Shown here: positions 1 through 64,000 of the stretch, piece by piece
How positions within the stretch are numbered: position 1 is the first letter of the stretch
Layout of the letters: the number at the start of each line of letters is the position of its first letter
From: Aggregatilineales bacterium
GTDB lineage: Bacteria > Chloroflexota > Anaerolineae > Aggregatilineales > Phototrophicaceae
Assembly (NCBI GenBank): GCA_030834905.1
Contig: JAUQWZ010000014.1
Coordinates: 1 to 64,000 of the forward strand
Direction of reading: 5' to 3'
DNA: 64,000 bases
Program-made: the position numbers and the translations under genes
The notes under the pieces: model-generated
Told to the model about the DNA's origin: nothing
The model's database searches: none
What the model saw: only the letters and a program-made list of their open reading frames with translations

Positions 1-94
1 GTTGGCGTACTTCGGGATACGGCGAACTGTTGATGGCCTGTTCCAGATCACTCAGTTGCTCTGCTGTCAGTGTGTAGTCGAGTCGTTTGCCCAT
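1..94 (-). CDS. IS630-type transposase N-terminus, cut by the left edge
   Basis: Reading the minus strand from an ATG at 94 gives MGKRLDYTLTAEQ and continues through LEQAINSSPYPEVRQ to the window edge with no stop. From memory this matches the start of the helix-turn-helix region of IS630-family transposases, where a conserved LTAEQL..IE.A...PEVRQR segment begins the DNA-binding domain. A GAGGGG ribosome-binding site lies just upstream. The reading overlaps the last 28 bases of the PIN-like gene in another frame. Only about 31 residues are visible, so family assignment is likely but not certain, and the catalytic DDE domain lies outside the window. Confidence 0.6.
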   Translation of the reverse strand, partial: MGKRLDYTLTAEQLSDLEQAINSSPYPEVRQ

Positions 95-1113
95 CCCCTC
101 ATTCTATCTCGATGTTGGACGACATTCGACTTCTGGCTTAGCGGCACGCGATTGATGGTCTGTAAAATTGCTTGGCGAGCTTCCTCGTTTCGGCGCATTA
201 CTTCTTCGAGTGTGCTGCGCGAGAAAGCTTCAGATGAGGTCTCAACTTCATCAATTTCGCGCAGTTCGCGCAATTCATCCAATACTGCTGGGTTGTCGCT
301 CCGTTTCAGGTACTTCTGCGCCCATTTTGCAAATTGATTGGAGTCATACATATAAAATGCAACATTGCAATTATTACGAAACTCTTCAATCAGCTTAGGA
401 TGAGGACTAATCGTTCTGCCTTCGTGTCGGGGCCACCAATCATCCTTCGTATCATCAGTAACAAATATGACAGGGGTTCTTTGGTTTGCAGCGTAATCGA
501 GAAACTGCCGCCAAAGGACAACATCTCCATACTTGTTTTCGTCTTTCTTTTCATCGCGGAAACCCGGAGGTTGCTTCCGTTCATACCTTTGCTCAGCATC
601 CTTATGTATAGCTTGTAGCTGTTCATCTGTGTAAGGTATACCAACTTTACCTTCAAATAACGTGGTTAGTTCTTCATGAATGGGATCATTACCTAGCCAA
701 TCAGGATGTACCTTTTGCTGCTTTTCGACCTGTTTGCGGATGCTGCTGAACACCTTTTCGATTCTTGCGTTTAGCAAATCAATGTCCAGAAAGGCATGTC
801 TCCTATACTCGCTTAGTTTGCCGGAGATTGCCCCAGCTTCTTTCTGCAAGTATTCTTGCACTTCACGATATGCGTGGAGTTGTTTTGAAATCACGCCTAA
901 TCGACGTGTCTGATACTCAAGCGCCACCTGATGCGGAATCCATAATCTGTCGGAGATTTGCTCAAAAATCTCCATGAGTGTTTCTTTTGCACTTGGCGAT
1001 GTTCGGTATAGATTGAGCAGCACATTTGTGTCGGGAACAAAGGTGCAATTCGCCCACAGTTCTTCAAATTCATCATCTGTTGGACGATAGTAACCGGGGA
1101 AGAGATTCTTCAT
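67..1113 (-). CDS. PIN-like domain protein (PIN_8/DUF4935 type)
   Basis: 348 residues. An N-terminal acidic motif VPDTNVLLNLYR (Asp28, Asn30) starts a PIN-type nuclease fold, and a later segment PVIFVTDDTKDDWW (about residues 215-230) supplies the distal acidic residues, the arrangement I know from the PIN_8/DUF4935 family. The middle (about 75-130) is helical and charged. Such proteins are predicted metal-dependent RNases and often sit in accessory or defence neighbourhoods. No partner gene is visible on this side, and a transposase start overlaps its 3' end, so the last 10 or so residues may come from the insertion. The gene is clearly AT-richer than the region after 1200, which fits recent acquisition. 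Substrate unknown. Confidence 0.75.
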   Translation of the reverse strand: MKNLFPGYYRPTDDEFEELWANCTFVPDTNVLLNLYRTSPSAKETLMEIFEQISDRLWIPHQVALEYQTRRLGVISKQLHAYREVQEYLQKEAGAISGKLSEYRRHAFLDIDLLNARIEKVFSSIRKQVEKQQKVHPDWLGNDPIHEELTTLFEGKVGIPYTDEQLQAIHKDAEQRYERKQPPGFRDEKKDENKYGDVVLWRQFLDYAANQRTPVIFVTDDTKDDWWPRHEGRTISPHPKLIEEFRNNCNVAFYMYDSNQFAKWAQKYLKRSDNPAVLDELRELREIDEVETSSEAFSRSTLEEVMRRNEEARQAILQTINRVPLSQKSNVVQHRDRMRGWANDSTTH

Positions 1114-1204
1114 ACCGCAGGTAACTTTCTGGCATCAAAGACTAATATTTCTATTATATCCTTTACAAGTAATGCTGCATAAACCTGAATAGATTAGATG
1201 AGTG

Positions 1205-1723
1205 TCAACTTCGCCCCACCTTCACCCTCTTTTCAACCCACCCGCCAACGCCCAACGATACCCGCACCGCCACAATCATCAGGATCGGCGCGGCAACCTG
1301 CATCAGCACCAGCCCGCCCCAATCCACCACTGCCGCCGCTAATGCCCGCTGAAACAGCACCAGCGAAAACGGCAGGTTCAGCAGCACTGCCGTGACCAGT
1401 CCGGGATTGTAGCTTCGAAAGCGTACCGCCAGTGCCACATGCGGCACAAACACATTCACGAGGATCACCATCTGCGCCAGCAGCAGCAGGTGAATAGTCC
1501 ACAGCGGCGCGTCCGGCTGCGCCGCCAGCACCGTCATCCCGATCACAACCAGCGTGAGCAGCGTCACCGCTGCGGCAAACTGCCGAGTCGTCGCCTGCAC
1601 AGGCGCGTTGATCCGCTTCGACCAGCGCGCCATGCCCGGCGTCTCTTCAAGATTGTGCAGCGCGAACAGCACCGGAATCAGCCACAGAAGTTGTCTGACT
1701 GTCAGCGCATCAAGCGGATTCAC
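1205..1723 (-). CDS. HXXEE-domain integral membrane protein
   Basis: 172 residues starting at GTG. The motif HNLEE at residues 23-27 inside the first membrane helix is the signature of the HXXEE family (His plus two Glu in a membrane segment). About five hydrophobic segments follow, ending in a short basic tail. The conserved polar residues in the membrane suggest a metal-dependent membrane enzyme or carrier, but no function is established for the family. The gene stands between the PIN-like gene and the YdcF-like gene, with a palindromic repeat upstream of its start. Confidence 0.75.
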   Translation of the reverse strand: MNPLDALTVRQLLWLIPVLFALHNLEETPGMARWSKRINAPVQATTRQFAAAVTLLTLVVIGMTVLAAQPDAPLWTIHLLLLAQMVILVNVFVPHVALAVRFRSYNPGLVTAVLLNLPFSLVLFQRALAAAVVDWGGLVLMQVAAPILMIVAVRVSLGVGGWVEKRVKVGRS

Positions 1724-1754
1724 AATGCTCTCGCAAAAGTGTCCAGAATGTCAC

Positions 1755-1825
1755 TCTTGGCGCTCTTGGCGTCTTTGCGGTTCCAACGCTCTTCTCTTGG
1801 TGTCCTTTGTGTCTTGGTGGTTCAA
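1755..1825. repeat. Extragenic repeat of the CTTTGCG/CTTGGCG family
   Basis: Contains CTTGGCGCTCTTGGCGTC, then TTTGCGGTTCC and CCTTTGTGTCTTGGTGGTTC. Related units occur at 13953-14045, 18411-18493, 37541-37577 and 57822-57893. It lies immediately after the stop of the YdcF-like gene and upstream of the HXXEE gene. Confidence 0.6.
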
Positions 1826-1826
1826 A

Positions 1827-2456
1827 TCACAGCCACGGCACATACGTCACCGGCAGGTTGAGCACCGTCTTCAGCACCTGCCAGTGCAGCGCCACCACCT
1901 CGCGCCCAATCGACGTGACGTGGTTGATGAACGACGGATCGCGGGCAGGCGAAGTCGTCACGTCCAGCCCCTGCTGAGCGAAGATCCACTGCGCCCGCAG
2001 CAGGTGATAGCCGTCGCTGACCACCAGCGCCGTTTGCCAGCCGTTCGCCTGCATGATCGCGTCGCTGTAGGCGGCGTTCTCCTCGGTGCTGCGGCTGCGG
2101 TCTTCCAGCACAATGGCGGCTTCGGGGACGCCATTCGCCATCAGCACTTCGCGGCAGGCGTCCGCCTCGCTGCGGGTCTGCCGCAGGGGAAAGCCGCCGG
2201 TGCAGATCAGATGATCGGCGTAGCCTTCGGCGTACAGTTCCGCCGCGCGTTCGCCGCGCCGCCACAGCGCCGGACCGGGTCGCCCATCACGGCGCAGCCC
2301 CGCCCCCAGCACAATGATCACGTCGGCATCGCGCGCGCCATCCGACCGCGAATAGACGTAGACCACCGCCGCCAGCGCGGCGTAGACCAGCATCCATACC
2401 AGCAGCAGCACGAGCAGCACGCGGGTTAGCCGCCATTTCAACAGGCGTTTGAGCAT
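1827..2456 (-). CDS. YdcF/DUF218 family protein
   Basis: 209 residues. One N-terminal membrane helix (about 8-34) anchors a DUF218 domain of the YdcF/SanA/ElyC type. Visible family motifs are VLGAGLRRDGRPGPALWRRG, CTGGFP, a SEA..C..VL..NGVP segment, EDRSRSTEENA and VSDGYHLLRAQ. Members influence envelope integrity and vancomycin resistance in E. coli and are thought to act outside the membrane, but the reaction is unknown. It is followed downstream by a repeat and preceded at 3 bases by the 177-residue gene, so the two are probably one transcript. Confidence 0.85.
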   Translation of the reverse strand: MLKRLLKWRLTRVLLVLLLVWMLVYAALAAVVYVYSRSDGARDADVIIVLGAGLRRDGRPGPALWRRGERAAELYAEGYADHLICTGGFPLRQTRSEADACREVLMANGVPEAAIVLEDRSRSTEENAAYSDAIMQANGWQTALVVSDGYHLLRAQWIFAQQGLDVTTSPARDPSFINHVTSIGREVVALHWQVLKTVLNLPVTYVPWL

Positions 2457-2459
2457 AGG

Positions 2460-2993
2460 TTACTGGATGAAGCCGCCGCGCGGCGGGGCGTGGTTGTCCA
2501 CATCATCGTTGGACATGACGACGATCCGCCCCAGCATCCAGCCTTCTACTTCCGTCAGGCGAATCCGCATGATCGGCAGCGGGCTTTCCTGAAAGCTGAT
2601 CGTCGCGCCCGGATAGATGATCGACGGATCGCGCAGGTGAAGATAGCGCACCGGCTGTGCTTCAAAGGCATCGTCTTCGTCGTCCAGGGTTTCGTCTTCG
2701 GGGTACAGGTCTTCGGTCATCGAGTCGTAGTTGAAGGCTTCGTCAATCGACTCCAGATCCTCTTTCGTCGGCTTGGACAGCGTATCGCGCGCCATCTGCT
2801 TGAACAGACCGTTGACGCCGGTCAGGTATTCGCGCTCGCCCACCAGCGTGCCGGTCAGCACCGAACCGCGCACCATCAGCGTGATGCCGAGGTTGGAGTT
2901 CATTTTGTTCGCCATGAACGAAACCATGTCTCGCAGGAGAAAATCCGGCTCGCGCCAGAAATCGTCGAGTTCAGGGAAAAGATTGTCCATCAT
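2460..2993 (-). CDS. Conserved hypothetical protein, faint GvpU resemblance
   Basis: 177 residues, no signal peptide or membrane helix. The first 80 residues contain NSNLGITLMVRGSVLTGTLV followed by EYLTGVN, which faintly recalls GvpU-type gas-vesicle accessory proteins, but I cannot verify this and no other gvp gene is present. The middle is very acidic (residues 110-135, many Asp and Glu) and the C-terminal part looks like a compact beta domain. A GGAGAGG lies about 12 bases upstream of the first of two consecutive ATG codons. It ends 3 bases before the YdcF-like gene. Confidence 0.7.
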   Translation of the reverse strand: MMDNLFPELDDFWREPDFLLRDMVSFMANKMNSNLGITLMVRGSVLTGTLVGEREYLTGVNGLFKQMARDTLSKPTKEDLESIDEAFNYDSMTEDLYPEDETLDDEDDAFEAQPVRYLHLRDPSIIYPGATISFQESPLPIMRIRLTEVEGWMLGRIVVMSNDDVDNHAPPRGGFIQ

Positions 2994-3174
2994 GCGCCGC
3001 TGCAGCGCCTCTCCTCATTAAAATAGCGGGGTTCATCATACCAGAACGTTACAATTAGACAAGGAGCACCGGCGCGGGTGGACGGCGGCAGCGAGGGCTA
3101 TTCAGGGGATAGAGAGCGTACACGAATCCTTACGCGAGCCTAATGGAGAAACTGATTAGAAACCGCCGCATATT

Positions 3175-3257
3175 GTAGGGACACGTGCATACTGCGTATG
3201 TTTATCGTGTCCGCCGCCTGATTGAAGGGAACGGACACGATAATATCGTGTCCCTAC
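3175..3257. repeat. Extragenic palindrome, GTAGGGACACG family
   Basis: Begins GTAGGGACACG and ends CGTGTCCCTAC, with inner inverted pieces ATCGTGTCCG and CGGACACGATA. Same family as the elements at 9487, 15394, 36324, 43498 and 50327. The surrounding gap 2994-3418 holds no gene. It also contains a 13-base inverted repeat ATGGAGAAACTGA (about 3142) against TCAGTTTCTCCAT (3289) that brackets the palindrome. Confidence 0.7.
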
Positions 3258-3330
3258 GGCGCTCATTTGGAAATGAGGCTCATTCTTTTCAGTTTCTCCA
3301 TAAGTTGTTGGCATTCAAAAACCAAAAGGT

Positions 3331-3359
3331 GTCCTCTCCTCAGCCCTGAGGGAGAGGAC
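3331..3359. repeat. GC-rich hairpin GTCCTCTCC...GGAGAGGAC
   Basis: An imperfect stem GTCCTCTCCTCAG / CTGAGGGAGAGGAC downstream of the stop of the 115-residue gene. It could end that transcript, although no T-run follows, or be another extragenic repeat. Confidence 0.45.
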
Positions 3360-3418
3360 GGCAATCGTAGATTGCTCAGGGTGAGGGCTTTTTGCGCGAG
3401 AATACCTACAGGCACGCT

Positions 3419-3766
3419 CTAATGACTGCGGATGCGCCGCGCCCCGATCTGCTGCGGAATGTGGGCGAGGTCATCGCCCTCAACCTGAGCGAAATCGGTG
3501 CGTAGAAACTTGCCCGACTCGGTCACGATCACATGGATCGGCGCGCCTTCGATCAGCCGCAGCCAGACGGTATCGGGCAGCAGCGTGATGTAGGTGACGC
3601 CCTCTTCCAGCGCCCTGACGATCTGCTGGCGCGAACGCCAGCCAAGTTTCTTCCAGCGCTGGCTGCCCGACTGCTTCCAGACCAGCAGTTGACCAATGGG
3701 CGCGCCTTCATAATCCCGGCGCGCGCGCGAAACACCATAGCAGTGGTTATATTTTTGTTTGAACAT
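3419..3766 (-). CDS. Small protein, DUF3892-like
   Basis: 115 residues. A basic N-terminus leads to IVRALEEGVTYITLLPDTVWLRLIEG, then GKFLRTDFAQVEGDDLAHIPQ near the C-terminus. The order I..A...G..Y.T ... V.V....G.(Y/F)LRTD....DNL..LP recalls DUF3892-type domains, which are small beta-rich proteins of unknown role. No catalytic motif is obvious. It stands alone between two repeat-bearing gaps. Function unknown. Confidence 0.65.
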   Translation of the reverse strand: MFKQKYNHCYGVSRARRDYEGAPIGQLLVWKQSGSQRWKKLGWRSRQQIVRALEEGVTYITLLPDTVWLRLIEGAPIHVIVTESGKFLRTDFAQVEGDDLAHIPQQIGARRIRSH

Positions 3767-4033
3767 TGTTACAATGAACCCGATCTCCAGCGACCATTGT
3801 GTGGTACGCTGGTGATATTCTGAGCGGGGCGGTGGAGTGAAACACGGTTTTACAGCGGTTGCCGCCGCTGTAGGTTTCCTTCCATCGCTCTGACGTTTGT
3901 TAGCCCCTCATACGCTGTGTCCAGCCCATTCGAGAATAACCCGCGTATTTGATCCGGCGTCAGCGCCGTTCACAATGCGTTCTGTTGGGGTCAGATTTTC
4001 GTTTACATGGGCGTCACCCCCATAGGCAGCAAA

Positions 4034-4051
4034 GACGGTCGATTGACCGTC
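4034..4051 (-). terminator. Weak hairpin after nrdJ
   Basis: On the minus strand GACGGTC-AATC-GACCGTC followed by TTTGC, about 75 bases beyond the nrdJ stop. The stem is 7 bp with a short T-run, so termination is only a guess. Nothing else is visible in 3767-4125. Confidence 0.35.
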
Positions 4052-4125
4052 CTTGCGTACACATCACTTCTGTCTCAGTCCATCGCAGGACGCGCCCTAA
4101 CGACGGCGGGTAAACGTATGGGTAC

Positions 4126-7100
4126 TCAGCACTCGCTGTAGCCGCAGGTCAGGCACTTCTTGCAGCCTTCGACATGCAGCAGCGAAATCGTGCCGCACGA
4201 CGGGCAGAGATCCGCCCCGACCAGATAGCCATGCCCGTGTCCGTTCCCGTTTGACAGGTACTCCGGCTCTTCGTCGGCGTCGCTGTCAGCGGTGGAGGCG
4301 ATCAATTCCTGCTGCACGAACAGGTTCAACTGCTCTGCCTTCTCCTGCGGGAAGAACTGGTCGAGCATCGCGCCCGCCACTGCGTCCGGCAGCGAAAATA
4401 CGCGGTTGGGACCCATGCCATACGAACGCGAACCGCGAATGTCCTTCAACTGATCGACGATCAGCTTCAGCATCTGCATCCGGTTCTGCGGCGCGGTCGT
4501 GCGCAGTTGCAGCGAGATCAGGCGTCCGATGCCTTCCGCGTCGGCGTGCAGGTCGCTGCCCGCCTTGCCCGGCGCGGTGATGAAGACCTCGAACGGATAG
4601 CCCTGTTCATCGGTGTTCATGGTGATATACGCCGAGCCGTAAGGCGTCTTGCAGTTCACCGTCACGCCAGTGAGCCGCTTGGGACGCGGATAGACATAAT
4701 GCGGCGTCGCTACCTGTTCCAGCTTCACAGACCGGGTTTCCGTCTTTTCCTTCACCTTCTCCATCTCACTTTCAGCGCGCTTGTCATCCTTGAGCATGAG
4801 CACCTGCTCATCACGGCTGCCATCACGATAGACAGTGCCGCCCTTGCAGCCGCTGTCGTACATGAATTCATACAGCTTGCGCGTCTCTTCGACGGTGTAG
4901 TTGTGGGGCAGGTTCGCCGTCTTGCTGATGCTGCTGTCCACCCAGCGCTGGATCGCCGCCTGCACCTTGACGTGCTCCTCGGGCAGCAAATCCATCGCCG
5001 TGACGTAGTAATCGGGAAGCTGCGTTTCGTCGGGGTGCTGCTCGTACCACTCTTTCACCAGCGGCACCTTTTCCTCGTGCAGACCGAGGCGGCTTTTGCG
5101 GTAGTACACCCACGAGAAGAACGGTTCGATGCCGGTGGATGTGTTGACCATCGTGCCGGTCGTGCCGGTCGGTGCCTGGGTGAGCAGGGTGACATTGCGG
5201 ATGCCCTTCTTGCGCACCTTGTCGCGAATGTCCTTCGGCATCGACTTCATGAAGCCGCTTTGAACGAATTTCTGGGCGTCAAACTGTGGGAACGCGCCCT
5301 TTTCTTGCGCCAGTTCCACGCTCGTCTCGTATGCCGCCCGGGTGATGAAGCCGTACAGCTTGTCGATGAACGCAACCGACTCGTCGCTGCCGTAGCGAAT
5401 GCCGAGACGGATCATCAGTTCCGCCAGCCCCATGTTGTTCAGACCCACGCGGCGCTCGCCCAACTGCTGCTTCTCATTTTCCTCGAAGAAGTAGGGTGTG
5501 CTGTCGATCACATTATCGAGGAAACGGGTGGCATAGCGCACCGCCTGGTCGAGGTCGTCCCACTTCACATCGTGTTTGGCTTCATCGTAGAACCGCGACA
5601 GGTTGATCGCGCCCAGGTTACAAACACCAAACGCCGGAAGTCCCTGTTCTCCACAGTTGTGAACCACTACGCCATTGGCAATGAACGAATGAGTCAGCGG
5701 CTCAGTCAGATCGAATACGTCCTCAACGCCATCTTCAGTAATCGATTCGACGGTCGCCATGAAGTATTCGGCGTAGGTGCCGCGTTTACCACGCGACACG
5801 TAATCCACCAACGCCTGCTGCTTGTAATCCATCATGAAGCCGATCTCGTCAGCAAACACGTTCATATTGCGCTTGCTAATAACCAGCTCGTGCTGCGCCT
5901 CACACCAATACTGCTTCAATTCGCGGTTCGTATCAGGCATCTGGCGATAACCAGCCTGGCGGCGATTGCGGTAAATATGGCTGGCAATGCCAAAGTTGAG
6001 CAGCAACTGCTGAACGCCTTCCAACAGCGCCAATTGGTTTGCAGCCAACCGAACGCTGCTGCCCTTTGCCCCGCCATCCTGGAAACTGCCGTCAGCCGTA
6101 AACACCGCCTGAAGGAAGCCGCGCTGCATTTCCTCGCTGCCCTTGAAGACAATCTCAGGAACGCGATGTTTCACCTCATTCAGACCATACTGCTCCGTTA
6201 TCTGAGTGAGGCGTGCCGAAGATACCCGCGCCTCATCGCGCGCCGTGATCTCGGTAACGCCGACGTTGTAAACCCGCGTCCGCTGTGACAATGGAGCAAT
6301 CAGCGAATTCACATGCTCCGCGAAAGCAGTCGCAAGCTCCTGTTTTTCCTCGCCAAAGAAGGACAGCACGACTCGGTCTTGCTTAATAGTGCCATCGCCA
6401 ATGACCCAGCCAAGCTCACGCCCCAGTTCAGACGAGCCTTCAGTTCCGAATCCACCCTTACGATTCAAAATGTGAACGCAATTACCGGGCACCAGATGCT
6501 GAAGCTCCACCCATCCCTTCGGAGTCATTACCCGATGATCGGCTGTGGCGCGGATAAAGTAGCCTTCCTTGGTTTGCAGACGATAGACCGCTTTCCTGCC
6601 TGTCAGAATGACACGAGATGCGGGCGTTGTCAGCTCAGCTTGCCCAAAGCGGGCATCAATCACCGGATTAACAGACTGCTCTGAATCAAACAGGTCGCGC
6701 GCGCGTTCCAAACCATTGGATGTATAAATGAGCGTATCGCCGGTCACGCAGGGGTTCGTGCAGATGATTGGCGCAAAATACCAACTGTTCGACATCTTGT
6801 TGTAGCGCTCGCGGAAGAATACGCCCGGTTCGGCGCTCGCCCACGCGCTGTCGATGATCGCGTTCCACACCTCGCGCGCCTTGACGGTGCGGTGATTGAT
6901 GACCGGATAGCCTTTCGCCGTCCATGCGTCGAGATCGCCATCCCACTCGTCGTCATAATTCGGGTGAGACGTATCCGGGAACACCAGATCCCAATCGCCA
7001 TCCGCTTTGACCGCTTCCATCATCTTATCCGACACGCCGACACTGATGTTGGCATTGGTAATCTTGCCCGCGGTACGCTTGCTGTTGATGAAGTCAAATA

Positions 7101-9090
7101 CGTCCGGATGCCAGTCGTTCAGGATAAGCATCAGGGCGCCGCGCCGCGAATTTGAGGTATACACACCGCTGCCACTCAGCAGGTGAACATCATCGACCTC
7201 AAAGTCATAAACATCGCTGTCGCCAATAGGTTCAATCGCGCTAATCTCATCTGGAATCGTGTTCAGGACATCCCGAATTTGCTGTGCCTGAACATGCTGC
7301 CCGTCTGTTTCCAATCGTTCTGATATTCGCCCCAACTGCGCGAACGAAATTCGCTCGCTCACACCATCATGAATACGCTGGCGATACTTTTCACGCGCTC
7401 CGAGCGATTTCCAGACAGTCACAGGATAGGTATTTTCTTCACGCTTGCCATTTGCTTCCGCCGATACTTTTTCAGCAGGCACAAAATTCGCAAAGCGCTG
7501 TTTGAAGCGATTACCTGTCACAGACAGACGATAAATGGTCTGCCAGCCCTGCTCAGAACGATCTGAAGCCGAAATCCGCGAAACGATGCCGTTGCCAGCC
7601 AAAATCTGCTGGACATCTGCCAGCATTTCCCGGCTGATGCTGTCAATGCCATATCCGCCTTTGCGCCCACGATTGCAGCCGTCAGCATCAAAGTAGCCTG
7701 CAACAAACGCGCCCTGCACTGACGACGGTGATCGGAAGATCAATTCAGGCACGCGAATGCTTCCCGCTTTTTCTTTGAGCAGCCCATTCGTGATAAGCCA
7801 TTCAAGCACCAGGCGTGAGTGCAGCGCAACGTTCTGGCACGCGCCATCCCCGTTTTCAATTGTCGGCTCGATGCTAAAGATATCGCGGATAAGCTGTACG
7901 AGGCGCTCGCGGATTGCCGGATGTTTGTCTGCTGTCGCCAGTTTCACCGCTTTTGGCGCTTGCCAGTTCACCTTTTTGCCGATATGCACATAACCATCGC
8001 CATACATATAGCCGATGAGATATGCCAGGTCTTCCGTCAGCAGTTCAGGCAAGCGTACATTTTCGTTCAGTGTCGTGCTCATGACGGAACGGTGATAATC
8101 AACCGGCTTCAACTCGACGTGCCGCGTCTGGACACCGTTCCCAAGCAGCAGCAGAATTTCGTCACCGGTTTCCAGATACTTCAGCGGCATGGTCGTAATT
8201 TTACCGTCCATCAGAACAGCGACTTTATGATCCTGCGTGATGCGCACTTTGTAACCACGCCTGGTTGTGACTTCGTACAACGGTTTCACGCCGTTACGGA
8301 AACGCGCGGTAATACGTCGCAGCCCTTTGTGCGTATGGGCGTAAATCGCCTCGCCTGCTTCAATACGGTCGGCAAGTTCCTGTGCCGGAATCAAGCCAGC
8401 ATTGGTCATTATGCGCTCGCCGGGACCAAAGCAGCCACCCTGCTCGATCAAGCCGGTGACAAAGCTGTAGAGCGCCCCCCACGACACCGCGCCGCTGGAG
8501 CGTCCGTTGACGCCCTTCACGTAAGCGTGGGCTGGGCGCAGGCTGGAAATATTGATGCCGACGCCGCCGCCGCGCGACATGATCTCGGTCATCTGCCGCA
8601 GAGTCTCGATAATGCCGCCGCGGCTGTCCTTCGGAGAGGAGATGACATAGCAGTTATAAAATGTGAGTTCCTGCTCTGTACCGGCTGCCGCCAGAATGCG
8701 CCCGGCGGGGACAAACTTAAAATCTTCCAGCAGCCAGCGGAAATGCTCTGCCCACTGCTCCTGGAGTTTGGGGGTCTTTTCAACCGCCGCAATCCCGCGC
8801 GCCACGCGATCCATCATCTGCGCCGGGTCGATTTCCAGCGGCTTATCGACATGTTCGACGGCGCGCGTCACGACTTCGCCATCCAGCAGTTCAACCGTCA
8901 CCTCAGGCAGCGCCAGCGCTTGGACAGTGCCGATCTCACGCTGACCCGTGGCAGGATTCACGACGATGATCACCGTATCACCGACCGCCAGCGTCTCGCG
9001 AGTCATATCCTTCTGGGCGTATCGGTCGAGAAATATCTTGTAGCCCAACTCGTGCAGAGCGTTACGCTTTTGGATTGGAGTTTCAACCAT
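4126..9090 (-). CDS. nrdJ: Class II (B12-dependent) ribonucleotide reductase with two inteins
   Basis: 1654 residues, of which about 861 are host protein. It reduces ribonucleotides to deoxyribonucleotides using adenosylcobalamin, so it works with or without oxygen. Host segments show NCYVISSPKDSRGG (Cys147, substrate-site cysteine), the NP-CGEQ active-site loop (Asn779 and Cys1146-Gly-Glu after splicing), GLNNMGLAELM and APTGTTGTMVNTSTG in the barrel, and a C-terminal CPSC...CKKCLTCGYSEC cluster that reduces the active site. Intein 1 (residues 220-647) sits between GLIEQGG and SRRGALM; intein 2 (781-1145) sits between IICTNP and CGEQGLP. The ATG has an AAGGA ribosome site about 10 bases upstream. 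No cobalamin-riboswitch or NrdR box was recognisable in 9091-9320. Confidence 0.95.
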   Translation of the reverse strand: MVETPIQKRNALHELGYKIFLDRYAQKDMTRETLAVGDTVIIVVNPATGQREIGTVQALALPEVTVELLDGEVVTRAVEHVDKPLEIDPAQMMDRVARGIAAVEKTPKLQEQWAEHFRWLLEDFKFVPAGRILAAAGTEQELTFYNCYVISSPKDSRGGIIETLRQMTEIMSRGGGVGINISSLRPAHAYVKGVNGRSSGAVSWGALYSFVTGLIEQGGCFGPGERIMTNAGLIPAQELADRIEAGEAIYAHTHKGLRRITARFRNGVKPLYEVTTRRGYKVRITQDHKVAVLMDGKITTMPLKYLETGDEILLLLGNGVQTRHVELKPVDYHRSVMSTTLNENVRLPELLTEDLAYLIGYMYGDGYVHIGKKVNWQAPKAVKLATADKHPAIRERLVQLIRDIFSIEPTIENGDGACQNVALHSRLVLEWLITNGLLKEKAGSIRVPELIFRSPSSVQGAFVAGYFDADGCNRGRKGGYGIDSISREMLADVQQILAGNGIVSRISASDRSEQGWQTIYRLSVTGNRFKQRFANFVPAEKVSAEANGKREENTYPVTVWKSLGAREKYRQRIHDGVSERISFAQLGRISERLETDGQHVQAQQIRDVLNTIPDEISAIEPIGDSDVYDFEVDDVHLLSGSGVYTSNSRRGALMLILNDWHPDVFDFINSKRTAGKITNANISVGVSDKMMEAVKADGDWDLVFPDTSHPNYDDEWDGDLDAWTAKGYPVINHRTVKAREVWNAIIDSAWASAEPGVFFRERYNKMSNSWYFAPIICTNPCVTGDTLIYTSNGLERARDLFDSEQSVNPVIDARFGQAELTTPASRVILTGRKAVYRLQTKEGYFIRATADHRVMTPKGWVELQHLVPGNCVHILNRKGGFGTEGSSELGRELGWVIGDGTIKQDRVVLSFFGEEKQELATAFAEHVNSLIAPLSQRTRVYNVGVTEITARDEARVSSARLTQITEQYGLNEVKHRVPEIVFKGSEEMQRGFLQAVFTADGSFQDGGAKGSSVRLAANQLALLEGVQQLLLNFGIASHIYRNRRQAGYRQMPDTNRELKQYWCEAQHELVISKRNMNVFADEIGFMMDYKQQALVDYVSRGKRGTYAEYFMATVESITEDGVEDVFDLTEPLTHSFIANGVVVHNCGEQGLPAFGVCNLGAINLSRFYDEAKHDVKWDDLDQAVRYATRFLDNVIDSTPYFFEENEKQQLGERRVGLNNMGLAELMIRLGIRYGSDESVAFIDKLYGFITRAAYETSVELAQEKGAFPQFDAQKFVQSGFMKSMPKDIRDKVRKKGIRNVTLLTQAPTGTTGTMVNTSTGIEPFFSWVYYRKSRLGLHEEKVPLVKEWYEQHPDETQLPDYYVTAMDLLPEEHVKVQAAIQRWVDSSISKTANLPHNYTVEETRKLYEFMYDSGCKGGTVYRDGSRDEQVLMLKDDKRAESEMEKVKEKTETRSVKLEQVATPHYVYPRPKRLTGVTVNCKTPYGSAYITMNTDEQGYPFEVFITAPGKAGSDLHADAEGIGRLISLQLRTTAPQNRMQMLKLIVDQLKDIRGSRSYGMGPNRVFSLPDAVAGAMLDQFFPQEKAEQLNLFVQQELIASTADSDADEEPEYLSNGNGHGHGYLVGADLCPSCGTISLLHVEGCKKCLTCGYSEC
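5656..6750 (-). mobile_element. Intein 2 of NrdJ, splitting the radical-cysteine loop
   Basis: 365 residues (781-1145 of the precursor). It begins CVTGDTLIYTSNG (splicing block A, Cys1), has block B as RATADHRVMTP, two LAGLIDADG endonuclease motifs (RELGWVIGDGTI near 891-902 and GFLQAVFTADGSF near 991-1003), block F VEDVFDLTEPLTHSFIANG and the classical end VVVHN with Cys as the first host residue. The host joint is NP|CGEQ, so the +1 nucleophile is also the thiyl-radical cysteine of the reductase. Confidence 0.93.
7150..8433 (-). mobile_element. Intein 1 of NrdJ
   Basis: 428 residues (220-647 of the precursor). It begins CFGPGERIMTNAGLIPAQEL, has block B ITQDHKVAVL, and LAGLIDADG motifs LAYLIGYMYGDGYVH (about 356-370) and GAFVAGYFDADGCN (460-473). 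The end is DVYDFEVDDVHLLSGSGVYTSN with Ser as the first host residue (SRRGALM). The usual penultimate His is replaced by Ser (Ser646-Asn647). The block F His is present in DDVHLL. Confidence 0.92.
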
Positions 9091-9486
9091 TGCTGCTTTA
9101 TCCTTGGTGACAATTACTAAATCTTAATGCAAATTGCAATGCTGCTTCAGACAAAAACAAAACAGGTCGCAGAATCGTCAAATCTATCAGACGACTCATG
9201 CGTAGGGCGTTTTTTCCTGAGTCTTCTTAGCTGATTGGCAACTGAGGTTGAGGACAGCTATTACCGTGAAGGTCTGTTTCAGCTACCGTATGTTGAACTA
9301 TTGATCAACCATAATTTAGCATGAGCGTTCTGGAAAGTCCAATTAAACTCTGCACGAGTTTGGTTAGAAAACGGTTGATGGGTATAACGGATTTCCCACA
9401 AAAACCCGCTATCCCACATTCACTAAATAACTGTATGACAATCGAATATCGCCGCCAGGAACAATCGGCTCATGCGATACAAAAGA

Positions 9487-9528
9487 GTAGGGACACGGTC
9501 AACTCATGGCTGAGAAGCGTGTCCCTAC
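9487..9528. repeat. Extragenic palindrome, GTAGGGACACG family, short form
   Basis: GTAGGGACACG at 9487-9497 pairs perfectly with CGTGTCCCTAC at 9518-9528. It lies 24 bases past the ftsZ stop and could also act as a transcript end. The remainder of the 9091-9551 gap shows no gene. Confidence 0.7.
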
Positions 9529-9551
9529 GCGGAAATTCTAAGGGCAATAAA

Positions 9552-10763
9552 CTAACGACGCTTGCGCAGGAAAGTCGGAATGTCGATATTGTCTTCCTCG
9601 TAAACGCGGGCGCTGAAGCTGTCCTGCTGCGCTGGCGCGGGGCGCGGCTGAGGCGGCGCGGGGTTGGGATCGCGCTCTGGCTGCGGCGGCTGTGGCGCAG
9701 TCTGCGGCGGTTGTGCCGGTGTGCTGAACTGCGGCTGCACCCGCGCCGTCTGCTGCGTGCTGGAGCGTCCCTGCGGACGGAAGGACGCCTGCTCCATCTT
9801 ACGCGCCACGCGGCTCTGTTCAAAGCCGGTCGCGATGACGGTCACGCGCACTTCGTCACCCAGGCTCTCGTCAAGCTGCGCGCCGAAGATGAGGTTGACT
9901 TCGGGATGGGCGCTTTCCTTGATGATTGCGGCAGCTTCATTGACCTCGAACAGGCTGAGATCGGCGCCGCCGGTAATGTTGAACAGGATGCCGCGAGCGC
10001 CGTCGATGGTGACATCGAGCAAAGCGCTGCTGATCGCCGCCTCGGCAGCGCGGCGAGCGCGGTCGTCGCCTTCGGCACGACCCACTGCCATCAGCGCCGC
10101 CCCACCTTCGGACATGATCGTGCGCACGTCGGCGAAGTCAAGGTTGATGAGCGCGGGTACGGTGATCAGTTCGGAAATGCCCTGAATACCCTGCCGCAGC
10201 ACGTCATCTGCCAGCGAGAACGCCTGCTGCAAGCTGGAGCGCTTGTCGGCGATCTGGAGCAGACGATCATTGGGAATGACGATCAGGGTGTCCACCTGGC
10301 TCTTGAGGGCTTCAATGCCCGCTTCGGCAGATTGGTGACGCTTCGCGCCTTCAAAGGTAAACGGTCGGGTGACAACGCCAATCGTCAGCGAGCCAAGTTC
10401 TTTGGCAATCTGCGCCACGATGGGCGATGCGCCGGTACCGGTACCGCCGCCCATGCCGCTGGCGATGAAGACCATATCCGCGCCGCGCAGCACTTCGTAA
10501 AGCTCATCGGCGCTTTCTTCAGCCGCCTTACGCCCGATTTCGGGGTTGCCACCCGCGCCAAGACCGCGCGTGAGCTTATCGCCGATACGAACGCGAATCT
10601 TCGACTTAGACAGCAGCAGCGCCTGATTATCGGTATTCACCGTGATAAACTCGACGCCGCCCAATCCCTCGCTGATCATCCGGTTTACAGCGTTACCGCC
10701 GCCGCCGCCAACACCCACCACCTTAATCTGCGCGAAATTTTCGCCAGGGGTCAGCATATCCAT
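9552..10763 (-). CDS. ftsZ: Cell division protein FtsZ
   Basis: 403 residues. Tubulin-like GTPase that polymerises into the cytokinetic ring. GTP-binding signature GGGTGTG lies at residues 105-111, preceded by [14 protein letters not shown] near 16-29. The GTPase and C-terminal activation domains run to about residue 320, then a Pro/Gln-rich linker leads to [11 protein letters not shown], a typical C-terminal peptide for binding FtsA. ATG start with AGGAAGGG upstream. It is the last gene of the division cluster, 113 bases after ftsA, so it may have its own promoter in that gap. An extragenic palindrome follows. Confidence 0.98.
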
Positions 10764-10876
10764 AAGCGTTCTTGCCCTTCCTGAAGTATTCTTCCCCAGA
10801 ACATTAACACCGGATGAATATCTCTAATTGTATAGAGAATGTTATTCGGCGCAATCGAACATGTGTGCGCTTTATA

Positions 10877-12115
10877 TTAATTATCGTCCGGCAGCAGGCG
10901 CTTGAAGAAGTCGCTTAACAGGCTGCCAAGCTTCGCCCCCGACGCCGATCCGTTGGTCAGCGGCAGCGGTGTTGCCATCGTGTCCATTTGCAGCCCAAGA
11001 CGCAGCAGCCCGACGCTGGTGCTGTAGGCGGGGCTGCGCAGCGCGTCCGCCATGCCGGTCAGCTTCTCCGGTCGCGCCACGCGCACCGGGCAGCCAAGCA
11101 CCTGCGCCGCCACCTCGCGGACGCCGGGCAGCAGCGCGCAGCCGCCGGTCACCACCGCGCCCGCCCGCAGCAAGCCGTCATAGCCGGAACGCTTGATCTC
11201 GGTCTGCACCAGCTCGAAGATTTCGGTCACCCGCGCCTCGATAACCATCGCCAGATCGCTGCGCTTGACCTCGGCGGGCAAGCCTTCGCCAAACGGCTGA
11301 ACGAGGAACGTTTCCAGCGGGTTAACGCCTTTTTCCATCGCGTGTCCATGCTGAAGCTTGACCGCTTCCGCCACGTCAAACGGCACGTGCATCCAGTGGG
11401 TGATGTCGTTGGTGACCATATCGCCGCCGACTGAGATGATGGCGGAATGCCAGACCGTCCCCTCTATGAAAATGCCCAGGTCGGTGGTACCGCCGCCGAT
11501 ATCGATGATGACGACGCCCATCTCGCGTTCCTGCTCGGTCAGGACGGCGTCGCCCGAAGCCAGCGGATTCAGGATAAAGCGGTCGGGATACACGCCTGCC
11601 GCCTGCACCGACTGCTCAAGGTTGGCGACGCTGGTTGACGACACGGTGATAATATGAACTTCCACATCCAACCGGAAGCCATGCATTCCAATTGGGCTGC
11701 GCACGTGCTCCTGACCGTCGAGCGAATAGGTGCGCGGGATGACGTGCAGCACCTCGCGGTTGTGGGGGATGGCTATCGAGCGCGCGTTTTCAATCGCCTT
11801 GTCCATATCTTCGGCGCGCACGCCCCGGTTGGCGATCAGACCGACCGCGCCCCGGCTGTTGATGGCGGCGGTGTGGCTGCCAGCCACGCTGACAAAAGCG
11901 CGGCTGATATCGTAGCCGCTGCTCTTTTCCGCCTTGTGTACCGACGCCGAAATGGCTGCCGCCAGTTGGGTCATATCGGTGACAATGCCCTTTTTCATGC
12001 CCCGGCTCGGCTCAATGCCAAGCCCGACGATGAAGATGTCGTCCGGGCGCACCTCACCGACAATGGTACAGATTTTCGTCGTGCCGATATCAACGCCAAC
12101 AACCAGTTCGTTCAT
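10877..12115 (-). CDS. ftsA: Cell division protein FtsA
   Basis: About 412 residues from ATG at 12115 (MNELVVGVDIGTTK); an in-frame TTG three codons earlier is less likely because the ATG sits 5 bases after the ftsQ stop. Actin-like ATPase that tethers FtsZ to the membrane. Phosphate 1 motif GVDIGTTKICTIVGEV, phosphate 2 VVIIDIGGGTTDLGIF and adenosine motif AGAVVTGGCALLPGV are all present, with the inserted 1C domain between. The C-terminal end LGSLLSDFFKRLLPDDN is a typical amphipathic membrane-targeting helix. Confidence 0.97.
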   Translation of the reverse strand: MNELVVGVDIGTTKICTIVGEVRPDDIFIVGLGIEPSRGMKKGIVTDMTQLAAAISASVHKAEKSSGYDISRAFVSVAGSHTAAINSRGAVGLIANRGVRAEDMDKAIENARSIAIPHNREVLHVIPRTYSLDGQEHVRSPIGMHGFRLDVEVHIITVSSTSVANLEQSVQAAGVYPDRFILNPLASGDAVLTEQEREMGVVIIDIGGGTTDLGIFIEGTVWHSAIISVGGDMVTNDITHWMHVPFDVAEAVKLQHGHAMEKGVNPLETFLVQPFGEGLPAEVKRSDLAMVIEARVTEIFELVQTEIKRSGYDGLLRAGAVVTGGCALLPGVREVAAQVLGCPVRVARPEKLTGMADALRSPAYSTSVGLLRLGLQMDTMATPLPLTNGSASGAKLGSLLSDFFKRLLPDDN

Positions 12116-12120
12116 GGAAA

Positions 12121-12966
12121 TCAATTCACCACGCGACAGCAGTAATAGGGATGATCCGGATCAATCACGTAAACGGATGCCGGGACAAAATTCTCTCGCT
12201 GTAAATCTTCGACAATGGCATTGTAAATCAATATCTTCTCAGGCATATCGGTGCCGGTGCCAAACCACACTTCCCAGCCGCGCGCGTCATTGTAACCCAA
12301 ACCGTATTCCAGATTGTAGCGCAGTGCCGGAAGCTCCGGCATTAACGAATGCAGCTGGAGCGCGCCCGCGATCATTGACGTATCAACCCGCCCTTCCGGC
12401 ACGCCGGCTAGCGAATTGTCGTTCATCACGCGCAGCAGGTCGGGGCGATCTTCGCGCTGGCGCATCACCCGCCCCTGAAGATCGATCCAGGTGGCGATGC
12501 CTGCCTGTTCCAGCACCAGCGCTGGCTCGCGTTCTTCGACGACGATCTGAACCATTGGCGTGCCCCAGCCTACGTTGACGGTGGCATTGGCAATGGTCGG
12601 CGATTGCAGGATGCGTGTCCGCACTTCCTGCGGGTCAACCCAGAAGACGTGGGTGTTGGCGATGCCACTCAGGGCAAAGATGTCGCTCTCGGTCAGGTAG
12701 CGCAGCCCGCCGACGGCGATGCTGTGAATGAAAAATGCGTCGGAACTGAAGAACAGCGCCAGCACCAGCATCAGGCTGGCGACGATCAGCCCGCTGAAAA
12801 TGCGCCAGTGACCAAAGGATCGACGGCTGACGACCTGGGAAGCGGCGGCGCGTTCGCCATCGTGTGATGCGGGCATGTTCCCGCGCCAGATTGCCGGTTC
12901 TCGACTGGTCAGCTGCTCGCGCGCCTCACCGCGCCGGGCGCGTCGCTCTGTTGGACGGGATGCCAT
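12121..12966 (-). CDS. ftsQ: Cell division protein FtsQ/DivIB
   Basis: 281 residues. A basic cytoplasmic tail (about 1-50, many Arg) precedes one membrane helix (about 53-75, FSGLIVASLMLVLALFF). A POTRA domain follows (FFIHSIAVGGLRYLTESDIFALSGI) and then the beta domain with the AWVDLQGR-like segment ATWIDLQGRVM. It links early and late divisome proteins on the outer face of the membrane. It is co-directional with murB upstream (83-base gap) and ftsA downstream (5 bases). Confidence 0.93.
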   Translation of the reverse strand: MASRPTERRARRGEAREQLTSREPAIWRGNMPASHDGERAAASQVVSRRSFGHWRIFSGLIVASLMLVLALFFSSDAFFIHSIAVGGLRYLTESDIFALSGIANTHVFWVDPQEVRTRILQSPTIANATVNVGWGTPMVQIVVEEREPALVLEQAGIATWIDLQGRVMRQREDRPDLLRVMNDNSLAGVPEGRVDTSMIAGALQLHSLMPELPALRYNLEYGLGYNDARGWEVWFGTGTDMPEKILIYNAIVEDLQRENFVPASVYVIDPDHPYYCCRVVN

Positions 12967-13049
12967 TATTACGCCGGGTTACTCCACTACTCTTATAGAA
13001 TCATCATAACACGAATGTGCGCCGTTAAGCGAATGAGATGAATGGAGAC

Positions 13050-13943
13050 TCACCACTCGCCCATAAACTCAACTTCTGGTTCCAGCAGCACGCCGGTTTG
13101 ACGCTCGACCACGTCGCGCACGTGCTGAATCAGGCGGTAGTAATCCGCCGCCGTTGCCCGACCGCGATTGATGAAGAAATTGGCGTGAACCGGCGACACC
13201 TGCGCCTCGCCAGTCGTGTACCCTTTCAGTCCGCACGATTCGATCAGCCGCCCCGCGTAATCCCCCGGCGGATTCTTGAAGATGCTGCCGAGACTCGCGC
13301 CCGGCGGCTGCGTCTGCTTGCGGTGGGCGATGTTGGCGTCCATCGCGGCGAGGATTTCGGCGGAATCGTCCGACTTCAAATGAAAGACCGCGCTCAGGAC
13401 GAGAAAGCGCCTGTCCGCCCGCGCCTTCAGACTGCTGGCGCGATAGCCGTAGCCCAGGTCGTCCAGCGCCAGCGTCTGCCGCCCGCGCTCGGCGTCCACC
13501 AGTTCCACCTGCCGCACCACGCCCGCCATGTCACCGCCGTGAGCGCCCGCGTTGTTGACCACCGCCCCGCCGACGGTTCCGGGCACACTTGCCGCCCATT
13601 CCAGCCCCGCCAGCCCCTGCAAAGCGCATTTACGCGCCAGCGTGATCAAGCCGTAGCCCGCGCTCGCCGTCGCCGTCAGCCCATCAAACGTTAGCTGCTT
13701 GACCCCGCTGACGATCACCAGCCCGCGCGCGCCCTTGTCCGATACCAGCACATTCGAGCCGCCGCCCAGCACGCGCACCGGCACATCTGCCGCCCACGCC
13801 GCCGCGACGATCTCGCTTAGTTCTTCGTTCGACTGCCGGGCAACGTACAGCCAGTCCGCCGGACCGCCCAGCCGCGCCGCCGTGTACTTTGCCAGCGGCT
13901 CGTCATGGAGAAATTGTTGTGCGTATTTCGTCAGGAAAGTCAT
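13050..13943 (-). CDS. murB: UDP-N-acetylenolpyruvoylglucosamine reductase MurB
   Basis: About 297 residues from ATG 13943 (MTFLTKYAQQFLHDEPLAKYTAARLGG); the upstream in-frame TTG is inside a repeat and is unlikely. FAD enzyme that reduces UDP-GlcNAc-enolpyruvate to UDP-MurNAc. FAD motif RVLGGGSNVLVSD, then GTVGGAVVNNAGAHGGDM, the YGYRASSLK region, the catalytic-serine loop GASLGSIFKNPPGDYAG and C-terminal EPEVEF are seen. No good ribosome site precedes the ATG. It lies between murC and ftsQ. Confidence 0.96.
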   Translation of the reverse strand: MTFLTKYAQQFLHDEPLAKYTAARLGGPADWLYVARQSNEELSEIVAAAWAADVPVRVLGGGSNVLVSDKGARGLVIVSGVKQLTFDGLTATASAGYGLITLARKCALQGLAGLEWAASVPGTVGGAVVNNAGAHGGDMAGVVRQVELVDAERGRQTLALDDLGYGYRASSLKARADRRFLVLSAVFHLKSDDSAEILAAMDANIAHRKQTQPPGASLGSIFKNPPGDYAGRLIESCGLKGYTTGEAQVSPVHANFFINRGRATAADYYRLIQHVRDVVERQTGVLLEPEVEFMGEW

Positions 13944-13952
13944 AAAAGATTC

Positions 13953-14045
13953 AACGCAAAGACGCAAAGTAAAATGAGAGCCACAAAGGAATTTTACCCA
14001 TGATCTGTCCCTGTGTCTTTATTTTACCCTTTGCGTCTTTGCGTT
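13953..14045. repeat. Inverted extragenic repeat touching the murC stop
   Basis: AACGCAAAGACGCAAAG at 13953-13969 is the exact reverse complement of CTTTGCGTCTTTGCGTT at 14029-14045, with flanking TAAAAT/ATTTTA extending the stem. It fills the murC-murB gap and shares its last bases with the murC stop codon. Possibly a partial terminator or RNA-stability element within the operon. Confidence 0.75.
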
Positions 14046-15363
14046 AAGTTTTGGCTTTTTTTTTCAGATACATATCGGCAATCTTCGTCGCGTCGCCCGC
14101 GCTCATGATCAATATCACGGCGGGCGCTGTTACGTCGCGCAGCAGCATTACGACAGCGTCGTTGATGGTCGGCGTGTGCCGCGCGTCATCGTGCGCCAGT
14201 TGGCTGACAAAGGCAGCGCCGGTCACGCCCTCAAGTGGCTGTTCGCGGGCGGCGTAAATGTCCGTCACCAGCACGTGATCGGCTTGCCCGAACGACTCCA
14301 GATACTGCGCCATGAAGGTCTGCGTGCGGCTGTAGGTGTGCGGCTGCCACACTGCCCACAGGTCGCGGTCAGGGTAGCGCCCGCGCACCGCCGCGATAGC
14401 CGCGCGGATCTTCGCCGGATTATGGGCGTAATCGTCCACGACGGCGATGCCGTCAATCTCGCCCTTCAGTTCCAGCCGCCGCGCCGTTCCGGTGAAGGTT
14501 GCCAGCGCCCGCGCCGCTTCTGTCCGCGCCACGCCGGTTAGTTCGGCGACTCGTATCGCCAACCGGGCGTTGAACAGATTGTGAGCGCCGGGTACTTGCA
14601 GATGGATCGGTAAATCATGCAGGTTGGCGTCAATGAAGCCGTCTCGCCCCACCGCATCGGCATGGGCGATCAGCGCCTGAATGCCAGTGCTGCTCGGATC
14701 GGCAACCAAGACCCCATCCTCTGGCAGCAAATCGACGAACTGCTCGAAGGCGTGATGAAACGCTTCCGGCGTTTTGAAGAAGTCGGGATGATCCCATTCG
14801 ACGTTGATAACCACGGCGATATCCGGGCGCAAGCCGAGGAACATGGTGTCGTACTCGTCGGCTTCGATCACGAAGGTGTCGCCCTGTTCGTCCCATGCCG
14901 CGTTGGTGCCGGTGGTCTTAAGCGTGCTGCCGACGATGTAGCTGGGATGCTTGCCCATTTCGACCAGAATGTGAACGATCATCGCCGTCGTCGTCGTCTT
15001 GCCGTGCGACCCGGCGACGGCGATCACCTGCTTGCCCTGCATCAGCGACGCCATGATGTCGCTGCGCTTGTAGACGGGAATGCCCCGCGCCAGCGCCGCC
15101 GCGATCTCAGGATTGTCGCCCTTCACCGCCGACGTGACCAGCACCGCGTCCACATCCGACGACAGGTTCGCCGCGTCATGTCCGGCATAGACCGCCGCGC
15201 CTTCGTTCGCCAGCGACTCTGCCAGCGCGCTCACCGCCCGATCCGAGCCGGAAACGCGGTAGCCCTTTTGCAGCAGCACGCGGGCAATGGCGCTCATGCC
15301 GGTGCCGCCAATGCCGACCAGGTGGATGTGAGAGCCGACGTTGGGTAGGGATGATGTGGGCAT
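14044..15363 (-). CDS. murC: UDP-N-acetylmuramate-L-alanine ligase MurC
   Basis: 439 residues. Adds L-Ala to UDP-MurNAc with ATP in the cytoplasm. N-terminal GIGGTGMSAIA nucleotide fold, the ATP loop AGSHGKTTTTAM (about 117-128), VIEADEYD in the central domain, and the ligase C-terminal domain with VVDDYAHNPAKIRA. The tail is Lys-rich (KKKAKT). ATG start; the gap to cvpA upstream contains an extragenic palindrome at 15394-15462. Confidence 0.97.
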   Translation of the reverse strand: MPTSSLPNVGSHIHLVGIGGTGMSAIARVLLQKGYRVSGSDRAVSALAESLANEGAAVYAGHDAANLSSDVDAVLVTSAVKGDNPEIAAALARGIPVYKRSDIMASLMQGKQVIAVAGSHGKTTTTAMIVHILVEMGKHPSYIVGSTLKTTGTNAAWDEQGDTFVIEADEYDTMFLGLRPDIAVVINVEWDHPDFFKTPEAFHHAFEQFVDLLPEDGVLVADPSSTGIQALIAHADAVGRDGFIDANLHDLPIHLQVPGAHNLFNARLAIRVAELTGVARTEAARALATFTGTARRLELKGEIDGIAVVDDYAHNPAKIRAAIAAVRGRYPDRDLWAVWQPHTYSRTQTFMAQYLESFGQADHVLVTDIYAAREQPLEGVTGAAFVSQLAHDDARHTPTINDAVVMLLRDVTAPAVILIMSAGDATKIADMYLKKKAKT

Positions 15364-15393
15364 GATCTACGCGCCAACCACAGAACAGCCGCT

Positions 15394-15462
15394 GTAGGGA
15401 CACGACGGTGTCGTGTCCGTTTCCATTTCACGTCGGCGGACACGACAATGTCGTGTCCCTAC
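15394..15462. repeat. Extragenic palindrome, GTAGGGACACG family
   Basis: GTAGGGACACGACGGTGTCG opens the element and CGACAATGTCGTGTCCCTAC closes it, with two nested stems (CACGACGGTGTCGTG and CACGACAATGTCGTG). It lies between cvpA and murC. Confidence 0.8.
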
Positions 15463-15497
15463 CACACGTTCAGAGAGAAACAATGAGGGGCACGCCA

Positions 15498-16037
15498 TCA
15501 AATCAAAACCAGCACAATCACGAACAGGATGATTACCGCCACCGCCAGCAGATCGCCGGTGCCGGTGGGACCGCCGCCGAGGATGACCAGCGGCAGCAGC
15601 GAGCGTGCCTGATCGCTGGGCGAACCGGGCGCGGGCGCGATGATGTACGGTGCCAGCGGGTACTCGTTGATGTCCATGAAGTACCACAGCGACCCCCAGA
15701 CCAGATAGCCATTGAGGAAGCCAAGCAGACCGCCGAGTACGCCTTCCTGCAGGTTGTCGCGCCCTGACTGCCGCCGCACGTCAGGCGTCGTCACCGAGCG
15801 CGTTTGGTAGGCGAAAAAGGCAATGGCAACAAAAATGCCCGCCTGCACCAGAAACACCTGATCGCGCGGCACTGTGGCGAGCAGCGTGCCGCGAAGCAGG
15901 CTGTCGAACTGGAACAGGGCGAACAGCCCCAGAATGAGTCCGGCTGTGGAAACGAGTTCCCGGTTCCAGCCGCGCAAAAAGCCAATGAACGCAAAGAAGG
16001 TTGCCAACGTCCACATCATCGCCGAAAGCTGGATCAT
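15498..16037 (-). CDS. CvpA-family membrane protein
   Basis: 179 residues with four to five hydrophobic segments. An N-terminal FFAFIGFLRGWNRELVSTAGLILG segment resembles the CvpA (colicin V production) family signature, where a GxxRG turn joins two helices. Function in the family is not settled. Its ATG overlaps the murG stop by 4 bases (ATGA), so it is translationally coupled to murG. A CvpA-like gene between murG and murC is not part of the textbook division cluster and suggests an envelope role here. Confidence 0.75.
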   Translation of the reverse strand: MIQLSAMMWTLATFFAFIGFLRGWNRELVSTAGLILGLFALFQFDSLLRGTLLATVPRDQVFLVQAGIFVAIAFFAYQTRSVTTPDVRRQSGRDNLQEGVLGGLLGFLNGYLVWGSLWYFMDINEYPLAPYIIAPAPGSPSDQARSLLPLVILGGGPTGTGDLLAVAVIILFVIVLVLI

Positions 16038-17149
16038 AGCTTCTCCCCTGCGAGACGGAGCAGTTCCCGCGCCACATTCAAAGCGCCGTCCGGCTGTGCC
16101 AGCGCCGCCGCCGCCGCGCGCATGGCGTTTAGTCGCGCGTCGTCTTCCATTAGTGTACGTATTGTCTGAAGCAGCGTTTCACTCATGGCGGCATCTTCCA
16201 TGACCAGCGCCGCGCCGCGCTCCGCCAGCCATTCGGCGTTGACCTTCTGATAGCGCCAGGCGTAGGGATACGGCACCAGGATCGACGGCAAGCCAAACAG
16301 CGGCAGTTCACCCAGCGTGCTGGCTCCGCTTCGGCACACCACCAGGTCAGCGCAGGCAAACGCCAGCGCCATCTCGTCATGAAGATAGGCGTAGGCGTGG
16401 TAATGCTGCGATTCTGGCAGCGCGATACGCCGATTCTGTCCCTGTTCCCAATCAAGCGTGCCGGTCACATGAAGCACCTGCAAGCCGTCTGCCAGCAGTT
16501 CCGGCAGCAGATCGAGCAGCGCCACGTTGATGCTGCGCGCGCCCCGGCTGCCGCCGAACACCAGCAGCGTCTTACGCGCCGGATCAAGCCCAAAGTGCGC
16601 CAGCGCCTTTTGACGGGCGCTGCTGTCCTGCGCGGCTGCCACCATCTGACCGCGCACCGGATAGCCGGTGGCGATAGTCTTGCCCGCCGGAAAATAAACC
16701 GCCGAGTCGTCAACCGTCGTCGCTACCCGCCGGGCGAAGCGCTGCAAAATGCGAATCGCCAGCCCCGGCTCGATGTCCGGCAGGTAGATCAGGCTGGGGA
16801 CGCGCAGCAGCCACGCCGCCGCCGCTACCGGCAGACCGACCCAACCGCCCGTCAGCAGCAGCGCTTCGGGACGATAGCGCCGCACCAAGCGTAACGCTGT
16901 GCCAGTACCTATCGTAAGATTAGCAAGGCTTACCAGGGCGCGCAATACCCCCACCCCATGCAGCGGACCGGCGCGCACTTCATCATAATGAGCGAATTGA
17001 ATTCCCGCTTCGTCGAGCAGAGGACGCTCGAACCCGCCGACACTGCCAACAAACGACAGTTCAGCCCCGCGCTGGAGGAGTACCTCGGCGACGGCTATCG
17101 CCGGATATACGTGACCACCGGTTCCCCCAGCCGCGATCATAATTCGCAC
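16034..17149 (-). CDS. murG: UDP-GlcNAc transferase MurG
   Basis: About 371 residues from GTG 17149 (MRIMIAAGGTGGHVYPA), which has AGAAGGGAAGAG about 6 bases upstream; longer in-frame starts are less likely. It moves GlcNAc from UDP-GlcNAc to lipid I, giving lipid II, at the inner face of the membrane. The N-terminal GGTGGH loop, LVFGGSRGARSINVALL and CRSGASTLGELPLFGLPSILVPYPYA (donor-binding loop) are seen. The start lies inside the 3' end of ftsW, with an 89-base overlap. The stop overlaps cvpA by 4 bases. Confidence 0.96.
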   Translation of the reverse strand: MRIMIAAGGTGGHVYPAIAVAEVLLQRGAELSFVGSVGGFERPLLDEAGIQFAHYDEVRAGPLHGVGVLRALVSLANLTIGTGTALRLVRRYRPEALLLTGGWVGLPVAAAAWLLRVPSLIYLPDIEPGLAIRILQRFARRVATTVDDSAVYFPAGKTIATGYPVRGQMVAAAQDSSARQKALAHFGLDPARKTLLVFGGSRGARSINVALLDLLPELLADGLQVLHVTGTLDWEQGQNRRIALPESQHYHAYAYLHDEMALAFACADLVVCRSGASTLGELPLFGLPSILVPYPYAWRYQKVNAEWLAERGAALVMEDAAMSETLLQTIRTLMEDDARLNAMRAAAAALAQPDGALNVARELLRLAGEKL

Positions 17150-18380
17150 GTTTGCTCTTCCCTTCTGAGACAGGTGGGCGCGAAGTGACACGGGCAATAC
17201 TCAGCAGCAAGCCCGATCCAGCCATGACGGTCACCAGCGATGAGCCGCCGTAGCTGATGAACGGGAGCGCCACGCCCGTTGGCGGAACAAGGCTCAGCAT
17301 CACGGCAATGTTCAAAAGGGCTTTGGTGATAATCCACAGCGTCAGACCGGCAGCCAGCAGCCCGCCAAACGGGTCGCTGGCGCGGCGCGCGATTTGAAGC
17401 CCGCGAAAGACAAATACGATGAACAGCAGCACGACAAACGTTGCCCCGATCACGCCCAGTTCCTCGCCGATAACGGCGAAGATGCTGTCCGTGTGCGGCG
17501 CGGGCAGCGCGTTGTTGAACTTTTGCAGCCCCTGACCCAACCCTCTGCCAGTCCAGCCGCCGTTGATGAAGGCGATAATCGCCTGTCGCGCGTGGTATCC
17601 CGTCTGGCTCAGGTCAGATAGTCCCGCCGTGAAGCTGCTGATGCGATCCTCGGTATACAGCAGACGCTGACTTAGCGCCCAGCCAACCGCGGCAAGCAGC
17701 CCCATAATCCCCCCAAGATGGTAAAGATTTGCGCCTGCGAGGAAATACATCAGCCCTGCCACGACGAAGATTGTCGCCGCCGTACTCAGGTCAGGCTGAA
17801 GCATCACCAGACCGCCGATGACGCCGACGATGATCAGAAATGGCAGCATTCCGCTGAAGAAGCCGCCAACTTTGGTTTTCTTCGATCCCAACCATGCCGC
17901 CAGATAGATAATGACGATCAGCTCCGCCAGTTCGCCCGGCTGGTAAGAACCGCCGACGAAGGCGCGGCGCGCGCCAAACACCTCGTCGCTGAACACCAGC
18001 ACCGCGATCAGCGAGCCAATGGTGAGCAGCAGCGCTCCGAAGGCAAAACGCTTCCAGATGCGGTAATCAATGGCGGCGAGCACGATCAGGAAGGCAGCGC
18101 CAATCGCCATGTTGCGCAGGTGCACCAGCACGATATACGTCTCGCTGCCAAAATCCTGATAGCTCCAGTCGAAAGTCGTGCTGTAGACCATCAGCCCGCC
18201 AATCGCCAGCAGCAGCGTCACTACCACCGTAATCGGGATATCGAGCGAGGCGAGGAAGCCGCGCTGCTTAATCGCCGGGCGCGTCACCTTCGGCTCAGAC
18301 GCAGCTCGCGGCATCGCCTGAACCAGACGCGGCGCTTCAGCATCGTCTATAAACTGCGGGGCAATCGGAGTTTCCGCCAT
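17061..18380 (-). CDS. ftsW: SEDS glycosyltransferase FtsW
   Basis: About 439 residues from ATG 18380 (MAETPIAPQF); the frame extends upstream only through a repeat. Ten hydrophobic segments follow a 50-residue cytoplasmic N-terminus. It polymerises lipid II into glycan at the septum together with FtsI. Visible family segments are GGSYQPGELAELIVIIYLAAWL, MLQPDLSTA, GYHARQAIIAFINGGWTGRGLGQG, PHTDSIFAVIGEELGVIG and the C-terminal GVALPFISYGGSSLV. The last 40 residues are Arg/Gly-rich and encoded inside murG, so the C-terminus is unusually long. Confidence 0.96.
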   Translation of the reverse strand: MAETPIAPQFIDDAEAPRLVQAMPRAASEPKVTRPAIKQRGFLASLDIPITVVVTLLLAIGGLMVYSTTFDWSYQDFGSETYIVLVHLRNMAIGAAFLIVLAAIDYRIWKRFAFGALLLTIGSLIAVLVFSDEVFGARRAFVGGSYQPGELAELIVIIYLAAWLGSKKTKVGGFFSGMLPFLIIVGVIGGLVMLQPDLSTAATIFVVAGLMYFLAGANLYHLGGIMGLLAAVGWALSQRLLYTEDRISSFTAGLSDLSQTGYHARQAIIAFINGGWTGRGLGQGLQKFNNALPAPHTDSIFAVIGEELGVIGATFVVLLFIVFVFRGLQIARRASDPFGGLLAAGLTLWIITKALLNIAVMLSLVPPTGVALPFISYGGSSLVTVMAGSGLLLSIARVTSRPPVSEGKSKRANYDRGWGNRWSRISGDSRRRGTPPARG

Positions 18381-18410
18381 CACTACACCAGCGCTAACAA
18401 TACAATGATT

Positions 18411-18493
18411 TTCAACCGCCAAGACGCCAGGCACGCCAAGAGTTTTGTAAATGGATTTTCCTTGGCGCTCCTGGCGACTTGACGGTTCAACTT
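18411..18493. repeat. Inverted extragenic repeat upstream of ftsW
   Basis: TTCAACCGCCAAGACGCCAGG opens and CCTGGCGACTTGACGGTTCAA closes an imperfect inverted repeat, with a second pair ACGCCAAG/CTTGGCGC nested inside. It lies between murD and ftsW. Related units occur at 1755 and 57822. Confidence 0.75.
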
Positions 18494-18526
18494 TTCACAG
18501 TATACCGCCATTTGGATAATCGCGTT

Positions 18527-19900
18527 TCATAACGCTTTCACCAACCGGCGGAAGTGTTCGCCGCGCTCGACAAAATCGGTATAAGCGTCATAACTCGTGC
18601 CGCCCGGCGACAGCAGCACCACGTCGCCCGATTGGGCAATCTTCACCGCCTCGGCGACCGCCTCATCCAGCGTCGCCACGCGGGTCACGATGTCCAGATT
18701 GCCGCACAGTGCGCTAATGGTGTTCACCACAATTTCGGCGGCTTCGCCGAAGGCGACAATGTGGCGTGACTTGCGCAGCGCCAGCGCGATCATCTCTTCC
18801 CAGGGCAGCTTTTTGTCGCGTCCGCCCAGCAGCAGCACCAGCGGTTCGCTGTAGCTGCGCAGCGCCGCCAGCACCCGTTCCGGCGCGGTGGCGATACTGT
18901 CGTTGACATAGGTGACGCCCTCGACGATGCGAACCGGCTCCAGACGGTGTGCTACGCCTCTGAACTCGCGGATCACCGACATCATCACATCTGGTTTCAC
19001 GCTTGCCGCGCCGGTAATGGCGCAGGCTGCCAGCACGTTAAGGACGTTGTGTTCGCCGCGCAGTTGAATATCAGAACGGTCGCCAATCACCAGCGGCGCG
19101 CCATCCGGGCTGGCACTGCCGGTGATCACCAGCCGCTGCCCGGCGAGAAAGACGCCGTTCGCCACCATTTCGCGGGCGCTGAACCAGAACATCCGCCCCG
19201 GCACCCGCGATTCCAAGCCGGCGCTGCCGGGATCATCTTTACCCAATACCGCCGTACTGTGCAGCGGATCCTGGTGCGTGATGATATTGGCTTTCGCTTC
19301 CAGATAGGCGTCCATCGTGCCATGCCGGTCAAGGTGATTGGGCGTGACGTTCAGCACCGCGCCAATATCCGGGCTGACCGTCATCAGCTCAAGCTGGAAG
19401 CTGGAAAGCTCCATCACCACCCGGTCTGACGGGCGAATTTTGGGCAGCACGTCCAGCAGCACATCGCCGATATTGCCGCCAACCCAGGTTTTGTGCCCGG
19501 CATGGCGCATGATCTCGCCCACCAGCGTCGTGGTCGTCGTCTTGCCCGCGCTGCCGGTAATGCCGATCACTGGCGCGGGACAGCGCTCCAGAAAGAACTG
19601 GGCGTCATTCTGCATCTCGATCCCGCGCCAGCGCGCCGTCTGCACAATCGGCAGGTCAAGCGGCACGCCGCCGGAAATACACAGGATATCAGCGCCATCC
19701 AGCAGGTCTTCGGGATGCCCGCCCAGCACAAACTCCACGCCCGGATACGCCCCGGTATCCAGCGCTAACTGTTCGATGCTCTTGGCGTCGTTGACCACCA
19801 CCGACGCGCCAACCGTCGGCAGCCAGCGTGCCAGCGCCCGCCCCTGCCGCGCGAACCCCAGTATCACCACTCTTTTCCCGTTTAAGGGATCAGCCACCAT
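18527..19900 (-). CDS. murD: UDP-MurNAc-L-alanine-D-glutamate ligase MurD
   Basis: 457 residues. Adds D-Glu to UDP-MurNAc-L-Ala. N-terminal VVILGFARQGRALARWL fold for the UDP substrate, ATP loop TGSAGKTTTTTL (about 115-126), LNVTPNHLDRHGTMDAYLEAK and VNDSIATAPERVLAAL typical of the family, and a C-terminal LSPGGTSYDAYTDFVERGEHFRRLV. ATG with AAAGG about 9 bases upstream. murE and murF, which normally flank mraY/murD, are not present in this window. Confidence 0.97.
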   Translation of the reverse strand: MVADPLNGKRVVILGFARQGRALARWLPTVGASVVVNDAKSIEQLALDTGAYPGVEFVLGGHPEDLLDGADILCISGGVPLDLPIVQTARWRGIEMQNDAQFFLERCPAPVIGITGSAGKTTTTTLVGEIMRHAGHKTWVGGNIGDVLLDVLPKIRPSDRVVMELSSFQLELMTVSPDIGAVLNVTPNHLDRHGTMDAYLEAKANIITHQDPLHSTAVLGKDDPGSAGLESRVPGRMFWFSAREMVANGVFLAGQRLVITGSASPDGAPLVIGDRSDIQLRGEHNVLNVLAACAITGAASVKPDVMMSVIREFRGVAHRLEPVRIVEGVTYVNDSIATAPERVLAALRSYSEPLVLLLGGRDKKLPWEEMIALALRKSRHIVAFGEAAEIVVNTISALCGNLDIVTRVATLDEAVAEAVKIAQSGDVVLLSPGGTSYDAYTDFVERGEHFRRLVKAL

Positions 19901-19929
19901 TGCAACAACCTTTGTCCTGTTGAGTAACG

Positions 19930-20127
19930 AGTCGAAAGTTCAAAGTTGAAAGTAAAAAGCAACTATTCATTGATGCTGGTTGGGCAAGGCGCGCCTTGCC
20001 CCTACAAAAATCCCCCTCAAATTTGTAACCAGCCCCAACGGTTAACTACATGCCTTTACTTTCAACTTTTTACTTTCAACCTTCAACTTTTCTCTCAGCA
20101 CTCAGCACTCTGTACTCTGTACTTCTC
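19930..20127. repeat. Complex palindromic gap between mraY and murD
   Basis: Outer arms AAAGTTCAAAGTTGAAAG (about 19935) and CTTTCAACCTTCAACTTT (about 20075) form an imperfect inverted repeat. Inside is the perfect 20-base palindrome GGGCAAGGCGCGCCTTGCCC (19982-20001), followed by CTACAAAAA. After the right arm comes a heptamer-like run of CTCAGCA and CTCTGTA units (about 20095-20127). No gene is visible. Confidence 0.7.
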
Positions 20128-20131
20128 TTTC

Positions 20132-21151
20132 TTAGAGCAGCGCCAGCGCGATGCCAAACATCGCCGCCAGTAAGCCCACCAGCCAGAAACGCTGTACCAC
20201 CTGGGTATCGCTCCAGCCGCTTAATTCAAAATGATGGTGCAGCGGCGACATGCGAAACAAGCGCTGTCCTTTGGTCAGCTTGAAATAGCCTACCTGGAGA
20301 ATGACCGACAGCACTTCAGCGACCGGCACAATCGCGATCAGCGGCAGCAGCAGCCACTGACCACTCATAATCGCCACGGTTGCCAGCGTTGCGCCGAGCG
20401 CCAGCGAGCCGGTATCGCCCATAAAAAGCTGTGCCGGGCGCGCGTTATACCACAGGAAGGCGAAACACGCCCCGACGAGAATGAAGCACAACTGTACCAG
20501 CGGAAACTGCCCCTGCAAGAAGGCGATGATGCCGTATGCGGCGAAGGCGCTGGCGGTGATGATGCCCGCCAATCCGTCAAGCCCATCGGTGAAGTTCATC
20601 GCGTTGGAGAAGCCGACGATCAGGAATGCCGAAATGGGAATAAACACAACCGGCGACAGCGGGATCGAGATGGCGATCAAGGGCAGAAACACCTGATTGG
20701 CAAACTGGAAGCCGCCGCCATACAGCGAAATCACCGCCGAGGCAGCCAGCGCCAGCACCACCTGCGCCGAAAATTTCGCCCGCGCGGAAATGCCTTCGCC
20801 AATCGGGCGTCCGGTGGATATGCGGATGCCTTCGTAGTCGTCGTAGCCGCCCAGCAGCGCGAAGCCAACCATCACGAACAGCGGCAGCAGAATGCTGGCG
20901 CCGGTCAGCTCGGCGTTGATCAGCCGCACAAGGTTGAGCGCCAGCACGATCAGCACCACCGGCAGGATGATCATGATGCCGCCCATCGTCGGCGTGCCGA
21001 CTTTATACTGGTGCCATTCAAGCTCGGCGCGAACCCGCTTGCCCACCTTCAGGCGCTTCAGCACCTCAATGAAGGGTCCGCCCCAGATGACGCCCAGCAG
21101 AAATGCCAGCGCGCCCACCGACAGCGCGAAGGGAAGTGGTGCTCCAGTCAT
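20132..21151 (-). CDS. mraY: Phospho-MurNAc-pentapeptide transferase MraY
   Basis: 339 residues with about ten membrane helices. It transfers phospho-MurNAc-pentapeptide to undecaprenyl phosphate, giving lipid I. Catalytic motifs are GGYDDYEG, SNAMNFTDGLDGLAG, and FMGDTGSLALG, plus the conserved SPLHHHFELSGWSD near the C-terminus. ATG start with AAGGAG 7 bases upstream. 103 bases separate it from the ftsI stop. The usual murE and murF between ftsI and mraY are missing. Confidence 0.98.
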   Translation of the reverse strand: MTGAPLPFALSVGALAFLLGVIWGGPFIEVLKRLKVGKRVRAELEWHQYKVGTPTMGGIMIILPVVLIVLALNLVRLINAELTGASILLPLFVMVGFALLGGYDDYEGIRISTGRPIGEGISARAKFSAQVVLALAASAVISLYGGGFQFANQVFLPLIAISIPLSPVVFIPISAFLIVGFSNAMNFTDGLDGLAGIITASAFAAYGIIAFLQGQFPLVQLCFILVGACFAFLWYNARPAQLFMGDTGSLALGATLATVAIMSGQWLLLPLIAIVPVAEVLSVILQVGYFKLTKGQRLFRMSPLHHHFELSGWSDTQVVQRFWLVGLLAAMFGIALALL

Positions 21152-21253
21152 GCAGTACTCCTTAAGCCGCCCGACATACGCCGTCAGCTATCGCAGAAAT
21201 CAGTGCTATACATCGCGGGGTCTTGTGACCAGATACAGATAGTCTGATGACCA

Positions 21254-23032
21254 TCATCTCGGAATATGGCTCACCGCGCCGCCCTGTGCCGCCAGTTCAT
21301 GCCGGATATCATCCGGCGGAATCGACATCAGAATGACCAACCGCGACGCCAGCCGCTGGAAGATCGGCGGCACCACCGCGCTCGCCCAGTAATCGCGCGG
21401 GCGATCCAGCCGGATCAGAATGCTGATCTGCGGCGCGTCGGCGGGCAGGAAGCCTACAAACGTCGTGATCGACGCGCCCTGCTCGTAGCCAACCGGCGTC
21501 GGAATTTCTGCCGTTCCCGTTTTACCCGCGACTGTGAAACCGGGAACACCTGCCGCGTTATCCAGCCCGCCGCGCACCACTTCGACCATCATCTGCGTGA
21601 CTGTATTTGCCGCCTGCGCCGAAATCGGGCGACCCAGCGCGGCGGGCTGCGCCGTGATGACGCTGCCATCATCGATGATCTGGTGGACGACGCGCGGCTG
21701 CATCATCAAGCCGTTGTTGGCGATGGCGTTCACCGCCGTCAGCATTTGCAGCGCCGTAACCGACATTCCCTGTCCAAAGGCGTTGGTCGCCAGGTTCGAT
21801 TCGCTCCAGTTCGGATCGCCGGGCGCATAGACGATGCCCCCTTCTTCGCCCTGAAGATCGATGCCCGTCAGCCGCCCGAAGCCAAATTCGTTCATTTCGC
21901 CATAAAAACGGTCGTTGCCCATCATCGTACTGACGGTGGACGCGCCCACGTTCAGCGAATTGACCAGGATGCCGGTCGCGTCAATTGTCCCCCAGGCGCG
22001 GCGATCCCAGTTCACAACCGGAACGCCGCCATATTCCAGCCGTCCCTGATCGACATAGGTAAAATCGGGCGTGATGACGCCGCGATCCAGCGCCGCCGCC
22101 ACCGTTACCACCTTCATCACCGAGCCGGGTTCATAATTGCTGCTGATACACTGGTTGCGTAGCACCGACGGATCTTCGATATTGAAGTAGGTGTTGGGAT
22201 CAAACAGGGGATGGCTCGCCATCGCCAGCACGTCGCCGTTGCGCGGGTCCATCACGATGATGCAGCCCTGAGTCGCGCCGGTTTCGCTGATGGCGCGCAG
22301 CAGTTCTTCCTGCACAACGTACTGAACATCACGGTCGATAGTCAGCACCAGATCACTGCCACGGTCTTCTTCCCAATCCCCCTGTAAAGCATCGAACGGG
22401 ATATTGCTCACCTGGCGGTTGCGCGCCACGCCAGCGAGCGCATTCTGATACTGCCCTTCGACGCCATAATAGCCCTGGAGGTCGCCGCCCACGAAGCCGA
22501 TCACCTGAGACGCCAGCACGCCCTGCGGATAGTTGCGCCGGGGCAGCGGACTCATCTGGACGGCGTCGCCAATTCCCATTTCATCACGCATCTGCGCCAC
22601 GCGCTGCGCCACCTCGGCGCTGACGCGCGACGCAACCATCACCCACGGCTGATCGCGCTGAGCTTTTTCAAACACTTCCAGTTCGGGCAGCCCCAGAATG
22701 GAGGACAGCCGAGTCGCCAGCAAACGCGGGTTCGCCACCAGCGGCGGGTTGATGGCGACCTGATATTCCAGCGTGTTCACCGCCAGCGCTTCGCCGCTGC
22801 GGTCATAGATATTTCCACGCGCCGCCGCCATGCGCAGCGTGCGCGTGTAGTTGCTGTCGCGCAGCCCCGTCAAATAATCGAGCGTCTCCTGCGTCATACC
22901 GATCTGGAATTGAAACGAGGCGAGCCGTCCGAGCAGCACCATGCTCGCGACGACCAGCCCAACCGCCACAATTGGCAGGCGCTTGCGGAGGGTTTCCTGC
23001 TGCGGTGAAGTTGGTTGATGGGTCGCTGCCAT
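21254..23032 (-). CDS. ftsI: Division transpeptidase FtsI/PBP2-type
   Basis: About 592 residues from ATG 23032, which shares a base with the ftsL stop (TAATG). One N-terminal membrane helix (about 20-40), the dimerisation domain with RGNIYDRSGEALAVN (72-86), then the transpeptidase domain with SVMK (Ser304, Lys307), SLN (359-361) and KTG (504-506). It cross-links septal peptidoglycan as the partner of FtsW. There are no C-terminal PASTA repeats. The frame runs 22 codons further upstream into ftsL, but that start is unlikely. Confidence 0.94.
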   Translation of the reverse strand: MAATHQPTSPQQETLRKRLPIVAVGLVVASMVLLGRLASFQFQIGMTQETLDYLTGLRDSNYTRTLRMAAARGNIYDRSGEALAVNTLEYQVAINPPLVANPRLLATRLSSILGLPELEVFEKAQRDQPWVMVASRVSAEVAQRVAQMRDEMGIGDAVQMSPLPRRNYPQGVLASQVIGFVGGDLQGYYGVEGQYQNALAGVARNRQVSNIPFDALQGDWEEDRGSDLVLTIDRDVQYVVQEELLRAISETGATQGCIIVMDPRNGDVLAMASHPLFDPNTYFNIEDPSVLRNQCISSNYEPGSVMKVVTVAAALDRGVITPDFTYVDQGRLEYGGVPVVNWDRRAWGTIDATGILVNSLNVGASTVSTMMGNDRFYGEMNEFGFGRLTGIDLQGEEGGIVYAPGDPNWSESNLATNAFGQGMSVTALQMLTAVNAIANNGLMMQPRVVHQIIDDGSVITAQPAALGRPISAQAANTVTQMMVEVVRGGLDNAAGVPGFTVAGKTGTAEIPTPVGYEQGASITTFVGFLPADAPQISILIRLDRPRDYWASAVVPPIFQRLASRLVILMSIPPDDIRHELAAQGGAVSHIPR

Positions 23033-23496
23033 TAGGGCTGCTCCTGCTGCATATTTTCCAACTGCTGCGCGAAGCTCTCGAACTGCTGCTGCACCCAACC
23101 CAAAAACGGCTCGTCATACGCGGGCAGTGAGACTTCGGCTTCAACAATTGGGGCGACCGTGATGGAACGATTGGGATTATAGCCGTTGATGACCAGATAA
23201 TCGATTTGTCGGCTGTTTGCCGAGACGAAGCCCAGTTCCGTCGCCCGCGTCAGCAGGCGACCCACCCCGCGCAGGCTGCTGATGTCGGCGCGAAGCTGCT
23301 CGTTCTGCTGTTCGAGATTATTGCGCTCGGCGATCAGTATCTCAAGCTCGCGCCCCAGCGACGAACTGGACGCCGACTGCGACAGATACAGCGCGCCGAT
23401 GATGATGGCGACGAACAACCCCAGCGTCGCCAGCGCCATCACCTGCCGCTGCGGTCGCCATTCATTCCGTCTGAGGGTGTGTTGAAACCAGCTCAT
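23032..23496 (-). CDS. ftsL: FtsL/DivIC-like division protein
   Basis: 154 residues. Short basic N-terminus, one membrane helix (about 20-40, VMALATLGLFVAIIIGALYL), then a coiled coil rich in Glu, Asn and Leu (LGRELEILIAERNNLEQQNEQLRADISSL) and the ATELGFV segment typical of FtsL/DivIC. The C-terminal 70 residues are an extra low-similarity tail. Position between rsmH and ftsI supports ftsL. ATG overlaps the rsmH stop (ATGA) with GGAG 6 bases upstream. Confidence 0.85.
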   Translation of the reverse strand: MSWFQHTLRRNEWRPQRQVMALATLGLFVAIIIGALYLSQSASSSSLGRELEILIAERNNLEQQNEQLRADISSLRGVGRLLTRATELGFVSANSRQIDYLVINGYNPNRSITVAPIVEAEVSLPAYDEPFLGWVQQQFESFAQQLENMQQEQP

Positions 23497-24428
23497 AATT
23501 TCTCCACCACGCGCAGTTTTGCGCTGCGGCTGCGCGGGTTATCCGCCGTTTCCTCGTCCGCAGCGATAATTGGCTTGCGATTCACCAGCCGCACGCTGGC
23601 GCGATGCCCGCAGATGCAGATGGGCGTTTTCGGCGGACAGATGCAGTCGGTGCTTGCCAGCCGGAAGGCATCTTTCACGATCCGGTCTTCCAGGCTGTGG
23701 AAGCTGATCACCGCCAGCCGCCCGCCAGCTCGCAAGAGGTTAATCGCCACCGGCAGCGTCTGCTCGACTAGGGTCAGTTCGTCATTCACGGCGATGCGCA
23801 GCGCCTGAAACACCCGTGTCGCCGGATGGATGGGAGTCTTTTTGGAGTGCTTATTGGGATAGCGGCGTGGTTTTGCCCGTTCAATCGCTTCGGCAAGCTG
23901 CTGTGTGGTGCTGTAAGGACGTTCGCGCACCACCGCCCGCGCCAGCCGGCGGCTTTCGTGTTCCTCGCCATACTGGTAGAAGATATCGGCAAGCTCGTCT
24001 TCGCCCAGCGTGTTCACCAGATCGGCGGCGGTGGGCTGCGGGCTGCGCGGGTCAAAGCGCATGTCCAGCGGACCCACATGGCGGAAGGCGAACCCACGTT
24101 CCGGCATGTCTAGCTGCATCGACGACACGCCGAGATCGAGCAGGATCGCGTCCACGCCATCCCAGCCCAACTTCGCCGCTTCATCCGCCATGTCTCTATA
24201 GGAAGCGTGAACCAGGTGGACGCGCTCGCCAAACGGCGCTAACGCCGCCCGCGCAATCTCCAGCGCCGCCGGATCGACATCCAGACCGAGCAGTTCAGCC
24301 GCGCCGTGTTCCAGCAGCGCGCGGCTGTGCCCGCCTGCGCCCAGCGTGCCATCAATGACGCGCTCAACCGCCTGTCCTTCCGGCAGCAGGTGATCTAAGA
24401 CTTCGTTATACAGAACGGGGACGTGCAT
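23493..24428 (-). CDS. rsmH: 16S rRNA (cytosine-1402-N4)-methyltransferase RsmH
   Basis: 311 residues. SAM-dependent methylation of C1402 in 16S rRNA. Family motifs are HVPVLYNEVLDHL at the start, DGTLGAGGHSRALLE, GLDVDPAAL, LLDLGVSSMQLDMPERGFAFR, AVNDEL and the Cys-containing CICPPKTPICICGHR near the C-terminus. It is the first gene of the dcw block; a -10-like TATAAT lies 34 bases upstream of the ATG. No mraZ precedes it. Confidence 0.98.
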   Translation of the reverse strand: MHVPVLYNEVLDHLLPEGQAVERVIDGTLGAGGHSRALLEHGAAELLGLDVDPAALEIARAALAPFGERVHLVHASYRDMADEAAKLGWDGVDAILLDLGVSSMQLDMPERGFAFRHVGPLDMRFDPRSPQPTAADLVNTLGEDELADIFYQYGEEHESRRLARAVVRERPYSTTQQLAEAIERAKPRRYPNKHSKKTPIHPATRVFQALRIAVNDELTLVEQTLPVAINLLRAGGRLAVISFHSLEDRIVKDAFRLASTDCICPPKTPICICGHRASVRLVNRKPIIAADEETADNPRSRSAKLRVVEKL

Positions 24429-24461
24429 GGATCATCGGTTCTCAGGCTTGCGATTACCGCC

Positions 24462-24482
24462 ATTATAGCGCAGGTTAGAACC
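24462..24482 (-). promoter_or_regulatory. Likely rsmH/dcw promoter with dyad
   Basis: On the minus strand TATAAT occupies 24467-24462, 34 bases before the rsmH ATG. The dyad GGTTAGAACC (24473-24482) sits just upstream of it and could be an operator. No convincing -35 is seen. Confidence 0.45.
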
Positions 24483-24536
24483 GCAGATGATTAGGGGATG
24501 TTGGGGCGAGTCGCCAGCCGCCCCGATGAGATTTTG

Positions 24537-24774
24537 TCAGGAAGTAAGCGCGCGAAGATCGATTTCAACGGGCAGCTTCTGCGAATCCTTATGAAGTGCT
24601 GAAGCGTGCAGAGAAATTAAGAACAGTCAAGCCGACGACTTCCCCCGTCTCGACGTCATGACGCAGTAATACATCGTCACCCGGTTCTTCTGAGACTGCG
24701 GGACGAGGATCGCCGACTGAAAGATAGAGCACGTCTCCCTCATCGTCGTAGAATATCTGCATTACTTTGCCCAC
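24537..24774 (-). pseudogene. DUF2283 protein with a C-terminal frameshift
   Basis: From GTG 24774 (GGAG upstream) the frame reads MGKVMQIFYDDEGDVLYLS and HDVETGEVVGLTVLNFSARF, the hallmark of small DUF2283 proteins, then stops after STS at 24589. In the neighbouring frame the sequence continues from the same place as ALHKDSQ then LPVEIDLRALTS and stops at 24537-24539. The LPVE segment is what I expect at the end of the family, so a one-base shift near 24595-24600 appears to have cut the protein from about 79 to 61 residues. Function of the family is unknown. An error in assembly is possible. Confidence 0.7.
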
Positions 24775-24864
24775 AGGACTTCTCCAGACTTTATTTGGTT
24801 GGTGGCGTAGACAGTTGAGATGAAATTCCGATCAACGCGCTTCACTACAACTACAATCCGACTT

Positions 24865-26262
24865 TTAATTATCTCCACACTGCACAGTGAGCTCATTTAC
24901 CCGCCGAGCAAGGTGTGGCTCCGCGCGATCACCAGCTAGTTCAAGGTAGCGCTCATAACTTTCCAGGGCTTCTGGACAATGCTCCAATCCAAAATACAGA
25001 TTGCCCATATTAGCGTAAATATCAAAACGTGATGGATCAATTTCGAGAGCATGTTGGTAGTCGGCGATGGATTCGTCAAATTGTTCATTACGTCGATAGA
25101 TTACGCCTCTGTTGGCATAGTGTTCGGCGTTTTGCGGCTCCAGTTCGATTGCAGTAGTTAAATCAGCGATTGCCTGATCAAGTTCCCCCATTGCACTATA
25201 AGTAACCCCACGCCCATTATAAGCATAGGCATATTCTGGGTTAATACGAATAGCCTCCTCAAAATCATCCAACGCTTTCTCATATTCGTCGAGAAAATAA
25301 TAGGCGCTTCCTCGATTGGTGTATACAAAATGTGGTTCAGGATTGTTGTAGAGAAGCGCCATTGTGTAATCGTCAACCGAATCTTCAATCCGACCTAAAA
25401 CATTCCGATACAATTGTCCCCGATTGTTGTACGCCTCTGTGTATTCAGGATCCAACTCGATAGCTCGGTTGTAATCGTCAAGAGCGTCCATGTAGTTAGC
25501 TGAATCGTTATTTGCCTCAGCACGACCAAAGTAGGCTACAGCATTGTCAGGTTCAAGTTGAATAGCACACGTGAAATCACTCACCGCTGCTTCATAATCC
25601 TCCTGTACAAGACGCAGTTCCGCCCTTCTCATATAGGCATTTGGATCATTCGGATCTGGCTGGACATCGCATTCTTCTCCAAGCGTTGACGCCAACTGAG
25701 TGGGTAACACAGTTGGTGATGTGGTTGGTGTCTCGGTCGCTGACGGCGTGTTTCCAGCCGCTAACACGGGCAAGCCAAAAACAATGAAAAGCGCCGCTAT
25801 TACGATCAGCGCACCAACTCCTGCCACCAGGGGGAGAGAAAAACTACCTTTACGCAGCCCAACCGCTTCAACTATCCGCGCGATTGCCTCATCCGCATAA
25901 TGATCCGTATATGGAATACCGCCATAGTCTCTTAATCCTGCCAATTCCGGCGGCACATGCTGTGAAAAATCAAAATTATCAGCGGTAAGCGGAACTATAG
26001 GCTTATGATTGGCAAGGGCAGTCTGAACTTCCCGCTGCACCCAGGAATCAGGATCGAGCGTATCGGGCTTAAGCAGGATGAGGAAATAATCGCGCTGTAA
26101 AATCTCTTTTTCAATAACGCTTGCGAAGCGCACAGCATTCAATGTTTCGACATCAAGAAATACATCTGCTCCCAGTGCTGTCAAACGAGCATGGACGAAT
26201 CGCGCCAGTTCACGACTGGACGCGCGACGGTAACTTAGGAAAATGGTCGGTTTATTCGCCAT
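24865..26262 (-). CDS. TIR-transmembrane-TPR protein
   Basis: 465 residues. An N-terminal TIR domain (about 4-135) starts PTIFLSYRRASSRELARFVHARL and contains FLDVETL and WVQREVQTAL with the candidate catalytic Glu78 of NAD-cleaving TIR domains. One membrane helix follows (about 143-168), then a Thr/Pro linker and at least seven TPR units (about 205-455, each with A.Y.NRG..Y). The TIR part would face the cytoplasm and the TPRs the outside. Such domains act in protein recruitment or NAD hydrolysis, often in defence. No effector partner or phage gene is adjacent. The gene is AT-richer than the flanking dcw and uvrC genes. Confidence 0.9.
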   Translation of the reverse strand: MANKPTIFLSYRRASSRELARFVHARLTALGADVFLDVETLNAVRFASVIEKEILQRDYFLILLKPDTLDPDSWVQREVQTALANHKPIVPLTADNFDFSQHVPPELAGLRDYGGIPYTDHYADEAIARIVEAVGLRKGSFSLPLVAGVGALIVIAALFIVFGLPVLAAGNTPSATETPTTSPTVLPTQLASTLGEECDVQPDPNDPNAYMRRAELRLVQEDYEAAVSDFTCAIQLEPDNAVAYFGRAEANNDSANYMDALDDYNRAIELDPEYTEAYNNRGQLYRNVLGRIEDSVDDYTMALLYNNPEPHFVYTNRGSAYYFLDEYEKALDDFEEAIRINPEYAYAYNGRGVTYSAMGELDQAIADLTTAIELEPQNAEHYANRGVIYRRNEQFDESIADYQHALEIDPSRFDIYANMGNLYFGLEHCPEALESYERYLELAGDRAEPHLARRVNELTVQCGDN

Positions 26263-26398
26263 AATATTTTTTGCCTTCCAGGAGTTTTATCTTTTACATA
26301 ATAATACAAATACATTTCAATGCAATAACGTTCTATAACTATTTACAACCTTCATTTATCGGACGTCGGCTCTCAATCTCCCCCAAGCCCTCACAATC

Positions 26399-26407
26399 TG
26401 GTATAAT
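26399..26407 (+). promoter_or_regulatory. Extended -10 element upstream of uvrC
   Basis: TGGTATAAT (TGnTATAAT) ends 39 bases before the uvrC ATG. No good -35 is visible, as expected for extended -10 promoters. The divergent TIR gene starts 136 bases to the left. Confidence 0.5.
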
Positions 26408-26446
26408 TAGAACATCCATTCCTAACGACATACAGACAGTACCCAG

Positions 26447-28330
26447 ATGGCATTCCAACCCTCTGATCACATCAAAACGATTCTCAAGAACCTGCCGATG
26501 AAGCCCGGCGTCTACCTGATGAAGGACGAACGGGGCGAGATCATTTACGTCGGCAAGGCGAAGAAGCTGCGCAACCGGGTTCGCAGCTACTTCAACGCCA
26601 GCGCCGAAAACAGCCTCAAGACTATTCATCTGCGCGGTAATATCCGCGATATTGACTTCATCGTCGAGGAAAACGAGATCAAGGCGCTGATCCTCGAAGA
26701 AACGCTGATTAAGCGCTACAAGCCGCGCTTCAACATCAGCCTCAAGGACGACAAGCGCTATCCGTATATCAGGATTAGCTGGCACATGCCCTATCCGAAG
26801 GTCGAGACGACTCGCCGCATCATTCAGGACGGCAGCCGCTACTTTGGTCCCTATGTCGCCATGTGGGCGGTGCAGAACACCCTGCAAACCCTACGCAAAG
26901 CCTTTCCCTATCTCACCTGCGACCGTGACATCACCGGCAACGACGCGCGCGCCTGCCTGTTTTACGATATCAAGCTGTGCAACGCTCCGTGTATCGGAGC
27001 CGTCAACAACGCCCAGTACCGCGCCATGATCGCTGAACTGATGAGCGTGCTCAGCGGCAAGTCCGAGCCGGTGGTCGCCCGGCTTGAGCAGGAGATGAAC
27101 GCCGCCGCCGAAGCGCTCAACTTCGAGCACGCCGCCGCCATCCGCGATCAGCTAAAAGCCATCGAATACATCACCCGCCAGCACAAAGCCGTCAGCGCCG
27201 ATTTCACCGACCGCGATGTGATCGCCATCGCCCGCGACGACGGCGAAACGATGGTGCAGATTCTGTTCATCCGAAACGGCAAGCTCATCGGCAGCGATTC
27301 GCGCGCGCTCGATGGCACCGAGGATGAGACTGACGGCAGGATTCTGGAAGCCTTCATCCAGCGCTTTTACAGCAGTGCCGCCGAAGTACCGGCGGAAGTC
27401 GTCCTGCCGCAGAATATTGAGGAGACGCGGATTATCGAGCGCTGGCTGCGCGACAAGCGCCACGGCAAGCGGGTGACCATAACCGTCCCGCAGCGCGGTG
27501 ACAAACGCGGTCTGGTCGAAGTCGCGCAGGAAAACGCCCGCGAGGCGCTGCACATGATGCGCGCCCAGTGGGAAGCCGACGCCCACAAGCAGGAGACAGC
27601 GCTGTCGCAGCTTCAGGAAGCGCTCAGCCTGCCCAAGCCGCCCAACCGCATCGAGTGTTACGACATCAGCACCACTCAGGGGACGGCGATTGTCGCCAGC
27701 CGGGTGCTGTTTGAAAAAGGCGTGCCCAAAAAGAGCGAGTACCGCAAGTTCAACATCCGCACCGTCAGCCATTCCGGCTCGGACGATTATCAGTCGATGC
27801 GCGAGGCGCTCACCCGCCGCTTCAACCGTTGGAAGCAGGCGTATGATGACCCGACGCCGATTGAACCGGGCGGCGATGATAAGGATGAAACCTGGCGGCT
27901 GCTGCCCGACCTGCTGATGGTCGATGGCGGCAAAGGACAGCTTGGCATCGCCGTCGAGGTGCTGCACGAGTTTGATCTGACCAACCGCGTGCCAGTTGTC
28001 TCGCTGGCGAAGCAGTTCGAGGAAATCTACCGCCCCGGCGACCCCACGCCGCTGATTCTGCCCCGCCGCAGCGACGCGCTCTATCTCGTCCAGCGTATCC
28101 GCGACGAAGCGCACCGTTTCGCCATCACCAGCCACCGCGCCCGCCGCCAGAAGCTGGGTATGGTCAGCCAGTTGGAAGCCATCCCCGGCGTCGGACCCGC
28201 CAAGCGTAAGGCGCTGTTGAAAGCCTTCGGCAATTCGATTGGCGCGATCCGCAGCGCCAGCGTTGACCAGATCGCCGCCGTCCCCGGCATCAACCACAAG
28301 CTGGCGGAGACGATCAAGGAGATGGTTTGA
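26447..28330 (+). CDS. uvrC: Excinuclease ABC subunit C
   Basis: 627 residues. Makes both incisions around bulky DNA lesions in nucleotide-excision repair. GIY-YIG nuclease GVYLMKDERGEIIYVGKAKKL (about 21-41) cuts 3'; a UVR motif (AAAEALNFEHAAAIRDQLKAIEY, about 205-230) binds UvrB; the RNase-H-like domain (CYDISTTQGTAIVASRVLF; LMVDGGKGQL) cuts 5'; and two helix-hairpin-helix motifs (IPGVGPAKRKALLKAFG; VPGINHKLAETI) close the protein. Full length. It stands alone, with an extended -10 upstream. Confidence 0.98.
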   Translation: MAFQPSDHIKTILKNLPMKPGVYLMKDERGEIIYVGKAKKLRNRVRSYFNASAENSLKTIHLRGNIRDIDFIVEENEIKALILEETLIKRYKPRFNISLKDDKRYPYIRISWHMPYPKVETTRRIIQDGSRYFGPYVAMWAVQNTLQTLRKAFPYLTCDRDITGNDARACLFYDIKLCNAPCIGAVNNAQYRAMIAELMSVLSGKSEPVVARLEQEMNAAAEALNFEHAAAIRDQLKAIEYITRQHKAVSADFTDRDVIAIARDDGETMVQILFIRNGKLIGSDSRALDGTEDETDGRILEAFIQRFYSSAAEVPAEVVLPQNIEETRIIERWLRDKRHGKRVTITVPQRGDKRGLVEVAQENAREALHMMRAQWEADAHKQETALSQLQEALSLPKPPNRIECYDISTTQGTAIVASRVLFEKGVPKKSEYRKFNIRTVSHSGSDDYQSMREALTRRFNRWKQAYDDPTPIEPGGDDKDETWRLLPDLLMVDGGKGQLGIAVEVLHEFDLTNRVPVVSLAKQFEEIYRPGDPTPLILPRRSDALYLVQRIRDEAHRFAITSHRARRQKLGMVSQLEAIPGVGPAKRKALLKAFGNSIGAIRSASVDQIAAVPGINHKLAETIKEMV

Positions 28331-28429
28331 AAACCATCTCTACGACCACAGCCGCAAATGTGAAGTTTGTATAAATTTGCTTTTAGACGACCCCTTAAGG
28401 GCGCGGTTCACAACTCACCCTTTATACTT

Positions 28430-28459
28430 TTGACAAGCCTGACGCGGTTCTCCTAATAA
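28430..28459 (+). promoter_or_regulatory. Sigma-70-like promoter before the beta-helix gene
   Basis: TTGACA at 28430-28435, 18-base spacer, TAATAA at 28454-28459, about 86 bases before the next ATG. The remaining uvrC to beta-helix gap holds no gene. Confidence 0.5.
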
Positions 28460-28545
28460 AACTGCATCAGGGAATGCTCTATTGAGTAACCCTTCCTACC
28501 CTACAATCTCGTTAATTTCGTATCTCGGATGGAGAAGATTATCTC

Positions 28546-30480
28546 ATGTCTTTATCGCCCTCATCACGTATTGGAAAACGACTGCTTCACCTCGTATCTG
28601 CCCTTGCCCTGCTGGCGCTCATCGGGAGTTTTACCAATATCCAGGTGGCACAGGCGGCAGTGACCGACATCGCCTGCGACGAAGCCGAACTGGAAGCGGC
28701 TGTCATCATCGCCAACAGCAACGGCGAAGCGGATACCCTCAACCTCGCGGCGGGCTGTACTTACCTGCTGCCAGACACGCTGTTTATCGAGGATGATAGC
28801 GGTAATCCGCTGGTCATCAACGGCAATGGCGCGACGCTCTTCGGAAATGGCGCGGTTTCCGTCATTGAAAACTGCTGTGGTACGGTGACGCTGAACAATC
28901 TGACGATTGAAAATGGCGGCGGAGATGTTGGTGGTATCGCCAACCTGGGCGGCACGCTCACCATCAACAACAGTACGCTCGTCGGAAACTTCGGCGTTGG
29001 AGGCGGCGGCATTCTGAATGAAACCGGTCAGGTCACGCTGAACAACGTCACCATCACTGGCAACGGCGGACTGTTTGGCGGCGCTGTTGCCAACCTGGGC
29101 GGCACGGTCACGCTGAATAACAGCAGCATGACTGGCAACGGCGGACTGTTTGGCGGCGCTGTTGCCAACTTTGGCGGCACGGTCACGCTGAACAGCAGCA
29201 GCGTGACTGGCAACGAAGGACTGATAGGCGGCGGTATTGTCAACCTGGACATGGGTACACCATTGTCCATGGAACTACCGTCAGCGGTGTCAGCGGCGCT
29301 GTCATCAGGATTATCGAGCAGCCTTGCCATCGCCAGCGCCGTTCCGTACTCCTCTCTGACGCTCAACAACAGCACAGTCGCCGGTAACACCACCTTAGGA
29401 GGGGGCACAAGTATCGGCGGCGGTATTGTGAACGCTGGCGGAGCCGTATCGCTCAACAACAGCACCATTTCCGGCAACAATGGCGGTGCTGCCGGCGGCG
29501 GTATTTACAACGCCCTTGGAACCATATCGCTGACGAACAGCACCGTTTCCGGCAATATTTCGAGCGATGCTGGCGGCGGCATTCTGAATGATGCCGGTCA
29601 GGTCACGCTGAACAACGTCACCATCACTGGCAACGACGCCGCCGAGGGCGGCGGACTTTATAACGAGGCAGGCACAGTCACTATCGCCAACACCATTATC
29701 GCCAACAGTCTCGGCGGGGATTGCGCGAACTACGGCACAATGACGCCAGCGGGGAATAACCTGGTGAGCGATGGTTCGTGCGGCTTTCCGGTCGGCGGCG
29801 ACCCGATGTTAGGCGCATTGACTGGCGGACCGGCGTATCATCCACTGCTGGCTGGCAGCCCGGCGATTGACGCGGGCGACGACAGCCTTTGCCCCGCCAC
29901 CGACCAGCGCGGCGCTGCCCGCCCGCAGGACGGCGATCTCGATGGCACTGCTGCCTGCGATCTCGGCGCGTATGAAGCCGATACGCCGGATACGCCTCAA
30001 ACGCCCGCGCCGACGCTGGCGATGACTCCGACCCGCGCGCCCACAATGACTCCCCCGCCCCCGCCGGATACCCCGCTGTGCGAGGATCACAACTTCGCTG
30101 TGGGCGGCGTCGTGCGCAGCAGCACCCGCGATGGGCTGGACTATGCCATCAACTGCCGCATCCTCTACCAAAACGGCAGACCGACCACCTGGCTCGGCAG
30201 CGCTCTCTACGACTCAGGCAGCATTGGCAATGAAGGCATCATGAACCTCGGCGTCCAACAGGCGGTGGACATCTTCAGCCCGGTGGGGATGACTTACTTC
30301 GACGGCGGCGCGGTCTTCTGCCTGCGCGGGCAGGGAACGCTGATCTGGCTGGCTGCCAGCGGTGCTCCACGTCATGCCGAAATCATCGACAGCTACACGG
30401 TGGACGAATTCCCCGGTTTCACCTGTGTGACCCTGTTTGAGCCGGGCACGCTGGTGCTGGTACGCGACACCCCGCGATAA
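28546..30480 (+). CDS. Secreted right-handed beta-helix protein with choice-of-anchor Q region
   Basis: 644 residues. Signal peptide about 1-36 (LLHLVSALALLALIGSFTNI...AQA). Residues about 60-410 are beta-helix coils rich in TLNNSTVTGN, GGGI.N and TVTLNN. The end of this part (DPMLGALTGGPAYHPLLAGSPAIDAGD then RGAARPQDGDLDG...CDLGAYE) is the choice-of-anchor Q pattern known from surface beta-helix proteins. A Pro/Thr linker (about 485-510) leads to a C-terminal domain of about 130 residues with four Cys that I do not recognise. No sorting signal or lipobox seen. Probably a cell-surface adhesin or carbohydrate-binding protein. Internal DNA repeats: 75-base units and a 60-base pair. Confidence 0.88.
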   Translation: MSLSPSSRIGKRLLHLVSALALLALIGSFTNIQVAQAAVTDIACDEAELEAAVIIANSNGEADTLNLAAGCTYLLPDTLFIEDDSGNPLVINGNGATLFGNGAVSVIENCCGTVTLNNLTIENGGGDVGGIANLGGTLTINNSTLVGNFGVGGGGILNETGQVTLNNVTITGNGGLFGGAVANLGGTVTLNNSSMTGNGGLFGGAVANFGGTVTLNSSSVTGNEGLIGGGIVNLDMGTPLSMELPSAVSAALSSGLSSSLAIASAVPYSSLTLNNSTVAGNTTLGGGTSIGGGIVNAGGAVSLNNSTISGNNGGAAGGGIYNALGTISLTNSTVSGNISSDAGGGILNDAGQVTLNNVTITGNDAAEGGGLYNEAGTVTIANTIIANSLGGDCANYGTMTPAGNNLVSDGSCGFPVGGDPMLGALTGGPAYHPLLAGSPAIDAGDDSLCPATDQRGAARPQDGDLDGTAACDLGAYEADTPDTPQTPAPTLAMTPTRAPTMTPPPPPDTPLCEDHNFAVGGVVRSSTRDGLDYAINCRILYQNGRPTTWLGSALYDSGSIGNEGIMNLGVQQAVDIFSPVGMTYFDGGAVFCLRGQGTLIWLAASGAPRHAEIIDSYTVDEFPGFTCVTLFEPGTLVLVRDTPR

Positions 30481-30497
30481 GCGATATCTTCTACAGA

Positions 30498-30536
30498 CCT
30501 CACCCCTAAGCGACCGCAAGTCGCTTAGGGGTGAGG
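30498..30536. terminator. Strong hairpin after the beta-helix gene
   Basis: CCTCACCCCTAAGCGAC (30498-30514), loop CGCAA, GTCGCTTAGGGGTGAGG (30520-30536): a perfect 17-bp stem 17 bases after the stop. The T-run is weak (TTAT). Nothing else recognised in the gap to 30734. Confidence 0.65.
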
Positions 30537-30734
30537 TTATGCGACACACCATTCACCAGTTCCAACCGTAATTTCCTCACAAATCGGTTAATAATTAACG
30601 ATGTTCCTGGACGATATTCATTCTTTATTTATGCAATTTTCGTAAACCGTCAAGTGTTGGCGGGGTCATTCCCAGAGTAGCATAGCCATAGAAAGTAAAT
30701 CTGCTCACAGATTTATCTGAGGGAACAGCTTATT

Positions 30735-31844
30735 ATGACCAGAATTCTCGTCGTTGAAGACGAGCAGGCGCTGCTCAACGACATTGTCGAAATGCTCGAA
30801 TACTCATCCTTCGATGTTGCTGGAACGGGGAACGGCTACGAAGCGCTGGAGATTGCCCGCGCCGACGCCCCGGACATCATCCTCTGCGACATCATGATGC
30901 CCACGATTGACGGCTACGAAGTGCTGAAGAATCTGCGCGGCGACAGCGCCACCGCCAGCATCCCGTTTATCTTCATCACCGCCAAGGCTGACCGTGACTC
31001 TCAGCGCCAGGGTATGACCCTGGGGGCTGACGACTACCTGATCAAGCCATTCACCCTTCATGAACTGACCTCGGCGATTCATACGCGCCTGCGCCGCCAC
31101 CAGGATGTGCTTGATAAGACCGAAACTTCGATGGATAAGCTCAAGCAGCAGCTTGCCCGCATGGTCACTCATGAGCTGCGCACGCCGCTGATCTCGATGA
31201 CCACCGTCCTGAACGTGATCTCGCGCCAGCTTGGTCAGCTTTCGCAGACTGAACTGCATGAAATGCTGGATACCATCGAAGCCAGCAGCAACCGTCTCAG
31301 CCATCGGGTGGAGCAGTTAGTCTTCACCACCCAGATCGAAGCGGGCATTTTAGGCGCGGAAACCATTGTCGATTCCGGCATACCGATGCCGATGTGGGAA
31401 CTCCTGACGGCGGCGTCCAACCTCGCCCGCCGTTTTGCCTACCAGCAGCCGCCAAACGTCACGCTGGATATTCAGCACCGCGACCGCGACGCCCAGGTGC
31501 TGTGCAACCCGGCGGCGCTCAAGCAGGCGCTGGCGGAACTGATCGCCAACGCGCTGGCGTTCGCTAAACCCGATGGTCAGGTCGCGGTCACTCAGTGGCG
31601 CAGCAATGGCAGCGTCTGGATCAGTATCATTGATAACGGCGCTGGCATTCCATCGGAAAAGCTGGCGTTTGCGATGGAAGCTTTCCAGCAAATTGACCGC
31701 GATTCGCGCGAGCAGCAGGGAATTGGCATGGGGCTGCCGCTGTCGAAGCGCATCATCGAGATTCACGGCGGCAGCCTGGAGATCACGTCAGTGGTCGGCA
31801 AAGGTACGCAGGTGATGATTTGTCTGCCCGTGGTCAGCGGGTAG
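30735..31844 (+). CDS. Receiver domain-histidine kinase hybrid
   Basis: 369 residues, cytoplasmic. An N-terminal receiver domain (Asp52 in IILCDIMMP, Lys104 in LIKPF) is followed by a short linker, a HisKA dimerisation helix with MVTHELRTPL (His146), and an ATPase domain with ELIANALAFA, IDNGAGIP and GIGMGLPLSKRIIEIHGG. The order receiver then kinase means it probably takes a phosphate from another kinase and modulates its own kinase activity. No membrane segment. ATG with GAGGGAACA upstream. The next gene is convergent and starts 3 bases past its stop. Confidence 0.93.
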   Translation: MTRILVVEDEQALLNDIVEMLEYSSFDVAGTGNGYEALEIARADAPDIILCDIMMPTIDGYEVLKNLRGDSATASIPFIFITAKADRDSQRQGMTLGADDYLIKPFTLHELTSAIHTRLRRHQDVLDKTETSMDKLKQQLARMVTHELRTPLISMTTVLNVISRQLGQLSQTELHEMLDTIEASSNRLSHRVEQLVFTTQIEAGILGAETIVDSGIPMPMWELLTAASNLARRFAYQQPPNVTLDIQHRDRDAQVLCNPAALKQALAELIANALAFAKPDGQVAVTQWRSNGSVWISIIDNGAGIPSEKLAFAMEAFQQIDRDSREQQGIGMGLPLSKRIIEIHGGSLEITSVVGKGTQVMICLPVVSG

Positions 31845-31847
31845 CTA

Positions 31848-32309
31848 TCAGGCGGGATCAGACGGCGGCACTTCGGGCGTTGGTGTATCGGTCGCGGGCT
31901 TGCCGATGACGGTGTCCCAATCCACGTCTTCGGTAATCCCCGGCTTCAGGGTTTCCAGAAAGCTGAGCGCGGTTTCCGGCGTGGTCTGCATTTCGTTTCG
32001 AGAATTCACCTTGGTGGCGAATGACCTGAATGAGCGCACCAGCAGCGCCGTGATTGGATCGCTGCTGAAGGCGGTGCTGCCCGCCCAGTTTTTATGTTTG
32101 GTCAACTGCCCCAGCTTTTGGATCGAACGGACATCGGCAATGCGTCCCTGGCGCAAATCGGAGAGGAAATACATCGGGGTTTCGCTCTCATCCAACACCG
32201 CGCGCAAATCGATCAGATACTGATCGACGACCTTGGATGCCGGGGCAGGTGTTTGCAGCCACCGTATAAAAACGAGTTCATCTGTCAGCTTGGTTATTTC
32301 GTAGTCCAC
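31848..32309 (-). CDS. Hypothetical protein
   Basis: 153 residues from GTG 32309, which has GGGGAG 4 bases upstream. N-terminal MDYEITKLTDELVFIRWLQTPAPASKVVDQYLIDL and YFLSDLRQGRI segments suggest an alpha/beta fold, and the last 25 residues are Pro/Thr-rich and disordered-looking. No catalytic motif, signal or membrane helix seen. It converges on the receiver-kinase gene, whose product it might modulate, but there is no evidence beyond the position. Confidence 0.75.
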   Translation of the reverse strand: MDYEITKLTDELVFIRWLQTPAPASKVVDQYLIDLRAVLDESETPMYFLSDLRQGRIADVRSIQKLGQLTKHKNWAGSTAFSSDPITALLVRSFRSFATKVNSRNEMQTTPETALSFLETLKPGITEDVDWDTVIGKPATDTPTPEVPPSDPA

Positions 32310-32479
32310 TGGTCTCCCCGTAATACGTCGTTGGATGGTCGGTTGGAATGAGGATCGGGTTTACAGTTTATGGGCGCGTATTATGAGCCGCTGATCCAAG
32401 TGTAACATAATTGTCACAAATCAGGATGAGCGCTTCCCATTAAAAAACGTAAACTGGCAGCAGAATCAGCCGGAGGGTA

Positions 32480-32519
32480 AAAATCAACGAGCCGCTCCGG
32501 GGAGCGGCTCGTTGATTTT
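32480..32519. terminator. Bidirectional Rho-independent terminator
   Basis: AAAATCAACGAGCCGCTCC (32480-32498), loop GG, then GGAGCGGCTCGTTGATTTT (32501-32519). The stem is 19 bp and perfect, with T-rich sides in both directions. No intact gene ends close to it: the nearest gene to the left starts at 32309 and runs away. Confidence 0.75.
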
Positions 32520-32721
32520 GCACTACTTTCTGCGAGCTGCGTGTCACAACTCAAGAGGAGGGCTTGAGGCAGGTTTGCCGCCGCAGAAAGAAGAACGATG
32601 CCTCATGGTAAGTGATGGCACAGTAAATAAAGCACACATCCCTATTGTGCCGCTGTCGCCCGTTTGCCGCCACCGATGTTTGTCATCACATCAGATGACA
32701 TTTTTCACTCCTGCATCTGAT

Positions 32722-32835
32722 ATACCACCGACAGAGAGAACCGTCAAAACCCACGTCCACAACATTTTTGGCAAGCTGGGGGTTACAAGCCGCACCCAGG
32801 CAGTCGCCCGCGCCCACGACTTAGACCTTGTTTAA
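32722..32835 (+). pseudogene. LuxR/MalT-type HTH C-terminal remnant
   Basis: The reading PTERTVKTHVHNIFGKLGVTSRTQ and AVARAHDLDLV, ending at a stop, is the recognition-helix half of a LuxR-type helix-turn-helix, exactly as it appears at the end of large MalT/LuxR regulators. The first half (normally LSNREIAERLF-like) and the rest of the protein are missing; sequence upstream in the frame is unrelated. The piece is therefore a 3' remnant of a regulator gene, not a functional protein. Confidence 0.8.
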
Positions 32836-32950
32836 CCCTATTTGACCCTTTTGACCCATTAAAGCCTTCCAATTCATCTCCTTGTCTTATATAATCCATA
32901 AATAAACCTCACAATCTATCTTTGGATAGATGACTGGCTCGGGGGTTTAG

Positions 32951-32964
32951 CCATAAGCTTATGG
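32951..32964. promoter_or_regulatory. Perfect 14-base palindrome CCATAAGCTTATGG
   Basis: Located 31 bases before the GTG of the 65-residue gene and just ahead of its ribosome site. Position and symmetry suit an operator, but no regulator is known. Confidence 0.35.
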
Positions 32965-32994
32965 CATGGTCGCAACTCAAGAGGAGGGTAAGCC

Positions 32995-33192
32995 GTGTTT
33001 CCACCTGCATCACCCATGACGGAAAGAGTCCGCGTCCAGTCTGAGCTTGAAGCACTGGAGCGCGAGGCAATCTGGAGGGAGCAGACTCAACCAATGCGGC
33101 GATGGAGTCTGCCAAAGCTGTTTTCGTTTCGCCGCCTTAATGCTGAAAAACGTCCAGAGGCAGTCATTCAGACTGCCTGCGCGGAGTGCTAA
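32995..33192 (+). CDS. Small basic hypothetical protein (65 aa)
   Basis: 65 residues from GTG 32995 with GAGGAGGG 6 bases upstream, a strong start signal. Sequence MFPPASPMTERVRVQSELEAL then a helix of charged residues, a basic centre (MRRWSLPKLFSFRRLNAEKR) and a tail with two Cys (TACAEC). No family recognised. A hairpin GGAGTG-CTAA-CACTCC covers its stop codon. The ParB-like gene starts 22 bases later, so they form a likely two-gene transcript and the products may act together. Confidence 0.6.
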   Translation: MFPPASPMTERVRVQSELEALEREAIWREQTQPMRRWSLPKLFSFRRLNAEKRPEAVIQTACAEC

Positions 33193-33213
33193 CACTCCAC
33201 TAAGGTGTCAATC

Positions 33214-33702
33214 ATGTTTAATGGACCCGTGCTAATGCCCAAAATGGCTCCGAACCGGTCGGACAGCACGCTGTATCATCCAGCGGCGCGCCCGGCGTTT
33301 GAGCGCGCGCTGTGGCAGGGCAGAACACGTGGGCTGCTGGCACGTCTGTTCGGTCGCTCGCGGAGACTCTTCTCGCTGGAGAAGCTTGTCGGTGAGCTGC
33401 CGCAGTCGATACGTCCTGATACCGACGTGCGCACCATACCCCTGAAGAACATCAAGGGCAGTATCAACCGCCAGCGTGAGTTCGATAAGGAGTTCTACCC
33501 ACTGGACAGCCACCTTGAGCAGCGCTGGAGCCGCGTGGCGAGCATGATGCTGCAAGGGGTGGAACTGCCGCCGGTGGAACTCATCCAGCGTGGCGACGAC
33601 TATTACGTCGTCGATGGTCACCATCGCATCTCGGTCGCGCGACGACTCCACTGCGACGGCATCGACGCGGTAATTGTCGGCAAATACGCCCAATTTGTCT
33701 AA
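33214..33702 (+). CDS. ParB/sulfiredoxin-fold protein
   Basis: About 162 residues from ATG 33214 (TAAGGTG 7 bases upstream; a GTG three codons earlier is possible). The C-terminal half has VRTIPLKNIKGSINR, PPVELIQRGDDYYVVDGHHRISVARRL and DAVIV, the ParB/Srx nucleotide-binding pattern with the key DGHHR motif. There is no helix-turn-helix domain, so it is not a chromosome-segregation ParB. The N-terminal 60 residues are basic and may bind nucleic acid. Probable activity: CTP/ATP-binding or nuclease, unproven. Its last 4 bases overlap the convergent 328-residue gene. Confidence 0.8.
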   Translation: MFNGPVLMPKMAPNRSDSTLYHPAARPAFERALWQGRTRGLLARLFGRSRRLFSLEKLVGELPQSIRPDTDVRTIPLKNIKGSINRQREFDKEFYPLDSHLEQRWSRVASMMLQGVELPPVELIQRGDDYYVVDGHHRISVARRLHCDGIDAVIVGKYAQFV

Positions 33703-34685
33703 ACCCGGTTCGGGTCAATCACGTACTCCCACCAGTTCCACGAAATTCCATCTCCCTCACCCATGATGTGAGGGAGATGGCTCAACCACCAGAGATGATG
33801 CTGGCGGATATCGCCGTCTCCCCATTCGCCACAATTGACCATGCGCGGTTCGCCGCTGAGATCGGGGAAATTCAGCCAGCTATCGCAGCGGCTGGGCACG
33901 AAACGGCGGTTGCCCCAATCGTAATCGCGCTCGCTGTTGGGCGCGAAATGCACGTTGCCACATTCAGCGCGTCCGGGATACTTCTTGTCGTAGCGCAAAA
34001 AGCGCTCGAACAGGTTCGCCTCGCCGCGCCTGCCTTCAAACACCTTTGACAGAATCGCCTCGGTGCGATGCCCCAGATCTTCCAGCATCTCGCCGACGCC
34101 GCGCTCATAGTTGAAGCCCATGATGACGAAGCGCCGCGAAGCATGTTCGGTGCCTTGCAGCGGCGGCGCGTTGCACCAGAACGCGCCCGGTCCCACCATA
34201 AGGCTCTCATAGTAGCCGCAGAAGGGGAAGCCGAGCAGCCACACTTCGTCAATCGCCCCGCTGTCCACCTTCTCGATCATCTTGAACTCGCGCGCCAGCG
34301 CGTGATAGTCCACCGCGTCGGGCTGGTGAAAGACCTTGCGCTGCCACGCCTCGCTGAAACTCCTGTCGTCGTAGCGATAGCCGTCTTTCTTCGCCGGAAA
34401 GTCGTCCACCTCGATCCGTTCGGCGATCTGGTAGTTGGCATAGCCATAGCTGGCGCGGCGGATATCGTCTATGTAGCCCAGCGCCAGCTTATCAGGATCG
34501 TTCCAGCGAAACGACTCGCGAATTTTGCGCCCGCCGTGAGTCCGCATCACCGGGTTGTGGACAATCGCCAGCACCTTCGGGTAGACCGGCGGCGGCGTGG
34601 CTGGCTCGCCAGAACCCGGCGTGGCGGCAGGCGCGCCCGTCGGTGTTCCCAGAATGTCTTTCAGCAGTTTGCCAAAGAAGTCCAT
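33699..34685 (-). CDS. Hypothetical protein (328 aa)
   Basis: 328 residues from ATG 34685 with AAGGAGA 6 bases upstream. Residues about 15-35 are a Pro/Thr/Gly linker, then one long folded domain rich in aromatic residues: LAIVHNPVMRTHGGRKIRESF, GYIDDIRRASYGYANYQIAER, EVWLLGFPFCGYYESLMVGPGAFWC, FVIMGFNYERGVGEMLEDLGHR and QHHLWWLSHLPH ... SWNWWEYV. The conserved-looking His, Trp and Cys residues suggest an enzyme or a sugar-binding protein, but I do not recognise a family. A 13-bp perfect stem CCATCTCCCTCAC/GTGAGGGAGATGG lies within its 3' end (33748-33780). It is divergent from the CBS gene. Confidence 0.75.
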   Translation of the reverse strand: MDFFGKLLKDILGTPTGAPAATPGSGEPATPPPVYPKVLAIVHNPVMRTHGGRKIRESFRWNDPDKLALGYIDDIRRASYGYANYQIAERIEVDDFPAKKDGYRYDDRSFSEAWQRKVFHQPDAVDYHALAREFKMIEKVDSGAIDEVWLLGFPFCGYYESLMVGPGAFWCNAPPLQGTEHASRRFVIMGFNYERGVGEMLEDLGHRTEAILSKVFEGRRGEANLFERFLRYDKKYPGRAECGNVHFAPNSERDYDWGNRRFVPSRCDSWLNFPDLSGEPRMVNCGEWGDGDIRQHHLWWLSHLPHIMGEGDGISWNWWEYVIDPNRV

Positions 34686-34791
34686 CAGAATCTCCTTAGC
34701 TGGCGCATTATTTGACCAATCGATTTATATTTATTATGATTGAAATTAAATTGTACTCCCATCGACGATTGACAGTTTAGTGGAGGATTGT

Positions 34792-35253
34792 ATGGCTGCG
34801 AAAGTCCGCGAAATCATGTCTCGCAATCCGGTGTGCTGCCTGACCACGGACAGTGTACAGCGTGCCGCCCAGTTGATGCGAGACGAAGACATCGGTTCAG
34901 TCCCGGTGGTCAGCGACCACCAACGAAAAGGGTTGGTCGGCATTGTCACTGACCGCGATCTCACCCTCAAGGTGCTTGCCGAAGCCCGCAGCGCGGCAAC
35001 GACGGTAGGCGACGTGATGACCAGTCAGGTGATCACCAGTCATGAAGATCAGGATACGAATGCCGTGATGGATCTGATGGCGCGTCACCAGCTTCGTCGG
35101 ATTCCGGTAACGGACAATAACAACCAGATCGTCGGCATCGTCGCTCAGGCGGATATTGCCGTTCGGACGGATATGCCCAACAAGACGGGCGAAGTAGTCG
35201 AGCGCATTTCAATTCCCGCCTCAATCCCCACCGGCAAGCAGCAGCCAAAATAG
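34792..35253 (+). CDS. CBS-domain protein
   Basis: About 153 residues from ATG 34792 with GGAGG 5 bases upstream. Two CBS motifs: VREIMSRNPVCCLTTDSVQRAAQLMRDEDIGSVPVV (about 4-40) with IVTDRDLTLKVLAE, and VGDVMTSQVITSHEDQDTNAVMDLMARHQLRRIPV with VGIVAQADIAV. Pairs of CBS motifs sense AMP, ATP or SAM. Stand-alone proteins of this kind are common stress-response or redox modulators. It leads a co-directional run with dodecin and two YtxH-like genes, so a general-stress role is likely but inferred. Confidence 0.93.
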   Translation: MAAKVREIMSRNPVCCLTTDSVQRAAQLMRDEDIGSVPVVSDHQRKGLVGIVTDRDLTLKVLAEARSAATTVGDVMTSQVITSHEDQDTNAVMDLMARHQLRRIPVTDNNNQIVGIVAQADIAVRTDMPNKTGEVVERISIPASIPTGKQQPK

Positions 35254-35263
35254 GAGGTCTGAT

Positions 35264-35473
35264 ATGGCACAGGTCGCCAAAGTCATTGAACTGGTCGGCT
35301 CGTCATCGGTGAGCTGGCAGGACGCCACCGAAGTTGCCCTGCGCGAAGCCAGCAAAACGCTCCACGGCATTTCGGGCATCGATGTCACCCACTTCACCGC
35401 CGAGGTGCAGAACAACGGCGTGACCGTCTGGCGCGTCACCGTCAAAATTGCCTTCGCGATAGAACGCTCATAG
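35264..35473 (+). CDS. Dodecin family protein
   Basis: 69 residues, full length. MAQVAKVIELVGSSSVSWQDATEVALREASKTLHGI then a beta strand with WRVTVKIAFAIERS is the dodecin fold: a small flavin-binding, dodecameric protein that stores or buffers FMN/riboflavin. The conserved Trp (VTVWRVTVKI) that stacks with flavin is present. TAGGAGGT 4 bases upstream of the ATG. It starts 10 bases after the CBS stop and is almost certainly co-transcribed. Confidence 0.93.
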   Translation: MAQVAKVIELVGSSSVSWQDATEVALREASKTLHGISGIDVTHFTAEVQNNGVTVWRVTVKIAFAIERS

Positions 35474-35512
35474 CCGCCGTTGAAGATGGTGAGGATTTTA
35501 TGAGGGTGTTGT

Positions 35513-35553
35513 GAGGGCGAGAGCGAATTGATGCTCATTTTTCTCTTGCCCTC
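35513..35553 (+). terminator. Imperfect hairpin after the dodecin gene
   Basis: GAGGGCGAGAG (35513-35523) and CTCTTGCCCTC (35543-35553) form a stem with one mismatch around a 19-base loop ending in a T-run. It could end the CBS-dodecin transcript. Nothing else is visible in 35474-35652. Confidence 0.45.
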
Positions 35554-35652
35554 GTCTATCCTTGCCCCGATAGACCGCAAAGGTTACATTGACGATTACT
35601 ACAATTTCTGTTTTAATTAAAGGATAATTGTATACGCTGAGGAATCGGAACC

Positions 35653-35937
35653 ATGAACAGCCAAAACCCTCAATCCAACTTCGACAGCAGTTACGAATCG
35701 GACGCGCAAGCCTCGATGGGCGGCGCGATCTTCATTATGGTGGCGGTCATAGCGGGCATCGCCATTGCCCTGCTGATCGCCGGGCAGCAGCGCCGCAAGC
35801 CAAAGACGTTCCGCGAAAAGCTGGAATACAATTTTGGCAAGGGCGGTGAAGCGACTGCTCACGCCCTCAAGCAGCTTTCAAAGGATATCGACGAGCTGCG
35901 CAAGAGTGTCGAAGATCGCATCGAAAGTATGCGCTAA
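35653..35937 (+). CDS. YtxH-like small membrane protein A
   Basis: 94 residues. A Ser/Gln/Asn-rich N-terminus, one membrane helix (about 24-45, GAIFIMVAVIAGIAIALLIAG), a basic stretch QRRKPKTFREKLEY and a C-terminal amphipathic helix GGEATAHALKQLSKDIDELRKS that is nearly identical to the end of the next gene. YtxH-type proteins are stress-induced envelope proteins with coiled-coil tails. Role unknown; located after CBS/dodecin and 48 bases before its paralogue. Confidence 0.75.
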   Translation: MNSQNPQSNFDSSYESDAQASMGGAIFIMVAVIAGIAIALLIAGQQRRKPKTFREKLEYNFGKGGEATAHALKQLSKDIDELRKSVEDRIESMR

Positions 35938-35985
35938 GCAGGTTTGCGCTGGACATCATTAACTTTTCATCGAAGGAGCACGACC

Positions 35986-36270
35986 ATGAATGATCGCATT
36001 TACTACAGCCGGGAAGCCGAAGCCCGGGCGACCCGCGAACGCGCCGCCGCCATCGTCGTCTTTCTGGCGCTAGGACTCGGCATCGGCGCAGCCCTGGCGC
36101 TGCTGTTCGCGCCCAAGAGTGGCGACAAGATTCGCGAAGAAATCTCGAAAACGATGGGCGAGGGCATTGAGCGCGGCGGTGAAGCCACCAACAGCGCCCT
36201 CAAGCAGCTTTCCAAGGATCTGAACGACCTGCGCAAGAGCGTCGAAGACCGGCTGGAGAGCCGCCGCTAG
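35986..36270 (+). CDS. YtxH-family protein B
   Basis: 94 residues from ATG 35986 with AAGGAG 7 bases upstream. Membrane helix (about 18-42) ends in ALLFAPKSGDKIREEISKTM, the hallmark of the YtxH/GvpP family (FAPxSGxxxR). The last about 31 residues, GGEATNSALKQLSKDLNDL and onward, copy the end of the preceding gene. Probably a peripheral or single-span envelope stress protein. An extragenic palindrome follows at 36324. Confidence 0.85.
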   Translation: MNDRIYYSREAEARATRERAAAIVVFLALGLGIGAALALLFAPKSGDKIREEISKTMGEGIERGGEATNSALKQLSKDLNDLRKSVEDRLESRR

Positions 36271-36323
36271 CAGTTCAATCGTCGCGGCGCGGCAGGGGTA
36301 CCACCGCGCCGCCAGACAATTCT

Positions 36324-36414
36324 GTAGGGACACGACACCGTCGTGTCCGTTTCGTGTCCGTTTCGTGTCCGTTTTGTGAATACTGAGGCGGACACCACAA
36401 TGTGGTGTCCCTAC
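36324..36414. repeat. Extragenic palindrome, GTAGGGACACG family
   Basis: Opens GTAGGGACACGACACCGTCG and closes ACCACAATGTGGTGTCCCTAC. TTTCGTGTCCG is repeated in tandem in the centre. The HEAT-repeat gene stop codon (TAG at 36413-36411) lies inside its right arm. Confidence 0.8.
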
Positions 36415-37526
36415 GCTAACCCCGTATCATTTTGTGAATCATCATCAGGGTCTGCCCCCAGCTTACGCAGTGCCGCCTGCGCCGCGTGTCTCACCTGTTC
36501 ATCCGCATGATCAAGCAGCGCCGTTAGCGCCGGAACTGCCCGCCTGTCCTCGTATTCGCCCAATGCCAGCGCGGCGCTGCTGCTCACCCGAACGTCGGCG
36601 GCGGTCAGCAGTCCTTCCAGCGTCACCACTGCCTGATGATCTTTCGTCGGCAGCAGCGACCATGCCGCGCCAAGCTGCACCTCAGCGTCTTGCTGCTGCA
36701 AGTCGCACAGCAGCGTCCAACGGGCGCTCTCGGCATACGGCGAGTTCAGCCGGATGAGCATTTCGGCGGCGCTCTGGCGGGTGCCCCAGTCCCTGTCATA
36801 CAGCCCCTGCACCAGCGCCCTGCCAATCTGCGGAGACTCCAGCGCCTGCCCGATTTCGCCCAACGCCCGCATTGCGGCTTCGCGGACTGCCGGTTCCTCG
36901 TCAGCCTGGAGCGCAATCAGCGGCTCAATCGCCCGCGCATCCTTCCGCTGACCGAGCGCGTTCGCCGCAGCAGCCCGCACGTTGGCGTCCGCGTCATTGA
37001 GCGCCTCGATCAGCGACGGAGTCGCCAGCGGATCGCGCGCGCTGCCGAGGATGAATGCCGCGCCCCGCCGCCCCGCCGCGCCCTGCTGCTGCAAGGCGTA
37101 GATCAGCGGACGCAGCGCCATCTCCTCAAACCGGAGCAGCACTTCGCCCACGTCAGTCGTTACATTCACGTCGTCCTTGTCCAGCGCTTCGATCAGCGGC
37201 TGTACTGCCCGCACGTCGCCGATTTCGCCCAGACAGTAGATCGCGCCGTGAACTGCGCCCCAGCTTGCCTCGCCCAGCGCCTGCGCCAGCGGCGATACCG
37301 CTGCCGAACCGATCTCGATCAGCGCCTGCTCCGCCGCGTGGAAAAAATTCGTGGTGATCTCGCTGGCGGCATAGGCTTCATAGGTTGCAAAGGAACGCAG
37401 CGCGTCGATCAGCGGTTCGACAGCGCCTTGCCCCATCGCGGCTAAAGCTTCGACCGCCTGCTGCCGGGCGTCGCCGTCGCCTTGCCGCAGCGCGCGAATG
37501 AGTTCGTCTATCGTTCGTTCAGTCAA
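36411..37526 (-). CDS. HEAT-repeat protein
   Basis: About 371 residues from TTG 37526, preceded by AAGGAT; the frame is open for another 57 codons but that part encodes HHRDTKDTE, the translation of an extragenic repeat, and overlaps the glycerate kinase gene. The protein is a chain of roughly nine HEAT/PBS-lyase-like repeats (for example AVEPLIDAL, DVRAVQPLIEALDKDDVNVTT, DARAIEPLIALQADEEPAVREAAMRALGEIG). Such repeats are scaffolds; in some bacteria related proteins attach bilins, which is not indicated here. The final repeat is followed by an acidic tail ending in the palindrome. Confidence 0.85.
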   Translation of the reverse strand: MTERTIDELIRALRQGDGDARQQAVEALAAMGQGAVEPLIDALRSFATYEAYAASEITTNFFHAAEQALIEIGSAAVSPLAQALGEASWGAVHGAIYCLGEIGDVRAVQPLIEALDKDDVNVTTDVGEVLLRFEEMALRPLIYALQQQGAAGRRGAAFILGSARDPLATPSLIEALNDADANVRAAAANALGQRKDARAIEPLIALQADEEPAVREAAMRALGEIGQALESPQIGRALVQGLYDRDWGTRQSAAEMLIRLNSPYAESARWTLLCDLQQQDAEVQLGAAWSLLPTKDHQAVVTLEGLLTAADVRVSSSAALALGEYEDRRAVPALTALLDHADEQVRHAAQAALRKLGADPDDDSQNDTGLA

Positions 37527-37540
37527 ATCAATATCCTTGT

Positions 37541-37577
37541 CTTGCTCTGTATCCTTTGTGTCTCTGTGGTGAAAAGA
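37541..37577. repeat. Extragenic repeat CCTTTGTGTCTCTGTGGTG
   Basis: Short member of the family found at 1755 and 57822 (CCTTTGTGTC...GGTGGTTC). It lies between the glycerate kinase stop and the HEAT-repeat start. Confidence 0.55.
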
Positions 37578-37582
37578 TCCTT

Positions 37583-38701
37583 TTAAATCTGAAGCAGATA
37601 GCCCAGCCGCAGCGCGGCGTGTTCCAGCAGTTCCGGCGCTCGCCGGAGCGCCTCCTCCAATGGCATCGGCGCGGGCGTTATCGGCAGCGCCGCCCACAGA
37701 CCGGCTTCATGCAGCAGATCATCGTCCGCGTCGAGGCTGCCCACCAGCGCTATCGTTTTCACGCCGCGTTCGCGCGCCCGCCGCGCCACGCCGATGGGAC
37801 CTTTGCCGCCGATGGTCTGATCGTCCATGCGCCCTTCGCCCGTCACCACCAAATCGGCAGTCGCCAGCAGTTCGTCAAAGCCGGCACGCGCCAGGATGAG
37901 ATCGATTCCCGACTCGATATGCCCGCCGAGAAACGCCATCAATCCGGCGGAGAACGCGCCCGCCGCGCCGCCGCCGGGCACGCTCAATACGTCCACGCCC
38001 ATCTGCTCCTGAACGACGCTGAAGAAATGGCGCAGATTGGCTTCGAGCAGCGCCACATCTTCGGGAGACGCGCCTTTCTGGGGCGCGAAAACCGCCGCCG
38101 CGCCGCGCTCGCCCAATGCCGGGTTGTCCACATCCGAGGCAATAATGACCTCAACTTCGCGCCAGCGGGGATCCAAATCGTCAGTGTTTATCGTCTGGAT
38201 CTCTGCCAGATGCCCGCCGCCCGGCGGCACTTCATGCCCGTTGGCATCCAGCAGCCTGACGCCCAACGCCTGCAAACAGCCAGCGCCGCCGTCGGTCGTG
38301 GCGCTGCCGCCCATGCCGACGATGACTCGCCGGACGCCAGCCTTCAATGCTTCCCGCAGCAGCACGCCGGTGCCGTAGGTGGTCGCCTTCAGGGCGTCCA
38401 AGTCGTCGTCGCGTACCAGTTCCAGCCCGGAAGCCAGCGCCATTTCGACCACGGCGGTATCGTCCAGCAGCCCATACGCCGCCTCTATCGGGCGCATCAG
38501 CGGGTCAACCGTCGCCACGATAACCCGTTCCCCGCCTTTGAGCAGAAACGCATCCAGCGTGCCGTTGCCGCCGTCGGCAATCGGGCGCAGGCTCAGGCTG
38601 GCATTCAGCCCCGAACGACTCAGCCCGGCGGCGATGGCGCTGGCGGCTTCCGCTGCCACCAGACTGTGCTTGAAAGCGCCCGGAGCGATGATGATGTGCA
38701 T
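37583..38701 (-). CDS. Glycerate kinase
   Basis: 372 residues. Starts MHIIIAPGAFKHSLVAAEAASAI, the substrate-binding start of the GlxK/GarK glycerate kinase family. Other family segments are PIADGGNGTLDAFL, GLDDTAVVEMALASGLEL, MGGSATTDGGAGCLQALG, AVFAPQKGASPEDVALLE and VTGEGRMDDQTIGGKGPIGVARRA. It phosphorylates D-glycerate, using ATP, to feed it into glycolysis. Full length, cytoplasmic. A KDPG aldolase gene 580 bases away suggests sugar-acid catabolism. Confidence 0.95.
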   Translation of the reverse strand: MHIIIAPGAFKHSLVAAEAASAIAAGLSRSGLNASLSLRPIADGGNGTLDAFLLKGGERVIVATVDPLMRPIEAAYGLLDDTAVVEMALASGLELVRDDDLDALKATTYGTGVLLREALKAGVRRVIVGMGGSATTDGGAGCLQALGVRLLDANGHEVPPGGGHLAEIQTINTDDLDPRWREVEVIIASDVDNPALGERGAAAVFAPQKGASPEDVALLEANLRHFFSVVQEQMGVDVLSVPGGGAAGAFSAGLMAFLGGHIESGIDLILARAGFDELLATADLVVTGEGRMDDQTIGGKGPIGVARRARERGVKTIALVGSLDADDDLLHEAGLWAALPITPAPMPLEEALRRAPELLEHAALRLGYLLQI

Positions 38702-38830
38702 GGTTTACGTCCGTAATCTTCCGCAAGTTTTCTGATTAATTTGTGAATTTCGTTAAACTTTACTTTAATATTGGAACGAACCTGTATATAATGTATTTTG
38801 GAATGTTAGTTATCAGGTGTACTATGGCAC

Positions 38831-39238
38831 ATGGCATTGAATAACCTGTGGGCGCTCGTAATCGAGGATGACGCGCACAGCCTCATCGCGATTTCGAACC
38901 TCCTGCGAGAACAGGGCATCCGCTTCAAACGCAATACCACCGGTGCCAATGTCCTGGAGCAGCTTCGCAGTATGCAGCCCCAACCCGATTTTATCCTGCT
39001 TGATTTGAATCTGCCGCAAGCGAACGCCTTCGACCTGGTGACTGCTATTCGCCGCGAGCCGCAGCTCGCCGAAATTCCCATCATCTGTCTGGGCGACAGC
39101 ACCACTCACCAGTCGCTTGAGCGCGCGCAGCAGTGTGGCTGTCATGGCTACCTTGCCAAACCGCTGCCCCGCCGCCACTTCGCCGACCTGATCCGCCGCA
39201 TCCTGAACGGCGAACAATTCTGGGCACGCGCCGTCTAA
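38831..39238 (+). CDS. Single-domain response regulator
   Basis: 135 residues. Receiver domain only: acidic pair IEDDAHS (Glu12, Asp13), phosphorylation Asp58 in FILLDLNLP, the Thr/Ser position as CLGDSTTH, and Lys110 in YLAKPL. There is no DNA-binding or enzymatic output domain, so it likely acts by contacting other proteins. It lies 43 bases before the KDPG aldolase gene and is divergent from glycerate kinase. Confidence 0.9.
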   Translation: MALNNLWALVIEDDAHSLIAISNLLREQGIRFKRNTTGANVLEQLRSMQPQPDFILLDLNLPQANAFDLVTAIRREPQLAEIPIICLGDSTTHQSLERAQQCGCHGYLAKPLPRRHFADLIRRILNGEQFWARAV

Positions 39239-39280
39239 ATCAGCTACTATCATCCCCCAAATCTCAACAGGAGCATAGCA

Positions 39281-39943
39281 ATGAACGCCCAGACCGCTTT
39301 CGACTGGATCGCGCGCGGTGGCTTGATGGCGGCAATGCGCGGCAGCTTCCCGCCGCCAACTGCGCTGGATGTTACCGGAGCGCTGCTAAAAAACGGCATT
39401 TCCGTCTTTGAGTTCACCATGAATTCGGTTCAGCCGCTGGAAGCCATGCAAGCCGCCAAACACGAATATGGAGACGACGCCTGCGTTGGCATGGGGACGG
39501 TGCTGGATGCTGAAACCGCCCGCCGCGCCCTTGACGCCGGGGCGGATTTTGTCGTTTCGCCGTCTTTCAGCCGCGAGATGGTGGCGACCGCGCAGCGAGC
39601 CGGTGTGCTGGCGATTCCGGGCGTCATCACGCCCACCGAAGCGGTCGATGCCTGGACGACGGGCGCGAAGCTGCTCAAGATTTTTCCAATTGGCGTGTTG
39701 GGCGTGGACTACTTCAAAGCGGTGCGCGGACCCCTCGACCAGATGGCGTTCTGCTGCAACGGCGGCATGGACGAAACCAACGTCGGGGCATTCATCAAAG
39801 CCGGGGCGCTCGCCTGTGGGCTGGCGGGCTGGCTCACCGGCGATGGTTCGATGCCGCTGGACACCATCGCCCGCCGCGCCCAGGTCCTGCGCGATATTGT
39901 CGATGCCGCCCGCAGCGGCTCGCCCGCCAACATGCGGGCATAA
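39281..39943 (+). CDS. eda: KDPG/KHG aldolase
   Basis: 220 residues. Class I aldolase splitting 2-keto-3-deoxy-6-phosphogluconate into pyruvate and glyceraldehyde 3-phosphate (Entner-Doudoroff pathway). AMRGSFPPPTALDVTGALLKNGISVFEFTMNS with the general base Glu, GMGTVLDAETARRALDAGADFVVSP, and LKIFPIGVLGVDYFKAVRGPL with the Schiff-base Lys are visible, though the usual KxFPAE is altered to KIFPIG. AGGAG precedes the ATG. No edd gene is present here. Confidence 0.93.
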   Translation: MNAQTAFDWIARGGLMAAMRGSFPPPTALDVTGALLKNGISVFEFTMNSVQPLEAMQAAKHEYGDDACVGMGTVLDAETARRALDAGADFVVSPSFSREMVATAQRAGVLAIPGVITPTEAVDAWTTGAKLLKIFPIGVLGVDYFKAVRGPLDQMAFCCNGGMDETNVGAFIKAGALACGLAGWLTGDGSMPLDTIARRAQVLRDIVDAARSGSPANMRA

Positions 39944-39954
39944 CGCAGGAAGGG

Positions 39955-40101
39955 CGGTAGAAAAAGTAAAGAAAGTAGAAGCAGTGCTGAGAAAAGGCTC
40001 TCAGCTATCAGCAGGCAGCCAACCTCAGCGCTTCTTTTCTCTACTTCTTTTACCGTCTCTGCTTTCTCTTCTCAGTACTCAGCGCTCGGTACTCAGTACT
40101 A
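39955..40101. repeat. Palindromic and heptamer-rich gap after eda
   Basis: AAAAAGTAAAGAAAGTAGAAG and the region CTTCTTTTCTCTACTTCTTTT form a long imperfect inverted repeat, followed by CTCAGTACTCAGCGCTCGG and TACTCAGTACT. The same style of sequence occurs at 19930-20127. Confidence 0.6.
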
Positions 40102-40118
40102 TCCGCGTTTTGTCCGCT

Positions 40119-40508
40119 TCACCTTGTCACCGGGCGGAAACGAGTCGCCGCCCAGGTATCGTCCACCGCCACCTGGGCGATGCCCCTGAAACCTAATTCG
40201 TCCAGCGCGTCCCAACCGACATCGCGGTGAATGTCGGTCGGTATCTTCGAGGCGCGCTTCGGGTAGGCAAACCACAACAGCCCGTCAAACCTGATCGCGC
40301 CTGCGGCGGCGGGCGCGTGAGCATCGATCTCTGCCTTGCTGCGCACAAAGACCAATGCCGCGTCATAGTTCTTGCCCGGCGTGGTTTCCAGAGACGCGCC
40401 TTCCGGCAGCGGCTGGAGTCGTTCGGCGAAACCTTCGGGCGCGTTCACCAGCCACAATCGGTATCCCGGCTTGATCCCCAGTTTCTGAGCCAACGTCTTC
40501 TCTGCCAT
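40119..40508 (-). CDS. DUF3052-like protein
   Basis: 129 residues. MAEKTLAQKLGIKPGYRLWLVNAPEGF, ALVFVRSKAEIDA, then the characteristic GLLWFAYPKRASKIPTDIHRD and ALDELGFRGIAQVAVDDTWAATRFRP. These match the DUF3052 family of small cytoplasmic proteins. Function unknown. It is divergent from proB across a 163-base gap. Confidence 0.85.
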   Translation of the reverse strand: MAEKTLAQKLGIKPGYRLWLVNAPEGFAERLQPLPEGASLETTPGKNYDAALVFVRSKAEIDAHAPAAAGAIRFDGLLWFAYPKRASKIPTDIHRDVGWDALDELGFRGIAQVAVDDTWAATRFRPVTR

Positions 40509-40634
40509 CGATCAGCCCTCCTCATCTACCTTCGTTCGGCTGTACCGTTCATAAAAGTGGTCAGCAGTATGTTCATCAGGCTCAACTAACATGATACCGA
40601 TAACTTTCAGACGATTATCGGCTGTTTCGTGCTG

Positions 40635-40640
40635 TATAAT
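40635..40640 (+). promoter_or_regulatory. Likely -10 element of proBA
   Basis: TATAAT 32 bases before the proB ATG. No clear -35 is seen. Confidence 0.45.
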
Positions 40641-40671
40641 GAACGCGGCGCATTCACTACAGACAACAATT

Positions 40672-41784
40672 ATGCAGCAAAAATCCTCATATCGCTTTGT
40701 CGTCAAAGTGGGTACGAGCGTGCTTACCGGCGGGACGCCGCGTCTCAAACGGCAGCGCCTGCTTCACATCGTCCAGCAGACCGCCCATCTGCATCAGGCG
40801 GGTCATGAGGTGATCCTCGTATCGTCCGGCGCGGTCGCGGCGGGGCGCGAGCGCCTCAATTTTCCTGATTACGGGCGCTCGATGCCGACCAAGCAGATGC
40901 TGAGCGCCGTCGGGCAAAGCCGGCTGATGCACCAGTACAGCGAGCTGTACGACATCTTTGAGGTTGTGGTTGGGCAGGTGCTGCTCACCCGCGACGACCT
41001 CGGCAACCGGACGCGCTTTCTCAACGCCCGCGATACACTGCTGACGCTGCTGGACAAGCGAATCGTGCCGATCATCAACGAGAATGACACCACCGCCACC
41101 CACGAGATTCGGGTCGGCGATAACGACAATCTTTCGGCGCTGGTGGCAGCTTTGGTTGAAGCAGATATGCTCATCATCCTCACCGACATCGCCGGTCTGT
41201 TCACCGCCGATCCGCGCCAGGACAAGGACGCGCAGTTGATCGAGCGCGTCGAGCGCATTGACGACTCGACCTGGGCGCTGGCGGGCGATTCCGTCACCGG
41301 GCTGGGTACGGGCGGCATGGTGACCAAAATCCAGGCGGCGCAGTTGGCAAGCCGCGGCGGAGTCACCACCGTCATCGCCGATGGCATGGAGCCGGACGTA
41401 CTGCGGCGGGTGCTGGCGGGCGAGGCAATCGGCACCCGCTTTGACGCGGTTGACACCCACATCGAGAGCCGCAAGCGCTGGCTGCTGGTGGAAAAGCCGC
41501 GCGGCAGGGTGACGGTGGACGCGGGGGCGGCGCGCAAGCTGCTGACCGGCGGTGCCAGCCTGCTTTCGGTCGGCATCACCGCCGTGGAAGGTGACTTCAG
41601 CCGGGGCATGACGGTTGGCGTAGTCGCGCCCGATGGACGCGAGATCGCCCACGGGCTGACCAGCTACGACAGCGGCGATCTGCGCCAGATTTCCGGCGTG
41701 AAATCGGTCAAAATTCCGGAAATTCTGGGGTATAGTTACGGTGACGCGGTTATCCACCGCAATAATATGGTAGTATTGGTCTGA
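40672..41784 (+). CDS. proB: Glutamate 5-kinase ProB
   Basis: About 370 residues from ATG 40672 (MQQKSSYRFVVKVGTSVL). First step of proline synthesis: ATP-dependent phosphorylation of L-glutamate. Amino-acid-kinase fold with VVKVGTSVLTGG, VSSGAVAAGRERL, INENDTTATHEIRVGDNDNLSALVA, and GLGTGGMVTKIQAAQLASRGGV; then a C-terminal PUA domain (about 278-355, GRVTVDAGAARKLLTGGASLLSVGI). Longer in-frame starts are upstream but lie before the -10. Followed 8 bases later by proA. Confidence 0.97.
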   Translation: MQQKSSYRFVVKVGTSVLTGGTPRLKRQRLLHIVQQTAHLHQAGHEVILVSSGAVAAGRERLNFPDYGRSMPTKQMLSAVGQSRLMHQYSELYDIFEVVVGQVLLTRDDLGNRTRFLNARDTLLTLLDKRIVPIINENDTTATHEIRVGDNDNLSALVAALVEADMLIILTDIAGLFTADPRQDKDAQLIERVERIDDSTWALAGDSVTGLGTGGMVTKIQAAQLASRGGVTTVIADGMEPDVLRRVLAGEAIGTRFDAVDTHIESRKRWLLVEKPRGRVTVDAGAARKLLTGGASLLSVGITAVEGDFSRGMTVGVVAPDGREIAHGLTSYDSGDLRQISGVKSVKIPEILGYSYGDAVIHRNNMVVLV

Positions 41785-41792
41785 GAGGGTAC

Positions 41793-43061
41793 ATGATTGA
41801 TTTGACTCACATGGGTCGCCGCGCGCGTTTGGCTTCACACAAGCTGGCGCGGGCGTCTACCGAGCAAAAAAACCACGCGCTTTCAAAAATCGCTGACGCG
41901 CTGGAAGCCTGCGCCGACAGCATCCTCAGCGCCAACCGGATCGATCTGGACGCGGCGCGGGCGAAAGGTGCCAGCGAAACGCTGATCCGCGACCGCTTCG
42001 ACCTCGAAAACCGGATGAGTGGCATGATCGCCGACGTGCGCAAAGTTGCCGAACTGCCCGATCCGGTCGGCAGCGTGTTCGACCAGCGCACGCTGGATAA
42101 CGGGCTGCGCGTTTCCCGGCGGCGCACGCCGCTGGGCGTCCTCGGCGTCATCTATGAAGCCCGCCCCAACGTCACAGTCGATGTCGCCACGCTCGCCCTG
42201 AAAACCAGCAATGCCGTCCTGCTGCGCGGCGGCTCGGAAGTCTTCGAGAGCAACCGCGTGCTCGCCAATATCATCCGCGACACGCTGACCGAACTCGATC
42301 TGCCGGATATCTTCCCGGTGGACGCTGTCCAGTACATCGAAAGCACTGACCGCCAGTACGTCGAGCAGATGCTCAGGCTGCACCAGTACATTGACATGAT
42401 CATCCCGCGCGGCGGTGCCAGCCTGCACGCCTTCTGCCGCGAAAACAGCACCATCCCGGTCATCACCGGCGGGCTTGGCATCTGCCACCTGTTCGTGGAC
42501 GGCAGCGCCGATCTCGACGCGGCGCTGCCGGTGATCTTCAACGCCAAGACGCAGCGCCCCGCCGTCTGTAATTCGCTCGATACCCTGCTCGTTCACGAGT
42601 CAGTCGCGGCGGATTTCCTGCCGCGCGTGGTCGAGCATCTATCGCCTGCCGGCGTGTCATTCCGCGCCGAGCCGCGCGCCCTGTCGCATCTGGCAGGCGC
42701 TGGCAGCGTTCAGGCGGCAGGTGATGGCGATTTCGATACCGAGTGGATGGCGCTCATTCTGGGCTTGAAGGTTGTCAACAGCCTGGATGAAGCGACCGAA
42801 CATATCCGCCAGCACAGCACCCAGCATTCCGACGGTATCCTGACGCGCACCACCGAACACGCGGATCGATTTGTCGATGAAGTCGATTCGGCAGCCGTGT
42901 TTGTCAATGCCAGCACGCGCTTCAATGACGGCAGCGCCCTCGGCTTGGGCGCAGAGATCGCCGTCAGCACGCAGAAACTGCACGCGCGCGGTCCCATGGC
43001 GCTGGAAGAACTAACGACTTATAAATGGGTTGTCATCGGCGACAACCATGTACGCGGGTGA
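41793..43061 (+). CDS. proA: Glutamate-5-semialdehyde dehydrogenase ProA
   Basis: 422 residues. NADPH-dependent reduction of glutamyl-5-phosphate, second step of proline synthesis. Aldehyde-dehydrogenase fold with TPLGVLGVIYEARPNVTVDVA, LKTSNAVLLRGGSE, IPRGGASLHAFC and PAVCNSLDTLLVHE containing the catalytic Cys; C-terminal VFVNASTRFNDGSALGLGAEIAVSTQKLHARGPMALEELTTYKWV is fully conserved-looking. GAGAGGGT precedes the ATG. Forms an operon with proB and likely with the response regulator 12 bases downstream. Confidence 0.98.
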   Translation: MIDLTHMGRRARLASHKLARASTEQKNHALSKIADALEACADSILSANRIDLDAARAKGASETLIRDRFDLENRMSGMIADVRKVAELPDPVGSVFDQRTLDNGLRVSRRRTPLGVLGVIYEARPNVTVDVATLALKTSNAVLLRGGSEVFESNRVLANIIRDTLTELDLPDIFPVDAVQYIESTDRQYVEQMLRLHQYIDMIIPRGGASLHAFCRENSTIPVITGGLGICHLFVDGSADLDAALPVIFNAKTQRPAVCNSLDTLLVHESVAADFLPRVVEHLSPAGVSFRAEPRALSHLAGAGSVQAAGDGDFDTEWMALILGLKVVNSLDEATEHIRQHSTQHSDGILTRTTEHADRFVDEVDSAAVFVNASTRFNDGSALGLGAEIAVSTQKLHARGPMALEELTTYKWVVIGDNHVRG

Positions 43062-43073
43062 TCAGCATAGTCT

Positions 43074-43439
43074 ATGGCAACAATCCTGCTTCTCGAAGAC
43101 AACAACGAACTGCGCGGCTTATTACGCCAGGCACTCGAATTTGGCAGCCATCAAATCCTCGAAGGCGCAACCGGAGTTGAAGGACTGCGCCTGCTGGAAA
43201 ATGCGCCTGCCACTCCCGATGCCATCATCTGCGATATCAACATGCCGGAAATGGACGGCGTGACCTTCATCCGTCATGTGCGCGCCAACCCGCTGTGGGC
43301 GAAGGTCTACATCATTGTCCTCAGCGGGCATGAGGAAGATGTTGAGTTTGCGCTGGAGGCAGGGGCGGATACCTACATTCAGAAGCCGTTCAGCGTGCTG
43401 GGTCTGACCAACCTTCTTGAAGAACGCCTCGGCAGCTAG
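43074..43439 (+). CDS. Single-domain response regulator
   Basis: 121 residues. ILLLEDNNELRGLL (Glu8, Asp9), Asp54 in IICDINMPEMDG, Ser84 in VLSGHE and Lys104 in YIQKPF. Receiver domain only. It lies 12 bases after proA and is probably co-transcribed, which is unusual for a proline operon. No cognate kinase is adjacent. Confidence 0.93.
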   Translation: MATILLLEDNNELRGLLRQALEFGSHQILEGATGVEGLRLLENAPATPDAIICDINMPEMDGVTFIRHVRANPLWAKVYIIVLSGHEEDVEFALEAGADTYIQKPFSVLGLTNLLEERLGS

Positions 43440-43497
43440 CCTGCCCCTGCCAATTTCGTTCGTCAGGCGGAAATTCATCGCATGATGTGGGTTTGAC

Positions 43498-43565
43498 GTA
43501 GGGACACGACGGTGTCGTGTCCGTTTCGTCCATGTTGCGGGGACACCACAATGTGGTGTCCTGAC
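43498..43565. repeat. Extragenic palindrome, GTAGGGACACG family
   Basis: GTAGGGACACGACGGTGTCG opens; ACCACAATGTGGTGTCCTGAC closes with a mismatch to the usual end. Nothing else recognisable in 43440-43784. Confidence 0.75.
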
Positions 43566-43784
43566 GCCAAAATCCGTATTGTTTTGTGTATCACCATCAG
43601 CCGCCACAAACCCGCTGCCTTCCCCGTATTCACAGCCTGAACTGGACAAGCGCTGAGCCTGCTTCCAGCGGGGTGGTCTTTTCCCTGCCGGGCAGTTTTT
43701 CGCGTTCCCGAAACGTTACGGCAATCGAGGGGTTATATAGCGTAATATTGCTTAAGATAGATCGAGTCGTACTGGAATACGGGC

Positions 43785-44696
43785 ATGTCGAAAACGCTGA
43801 TCGTCCTGAACCCGACCGCGGGCAGCGGACGCGCCGGGCAAATGTGGCAGGAAATTGAGCCGCTGTTGTGGAAATTACTGGGCGAGCTGGTGATTGCGGT
43901 CACCGAACACCCTCAGGATGTCGCCAGACACCTTGAAGAAGCATACAGCGCCGGGCTAACCCGCGTCATCTCCATCGGCGGCGATGGTACCAATCACGTC
44001 CTCATCAACGGACTCGCGGCGCTCAACCAGCGCCACCCCGAAAGACCGCCGATGGTCTACGGCAACCTGCCCATCGGAACGGGGCGCGATTGGGCGCGCG
44101 GCATGGGCATTCCCACCGACCACTACCGCCTCGCCGCTGAATGGATCGCTCACGCGCAGCCCAAGCCCATCGATCTCGGGCTGCTGCGCTTTGACAGCGC
44201 CAGCGAGTATTTCCTCAATATCGCCAGCGCTGGCATGGGCGGCGAAGTCGTCTCGCGGGTGAATCGCACCGCCCGCCGCCGTTCATGGACGTTTCTCGGC
44301 GCGACGGTCAGCACACTGATGCGCTACAAGCCGAAACCGATTCAGGTCACGCTTGACGGCGTGGAATGGTACGATAACCGCGCCTATCTGCTGGCGGTTG
44401 CCAACGGCACCACGTTCGGTCACGGGATGAAGATCGCCCCCAACGCCCAGCCGGACGACGGCTTGTTTGACGTGCTGGTGATCGACAACATCCCACGCCT
44501 GCAGGTGCTTGCCGCGCTGAAGCGCGTCTACGATGGCAGCCACCTGTCGCACCCGGCGGTGCATCACATGCGCGCGGCGCAGGTGCAGGTTCACTCGCCA
44601 GCCGGTAACATCAGCCTGGAACTGGATGGTGAATACGCCGCCGGACGCGACCTGACCTTCAGCATCTGTCCGGGGGCGCTCCAGGTGCTGGCGTAG
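43785..44696 (+). CDS. Diacylglycerol/lipid kinase family protein
   Basis: 303 residues. MSKTLIVLNPTAGSGRAGQMW, ISIGGDGTNHVLINGL (nucleotide-binding GGDGT), LPIGTGRDWARGMGIP and a beta-sandwich C-terminal half ending in ELDGEYAAGRDLTFSICPGALQVL match the DagK_cat family (DgkB/YegS/BmrU). It phosphorylates a membrane lipid such as diacylglycerol; the exact lipid is not deducible. Single gene, cytoplasmic or membrane-peripheral, convergent with the propeller gene 8 bases on. Confidence 0.92.
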   Translation: MSKTLIVLNPTAGSGRAGQMWQEIEPLLWKLLGELVIAVTEHPQDVARHLEEAYSAGLTRVISIGGDGTNHVLINGLAALNQRHPERPPMVYGNLPIGTGRDWARGMGIPTDHYRLAAEWIAHAQPKPIDLGLLRFDSASEYFLNIASAGMGGEVVSRVNRTARRRSWTFLGATVSTLMRYKPKPIQVTLDGVEWYDNRAYLLAVANGTTFGHGMKIAPNAQPDDGLFDVLVIDNIPRLQVLAALKRVYDGSHLSHPAVHHMRAAQVQVHSPAGNISLELDGEYAAGRDLTFSICPGALQVLA

Positions 44697-44704
44697 CGCC
44701 GCCC

Positions 44705-46090
44705 TTAGTTGCCCAACTGAACAACCGTCAGCCCTTCTTCGGGCGCATTGGAGAGTACAATCGTGTTGTTCTCGCTCCAGATGTTGGGCGTATAATTGCG
44801 CATCACCAGCGGCACGTACAAACCTTCCAGAACCTGCGTCCCTGTTTCACCCGCAGCCGGCGAAACAAATAAGCCAGAGCGCCCGGGATTCTGGTGCTCG
44901 AGCACCAGATACGCCAGCGCCTCACCTTCCGGTGCCCACCATGCAGCATACACGAGCGCATCCTCGTCCAGCAGCATCGGCTCGCCGCCGTCCAGCGACA
45001 GAGCGCGCATCGGGCTGTCTTCCGGCTCAAATGGCGCGCGCGTCGCCCCGAAACGCCCGTCCATCCACAGCACCGATTGTCCATCGGGTGAAAACGAAAT
45101 CATCATCGGAAGGAAGACGGGAATCTCAGCTTCAACCAGCAGCCGGTCTGCGCCGCTTTCGAGATCGCGCAGCCACAGCCCGCTGGCTTTTTCATCAGTA
45201 GCTCGCTGCCAGTTATAGGCGAGATAGCGCCCATCGGGCGAAAGATCGAAGGCGAAAACGCTCATCCCCTCGTCATTCGTAATCGATGTAATCAATCCGA
45301 GGTCGCTGCCATCCGGCTGAATGGCATAAACACTCGTGCTGGTGCCGCCTTCACTGCGAGTAATCCTCAAAAATGCGACCCGTCCATCCGCCAACCACAA
45401 TGGAGCCACATCAATAAGGGATTTTTCACGGTCAATCGAGAGGAAACCGCCAGTCTCTCCATCGTCGGTGATATTGGTCAGCGAACCGGTGTCAGCATCC
45501 AGCACCCAGATATCCGACTCGTCCAGGCGTATGAAATAGTCTTCAGTCATTGCCAGGTAGCGACCGTCCGGCGACCAGACAATACGTTCGGCATCGACAG
45601 CCAGATCATGATCCTCAAGGGAAACACACCTTTCTTCGACCCCTTCCAGCGTATAAATACACAGCGTACGCAGGTCTACATGCGCCAGACGGGTGCCGTC
45701 CGGCGACAGAAACGCCGTTTGTCCTGCAATGGCTGCCCTAAGATTAATGGTATGCGTTGCAGCGACACGTTCCGGCACAGGCATTCGCGTCGGGGTTGGC
45801 AGCGCCTGCTGCGTGGCGGTTGCCGCCTGCTCGAATGCCGTCTGTACGGTCGCATTAAACGCGCTGGTCGCCGTCTGCGCGGCTTCAAAGGCGGCTTGCA
45901 GCGTCTGAGTCTGTTCAAACTGGGCGGTGGCAGTCGCCGTCTGATCAAAATATGCCTGCACCATCGCGTCTATGGTTGCCTGCTCTGTGTTTGGGTCGGA
46001 CTGGGCGGCGATCGGCGCGATCATCAGCAGCGTCCCAGCGCACATGGCTATTACAACCAGGGAGCGCCGCGCCGTTTTTGTTACGTGCAT
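44705..46090 (-). CDS. Secreted TolB-like beta-propeller protein
   Basis: About 461 residues from ATG 46090, where AGGAGGAGAAGA gives a strong ribosome site. Signal peptide about 1-30 (RRSLVVIAMCAGTLLMIAPIAAQ); a Gln/Thr/Ala-rich coiled stretch (about 35-100, TATAQFEQTQTLQAAFEAAQTA) follows, then a six- or seven-bladed propeller with LSPDGRYLAYNW, SPDGQSVLWMDG and WSPDGRYLAMTEDY, the WD40-like/PD40 pattern. It probably binds proteins or peptidoglycan outside the membrane. No lipobox Cys at the cleavage site. Role unknown. Confidence 0.85.
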   Translation of the reverse strand: MHVTKTARRSLVVIAMCAGTLLMIAPIAAQSDPNTEQATIDAMVQAYFDQTATATAQFEQTQTLQAAFEAAQTATSAFNATVQTAFEQAATATQQALPTPTRMPVPERVAATHTINLRAAIAGQTAFLSPDGTRLAHVDLRTLCIYTLEGVEERCVSLEDHDLAVDAERIVWSPDGRYLAMTEDYFIRLDESDIWVLDADTGSLTNITDDGETGGFLSIDREKSLIDVAPLWLADGRVAFLRITRSEGGTSTSVYAIQPDGSDLGLITSITNDEGMSVFAFDLSPDGRYLAYNWQRATDEKASGLWLRDLESGADRLLVEAEIPVFLPMMISFSPDGQSVLWMDGRFGATRAPFEPEDSPMRALSLDGGEPMLLDEDALVYAAWWAPEGEALAYLVLEHQNPGRSGLFVSPAAGETGTQVLEGLYVPLVMRNYTPNIWSENNTIVLSNAPEEGLTVVQLGN

Positions 46091-46258
46091 TCTCTTCTCC
46101 TCCTTCAGAGGCAAATAGTCGCATACATTCTAGATCGGAATCAAAAAGCAGCGAATCTCGCAAGTCCTCGCTGCCTTTTCTCCTGACCACAAATCTGTGG
46201 CACAGTATTCATTTGCACGCCAGAAACGCTGAGCTACAGTCTGCCCTCCAGACTGCGG

Positions 46259-47137
46259 CTACTCTTTCTTACCGTTGTCCACTTTCACCCCGGCGATGGC
46301 AATCCTGACCGCTTCGTCCGCCGCCTGCTTTACCTCGCCGTTGTGCGCAGGAGATGTGATCGGGGCTTTCTCGGCGGTTTGTGGGGTCGGCGTGGATGGC
46401 GCTTTCTCGGCGGTTTGCGGGGTCGGCGCGGGTGGCGCTTTCTCGGCGGTCTGTGTCTCGGTTTCGATCTTCGCCGCGGGGGTCACTGGCTCGGAGGACG
46501 GTTCGGGCTTAACCGGCGGTGACTTATCGACCAGTTCGCTGCTGCCGGGCTTGGCAGACTGCCTGACGGTGCCGTCCTTCTTGTCTTTCGCGGCTTTACG
46601 CGCGGCGGCTTTCTTCGCCAGGTCGGGCAGCGGCGTCGTGCCGCGAATTACCTTCGAACGGTCAGATTCAGTTGAATCGGGAACTGGCTCCGGCTTTTTG
46701 GCGGCTTCCGGCGCGCCCGCCTTGACCTCTGCCACCGCCGCTGTCTCGGTGCTGTCGGGCGCGGCTTCCTTCGATATCAATGCCTGCTCGTATTTCTGCA
46801 CCGTCTCGACCAGCTCGGCGACCGGCAGCGGCTTGGCAAGATAGCCGTCGCAGCCCGCCTCGATACAGCGTTCCTTATCACCAACCATCGCATAGGCGGT
46901 CACCGCCACAATCGGCGTCGTCACGCCGTCAGAGCGCAGCCTCTTGACGACATCCAAGCCGTTGAGCGCCCCGGCAAGCTGCAAATCCATCAGGATCAGA
47001 TCGGGCTTGTCGCTCTCGAAGTTCGAAAGCGCCTTCTCACCGTCATTGTATGACACAACATCGTGTCCGCCCATTCGGGCGATACGTTGTAACAGCGAGA
47101 TATTGGCAGGGTTATCTTCGACATACAAAATACGCAT
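46259..47137 (-). CDS. Response regulator with Pro/Thr-rich tail
   Basis: 292 residues. Receiver domain 1-115 (Glu7, Asp8, Asp51 in LILMDLQLAG, Lys102 in YLAKPL). The remaining 175 residues are low complexity, with an acidic/basic mix, a Lys/Ala-rich stretch (KKAAARKAAKDKKDG) and 12-residue repeats AEKAPPAPTPQT encoded by 36-base DNA repeats at 46365. There is no DNA-binding domain. It starts one base after the kinase stop (TAACATG), so kinase and regulator form a coupled pair. Confidence 0.92.
   Translation of the reverse strand: MRILYVEDNPANISLLQRIARMGGHDVVSYNDGEKALSNFESDKPDLILMDLQLAGALNGLDVVKRLRSDGVTTPIVAVTAYAMVGDKERCIEAGCDGYLAKPLPVAELVETVQKYEQALISKEAAPDSTETAAVAEVKAGAPEAAKKPEPVPDSTESDRSKVIRGTTPLPDLAKKAAARKAAKDKKDGTVRQSAKPGSSELVDKSPPVKPEPSSEPVTPAAKIETETQTAEKAPPAPTPQTAEKAPSTPTPQTAEKAPITSPAHNGEVKQAADEAVRIAIAGVKVDNGKKE
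46365..46462. repeat. 36-base in-frame tandem repeat
   Basis: GCTTTCTCGGCGGTTTG units begin at 46365, 46401 and 46437 (36-base period, about 2.7 copies). They encode the AEKAP...PTPQT repeats of the response regulator tail. Confidence 0.85.
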
Positions 47138-47138
47138 G

Positions 47139-48614
47139 TTAGCTTACCTTCTCTTGCAGGGCTGCCGCGTCCGCAGCTGCTTCGTGCATCTCGTAGTTCG
47201 GCAGCGTCCCGTTAGCCGTCGCATCAGGGTAAAGCTGAAGCGTGAAATAGAACGCGCTGCCTTCACCTACTTCCGACTCAACCCAGATTTCTCCACCCAT
47301 CAATGTGAGAAGCTGGCGCGAAATTGCCAGTCCCAGACCAGCGCCCGAGCGCGGATCCCGCTTAGCGGTATCCGCCTGTTTGAATTCCTCAAAGATCAAC
47401 TCGGCGCTGCCGGATGGGATACCGATGCCGGTATCGCTCAGGCACACCATCACCCGGTCTTCCACTTCGCCAATCGTCAGCCGGATAGCGCCTTCATCGG
47501 TGAACTTGGCGGCATTGCTGTACAGATTGAGCAGTACCTGGCTCACTCTGGCGCGGTCTGCCCAGACATATGGTAACGCATCCTGAATATCTACCTCAAG
47601 CTGAACCGGCTTGCTGCCGATCAGACCCGCCGCCGTCGAGACGACGTTGTTGGCGACGCTGGTGAGATCGACCTTTTCCATGCGGATGTCGAGCTTACCG
47701 GCATCGACCTTCGACAGGTCGAGGATGTCGTTGATCAGGTTGAGCAGTTGGCGTCCGCTGCCATAAATCTGCTGAAGGTCGCCCTCGTAAGCAGGCGGCA
47801 GATTGACGTTTTCGTACATCGCCGGGAACTTAAGCATCGTCTCGCTGAAGCCAATGATGGCGTTCAGCGGCGTCCGCAGTTCGTGGCTCATGTTCGCCAG
47901 GAACTGACCGCGAAAGTGTTTGGCGTCTTCGGCGGCAGTTCGGGCGGCTTCCAACTCTTCATTGGCGTCCTGCAGGCGTCCGCCGAGGGCTTCACTGCGA
48001 GCAAGGCTTTTCTGGAGTTCCAGCCGGCTGTCAAACAATTCGCCGCTGACGCTGCGTTCGCGCTGGTAGTTCTGAAGCGCCCACTGCGTAATCTGATACA
48101 GGTCACCGGTGACCTGCATAGCAAGCAGGGCGCTGACAATGGTGAGCACAATCGCCGCCACCTGATAGTTGCCCAGGTAGTCAAAGTTTCCGACTTGCAC
48201 CACCGGAGCAAAAATCGTCAGCAGCGCAGACGCAACGGCTGTCAGAAAAGTGTTTCCGGGCGTCAGCAGCAGACCAACCATGAAGACGACGACCGGAAAG
48301 GCAAACGGCAGAATGCGGATCATCTCCGGGTCGGCGATCATCAAGCCAATGGCGAGCGCCACAATCGCGCTCAGCGAATATGCCCAGGCGGCGGAGACAT
48401 GCCGATCCCGCCGCAGCAGTTCGCGAGTGAAAATGCAGCCAATCCCTAATGCAACAAACGGAACCAGGGCTAAACCGAGCGCGGCGCGCTGAAGGACAGA
48501 GACATTGATGAGGATCCATCCAGTAACGATACTTGCGAACAGCGTGGTGCGCCAGAGGACATTAAGACGATCCGCCTTGACCTCAGCCGCAAAATCCTGG
48601 TTCGTTGGAATCAT
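47139..48614 (-). CDS. Membrane sensor histidine kinase
   Basis: 491 residues. Five to six hydrophobic segments in residues 22-170 form the sensor, followed by a coiled coil (about 183-232), HisKA with FLANMSHELRTPLNAIIGFSETML (His244) and an ATPase domain with LLNLYSNAAKFTDEGAI, LSDTGIGIP and GAGLGLAISRQLLTLMGGEIW. No extracellular loop of note, so it probably senses a membrane or redox signal. It is coupled to the regulator encoded one base later. Confidence 0.94.
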   Translation of the reverse strand: MIPTNQDFAAEVKADRLNVLWRTTLFASIVTGWILINVSVLQRAALGLALVPFVALGIGCIFTRELLRRDRHVSAAWAYSLSAIVALAIGLMIADPEMIRILPFAFPVVVFMVGLLLTPGNTFLTAVASALLTIFAPVVQVGNFDYLGNYQVAAIVLTIVSALLAMQVTGDLYQITQWALQNYQRERSVSGELFDSRLELQKSLARSEALGGRLQDANEELEAARTAAEDAKHFRGQFLANMSHELRTPLNAIIGFSETMLKFPAMYENVNLPPAYEGDLQQIYGSGRQLLNLINDILDLSKVDAGKLDIRMEKVDLTSVANNVVSTAAGLIGSKPVQLEVDIQDALPYVWADRARVSQVLLNLYSNAAKFTDEGAIRLTIGEVEDRVMVCLSDTGIGIPSGSAELIFEEFKQADTAKRDPRSGAGLGLAISRQLLTLMGGEIWVESEVGEGSAFYFTLQLYPDATANGTLPNYEMHEAAADAAALQEKVS

Positions 48615-48748
48615 AAGACTGTCCCAAGTGTTAAAAAATAACGATACTCTTATTGTTAGCGATTATACGTCAATTTTCAGTTAACGATTTTGTGAAAGAA
48701 GTAAAACTATTTGACCCAATGGTATTGACCCAATCGTAATCGCAGGTT

Positions 48749-50221
48749 CTAGCGCGCGTATTCATACACCGTCGTCTCGGCGGTCTGCCCTGCCGGACGG
48801 AATCGTTGGTTGAGGATGCGCAGCATATCCGGCGTCCAGCGCTCAAAGCGCAGACCCGGATTGCGGAATGGGTTGTACTGCATCACCACCGGATAAGTGC
48901 CGCCTTCGAGCGCCGCCAGAAACGGCGTATCATCCCACATCCCCGCCGCTGCCAGTTGGCTCATCTCAAACGGCTGAAACAGGATCGGCTTGCCCGCCAG
49001 CACCAGCAGCGCCATATACTCGTCGGCGATGATCGTCTGCTCGGTCGCCTGCACGCGCTGGTACAGCGCATCGACCTCAGCCTGATGAATCACCCGTTCG
49101 GCGATGAAGGGATAATACTTGCTCTCGGAAAGTTCCTGCGCCAGATACACCTGCCCCGCCAGCGCCAGCAGCAGCCCCGCCCGCAGCAGCGGCACGCGCC
49201 TGAACCAGGCGACCAGCGCGCCCGCCAGCAGGCAGAACGCCGCCGCCAGTTCGTAGAAATAGTTGATATCCGAGCCAACCTTGCTGATCGTCAGCCCGAC
49301 GACCACCGCGCACAGCGTATACGGCGCAGCCAGCCACCACGATTTCTGCCTGCCGAACAACCCGCCCAGCAGGAACAGCGCCCCGCCGATCAGAAACACC
49401 GGGAAATTTCGCGCTATTTCCTCGACATAGGTGTCGATGAGTTCAAAATCCAGCGCGTTGACGTTGGCGGTGATGATGTGAAACCAGATACCGCCCTGCG
49501 TCCACACCAGCAGTACGGCGAAGACCCCCAGGACGACGATGCCAAATACCAGCGCCAGCATCATCGCCCGGTAGCGGTAGCCGCTGCCCCACAGCCACCA
49601 GAAGGCGGCGAATGGCGCGGCGAGCAGATAGGTCTGGCGGGTGAAGGCTGCCGCCGCCAGCAGCAGCGCCGCCAGCACCCCGCCAAACCGGCTGTTTGGG
49701 AACTGCGCCACGCAGAACAGCCCCGCCATACTCAAGCCAAGCGCCAGCGAATCGATCCGCACCAGCGGCGACCAATGCAGCACATACGGGATCGTCAGCA
49801 GCATCAGCCCGCCAGCCAGCCCGGCAAGCCAGCTTCGGGTGATCGCCCGAATCGTCAGGACGAGAAACAGCGCCGCCGCGCCGATACTCACAAGCGAGAT
49901 CACCCGCCCGTACCAGAACACCGGACCATAAGCATTGACCAGCGGCGCTTGCGCCAGCATGTACAGCGGCGGATAGTTGGTGATGGTGAACGGCGGCACG
50001 TCAAGGCTGTAGATGCCCTCGCCGCGCGCCAGCCGCACCGCCTGATCGAGCAGCGGACCTTCGCCATAATTAAGGTTGTAAGGATATTCCAGCGCAAGCT
50101 GCGCGTGTTGGGCGAACAGCAGGATGGCGCGCCCCTGAAGCGCCAGCAGCACCAGAAACGCCAGCGCCACCAGTATTCGCCCCGGCAGTATCCATAACAG
50201 ATTAGGTCGTTTTGCGTCCAT
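48749..50221 (-). CDS. GT-C type membrane glycosyltransferase
   Basis: 490 residues with about ten membrane helices. The first external loop, LNYGEGPLLDQAVRLARGEGIY and FTITNYPPLYMLAQAP, with its acidic residue followed by NYPPLY, resembles the catalytic loop of GT39/PMT-like polyprenyl-sugar-dependent transferases. The C-terminal 100 residues are extracytoplasmic. Substrate and linkage unknown. It stands alone; the repeat array at 50327 lies upstream. Confidence 0.8.
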   Translation of the reverse strand: MDAKRPNLLWILPGRILVALAFLVLLALQGRAILLFAQHAQLALEYPYNLNYGEGPLLDQAVRLARGEGIYSLDVPPFTITNYPPLYMLAQAPLVNAYGPVFWYGRVISLVSIGAAALFLVLTIRAITRSWLAGLAGGLMLLTIPYVLHWSPLVRIDSLALGLSMAGLFCVAQFPNSRFGGVLAALLLAAAAFTRQTYLLAAPFAAFWWLWGSGYRYRAMMLALVFGIVVLGVFAVLLVWTQGGIWFHIITANVNALDFELIDTYVEEIARNFPVFLIGGALFLLGGLFGRQKSWWLAAPYTLCAVVVGLTISKVGSDINYFYELAAAFCLLAGALVAWFRRVPLLRAGLLLALAGQVYLAQELSESKYYPFIAERVIHQAEVDALYQRVQATEQTIIADEYMALLVLAGKPILFQPFEMSQLAAAGMWDDTPFLAALEGGTYPVVMQYNPFRNPGLRFERWTPDMLRILNQRFRPAGQTAETTVYEYAR

Positions 50222-50326
50222 GAGTGGTTACAGTGATGAAGCGGATCATGCCGTTAAGGATATAGGGGAACCGCCTGAACGCCAAGTCGATTGACAGACC
50301 TGGTTTTACAGCAGTCGATCACTGAC

Positions 50327-50563
50327 GTAGGGACACGACACCGTCGTGTCCGTTTGTGCGTGTGGCGGACACGATAATGTCACGGTGATTGCCAACGACT
50401 GTGTTCTCGCGTAAAAACCTCACCCCTGCCTCGCTGCGCGCTCGTGTGTAGCGGACACGACAATGCCACGGTGATTGCCAGCGACTGTGTTCTCGCGTAA
50501 AAACCTCACCCCTGCCTCGCCGCGCGCTCGTGTGTAGCGGACACGACAATGTCGTGTCCCTAC
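50327..50563. repeat. 86-base tandem array built from the GTAGGGACACG palindrome
   Basis: Opens GTAGGGACACGACACCGTCG and ends CGACAATGTCGTGTCCCTAC. Between them GCGGACACGA recurs at 50365, 50451 and 50537 with an exact 86-base period; each full unit contains GGTGATTGCCA, GACTGTGTTCTCGCG and AAAAACCTCACCCCTGCCTC. It fills the gap between the glycosyltransferase and dienelactone hydrolase genes and has no gene. Confidence 0.85.
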
Positions 50564-50565
50564 GA

Positions 50566-51210
50566 TTAGCGCCTCAGGAAGTCGAGGGTTCGCTGCCACG
50601 CCAGGCTTGCCGCCGCCGGGTCGTATGCGTCCACGCGGTCAGGCTCGAAGAACCAGTGTCGCGTGCCGGGGTAACGATAGAAAGTCACCGGACGACCAGC
50701 CGCCTTCAGTGCTTGCTCCAGTTCATCGACGCTGCCTGACGACTCATACTCATCGTCTTCGGCAAAATGACCGAGGTAAGCGGCGCGTGAGCTGCTGAAG
50801 TCTCCACCCCCGGTGCCGTAAAACAGGACAACCGAATGGACGCGATTGGGATCGGCGGCAGCGAGATCGAGCGCATAATAAGCGCCCAGTGAAAAGGCAA
50901 TCATGGCGATGCCGCGGTCGGGCTGTCCGGCGCGTTCGTCGAGAAATCGGGCTGCATCGGCGATCTCGGCTTTGGCTTGCAGGTGGTTGGAGTCGAGCGC
51001 GCTGCCCAGGACATCGGCATCGGCGGGGGTGTCGGCGATCCTGCCGTGATAGAGGTCGGGAGCGAAAGCCACGAATCCGGCTTCGGCAAGCCGCGCGCAG
51101 ATAGCCTTGATGGTGTCGTTCAGTCCCCACCAGGCGTGGAGAACCAGCACCGGCTTACCGGTGCCGCTGGCGGGCAGGGCAAGATAGCCATCGGGTTGAA
51201 CAAGTGACAT
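50566..51210 (-). CDS. Dienelactone hydrolase-type alpha/beta hydrolase
   Basis: 214 residues. KPVLVLHAWWGLNDTIKAICARLAEAGFVAFAPDLYHG at the N-terminus, nucleophile elbow IAFSLGAYYAL with Ser rather than the classical Cys, Asp in LGHFAEDDEYESS and His in GTRHWFFEPDR complete a triad. Cytoplasmic. Substrate unknown; dienelactone is only the family name. GGAG upstream of the ATG. Single gene. Confidence 0.9.
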   Translation of the reverse strand: MSLVQPDGYLALPASGTGKPVLVLHAWWGLNDTIKAICARLAEAGFVAFAPDLYHGRIADTPADADVLGSALDSNHLQAKAEIADAARFLDERAGQPDRGIAMIAFSLGAYYALDLAAADPNRVHSVVLFYGTGGGDFSSSRAAYLGHFAEDDEYESSGSVDELEQALKAAGRPVTFYRYPGTRHWFFEPDRVDAYDPAAASLAWQRTLDFLRR

Positions 51211-51317
51211 AGTGGTCTCCTCGCAAGGCTCTCGGATTCGTGCTGCTTAACAGCAACATGCGCCTCAGCGGGCAGATTGTGAAGTCGAGCCGCTGGTCGC
51301 GCCCACGGACGACCTGA

Positions 51318-52031
51318 TCACTTCAAATGCCGCCGGATGAGGCTGAAGTACACCGCCGCGCCGAGCAGCAGCACCGCGATCAGCGCCCATAAAATCGCCC
51401 AGACCGCCGCCGGAATCAGCGGCGCGACCTGTGCCGAAAACGCCGCCGCGTCGTTGCGCACCCCGCCCAGCGAGGCGCCGCTGTTGTTCACCAATCCAAC
51501 CACGTCCATCACCGCATTTAAGCCGGTGACGACTGCCAGCAGGTTGAGCACCAGCAGATTGCCGTTGCGGCTGACCTTCCAGGCGATCAGCCCCAGCACC
51601 AGCGCGAAACCCATCCCCACCAGCCACGCCGTCGAGAGGAAATCGGTGTACAGGATCGAAACCACCGCCACCATCAGCGCCAGCACCAGCGAGATCGTCC
51701 GGCTGAACAGGACGGTGTTGGCGATATAGAACAGCGCCGCCCCGAACAGCGCCGCGCCAAGATAGCCCGCCGGCAGGATGAGAGCGCGCGTTCCGCCTGC
51801 TGTCGTCGCGACGCCCGATCCGCTGCTGAAAACGACTAACCGCCCAATATCGCCGCCCGTGAGCAGCGCCGCCATCCCATGCCCCGTCTCGTGAACGAAG
51901 GTCACAAACAGCCGCAACGGATACAGTAGAAAATCGAGCTGTGGAATATTCCAGACGATAAAGACCAGCGCGAAGGCAACCAGCGCCACAGCCAGTGACC
52001 GTTGTCGAAACAGGACAGCATCGGTGAGCAT
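51318..52031 (-). CDS. M50-like membrane metallopeptidase
   Basis: About 237 residues from ATG 52031 (GAGGATTCG upstream). TFVHETGHGMAALLTGGD holds the HExxH zinc motif (His47, Glu48, His51) inside a membrane segment; five more helices follow. This matches the short M50B-like family of integral membrane proteases. The second zinc ligand (usually an NxxPxxD in a later helix) appears as LVNNSGASLGG or TDFLSTAWL and is not certain. Substrate unknown. Confidence 0.8.
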   Translation of the reverse strand: MLTDAVLFRQRSLAVALVAFALVFIVWNIPQLDFLLYPLRLFVTFVHETGHGMAALLTGGDIGRLVVFSSGSGVATTAGGTRALILPAGYLGAALFGAALFYIANTVLFSRTISLVLALMVAVVSILYTDFLSTAWLVGMGFALVLGLIAWKVSRNGNLLVLNLLAVVTGLNAVMDVVGLVNNSGASLGGVRNDAAAFSAQVAPLIPAAVWAILWALIAVLLLGAAVYFSLIRRHLK

Positions 52032-52121
52032 CGAATCCTCATTATGTGTAAAATAAGCACCTTGTGATACACGCAAACAGGTTCTACTTCATTTATACGC
52101 CAGAACAAAGGATTGTGTTGC

Positions 52122-53009
52122 TTGGACAAGAAACGCCCTGACCCGCTTCGCTTTGGAACTGTCGGTTCGCCGCAGACGACTCCCGCCAGCGGCACGCCCG
52201 CCGCCATTCGCCATATCCGCGAACTGGGTATGGATCATCTGGAGATCGCCTGGGTGCAAAGCGTGCGCGTTGGCGACGACATGTGTGCCCAGATCAAGGC
52301 GGCTGGCGAAGCGTCCCGCGTCAGCCTCAGCGTCCACGCGCCCTATTACATCAACCTCAACAGCCAGACGGATGACCTGATGCGCAAGAGCGACGAGCGC
52401 CTGCTCGCCGCCGCCCGCCGGGGCTTCCTGGCAGGCGCGCGCAGCATCATCTTTCATCCCGGCAGCTATCACACCCAGCCGCCGGAACAGGTCTACGAGC
52501 GCGCCAAAGACAAACTTGTCGAGCTGACGACGATTTTGCGCGAAGAAGGGACGGACGTGATCCTGCGCCCCGAAACGATGGGCAAAAGCGCCATGTTCGG
52601 CACGCTCGACGAAGTCATCCAGTTGAGTCGCGAGATTCCCGGCGTGCTGCCCTGCATCGACTGGGCGCACCTTCATGCCCGCCAGGGTGACGGCACCTTC
52701 AACAGCTACGACGATTTTGCCGGTGCGCTGACGCGAGTTCGCAACGGCTTGGGCGAAGCCGGACTGAAAGACATGCACTTTCATCTCAGCGGCATTGCCT
52801 ACACGTCCAAAGGCGAGAAGGAACACCTGCCCCTGAACGAAGCCGATCTCAAATATCGCGAGCTGCTGCAAGCCTTCATCGATTTCGGCGTTGAGGGCGT
52901 CTGCGCCGTCGAAGCGCCGCTGCCCTTCCACGTTGCCGACGCGCTCACTCTGCAAGCAACCTACCGCCGCCTGCGCGGCGACGAGCCGCTGGAGACTCTG
53001 GCGGACTAA
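52122..53009 (+). CDS. nfo: Endonuclease IV-like AP endonuclease
   Basis: About 295 residues. I choose TTG 52122 because AAAGGA lies 9 bases upstream; TTG at 52113 is also in frame. TIM-barrel with metal ligands in HAPYYINL, IIFHPGSY, ILRPETMG, CIDWAHLHA, MHFHLSG and AVEAPL, matching the Nfo/xylose-isomerase-like order. It would cut at abasic sites during base-excision repair. The spacing of the third metal site differs from E. coli Nfo, so a related enzyme cannot be excluded. Confidence 0.88.
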   Translation: MDKKRPDPLRFGTVGSPQTTPASGTPAAIRHIRELGMDHLEIAWVQSVRVGDDMCAQIKAAGEASRVSLSVHAPYYINLNSQTDDLMRKSDERLLAAARRGFLAGARSIIFHPGSYHTQPPEQVYERAKDKLVELTTILREEGTDVILRPETMGKSAMFGTLDEVIQLSREIPGVLPCIDWAHLHARQGDGTFNSYDDFAGALTRVRNGLGEAGLKDMHFHLSGIAYTSKGEKEHLPLNEADLKYRELLQAFIDFGVEGVCAVEAPLPFHVADALTLQATYRRLRGDEPLETLAD

Positions 53010-53089
53010 TATTAAGTTATTTGCGTGGCTGGGCTGAACTTCTATAATCAGTATGAATTCTGTAAATCCATTTGGCGCTTAGGTGAGGG

Positions 53090-53452
53090 ATGGCACACCG
53101 CATTCTGATTGTAGACGACGATCCCGCAAGCCGGTTCATCTACCGCCAGGTCTTGAGCAGCTTTGAGCTGGTCGAAGCGGGCGACGGCGCGCAGGCAATT
53201 GACCTGCTGCGCGATCAGCGCTTTGATCTGGTGATCCTCGACATGCTGCTGCCCCGCGTCGCGGGAATTGAAGTTCTGGAATACCTCTACGGCGATCCCC
53301 AGCTCACGAAAGTGCGCGTCATCGTCATTACGGCGCATGATGGCTACCGCCATCTCGCCCTGCGCCGGGGCGATACGGTGCTGCTGAAACCCATCACTCC
53401 AAAGCTGCTGCGCGAAACCGTCAACCGTTCGCTCGTCTCGTCCAGCGTCTGA
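53090..53452 (+). CDS. Single-domain response regulator
   Basis: 120 residues. ILIVDDDPASRFIY (Asp9, Asp10), Asp51 in LVILDMLLP, Thr81 in VITAHD and Lys100 in VLLKPI. Receiver domain only. 80 bases after endonuclease IV. No kinase adjacent. Confidence 0.92.
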   Translation: MAHRILIVDDDPASRFIYRQVLSSFELVEAGDGAQAIDLLRDQRFDLVILDMLLPRVAGIEVLEYLYGDPQLTKVRVIVITAHDGYRHLALRRGDTVLLKPITPKLLRETVNRSLVSSSV

Positions 53453-53465
53453 TACGTTCGCGCTG

Positions 53466-53795
53466 TCAGTCCACTTCCCCAAACAGCACCCGCACCGCGC
53501 GGATGGTCATCCGTTTCTGGTGGGCGTAGATACGCACCAGTCGTTCGTTTGGCGGCTCGATGCTGGTGCGCACCAGCAGCCGCGTCAGGTACTTCTCCAC
53601 GTCCTTCAATTCATCATACAGTTTGATAGTGTACGGCGGATCCTTGCTCTCTTTCACCGCCTGCCAGAAGGTGACCACCGGCGCAGACAGAATTTGTTCC
53701 AGCGACGGACGCGCCGGATAGATGCGGCTGCCCCACGCCCGTTCATGAAGCTGCACCCAGTCCATAAAGCCGTCCTTGTGCTTCAACATCGACAT
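53466..53795 (-). CDS. Hypothetical protein (109 aa)
   Basis: 109 residues. Two ATGs: the first abuts its AGAGG, the third codon (53789) lies 6 bases after it and is the more likely start. All-helical, charged, no motif: KHKDGFMDWVQLHERAWGSRI then LKDVEKYLTRLLVRTSIEPPNERLVRIYAHQKRMT. Convergent with the response regulator. No family recognised. Confidence 0.65.
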   Translation of the reverse strand: MSMLKHKDGFMDWVQLHERAWGSRIYPARPSLEQILSAPVVTFWQAVKESKDPPYTIKLYDELKDVEKYLTRLLVRTSIEPPNERLVRIYAHQKRMTIRAVRVLFGEVD

Positions 53796-53924
53796 CCTCT
53801 ATGCCATCCTTGTTTTATCATACTAGAGGAAAGAGGCAGGACGCATATTGATTCTACCTGCCATTCACACAGTGGCGCTACAGGGGTCTATCATCTGATT
53901 TAGCGGCTGTAGCGGCGAATGCTT

Positions 53925-53930
53925 TATAAT
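53925..53930 (+). promoter_or_regulatory. -10 element before the DUF433 gene
   Basis: TATAAT 30 bases upstream of ATG 53961. Confidence 0.45.
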
Positions 53931-53960
53931 GAACCTGATCACAGACTGAGGATGCGCACT

Positions 53961-54194
53961 ATGGATACCCTGCTTTCACGTATAACAATCGATCCGGAAA
54001 TCAGCCACGGCAAGCCGATCATTCGCGGCTTGCGTTATCCGGTACAAACCCTCCTCGAACTCCTCAGCGCGGGGATGACCTTTGACGAAATTCTGGCAGA
54101 TTACCCTGACCTTGAGCGCGAGGATTTAATGGCGGCGCTGGCGTTCGCAGCCAAACTCATGGAAGTGAAGCGCCTCGACGCTGTGATCCTATGA
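53961..54194 (+). CDS. DUF433 antitoxin-type protein
   Basis: 77 residues from ATG 53961. ITIDPEISHGKPIIRGLRYPVQTLLELLSAGMTFDEILADYPDLEREDLMAALAFAA is the DUF433 (VapB45-like) fold: a winged-helix antitoxin that binds DNA and blocks a partner PIN-like toxin. Its stop overlaps the ATG of the downstream toxin fragment (ATGA), the usual arrangement. The gene itself looks intact although its toxin is broken. Confidence 0.88.
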   Translation: MDTLLSRITIDPEISHGKPIIRGLRYPVQTLLELLSAGMTFDEILADYPDLEREDLMAALAFAAKLMEVKRLDAVIL

Positions 54195-54325
54195 AGTTCA
54201 TTGTAGATGCACAACTGCCTCGCCGATTGGCTTTAGCGATCAACACGCAAGGACTCGGTTCGCCCGTTCCATCAGATAGTCTTCCGTCATCAGAGCAGAG
54301 ACTTTCTCTGTCAGCGCCAGCGTAA
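54191..54325 (+). pseudogene. Truncated DUF5615 (PIN-like) toxin
   Basis: Starts MKFIVDAQLPRRLALA, the conserved beginning of DUF5615 toxins paired with DUF433 antitoxins, with Asp6 as the first acidic residue. After about 18-20 residues the sequence is unrelated and stops at 54323-54325 (44 codons). The reading beyond the break coincides with the tail of an antisense antitoxin relic, so the toxin was cut by rearrangement. Confidence 0.8.
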
Positions 54326-54416
54326 TCAACTGATTGATGGATACATTCTCTCATTTTGCCAGTTCACGGGCTGCCTGATGCAATGATTTTGGCAACCGCA
54401 CGTTGATGGCGCTCAT
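54240..54416 (-). pseudogene. Decayed ribbon-helix-helix (HicB-like) antitoxin
   Basis: From ATG 54416: MSAINVRLPKSLHQAARELA, then a stop (TGA at 54353-54351), then ENVSINQLITLALTEKVSAL and EDYLMERANRVLAC in the same frame. The intact form would be a 58-residue RHH antitoxin of the HicB family. The stop lies where a charged residue (probably Arg from CGA) is expected. Confidence 0.8.
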
Positions 54417-54496
54417 GGTATTTCTCCAAGCTCCTGTAGAAACTCCTTTGGGGTGATGGCTGAAATCTGAAACTGCTCTATCCCCTTTAAAGATCC
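54413..54496 (-). pseudogene. C-terminal scrap of a PIN-family toxin
   Basis: The frame KGIEQFQISAITPKEFLQEL...GEIP ends with a TGA that overlaps the ATG of the RHH antitoxin. Its ITPKEFL end is typical of COG1569-type PIN toxins encoded just before RHH antitoxins. The rest of the toxin is missing; the adjacent SDR gene ends where it would continue. Confidence 0.6.
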
Positions 54497-55264
54497 CTAC
54501 TTCGGTCCCATCCGTAATCCGCCATCCAGCCGAATCGTTTCGCCGTTCATCATCTGGTTTTCGACGATTGCCTGCGCCATGTGCGCGTATTCTTCCGGCT
54601 TGCCCAGGCGCGGCGGGAACGGCACCTGTTCGCCCAGCGATTCGCGCGCCGGTTCGGGCAGCCCCGCCAGCAGCGGCGTGTCAAATATGCCCGGCGCAAT
54701 CGTCACCACGCGGATGCCATCTCGCGCCAGGTCACGCGCAATCGGCAGCGTCATGCCGACGATGCCGCCCTTCGATGCCGAATACGCCGCCTGCCCGATC
54801 TGCCCGTCGAACGCCGCCACCGACGCTGTGTTGATGATCACGCCGCGCTCGCCGCCCGCGTTTGGCTCGTTGCGCGCCATCGCCATCGCCGCCAGCCGGA
54901 TGACGTTGAACGTTCCCAGCAGGTTAATCCGCAGGACGGTTTCAAACACGTCCAGCGGGTGCGGCCCGTTCTTGCTGGTCGTGCGCAGCGCCATGCCGAT
55001 GCCCGCGCAGTTGATCATCACATGCAGCCCGCCGAACGCCTCCACCGCCAGTTGAACCGCCGCCCCCACTTCTTCCTCGCTGGTCACGTCGGCGAGCGCC
55101 GCCCGCGCGGTGGTGCCAAGCTCATCCGCCAGCGCCTGCGCCCGTTCGCCATCCCGGTCGAGCACAATCACCTTCGCGCCGTGAGCCGAAAAACGCCGGG
55201 CGCAGGCAGCCCCTAAGCCGCTTGCCCCGCCGCTGACCATAACCGTAATGCCTCTAATTTCCAC
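54497..55264 (-). CDS. Short-chain dehydrogenase/reductase
   Basis: 255 residues from GTG 55264 with AAGGAGATG upstream. NAD-binding [18 protein letters not shown], Asp in IVLDRDG favouring NAD(H), NCAGIG, the catalytic Ser in [11 protein letters not shown] and YSASKGG (Tyr, Lys). The [41 protein letters not shown] segment and [16 protein letters not shown] end match HSD17B10-like/3-hydroxyacyl-CoA dehydrogenase type SDRs. Substrate is only suggested. The stop abuts a toxin relic. Confidence 0.92.
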
Positions 55265-55422
55265 TGCTTCATCTCCTTAAGTGTCCGCGCCTGCTGCCGC
55301 AGGTTCAGCGTTGTGCTTTTCACTACTAACTTTCAACTTCCCTTCGCGCATATAATGCCGTAAAGACGCCGCATTTGCTATTGACCGCCGCCTCCCGAAA
55401 GACAGTGGGGCAGGTCAATTTT

Positions 55423-55431
55423 TGCTATAAT
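55423..55431 (+). promoter_or_regulatory. Extended -10 element overlapping a possible start codon
   Basis: TGCTATAAT; the last bases overlap the ATG at 55430 of the following gene. Transcription from it would begin near 55438, past that ATG. Confidence 0.5.
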
Positions 55432-57790
55432 GCGCGGCGAATTACTGCTGAATCGTGGAGAAACCACTCTGGCGCAGCAAAGACTCACCCCACAACACGA
55501 TACCCGCTGGCTGGCGCTGATCCTGGCGCTTCAGCTCGTGATGGGATTGGTGACCCTCATCGTCCTGCCGCTGTGGCAGGAGCACGAGCCGGATTATTAC
55601 ACCGTCATCCGCTTTCTGACCGACAGCGGGCGGCTGCCTACCGAAGCCGATTATCCGCCGGGAGAAGCCGACGTTCGTCAGGCGACTCAGCCGCCGCTGT
55701 TTTTCCTGGTCGCCGCGCCGGTGGTTGCCCTGTTTGACGATGGGCAGCCGGTGCCGCCGGGCGTTCAGCCGGGGCTGATTTGTCTGGGCGGCGAAGCGGC
55801 AAACGATATCCGCATTGCCTATCCGATGACGCCCGACTACCGCTTTCCCACCCTCGGCGCGGTGACGGCGGGCTACGGGCTGCGCGTCCTCAACCTGCTG
55901 TTTGGTCTGGCTGCCGTTGTCTTCACCTGGCTGGCGGGGCGAGTCCTGTTTCCGCGCCATCCGGCGATCTCGCTGGTGGGCGCGGCGCTGCTGGCGCTGG
56001 AGCCAAATACGCTCAATCTGGTCACCACTATCAGCAATGACGCGCTGCTGCTCGCCATCGCGGCGGTCAACCTCTACTGCGCCGCGCGGATGCTCGAAGG
56101 CGGACGGGCGCGCTGGCGCTGGATATTCCCGTTGATGGGTACGGCGGCGCTCGCCATCCTCACCCGGCTTTCGGGCTGGTCGGTGCTGGGCTTTGCCGTC
56201 CTGGTCATCCTGTTTGCAATCGGGCGCACGCTCTGGCAGGCGCGGCAGAGCGCCAAACCCGGTCAGGCGCGGCTGGCGCTGGGCGGTCTGGCGCTGCTGA
56301 TTGTCGCCGTTCTGGCGCTCGGCATTTTTAACTACAGCCAATACGGCACCGTCTTCGGGCGCTATAGCTGGCTTGACGAGATGGTGCTGCGCACGCTTCA
56401 GGATTTCAATCTGCCGTTTGCGACCATCGCCGGTGTGTTCAATCAGACTCGTAATTCCTATCTGGCACCCGTTTCAGCGCTGACCACGCGGCAGGCGCTG
56501 CATACGCTCTACCTGCTGCCGGTAGCGGTGGCGCTGGTCGGCGTGGTGGTTGGATTCGCCGACGCCGTCCGGCGCGGGCGTGGTCAGCCGACAACCCCCG
56601 GCGCATATCTGCTGCTACTGGCTGCGACGGCGGTGGCGGTGGTGCTGGTCGTCTTCCGCAACACCATTAACGTTTCGGCACTGGGCGGGGCAACCTTCTA
56701 CAATACGGCGGCGATTTTCGCGCCGCTGCGCTACTACAATGCCGCCCTGCCGCCGCTGACGCTGCTGTTGAGCGCCGGGCTGATGGCGCTGACCGAACCT
56801 GTCCGGCAGCGGCTGGGGGCAGGTGCTGCTTCGCCGCTGCGACAGGTGCTGTCCGCGAATCTGCTGGGCATCGGGCTGGCGGGATTATGGCTGGTCGTGG
56901 GCGTGCTGGGCGCGGCGGCGCTGGCGCAAAATCGCGCGGCAGCCCAGGTATTCGACCTTGCAGCTTATCAGCAGGATGTAGGGGCGCTGCCCAACAGTCT
57001 GCCAGCGGCTGACGGGGGCTACCCGGCGCTCTATCGCCACATCGTCAGCCCGCGCGCCGGCGACGGCTTGATCGATCTGACGCTGGACGCCGGACTAGCC
57101 AGCCCAACGGCGCTGAACTACGCGGTTGAGGTGGCGATGACCAGCGGCGGGCAGGTGGTCAACCGCTGCCAGTTCCTGCCCGCGCGCGGTTACCACCCGA
57201 CAACCTTCTGGCAGCCCGAAACAGCCGTCAGGTTCACGACGACTGTTCCCAACTGCGCCGGTATGCTCACCAGCCCGGTGGACGTATCACTGCGCTGGCT
57301 TGGCGCGGGCATGGATGGTCTGATACAGGATATATCGCCGCCAGTCTCGCTCGGCACGATCACCGAACCGCTGGCACAGGCGCAGTCCTGTCCTGATACG
57401 CTCGGCATCATCGCTGGCGGCTATCGCCTGACGCGGTTCAACTCGCCGCCGATTATCCAGCGCGGCGAAATCTACCTGCCGTCGCTGAACTGGATCATCA
57501 CCCAGCCGACGCCGGAAGCGCTGGGGCGCACGTTCATCTTCACCCACGACCAGACCGCCGAGCAGTTTACCTGTTCGGGCATGGATCTGGGGGTGCAAAC
57601 GTGGGAATTGGGCGAGTACGTCTACTTCGACCGCTGTCCAGTGACGTTCCCGCCGGAAGCGGCGGTTGGCACGTATACGGTCAGCGTGGTGCTCACGGGC
57701 GCGGCAGGGGAATGGCTGCCCGCCGCCGATCTTTCAGGCAACCCGATTCCCGGCGGCGCGGTTCGGGTCGGCACCGTCGAACTGGAGTAG
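55430..57790 (+). CDS. Large GT-C-like membrane protein
   Basis: 786 residues as listed; if the -10 at 55426-55431 is real, translation must start later, and CTG 55469 (GGAG 8 bases upstream, LAQQRLTPQHDTRW) is the best site, giving 773 residues. About ten membrane helices (20-500) with an early external loop ATQPPLFFLVAAPVVALFD and HEPDYYTVIRFL, resembling GT39/DUF2142-type polyprenyl-sugar transferases. The C-terminal 280 residues are an extracytoplasmic beta-rich domain. Substrate unknown. It is the only gene in its transcript. Confidence 0.82.
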   Translation: MRGELLLNRGETTLAQQRLTPQHDTRWLALILALQLVMGLVTLIVLPLWQEHEPDYYTVIRFLTDSGRLPTEADYPPGEADVRQATQPPLFFLVAAPVVALFDDGQPVPPGVQPGLICLGGEAANDIRIAYPMTPDYRFPTLGAVTAGYGLRVLNLLFGLAAVVFTWLAGRVLFPRHPAISLVGAALLALEPNTLNLVTTISNDALLLAIAAVNLYCAARMLEGGRARWRWIFPLMGTAALAILTRLSGWSVLGFAVLVILFAIGRTLWQARQSAKPGQARLALGGLALLIVAVLALGIFNYSQYGTVFGRYSWLDEMVLRTLQDFNLPFATIAGVFNQTRNSYLAPVSALTTRQALHTLYLLPVAVALVGVVVGFADAVRRGRGQPTTPGAYLLLLAATAVAVVLVVFRNTINVSALGGATFYNTAAIFAPLRYYNAALPPLTLLLSAGLMALTEPVRQRLGAGAASPLRQVLSANLLGIGLAGLWLVVGVLGAAALAQNRAAAQVFDLAAYQQDVGALPNSLPAADGGYPALYRHIVSPRAGDGLIDLTLDAGLASPTALNYAVEVAMTSGGQVVNRCQFLPARGYHPTTFWQPETAVRFTTTVPNCAGMLTSPVDVSLRWLGAGMDGLIQDISPPVSLGTITEPLAQAQSCPDTLGIIAGGYRLTRFNSPPIIQRGEIYLPSLNWIITQPTPEALGRTFIFTHDQTAEQFTCSGMDLGVQTWELGEYVYFDRCPVTFPPEAAVGTYTVSVVLTGAAGEWLPAADLSGNPIPGGAVRVGTVELE

Positions 57791-57821
57791 CGGCGATTGG
57801 GCGCAGCGTACTGCGCCCCTT

Positions 57822-57893
57822 TGTGTCCTCTGTGTCCTGGTGGTTCAGCCGTTTTCCCTGGCGTTCCTGGCGTCTTGGCGGTTCGAGTTCTGT
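57822..57893. repeat. Extragenic repeat of the CTTGGCG/CTTTGTG family
   Basis: CCTCTGTGTCCTGGTGGTTC followed by CCTGGCGTTCCTGGCGTC and TTGGCGGTTCGAG. Same family as 1755-1825 and 18411-18493. Lies between two convergent genes and might end both transcripts. Confidence 0.65.
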
Positions 57894-57896
57894 TCT

Positions 57897-59060
57897 TTAC
57901 CGCGTCTCTAACGCCGCCTGCATACGCTCCAGCCCATCCATCAGCATCGAGCGCGGACAGCCGAAGTTCAGCCGCACAAATCCCTGACCACCCCTGCCGA
58001 AAATCGCGCCGTCGTTCAAGCCGACACACGCCTTATCCAGAAAGAACTGGTATGGGCTTTCGGGAAGCTCCAGCGCCCGGCAGTCCAGCCACGCCAGAAA
58101 GGTCGCTTCCGGCAGCGTGGTGACCACTCCGGGGAAATGCGCCTGAACGTAGTCCACCAGCAGATCGCGGTTGTCCCGCAGGTAGGGCATCAGTTCATCC
58201 AGCCACGGCTGACCGTCGCGGTAGGCAGCCGTCCCGGCAACAATGCCCGGCATCGAGGCGTGAATGCCCATGTTCATGGCGGTAGTGGTCACCCGCGCCC
58301 GCAGATCGTCATCGGGAATGACGGCGATCCCCAAGCCCAGCCCCGCCAGATTGAACGTCTTGCTTGGCGCGATCAACGTGACGCTGCGCGCCGCGATCTC
58401 CGGTGACAGCGAGGCAATCGAAATGTGGCTGCCTGCCTGATAGATCAGATCACAGTGAATCTCATCCGAGCAGACGATCAGGTTATGGCGCAGGCAGATA
58501 TCCGCCACCTGCTCCAGTTCGGCGCGGGTATAGGCGCGTCCAATGGGGTTGTGCGGATTGCAGAACAGCAGCAGCTTCGTCTGCGGCGTGATGGCGGCTT
58601 CCAGCGCGTCGAAGTCGATCTCATAGCGCAGCAGCCCATTCTGGCGGGTTTCGATCAGCGGCACGTCCACCAGCACCCGATCCTGAACCGACACGACGTT
58701 AAAGAACGGGTGATACATCGGCGTCGCCATCAGCACGCCGTCCCCGCGCTGCCCCACCGCGCCGGTCACCAGACTCAAGCCGACGACCAGATTGGGCAAA
58801 AAGACCAGATGCTCAGGCGCAACTTCGAGATGGTGGCGCGTCCGCAGCCGTTCCACCAGCAGGTCGCGCAGTTCCGCCGAATCAAAAGCATAGCCATAGA
58901 CGCCGTGATCGATCCGCTGCCGCAGCGCTTCGATGACCGGTTCGGGCGAGCAAAAATCCATATCAGCCACCCACATCGGCAGCACGTCGGGCGAAAAATA
59001 CTTCCATTTGGCGCTGTCACTCGAACGGCGATCAATCAACTCGTCAAACTGAGAACCCAT
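57897..59060 (-). CDS. PatB/MalY-type PLP enzyme (C-S lyase)
   Basis: About 387 residues from ATG 59060 (AGAGG 6 bases upstream; an ATG two codons earlier abuts it). Fold-type I aminotransferase-like enzyme: PMWVADMDFCSPEPVIEAL, YGYAFDSAELRDLL, LFCNPHNPIGRAYTRAEL, SDEIHCDL and the PLP lysine in LIAPSKTFNLAGLGLGIAV. The end FVRLNFGCPRSML is family-typical. Usually cleaves cystathionine and other C-S bonds; some members aminotransfer. Single gene. Confidence 0.93.
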   Translation of the reverse strand: MGSQFDELIDRRSSDSAKWKYFSPDVLPMWVADMDFCSPEPVIEALRQRIDHGVYGYAFDSAELRDLLVERLRTRHHLEVAPEHLVFLPNLVVGLSLVTGAVGQRGDGVLMATPMYHPFFNVVSVQDRVLVDVPLIETRQNGLLRYEIDFDALEAAITPQTKLLLFCNPHNPIGRAYTRAELEQVADICLRHNLIVCSDEIHCDLIYQAGSHISIASLSPEIAARSVTLIAPSKTFNLAGLGLGIAVIPDDDLRARVTTTAMNMGIHASMPGIVAGTAAYRDGQPWLDELMPYLRDNRDLLVDYVQAHFPGVVTTLPEATFLAWLDCRALELPESPYQFFLDKACVGLNDGAIFGRGGQGFVRLNFGCPRSMLMDGLERMQAALETR

Positions 59061-59183
59061 TTTCATCCTCTATCAGTCATATTCCACTAAAGTAAAGCAA
59101 AAACACGCCCGAACAGCAGGCGTGAAAACGACAGTCGATGCCAAACGCGCAGGTCACGTCACCCGCTGAGGGCTGGCGCGAGA

Positions 59184-60986
59184 TTACAACAGTGTCGGCT
59201 GGTGCGGCGGCTCCGCGCCGTTGCTGCTGCTGGAGGGCGCGGCTTGCTGGCGCTTGTAGTCGGCAGCCGCGACCAGCAGCTCGCGAGCGCTCTGATAGCC
59301 GCTTTCGTTGACAGTGCCAAGCATGGCAGCCAGTTCCTCGACCCGCTGCCACTCTTCCGCCAGCGGTAAAATCTCGGTGTGAGTACGCCCTTCATCCACC
59401 GATTTCTGCACCCGGTAATGCCGATCAGCGTAACCGGCAAGCTGCGCCAGGTGCGTGACGACCATCACCTGATGCCCGCCGGTCAGTTCCCACAGCTTTT
59501 CGCCGACCACGCTGCCAACGCGCCCGCCAATGCCCTGATCGATTTCGTCAAAGATCAGCGTCGGCGTCTGATCCGCCAGCGTCAGCACGCGCTTAAGCGC
59601 CAGCATGATACGCGCCGCCTCGCCGCCGGAAGCCACCTTTGCCAGCGGGCGCAGCGGCTCGCCGGGGTTGGCAGACATCAGGAATTCGACGCCGTCGATA
59701 CCCAGTTCGTCGAACGCCAGCCGTTGATCGCCCACGTAACAGCCGTCGGGGTCCTCGCTGCGGGTGATTTCGACTTCAAACCGCGCGTTTGCCATCCGCA
59801 GATCGCCAAGCTCGTTGACCACGCCCGCGCTCAGGTGTTTCGCTGCCGCGATCCGTATCCGGCTGACGCGCTCCGCCAGCTCACCGACATGATGCAGCAG
59901 CAGTTCTTCCTGTTTTTGCAGTTCCGCCAGCCGTTCTTCGCTGTGTTCGATTGTCTCAAGCTCGGCGCGTGATTTATCGGCGTGTTCCAGCACCAGTTCA
60001 ATCGAGCCGCCGTAGTGGCGCTTCAAGCCGTTGATCAGCTCCAGCCGTTCCTCAACTTCATCCAGACGCTCAGGGTTGAACTCCACCTGTTCAATGTAAT
60101 GGCGCATTGATGACGCCAGTTCCTCGATCTCGGCGCAGACTTCCTCTGAAAGATCGTAATCATCCTTCAGATCGGGATCGATGGTCGAGAGTTTGCTCAG
60201 CAGCGCCACCACTTGCATGATCTGATCGAGCGCCGCCATTTGTCCTTCGCTGGTATCGTCGCCGTAGAGCAGCGTCAGCGCTTCGACCGACAGCTTCGCC
60301 AACTGCTCGCTGTTCGAGAGGCGTATGCGCTCGGCGCGGAGTTCATCGTCCTCGCCCGGTTGCAGTTCGGCGGCGTCGATCTCCTCGACTTCGCGCTGCA
60401 GGCGCTCGGCGCGCCGCTTCTGCGCCGCTTCATCTTCCACAAGTTGGTGAATTTCACGGCGAACGCCGTACAGCCGGTTGATGACCGACGCCATCGCCGC
60501 GCGCGCGTCCATCAGGTCGGCATACCGATCCAGCAAGTCGATGTGCGACGACGACTTCAGCAGCGACAGATGCGCGCTCTGACCATGCACATCCACCAGG
60601 CGCTCGCCGATCTCGCCCAGCACTTCGAGGTTGACGGTGATCCCGTTCACCCGCGCGGTCGAGCGACCATTGACGCGCACCTCGCGCGAAATCGTCATCA
60701 GCAGCGGCTCTTCGCCGGAAGTCACCAGTTCTTCGCGCTGCAAAATTGGCACAATCGTCGCTTGCAGGCGATCATCCAGCCGGAACTCGCCTTCCACGAT
60801 GGCGCGTTCCGCGCCCGCGCGCACCGTCGTCGCGTCCGCTTTGCCACCCAGCAGCAGTTCAACCGCGTCGATGATAATCGATTTGCCCGCGCCGGTTTCG
60901 CCGGTAATCACGTTCAGCCCGGATGCGAAAGCCAGCTCCAGACTTTCGATGATGGCAAAATTATGGATGCGTATCTCTTCCAGCAT
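59184..60986 (-). CDS. recN: DNA repair protein RecN
   Basis: About 600 residues from ATG 60986 (MLEEIRIHNFAIIESLEL). SMC-like ATPase that organises DNA ends in double-strand break repair. Walker A GETGAGKS at about 29-36, a long coiled coil (about 155-365), the ABC signature LAKVASGGEAARIMLALKRVL, Walker B LIFDEIDQGIGGRVG and VTHLAQLAGYADRHY. C-terminal tail of 50 residues is Ala/Ser-rich. A GTG six codons earlier is less likely. Confidence 0.97.
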   Translation of the reverse strand: MLEEIRIHNFAIIESLELAFASGLNVITGETGAGKSIIIDAVELLLGGKADATTVRAGAERAIVEGEFRLDDRLQATIVPILQREELVTSGEEPLLMTISREVRVNGRSTARVNGITVNLEVLGEIGERLVDVHGQSAHLSLLKSSSHIDLLDRYADLMDARAAMASVINRLYGVRREIHQLVEDEAAQKRRAERLQREVEEIDAAELQPGEDDELRAERIRLSNSEQLAKLSVEALTLLYGDDTSEGQMAALDQIMQVVALLSKLSTIDPDLKDDYDLSEEVCAEIEELASSMRHYIEQVEFNPERLDEVEERLELINGLKRHYGGSIELVLEHADKSRAELETIEHSEERLAELQKQEELLLHHVGELAERVSRIRIAAAKHLSAGVVNELGDLRMANARFEVEITRSEDPDGCYVGDQRLAFDELGIDGVEFLMSANPGEPLRPLAKVASGGEAARIMLALKRVLTLADQTPTLIFDEIDQGIGGRVGSVVGEKLWELTGGHQVMVVTHLAQLAGYADRHYRVQKSVDEGRTHTEILPLAEEWQRVEELAAMLGTVNESGYQSARELLVAAADYKRQQAAPSSSSNGAEPPHQPTLL

Positions 60987-61120
60987 TCGCCCAAACCCGT
61001 ACACTCATCTACACACGTCAGTCGTGATTAAAAGCCACCGTCGTACCGCTGTTCCCGCGAATCGCGCCTTGATGTTACAGGGCTTTAACCATCTTCCATT
61101 GTACACCGCGCGTCAGGAGT

Positions 61121-61735
61121 TCACATACGCATTTTGAAACGCCCGTAAACGGCAAACACCAGTATCCCCAGAAAGATCAACAGCCTGAAGTCGCTGACAA
61201 CCGCCGCAAAAATCTGATCCAGCGCTGGCGCGGGAATCTCGGCGCGCGCCGCCGGGGGAAGCTGCGCCGCTATCTGGCTGTACGCATTGCTGATGGTGAG
61301 ATACAGGGTAATGCCTGCGCCCAGCAGCCCGCCAAGCGCCGTCGCCACCCCCGCGATCACCGGCGACTGGCGACCCCGCCGCCGCTGTACTGCCCGCAGC
61401 GCCGCTTCGGCAATGACGCCGCCCACCGGCAGCCCCAGAATGAGCATAAACAGCAGCGGAATACTCGCCGCCTGCGCGATTGCCCCGGCAATGCCTGCCA
61501 GCGCCGCGCACACGGCGGCGATAATCACGTAATCTGCCTCCGATGCGTTGAAGAACTTATCCTCGATACCCCGCGCGCACTCGCGGCAGCGGTAGCCGAC
61601 CGGCGACCGAACGGCGCAGTCCACGCACATGTAGCGCCCGCACTTGTTACAGCGCAGCGCCGTCTCGCGGTCGGGATGCACCGCGCAGTAGGTCAGTTCT
61701 TCAACCGAAGTCGTATCCATATCCGGTGTGACCAT
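61121..61735 (-). CDS. B-box zinc-finger membrane protein
   Basis: 204 residues. Zinc-binding TYCAVHPDRETALRCNKCGRYMCVDCAVRSPVGYRCRECARG (about 14-55) is B-box-like and would bind two zinc ions. Four membrane helices follow (about 72-190). Such fusions occur in Chloroflexota and Actinobacteria without known function; rhomboid proteases can carry the same zinc finger, but no Ser-His dyad is visible here. It lies between recN and nadK on the same strand. Confidence 0.82.
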   Translation of the reverse strand: MVTPDMDTTSVEELTYCAVHPDRETALRCNKCGRYMCVDCAVRSPVGYRCRECARGIEDKFFNASEADYVIIAAVCAALAGIAGAIAQAASIPLLFMLILGLPVGGVIAEAALRAVQRRRGRQSPVIAGVATALGGLLGAGITLYLTISNAYSQIAAQLPPAARAEIPAPALDQIFAAVVSDFRLLIFLGILVFAVYGRFKMRM

Positions 61736-61851
61736 GCCTTACCCTGAACCTGTTGAGTCGATCTCTTTTAGCATAATGTCGAAAAGGGAAAGTCGAAAGA
61801 TAAAGTTTGCTGAATGGTGCCTAACTTCAGGTGGTCGGAGAGTCATTGGTT

Positions 61852-62730
61852 TTACTTCACCTCGCGGCGTTTCGGCACCGGCGGCGTGCGCGGCTCAAGC
61901 CGGTCGAGCAGCGAACGGTAGAAATAATTACGCTCACGCAGGCGCAAAAAGCGGCTGACGCAGTCGCTCGCCTGAATTCGCACCCGGTCGCCCGGATTCA
62001 GTTCGCCCAGCGTCGCGCCGTCCACCGCCACCACCGTCTCGGTGCGCGTGTCCTCAGACACCACCACTTCGACCATCACCCCCTGCGGCAGCACAATCGG
62101 ACGGTCAAGGCTCAGGTGCGGTGCCACCGGAACGATCAGGATGTTGCGCACTTCCGGCGGCAGAATCGGCCCGCCGCTTGCCAGCGCGTAAGCCGTCGAG
62201 CCGGTCGCCGTGGCGATGATCAGCGCGTCGGCGGTATAGGTGGTTGTCCAGTCGCCGTCTACATAAGTATGCACGCGGATGATGCCCATGACGCTGCCCC
62301 GGCTGATCACCACGTCGTTCAGCGCGTCGGCGGCGAACAACTCGCTGCCGTTCCGCAGCCCCGTTGCCCGAATCATCATCCGCTGCTCGATCCAGTAGTT
62401 GCCCGCCAGCACCGCCGCCAGCGTTTCATCCCATTCGTTCAAATCCTGCACTTCGGTCAGAAACCCGAGATGCCCCATGTTGACGCCCAGTACCGGCACG
62501 CCATCGGGCGCGCACACCCGACCAGCGCGCAGCATCGCCCCGTCGCCGCCAATGGCGATCACCAGATCGGTTCCGGTAATCTGCCCGCGCACATCGTCTT
62601 CATCCCATACCGTATATGCCCACACGTCCAGATCATGCGCCCGCAGTGTTGCCGCAATGTGCTCGGCGACCGGGGCAGTATGAGGACGTACAGGATGCGC
62701 CAGCACGCCTACCCGCTTTATGCTCAACAA
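61852..62730 (-). CDS. nadK: NAD kinase
   Basis: 292 residues from TTG 62730 (GGAG 8 bases upstream). IAIGGDGAMLRAGR (61-70) holds the GGDG motif; GVPVLGVNMGHLGFLTEV, ALNDVVISRGSVMGII, DALIIATATGSTAYALASGGPILPPEVRNILIVPVAPHLSLDRP and VDGATLGELNPGDRVRIQAS are typical. It phosphorylates NAD to NADP with ATP or polyphosphate. Full length. The gap 61736-61851 to the zinc-finger gene holds no gene. Confidence 0.97.
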   Translation of the reverse strand: MLSIKRVGVLAHPVRPHTAPVAEHIAATLRAHDLDVWAYTVWDEDDVRGQITGTDLVIAIGGDGAMLRAGRVCAPDGVPVLGVNMGHLGFLTEVQDLNEWDETLAAVLAGNYWIEQRMMIRATGLRNGSELFAADALNDVVISRGSVMGIIRVHTYVDGDWTTTYTADALIIATATGSTAYALASGGPILPPEVRNILIVPVAPHLSLDRPIVLPQGVMVEVVVSEDTRTETVVAVDGATLGELNPGDRVRIQASDCVSRFLRLRERNYFYRSLLDRLEPRTPPVPKRREVK

Positions 62731-62921
62731 CGGTCAGTCTCCTCGCTGTGGCGATCTTTCAAGCGTCGGCACAAGTGTAGCGTCGGGATGCAGGCGCTGC
62801 CAATGACCGATATTATAGCACATATGTGCGACTCCAATAACCAGCTTTCTGCCGTTGAAACCACCAATTGCTGGTTTATCTGACGCGATTCCCACAAGCT
62901 GATCGTCCCGCCGCCCCCATT

Positions 62922-63015
62922 GTTAACAACCTGCTTTTATATGAAATCATCGTTAAAGGCGCTGGCTGAAATTCTTAACAGGACTTGTCTGCTGTGTTAA
63001 AGACCAGCCGTTAAT
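62922..63015 (+). promoter_or_regulatory. Candidate Pho-type direct repeats before pstS
   Basis: GTTAAC 62922, GTTAAA 62952, CTTAAC 62974, GTTAAA 62996 and GTTAAT 63010. Three of these are 22 bases apart (two 11-base turns). PhoP boxes of Firmicutes use TTAACA-like repeats at 11-base period, so a phosphate-control site is possible. Nothing else recognised in 62731-63075. Confidence 0.35.
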
Positions 63016-63075
63016 ATGAGTTCTGAGCCAGCAAAAATGCTGACCTTCACTGTCTAATTCTGGAGAAGAACAAAC

Positions 63076-64000
63076 ATGCGTAAACTGATCACTTTCGTTG
63101 CCCTGCTTTCACTCGCACTGCCGTTCACCATCATGGCGCAGGAAGCTACCCCGGAAGCTGTCGAGGTCGAGCCAATCGAACTCCCGGCAGTTGATCCTCT
63201 GAGCCTGACTGGCGATCTGGTGATCGCTGGCAGCTCGACGGTATACCCGCTGACGGAAGCGGTTGCCGAGGCATTTGGCGACGAGGGTTTTGCGGGCGAG
63301 CCTACCATTGACAGCATCGGCTCCGGCGCGGGCATTGAGCGCTTCTGCAATGGCGAGCTTGATATCGCCAACGCCAGCCGCGCGATTAAAGCAGACGAGA
63401 TCGAACTGTGCGCCGAAAACGGTCTGACCCCCATCGAGTTCCGCGTGGGAACCGACGCGCTGACTGTCGTCGTCAGCAGCGAAAATGACTTTGTTGAATC
63501 GCTGACGCTGGAACAGCTTGGCGCGATTTTCTCCGGCGCGGCGCTCACCTGGGATCAGGTTGACGCCAGCTATCCCGCCGAGCCGATCCAGGTCTTCAGC
63601 CCCGGCACCGACAGCGGCACCTTTGACTTCTTCGTCGAAGCGGCGGTTGAGCCGCTGTTTGAAGACGCCGAAGACTCCGGCGCAGCGGCTGTGGAAGCCA
63701 TCCTGAACATCCCCGGCATCCAGTTGAGCGAAGATGACAACGTGCTGGTGCAGGGTGTCGAAGGCAGCCCTTACGCGATTGGTTACTTCGGTTTCGCTTA
63801 CTACGTTGAGAACCAGGAACGCCTGAACGCGGTCGCCATTGACGACGTGGAGCCGAACGAAGAAACCGCCGAGAACGGCGACTACGCGCTGTCTCGCCCG
63901 CTGTTCATCTACAGCGATGCGAACATCCTGGCGGAAAAGCCGCAGGTGGCAGGCTTCATCAACTACTACCTCACCTACGTCAACGACCTTATCCTCGAAG
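63076..64000 (+). CDS. pstS: Phosphate ABC transporter substrate-binding protein PstS, cut by right edge
   Basis: 308 residues visible, with no stop before the window ends. GGAGAA 9 bases upstream of ATG 63076. Signal peptide 1-21 (LITFVALLSLALPFTIMAQ), no lipobox Cys. The mature part has DLVIAGSSTVYPLTEAVAEAF (phosphate loop GSSTV), SIGSGAGIERFCNGELDIANASRAI, GTDALTVVVSS, LTLEQLGAIFSG, VFSPGTDSGTFDFF and GSPYAIGYFGFAYYVEN, all typical of PstS/PBP-like phosphate binders. Transporter genes pstC/A/B likely follow outside the window. Confidence 0.95.
   Translation, partial: MRKLITFVALLSLALPFTIMAQEATPEAVEVEPIELPAVDPLSLTGDLVIAGSSTVYPLTEAVAEAFGDEGFAGEPTIDSIGSGAGIERFCNGELDIANASRAIKADEIELCAENGLTPIEFRVGTDALTVVVSSENDFVESLTLEQLGAIFSGAALTWDQVDASYPAEPIQVFSPGTDSGTFDFFVEAAVEPLFEDAEDSGAAAVEAILNIPGIQLSEDDNVLVQGVEGSPYAIGYFGFAYYVENQERLNAVAIDDVEPNEETAENGDYALSRPLFIYSDANILAEKPQVAGFINYYLTYVNDLILE

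Follow-up and report, generated by a model that had tools for sequence, protein, structure and literature searches.

How could a ribonucleotide reductase gene that is interrupted twice, once directly before the codon of its radical cysteine, yield an active enzyme, and what are the two inserts that interrupt it? Both questions are raised by nrdJ in the window, i.e., the whole stretch of 64,000 nucleotides from an Aggregatilineales bacterium that was analysed here (GenBank assembly GCA_030834905.1, contig JAUQWZ010000014.1, positions 1 to 64,000). Our answer is that the inserts are very probably two self-splicing class 1 inteins with homing endonucleases, which reside in nrdJ as selfish mobile elements.

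The gene forms a single frame of 1654 codons (window 4126-9090, minus strand) with zero internal stops and sits on a 116-kb contig beside an ftsZ/mur cluster, with ftsZ located 461 bp upstream (Table 1). Removal of both inserts from the precursor leaves 861 aa. A preliminary description of this DNA had proposed two full inteins of 428 and 365 aa and a spliced product of this length; its coordinates and lengths proved exact, and the span it delimited, 5656-8433, comprises both inteins together with the 399-bp extein.

Table 1. Features of the intein-bearing nrdJ gene, in window coordinates
Feature	Position	Strand	Basis or residues
nrdJ precursor, class II (adenosylcobalamin) ribonucleotide reductase, 1654 aa	4126..9090	(-)	Open frame; Ribonuc_red_lgN/lgC, TSCPD, TIGR02504
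N-extein, residues 1-219, including C147	8434..9090	(-)	C147 aligns with T. maritima NrdJ C134
Intein 1, 428 aa, precursor residues 220-647, site G219/S220	7150..8433	(-)	Cys1, T66xxH69, Asn428, penultimate Ser, +1 Ser
Intein 1 LAGLIDADG endonuclease part, about residues 134-390	7264..8034, limits approximate	(-)	D146 and D251
Middle extein, spliced-protein residues 220-352	6751..7149 (399 bp)	(-)	
Intein 2, 365 aa, precursor residues 781-1145, site P352/C353	5656..6750	(-)	Cys1, T69xxH72, His364-Asn365, +1 Cys
Intein 2 LAGLIDADG endonuclease part, about residues 107-320	5791..6432, limits approximate	(-)	D119 and D220
C353 codon: intein 2 +1 splicing nucleophile and, by alignment, thiyl-radical cysteine	5653..5655	(-)	Alignment with T. 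maritima C322
C-extein, residues 353-861: C364 (aligns with T. maritima NrdJ C333), TSCPD, C-terminal cysteine-rich tail	4126..5655	(-)	

The host protein is a class II reductase by both profile and alignment. Pfam matches on the precursor comprise Ribonuc_red_lgN, Ribonuc_red_lgC (9.3e-108), TSCPD, two Intein_splicing and two LAGLIDADG_3 stretches, and against TIGR02504 (NrdJ_Z; cut-off 399.95 bits) the spliced protein scores 587 bits in one piece, while the precursor scores 542 bits in three. Alignment to the Thermotoga maritima NrdJ (1XJE) places the three active-site cysteines expected of this class, with C147, C353 and C364 corresponding to T. maritima C134, C322 and C333. In the T. maritima enzyme C322 is the thiyl cysteine, and C134 and C333 form the reducing pair. 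By this alignment intein 2 directly precedes the radical cysteine and therefore borrows C353 as its +1 nucleophile, as had been proposed at the outset. Intein 1 precedes S220 in GGSRRGA, which is presumably the substrate-specificity loop (cf. GGVRGGA, loop 2, of Escherichia coli NrdA).

Taken alone, each insert passed the intein_Nterm profile as well as the cut-offs of Intein_splicing (PF14890; 35.8 bits), LAGLIDADG_3 (22.5 bits) and TIGR01445 (24.5 bits), with 54.2, 74.2 and 43.9 bits for intein 1 and 36.5, 71.5 and 36.1 bits for intein 2, and the intein assignment of the preliminary description bears this comparison for both. The catalytic residues are invariant or nearly so over 17-31 alleles; C1, T66 and H69 of intein 1 and C1, T69 and H72 of intein 2 are invariant across the aligned alleles. 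The C-terminal junction of intein 2 reads VHN/C, with the penultimate His and with Asn followed by Cys. Intein 1 ends in TSN/S, where Asn is followed by Ser and a further Ser stands in place of the penultimate His, a residue that we treated as usual in inteins, not obligatory. The same Ser occurs in 17/17 aligned alleles of this lineage and is thus a lineage trait of intein 1 and not a sign of decay; the C-terminal intein profile TIGR01443 gave no match to intein 1.

Two LAGLIDADG helices, each with a terminal acidic residue, are present in both inteins. AlphaFold2 models, built from the window and related-locus sequences, reached a mean pLDDT of 89.1 for intein 1 and 93.2 for intein 2, and both inteins are predicted to fold as a Hint domain with a LAGLIDADG endonuclease. 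The top structural match of intein 1 was the TliVMA intein 7QSS, the matches of intein 2 included the TliVMA intein and PI-PfuI 1DQ3, and I-DmoI and PI-SceI were also found among the matches of the models. The earlier claim that both endonucleases are complete therefore stands by motif, with both acidic residues in each, and by predicted fold. We rejected the idea that one intein arose by duplication of its neighbour, as the two share only 35% identity over ~73 aa of the endonuclease.

Both inserts are absent from inteinless NrdJ homologues, in which GLIEQGGSRRGALML and TNPCGEQ are each continuous. Five empty NrdJ genes were found in the same genus, all with both junctions intact, which disposes of the possibility, raised in the preliminary description, that the segments are host sequence. 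The sequence, boundaries, motifs, predicted folds and empty sites are directly established.

Under the mechanism that we propose, each intein would consist of a self-splicing Hint domain into which a LAGLIDADG homing endonuclease is inserted, and the 1654-aa precursor would excise both to give the 861-aa reductase. For each intein, an N-S acyl shift at Cys1 would come first; the N-terminal part would then be transferred to Ser220 or Cys353, and cyclisation of the Asn and ligation would follow. C353 would thus provide the +1 nucleophile for intein 2 before it becomes the radical cysteine of the enzyme; the precursor is presumably inactive before splicing. At the DNA level, the endonucleases would cut inteinless nrdJ at conserved catalytic codons and then copy themselves in. 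We infer both splicing and endonuclease cutting for the two inteins, which, as selfish mobile elements, would need no regulatory role.

Across the order, an intein-domain match was obtained in 88/151 genomes and an NrdJ match in 149/151. The NrdJ genes were read from 80 fetched loci and, with sites numbered by the spliced window protein, have five insertion sites: A before C147, B before S220, C before C353, D at APTG/TTG and E at SISK/TAN. We counted inteins in 53 NrdJ frames from this family, which had been selected with a bias towards carriers: 18 held none, 13 one, 13 two, 7 three and 2 four, i.e., at least two inteins in 22/53. The preliminary description had called two inteins in one class II gene less usual; given these frames from a carrier-favouring set, and the multi-intein RIR1 genes that have already been published (PMC4071816), this cannot be maintained, and two inteins in a class II nrdJ are ordinary in this bacterial family. 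Within the genus (15 genomes, five of them empty) NrdJ carries between 0 and 3 inteins. The window genome, G087, G088 and G133 have inteins at both B and C, with a third at D in G087 and G133. An inteinless member of the genus, G009, is identical at 32/36 bp around site C, and a suitable homing target is thus close by.

Relatives of intein 2 numbered 379 in a scan of 84,980 species genomes, and the 80 that were kept come from Chloroflexota, Acidobacteriota, Halobacteria and other groups; the junctions inspected in this lineage lie at NP/C almost without exception. Intein 2 shares 68-69% identity with the alleles of G015 and G021, which belong to another family, whereas the host NrdJ proteins share only 38%; it is 59% identical to the allele of G029, and the host proteins of G015, G021 and G029 share 35-38%. 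Conversely, G140 has a host protein that is 78% identical, yet its junction holds another intein (26%), and in genus g31, where the host proteins are nearly identical, the site C lineage of G038 differs from that of G015 and G021. The host and intein trees conflict in line with these identity contrasts, on which we relied because an AU test of the family f1 alleles as one clade was too marginal (p 0.041). The horizontal spread of the intein 2 lineage is directly established. In two close pairs of this lineage, dN/dS of the endonuclease part was 0.06 and 0.12; dS approaches or exceeds saturation in almost all other allele pairs, and the window's own alleles are saturated, which makes their dN/dS uninformative. 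Taken together, the spread across families, phyla and domains, the NP/C junctions and the low dN/dS support working homing endonucleases in the intein 2 lineage. For intein 1, no cross-family spread was found and no close pair for dN/dS exists in its own lineage among the alleles compared; its close alleles occur only in NrdJ of the family f1 type and in one viral contig (60%).

Viral contigs (IMG/VR) carry relatives of both inteins. Viral NrdJ genes with inteins at both B and C were observed at L202 and L213/L252, and the site B allele of L252 is the one 60% identical to the window's intein 1. It is possible that NrdJ-bearing viral contigs are carriers between hosts.

Mobility of a lineage and recent arrival in one genome are separate matters. 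The closest alleles are 77% identical for intein 1 (the contig is doubtful) and 71% identical for intein 2, while host proteins among the nearest family members share 76-79%, and no near-identical allele of either intein was present in the sampled genomes. The nearest alleles are thus about as diverged as the host protein, and a recent arrival in the source genome is unsupported. The recent activity suggested in the preliminary description accordingly holds for the mobility of the intein 2 lineage and the constraint on its endonuclease, but not for recency in the source genome. The 77% allele comes from a contig of 5 kb that was assigned to a different family (G052) and encodes an NrdJ of the family f1 type; as it may reflect a binning error or whole-gene transfer, it was set aside as evidence of homing. 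GC3 is 0.56 in intein 1, 0.62 in intein 2 and 0.78 in the extein, with deficits of -0.23 and -0.16, and the deficit of intein 1 exceeds the mean at its site by about two standard deviations. The difference is, however, negative for 87/92 inteins of the data set, and intein GC3 tracks that of the host gene (Spearman 0.82); low GC3 is a general intein trait in the data set and was rejected as a strong sign of recent arrival.

These divergences, together with the lack of a near-identical copy among the sampled genomes, are also what speaks for reading the two inteins as old vertical residents that have kept splicing while their endonucleases are inactive in this lineage. We regard this as a serious but rather unlikely alternative, since each endonuclease here keeps both acidic residues, which the degenerate alleles of G087, G029 and G130 lose, the intein 2 lineage is spread across families, and five members of the genus are inteinless.

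Searches of the assembly (5.29 Mb, 63 contigs, 95.75% complete) for a second NrdJ, a class I reductase or a class III NrdD found none, and splicing of NrdJ is therefore probably required for DNA synthesis in the source cell. That no other reductase was detected, and that the catalytic cysteine is itself the +1 residue of intein 2, could suggest that the inteins are conditional switches, in which splicing of the only reductase is gated, e.g., by redox on Cys1/C353, and the enzyme is activated post-translationally. Conditional splicing of a mycobacterial DnaB intein is reported (PMC6195587). However, inteins are erratically present even within one genus, at 0 to 3 per gene, and divergent lineages swap at the same junction, which suits homing over a conserved switch, and we consider conditional switching very improbable. 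The narrower proposal, that splicing of intein 2 is a thiol- or redox-responsive gate on the only reductase detected and that the element has been kept for this reason in some lineages, likewise seems to us a long shot. That the inserts are artefacts of assembly or annotation, or domains of the host protein, can be practically discounted even though the assembly is unclosed, as nrdJ is one open frame within a 116-kb contig and adjoins the ftsZ/mur cluster there, inserts of matching position and length are found again in independent genomes and the empty alleles are continuous across both junctions.

As selfish inteins, the two elements represent a type of mobile element known from earlier work. 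The TliVMA intein (7QSS/7QSU) is the best structural match of both models, but it has a V-type ATPase host and shares 16-19% identity. PI-PfuI of Pyrococcus furiosus, which we take to be an intein of a ribonucleotide reductase that carries two, likewise combines Hint and LAGLIDADG and ranks high among the structural matches to either model, but at only 13-15% identity in the structural alignments. The NCBI model of long intein-bearing NrdJ, PRK08332, matches residues 47-365 of intein 2. The bnrdE intein of SP-beta family phages (e.g., NC_001884) also lies in a reductase large subunit and can be aligned with the whole of intein 2 (29%), although its host gene is class Ib and belongs to Bacillus phages. 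Inteins and introns in phage reductases have been reviewed, with examples that include a phage nrdA carrying two putative inteins and an nrdE that bears an intein and whose activity was demonstrated (PMC3653736). In a survey of halobacterial inteins, five rir1 alleles (rir1-b, -g, -k, -l and -m) are recorded as also present in bacteria, and BAL53207.1, a protein of an uncultured Chloroflexi, is entered for three of the rir1 alleles (PMC4071816). The intein 2 lineage, found in Halobacteria at the same NP/C, resembles these alleles in being shared across domains, but the window species and its alleles are absent from that survey (PMC4071816).

The locus is a clean, sequence-defined case of inteins on catalytic codons of an essential gene. 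Its surroundings outweigh the single case: one family has an NrdJ with at least five intein sites and up to four inteins, two of the sites fall on active-site cysteines (C147 and C353), and across the order at least three divergent intein lineages occupy the radical-cysteine junction, one of them ending in Asp instead of Asn. NrdJ in this group is a good natural system for following homing, loss and replacement.

Several further observations were made among these genes. Four inteins each (A, C, D and E) are found in the NrdJ precursors of L067 (G116) and L056 (G028), of 2525 and 2343 codons. The site A lineage (e.g., L045, L055, L067 and L078) lies directly before C147, the reductive-pair cysteine being its +1 nucleophile, and has a Ser-Asn terminus in 15/15 examples. 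A second site C lineage (L044, L046, L054, L056, L065, L075 and L083), ~26% identical to the window's intein 2, ends in Asp, with YVSFD or YVSLD before CGEQ, and the site C inteins of L055, L059, L067 and L084 end in Gln; in the literature library searched, no paper came to light that tests an RIR1 intein ending in Asp or Gln by explicit experiment. Shortened alleles of 294-295 aa with eroded endonucleases at L041 (G087), L043 (G110; the site C intein is 294 aa) and L072 (G130) represent a decay stage of the same lineages. In G127, the NrdJ gene is split between contigs C397 and C411 (L070 and L071), which end within its site C intein and share an overlapping part; this is probably an assembly break. 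Elsewhere in the source genome, dnaE carries an intein (contig C62, ~187.3-192.3 kb) and dnaB two small inteins with the endonuclease reduced or missing (contig C6, ~62.6-65.1 kb). In the window itself, inspection by eye suggests that the frame at 24865-26262 (minus strand) starts with a TIR-like stretch and continues with a transmembrane segment and then TPR-like repeats.
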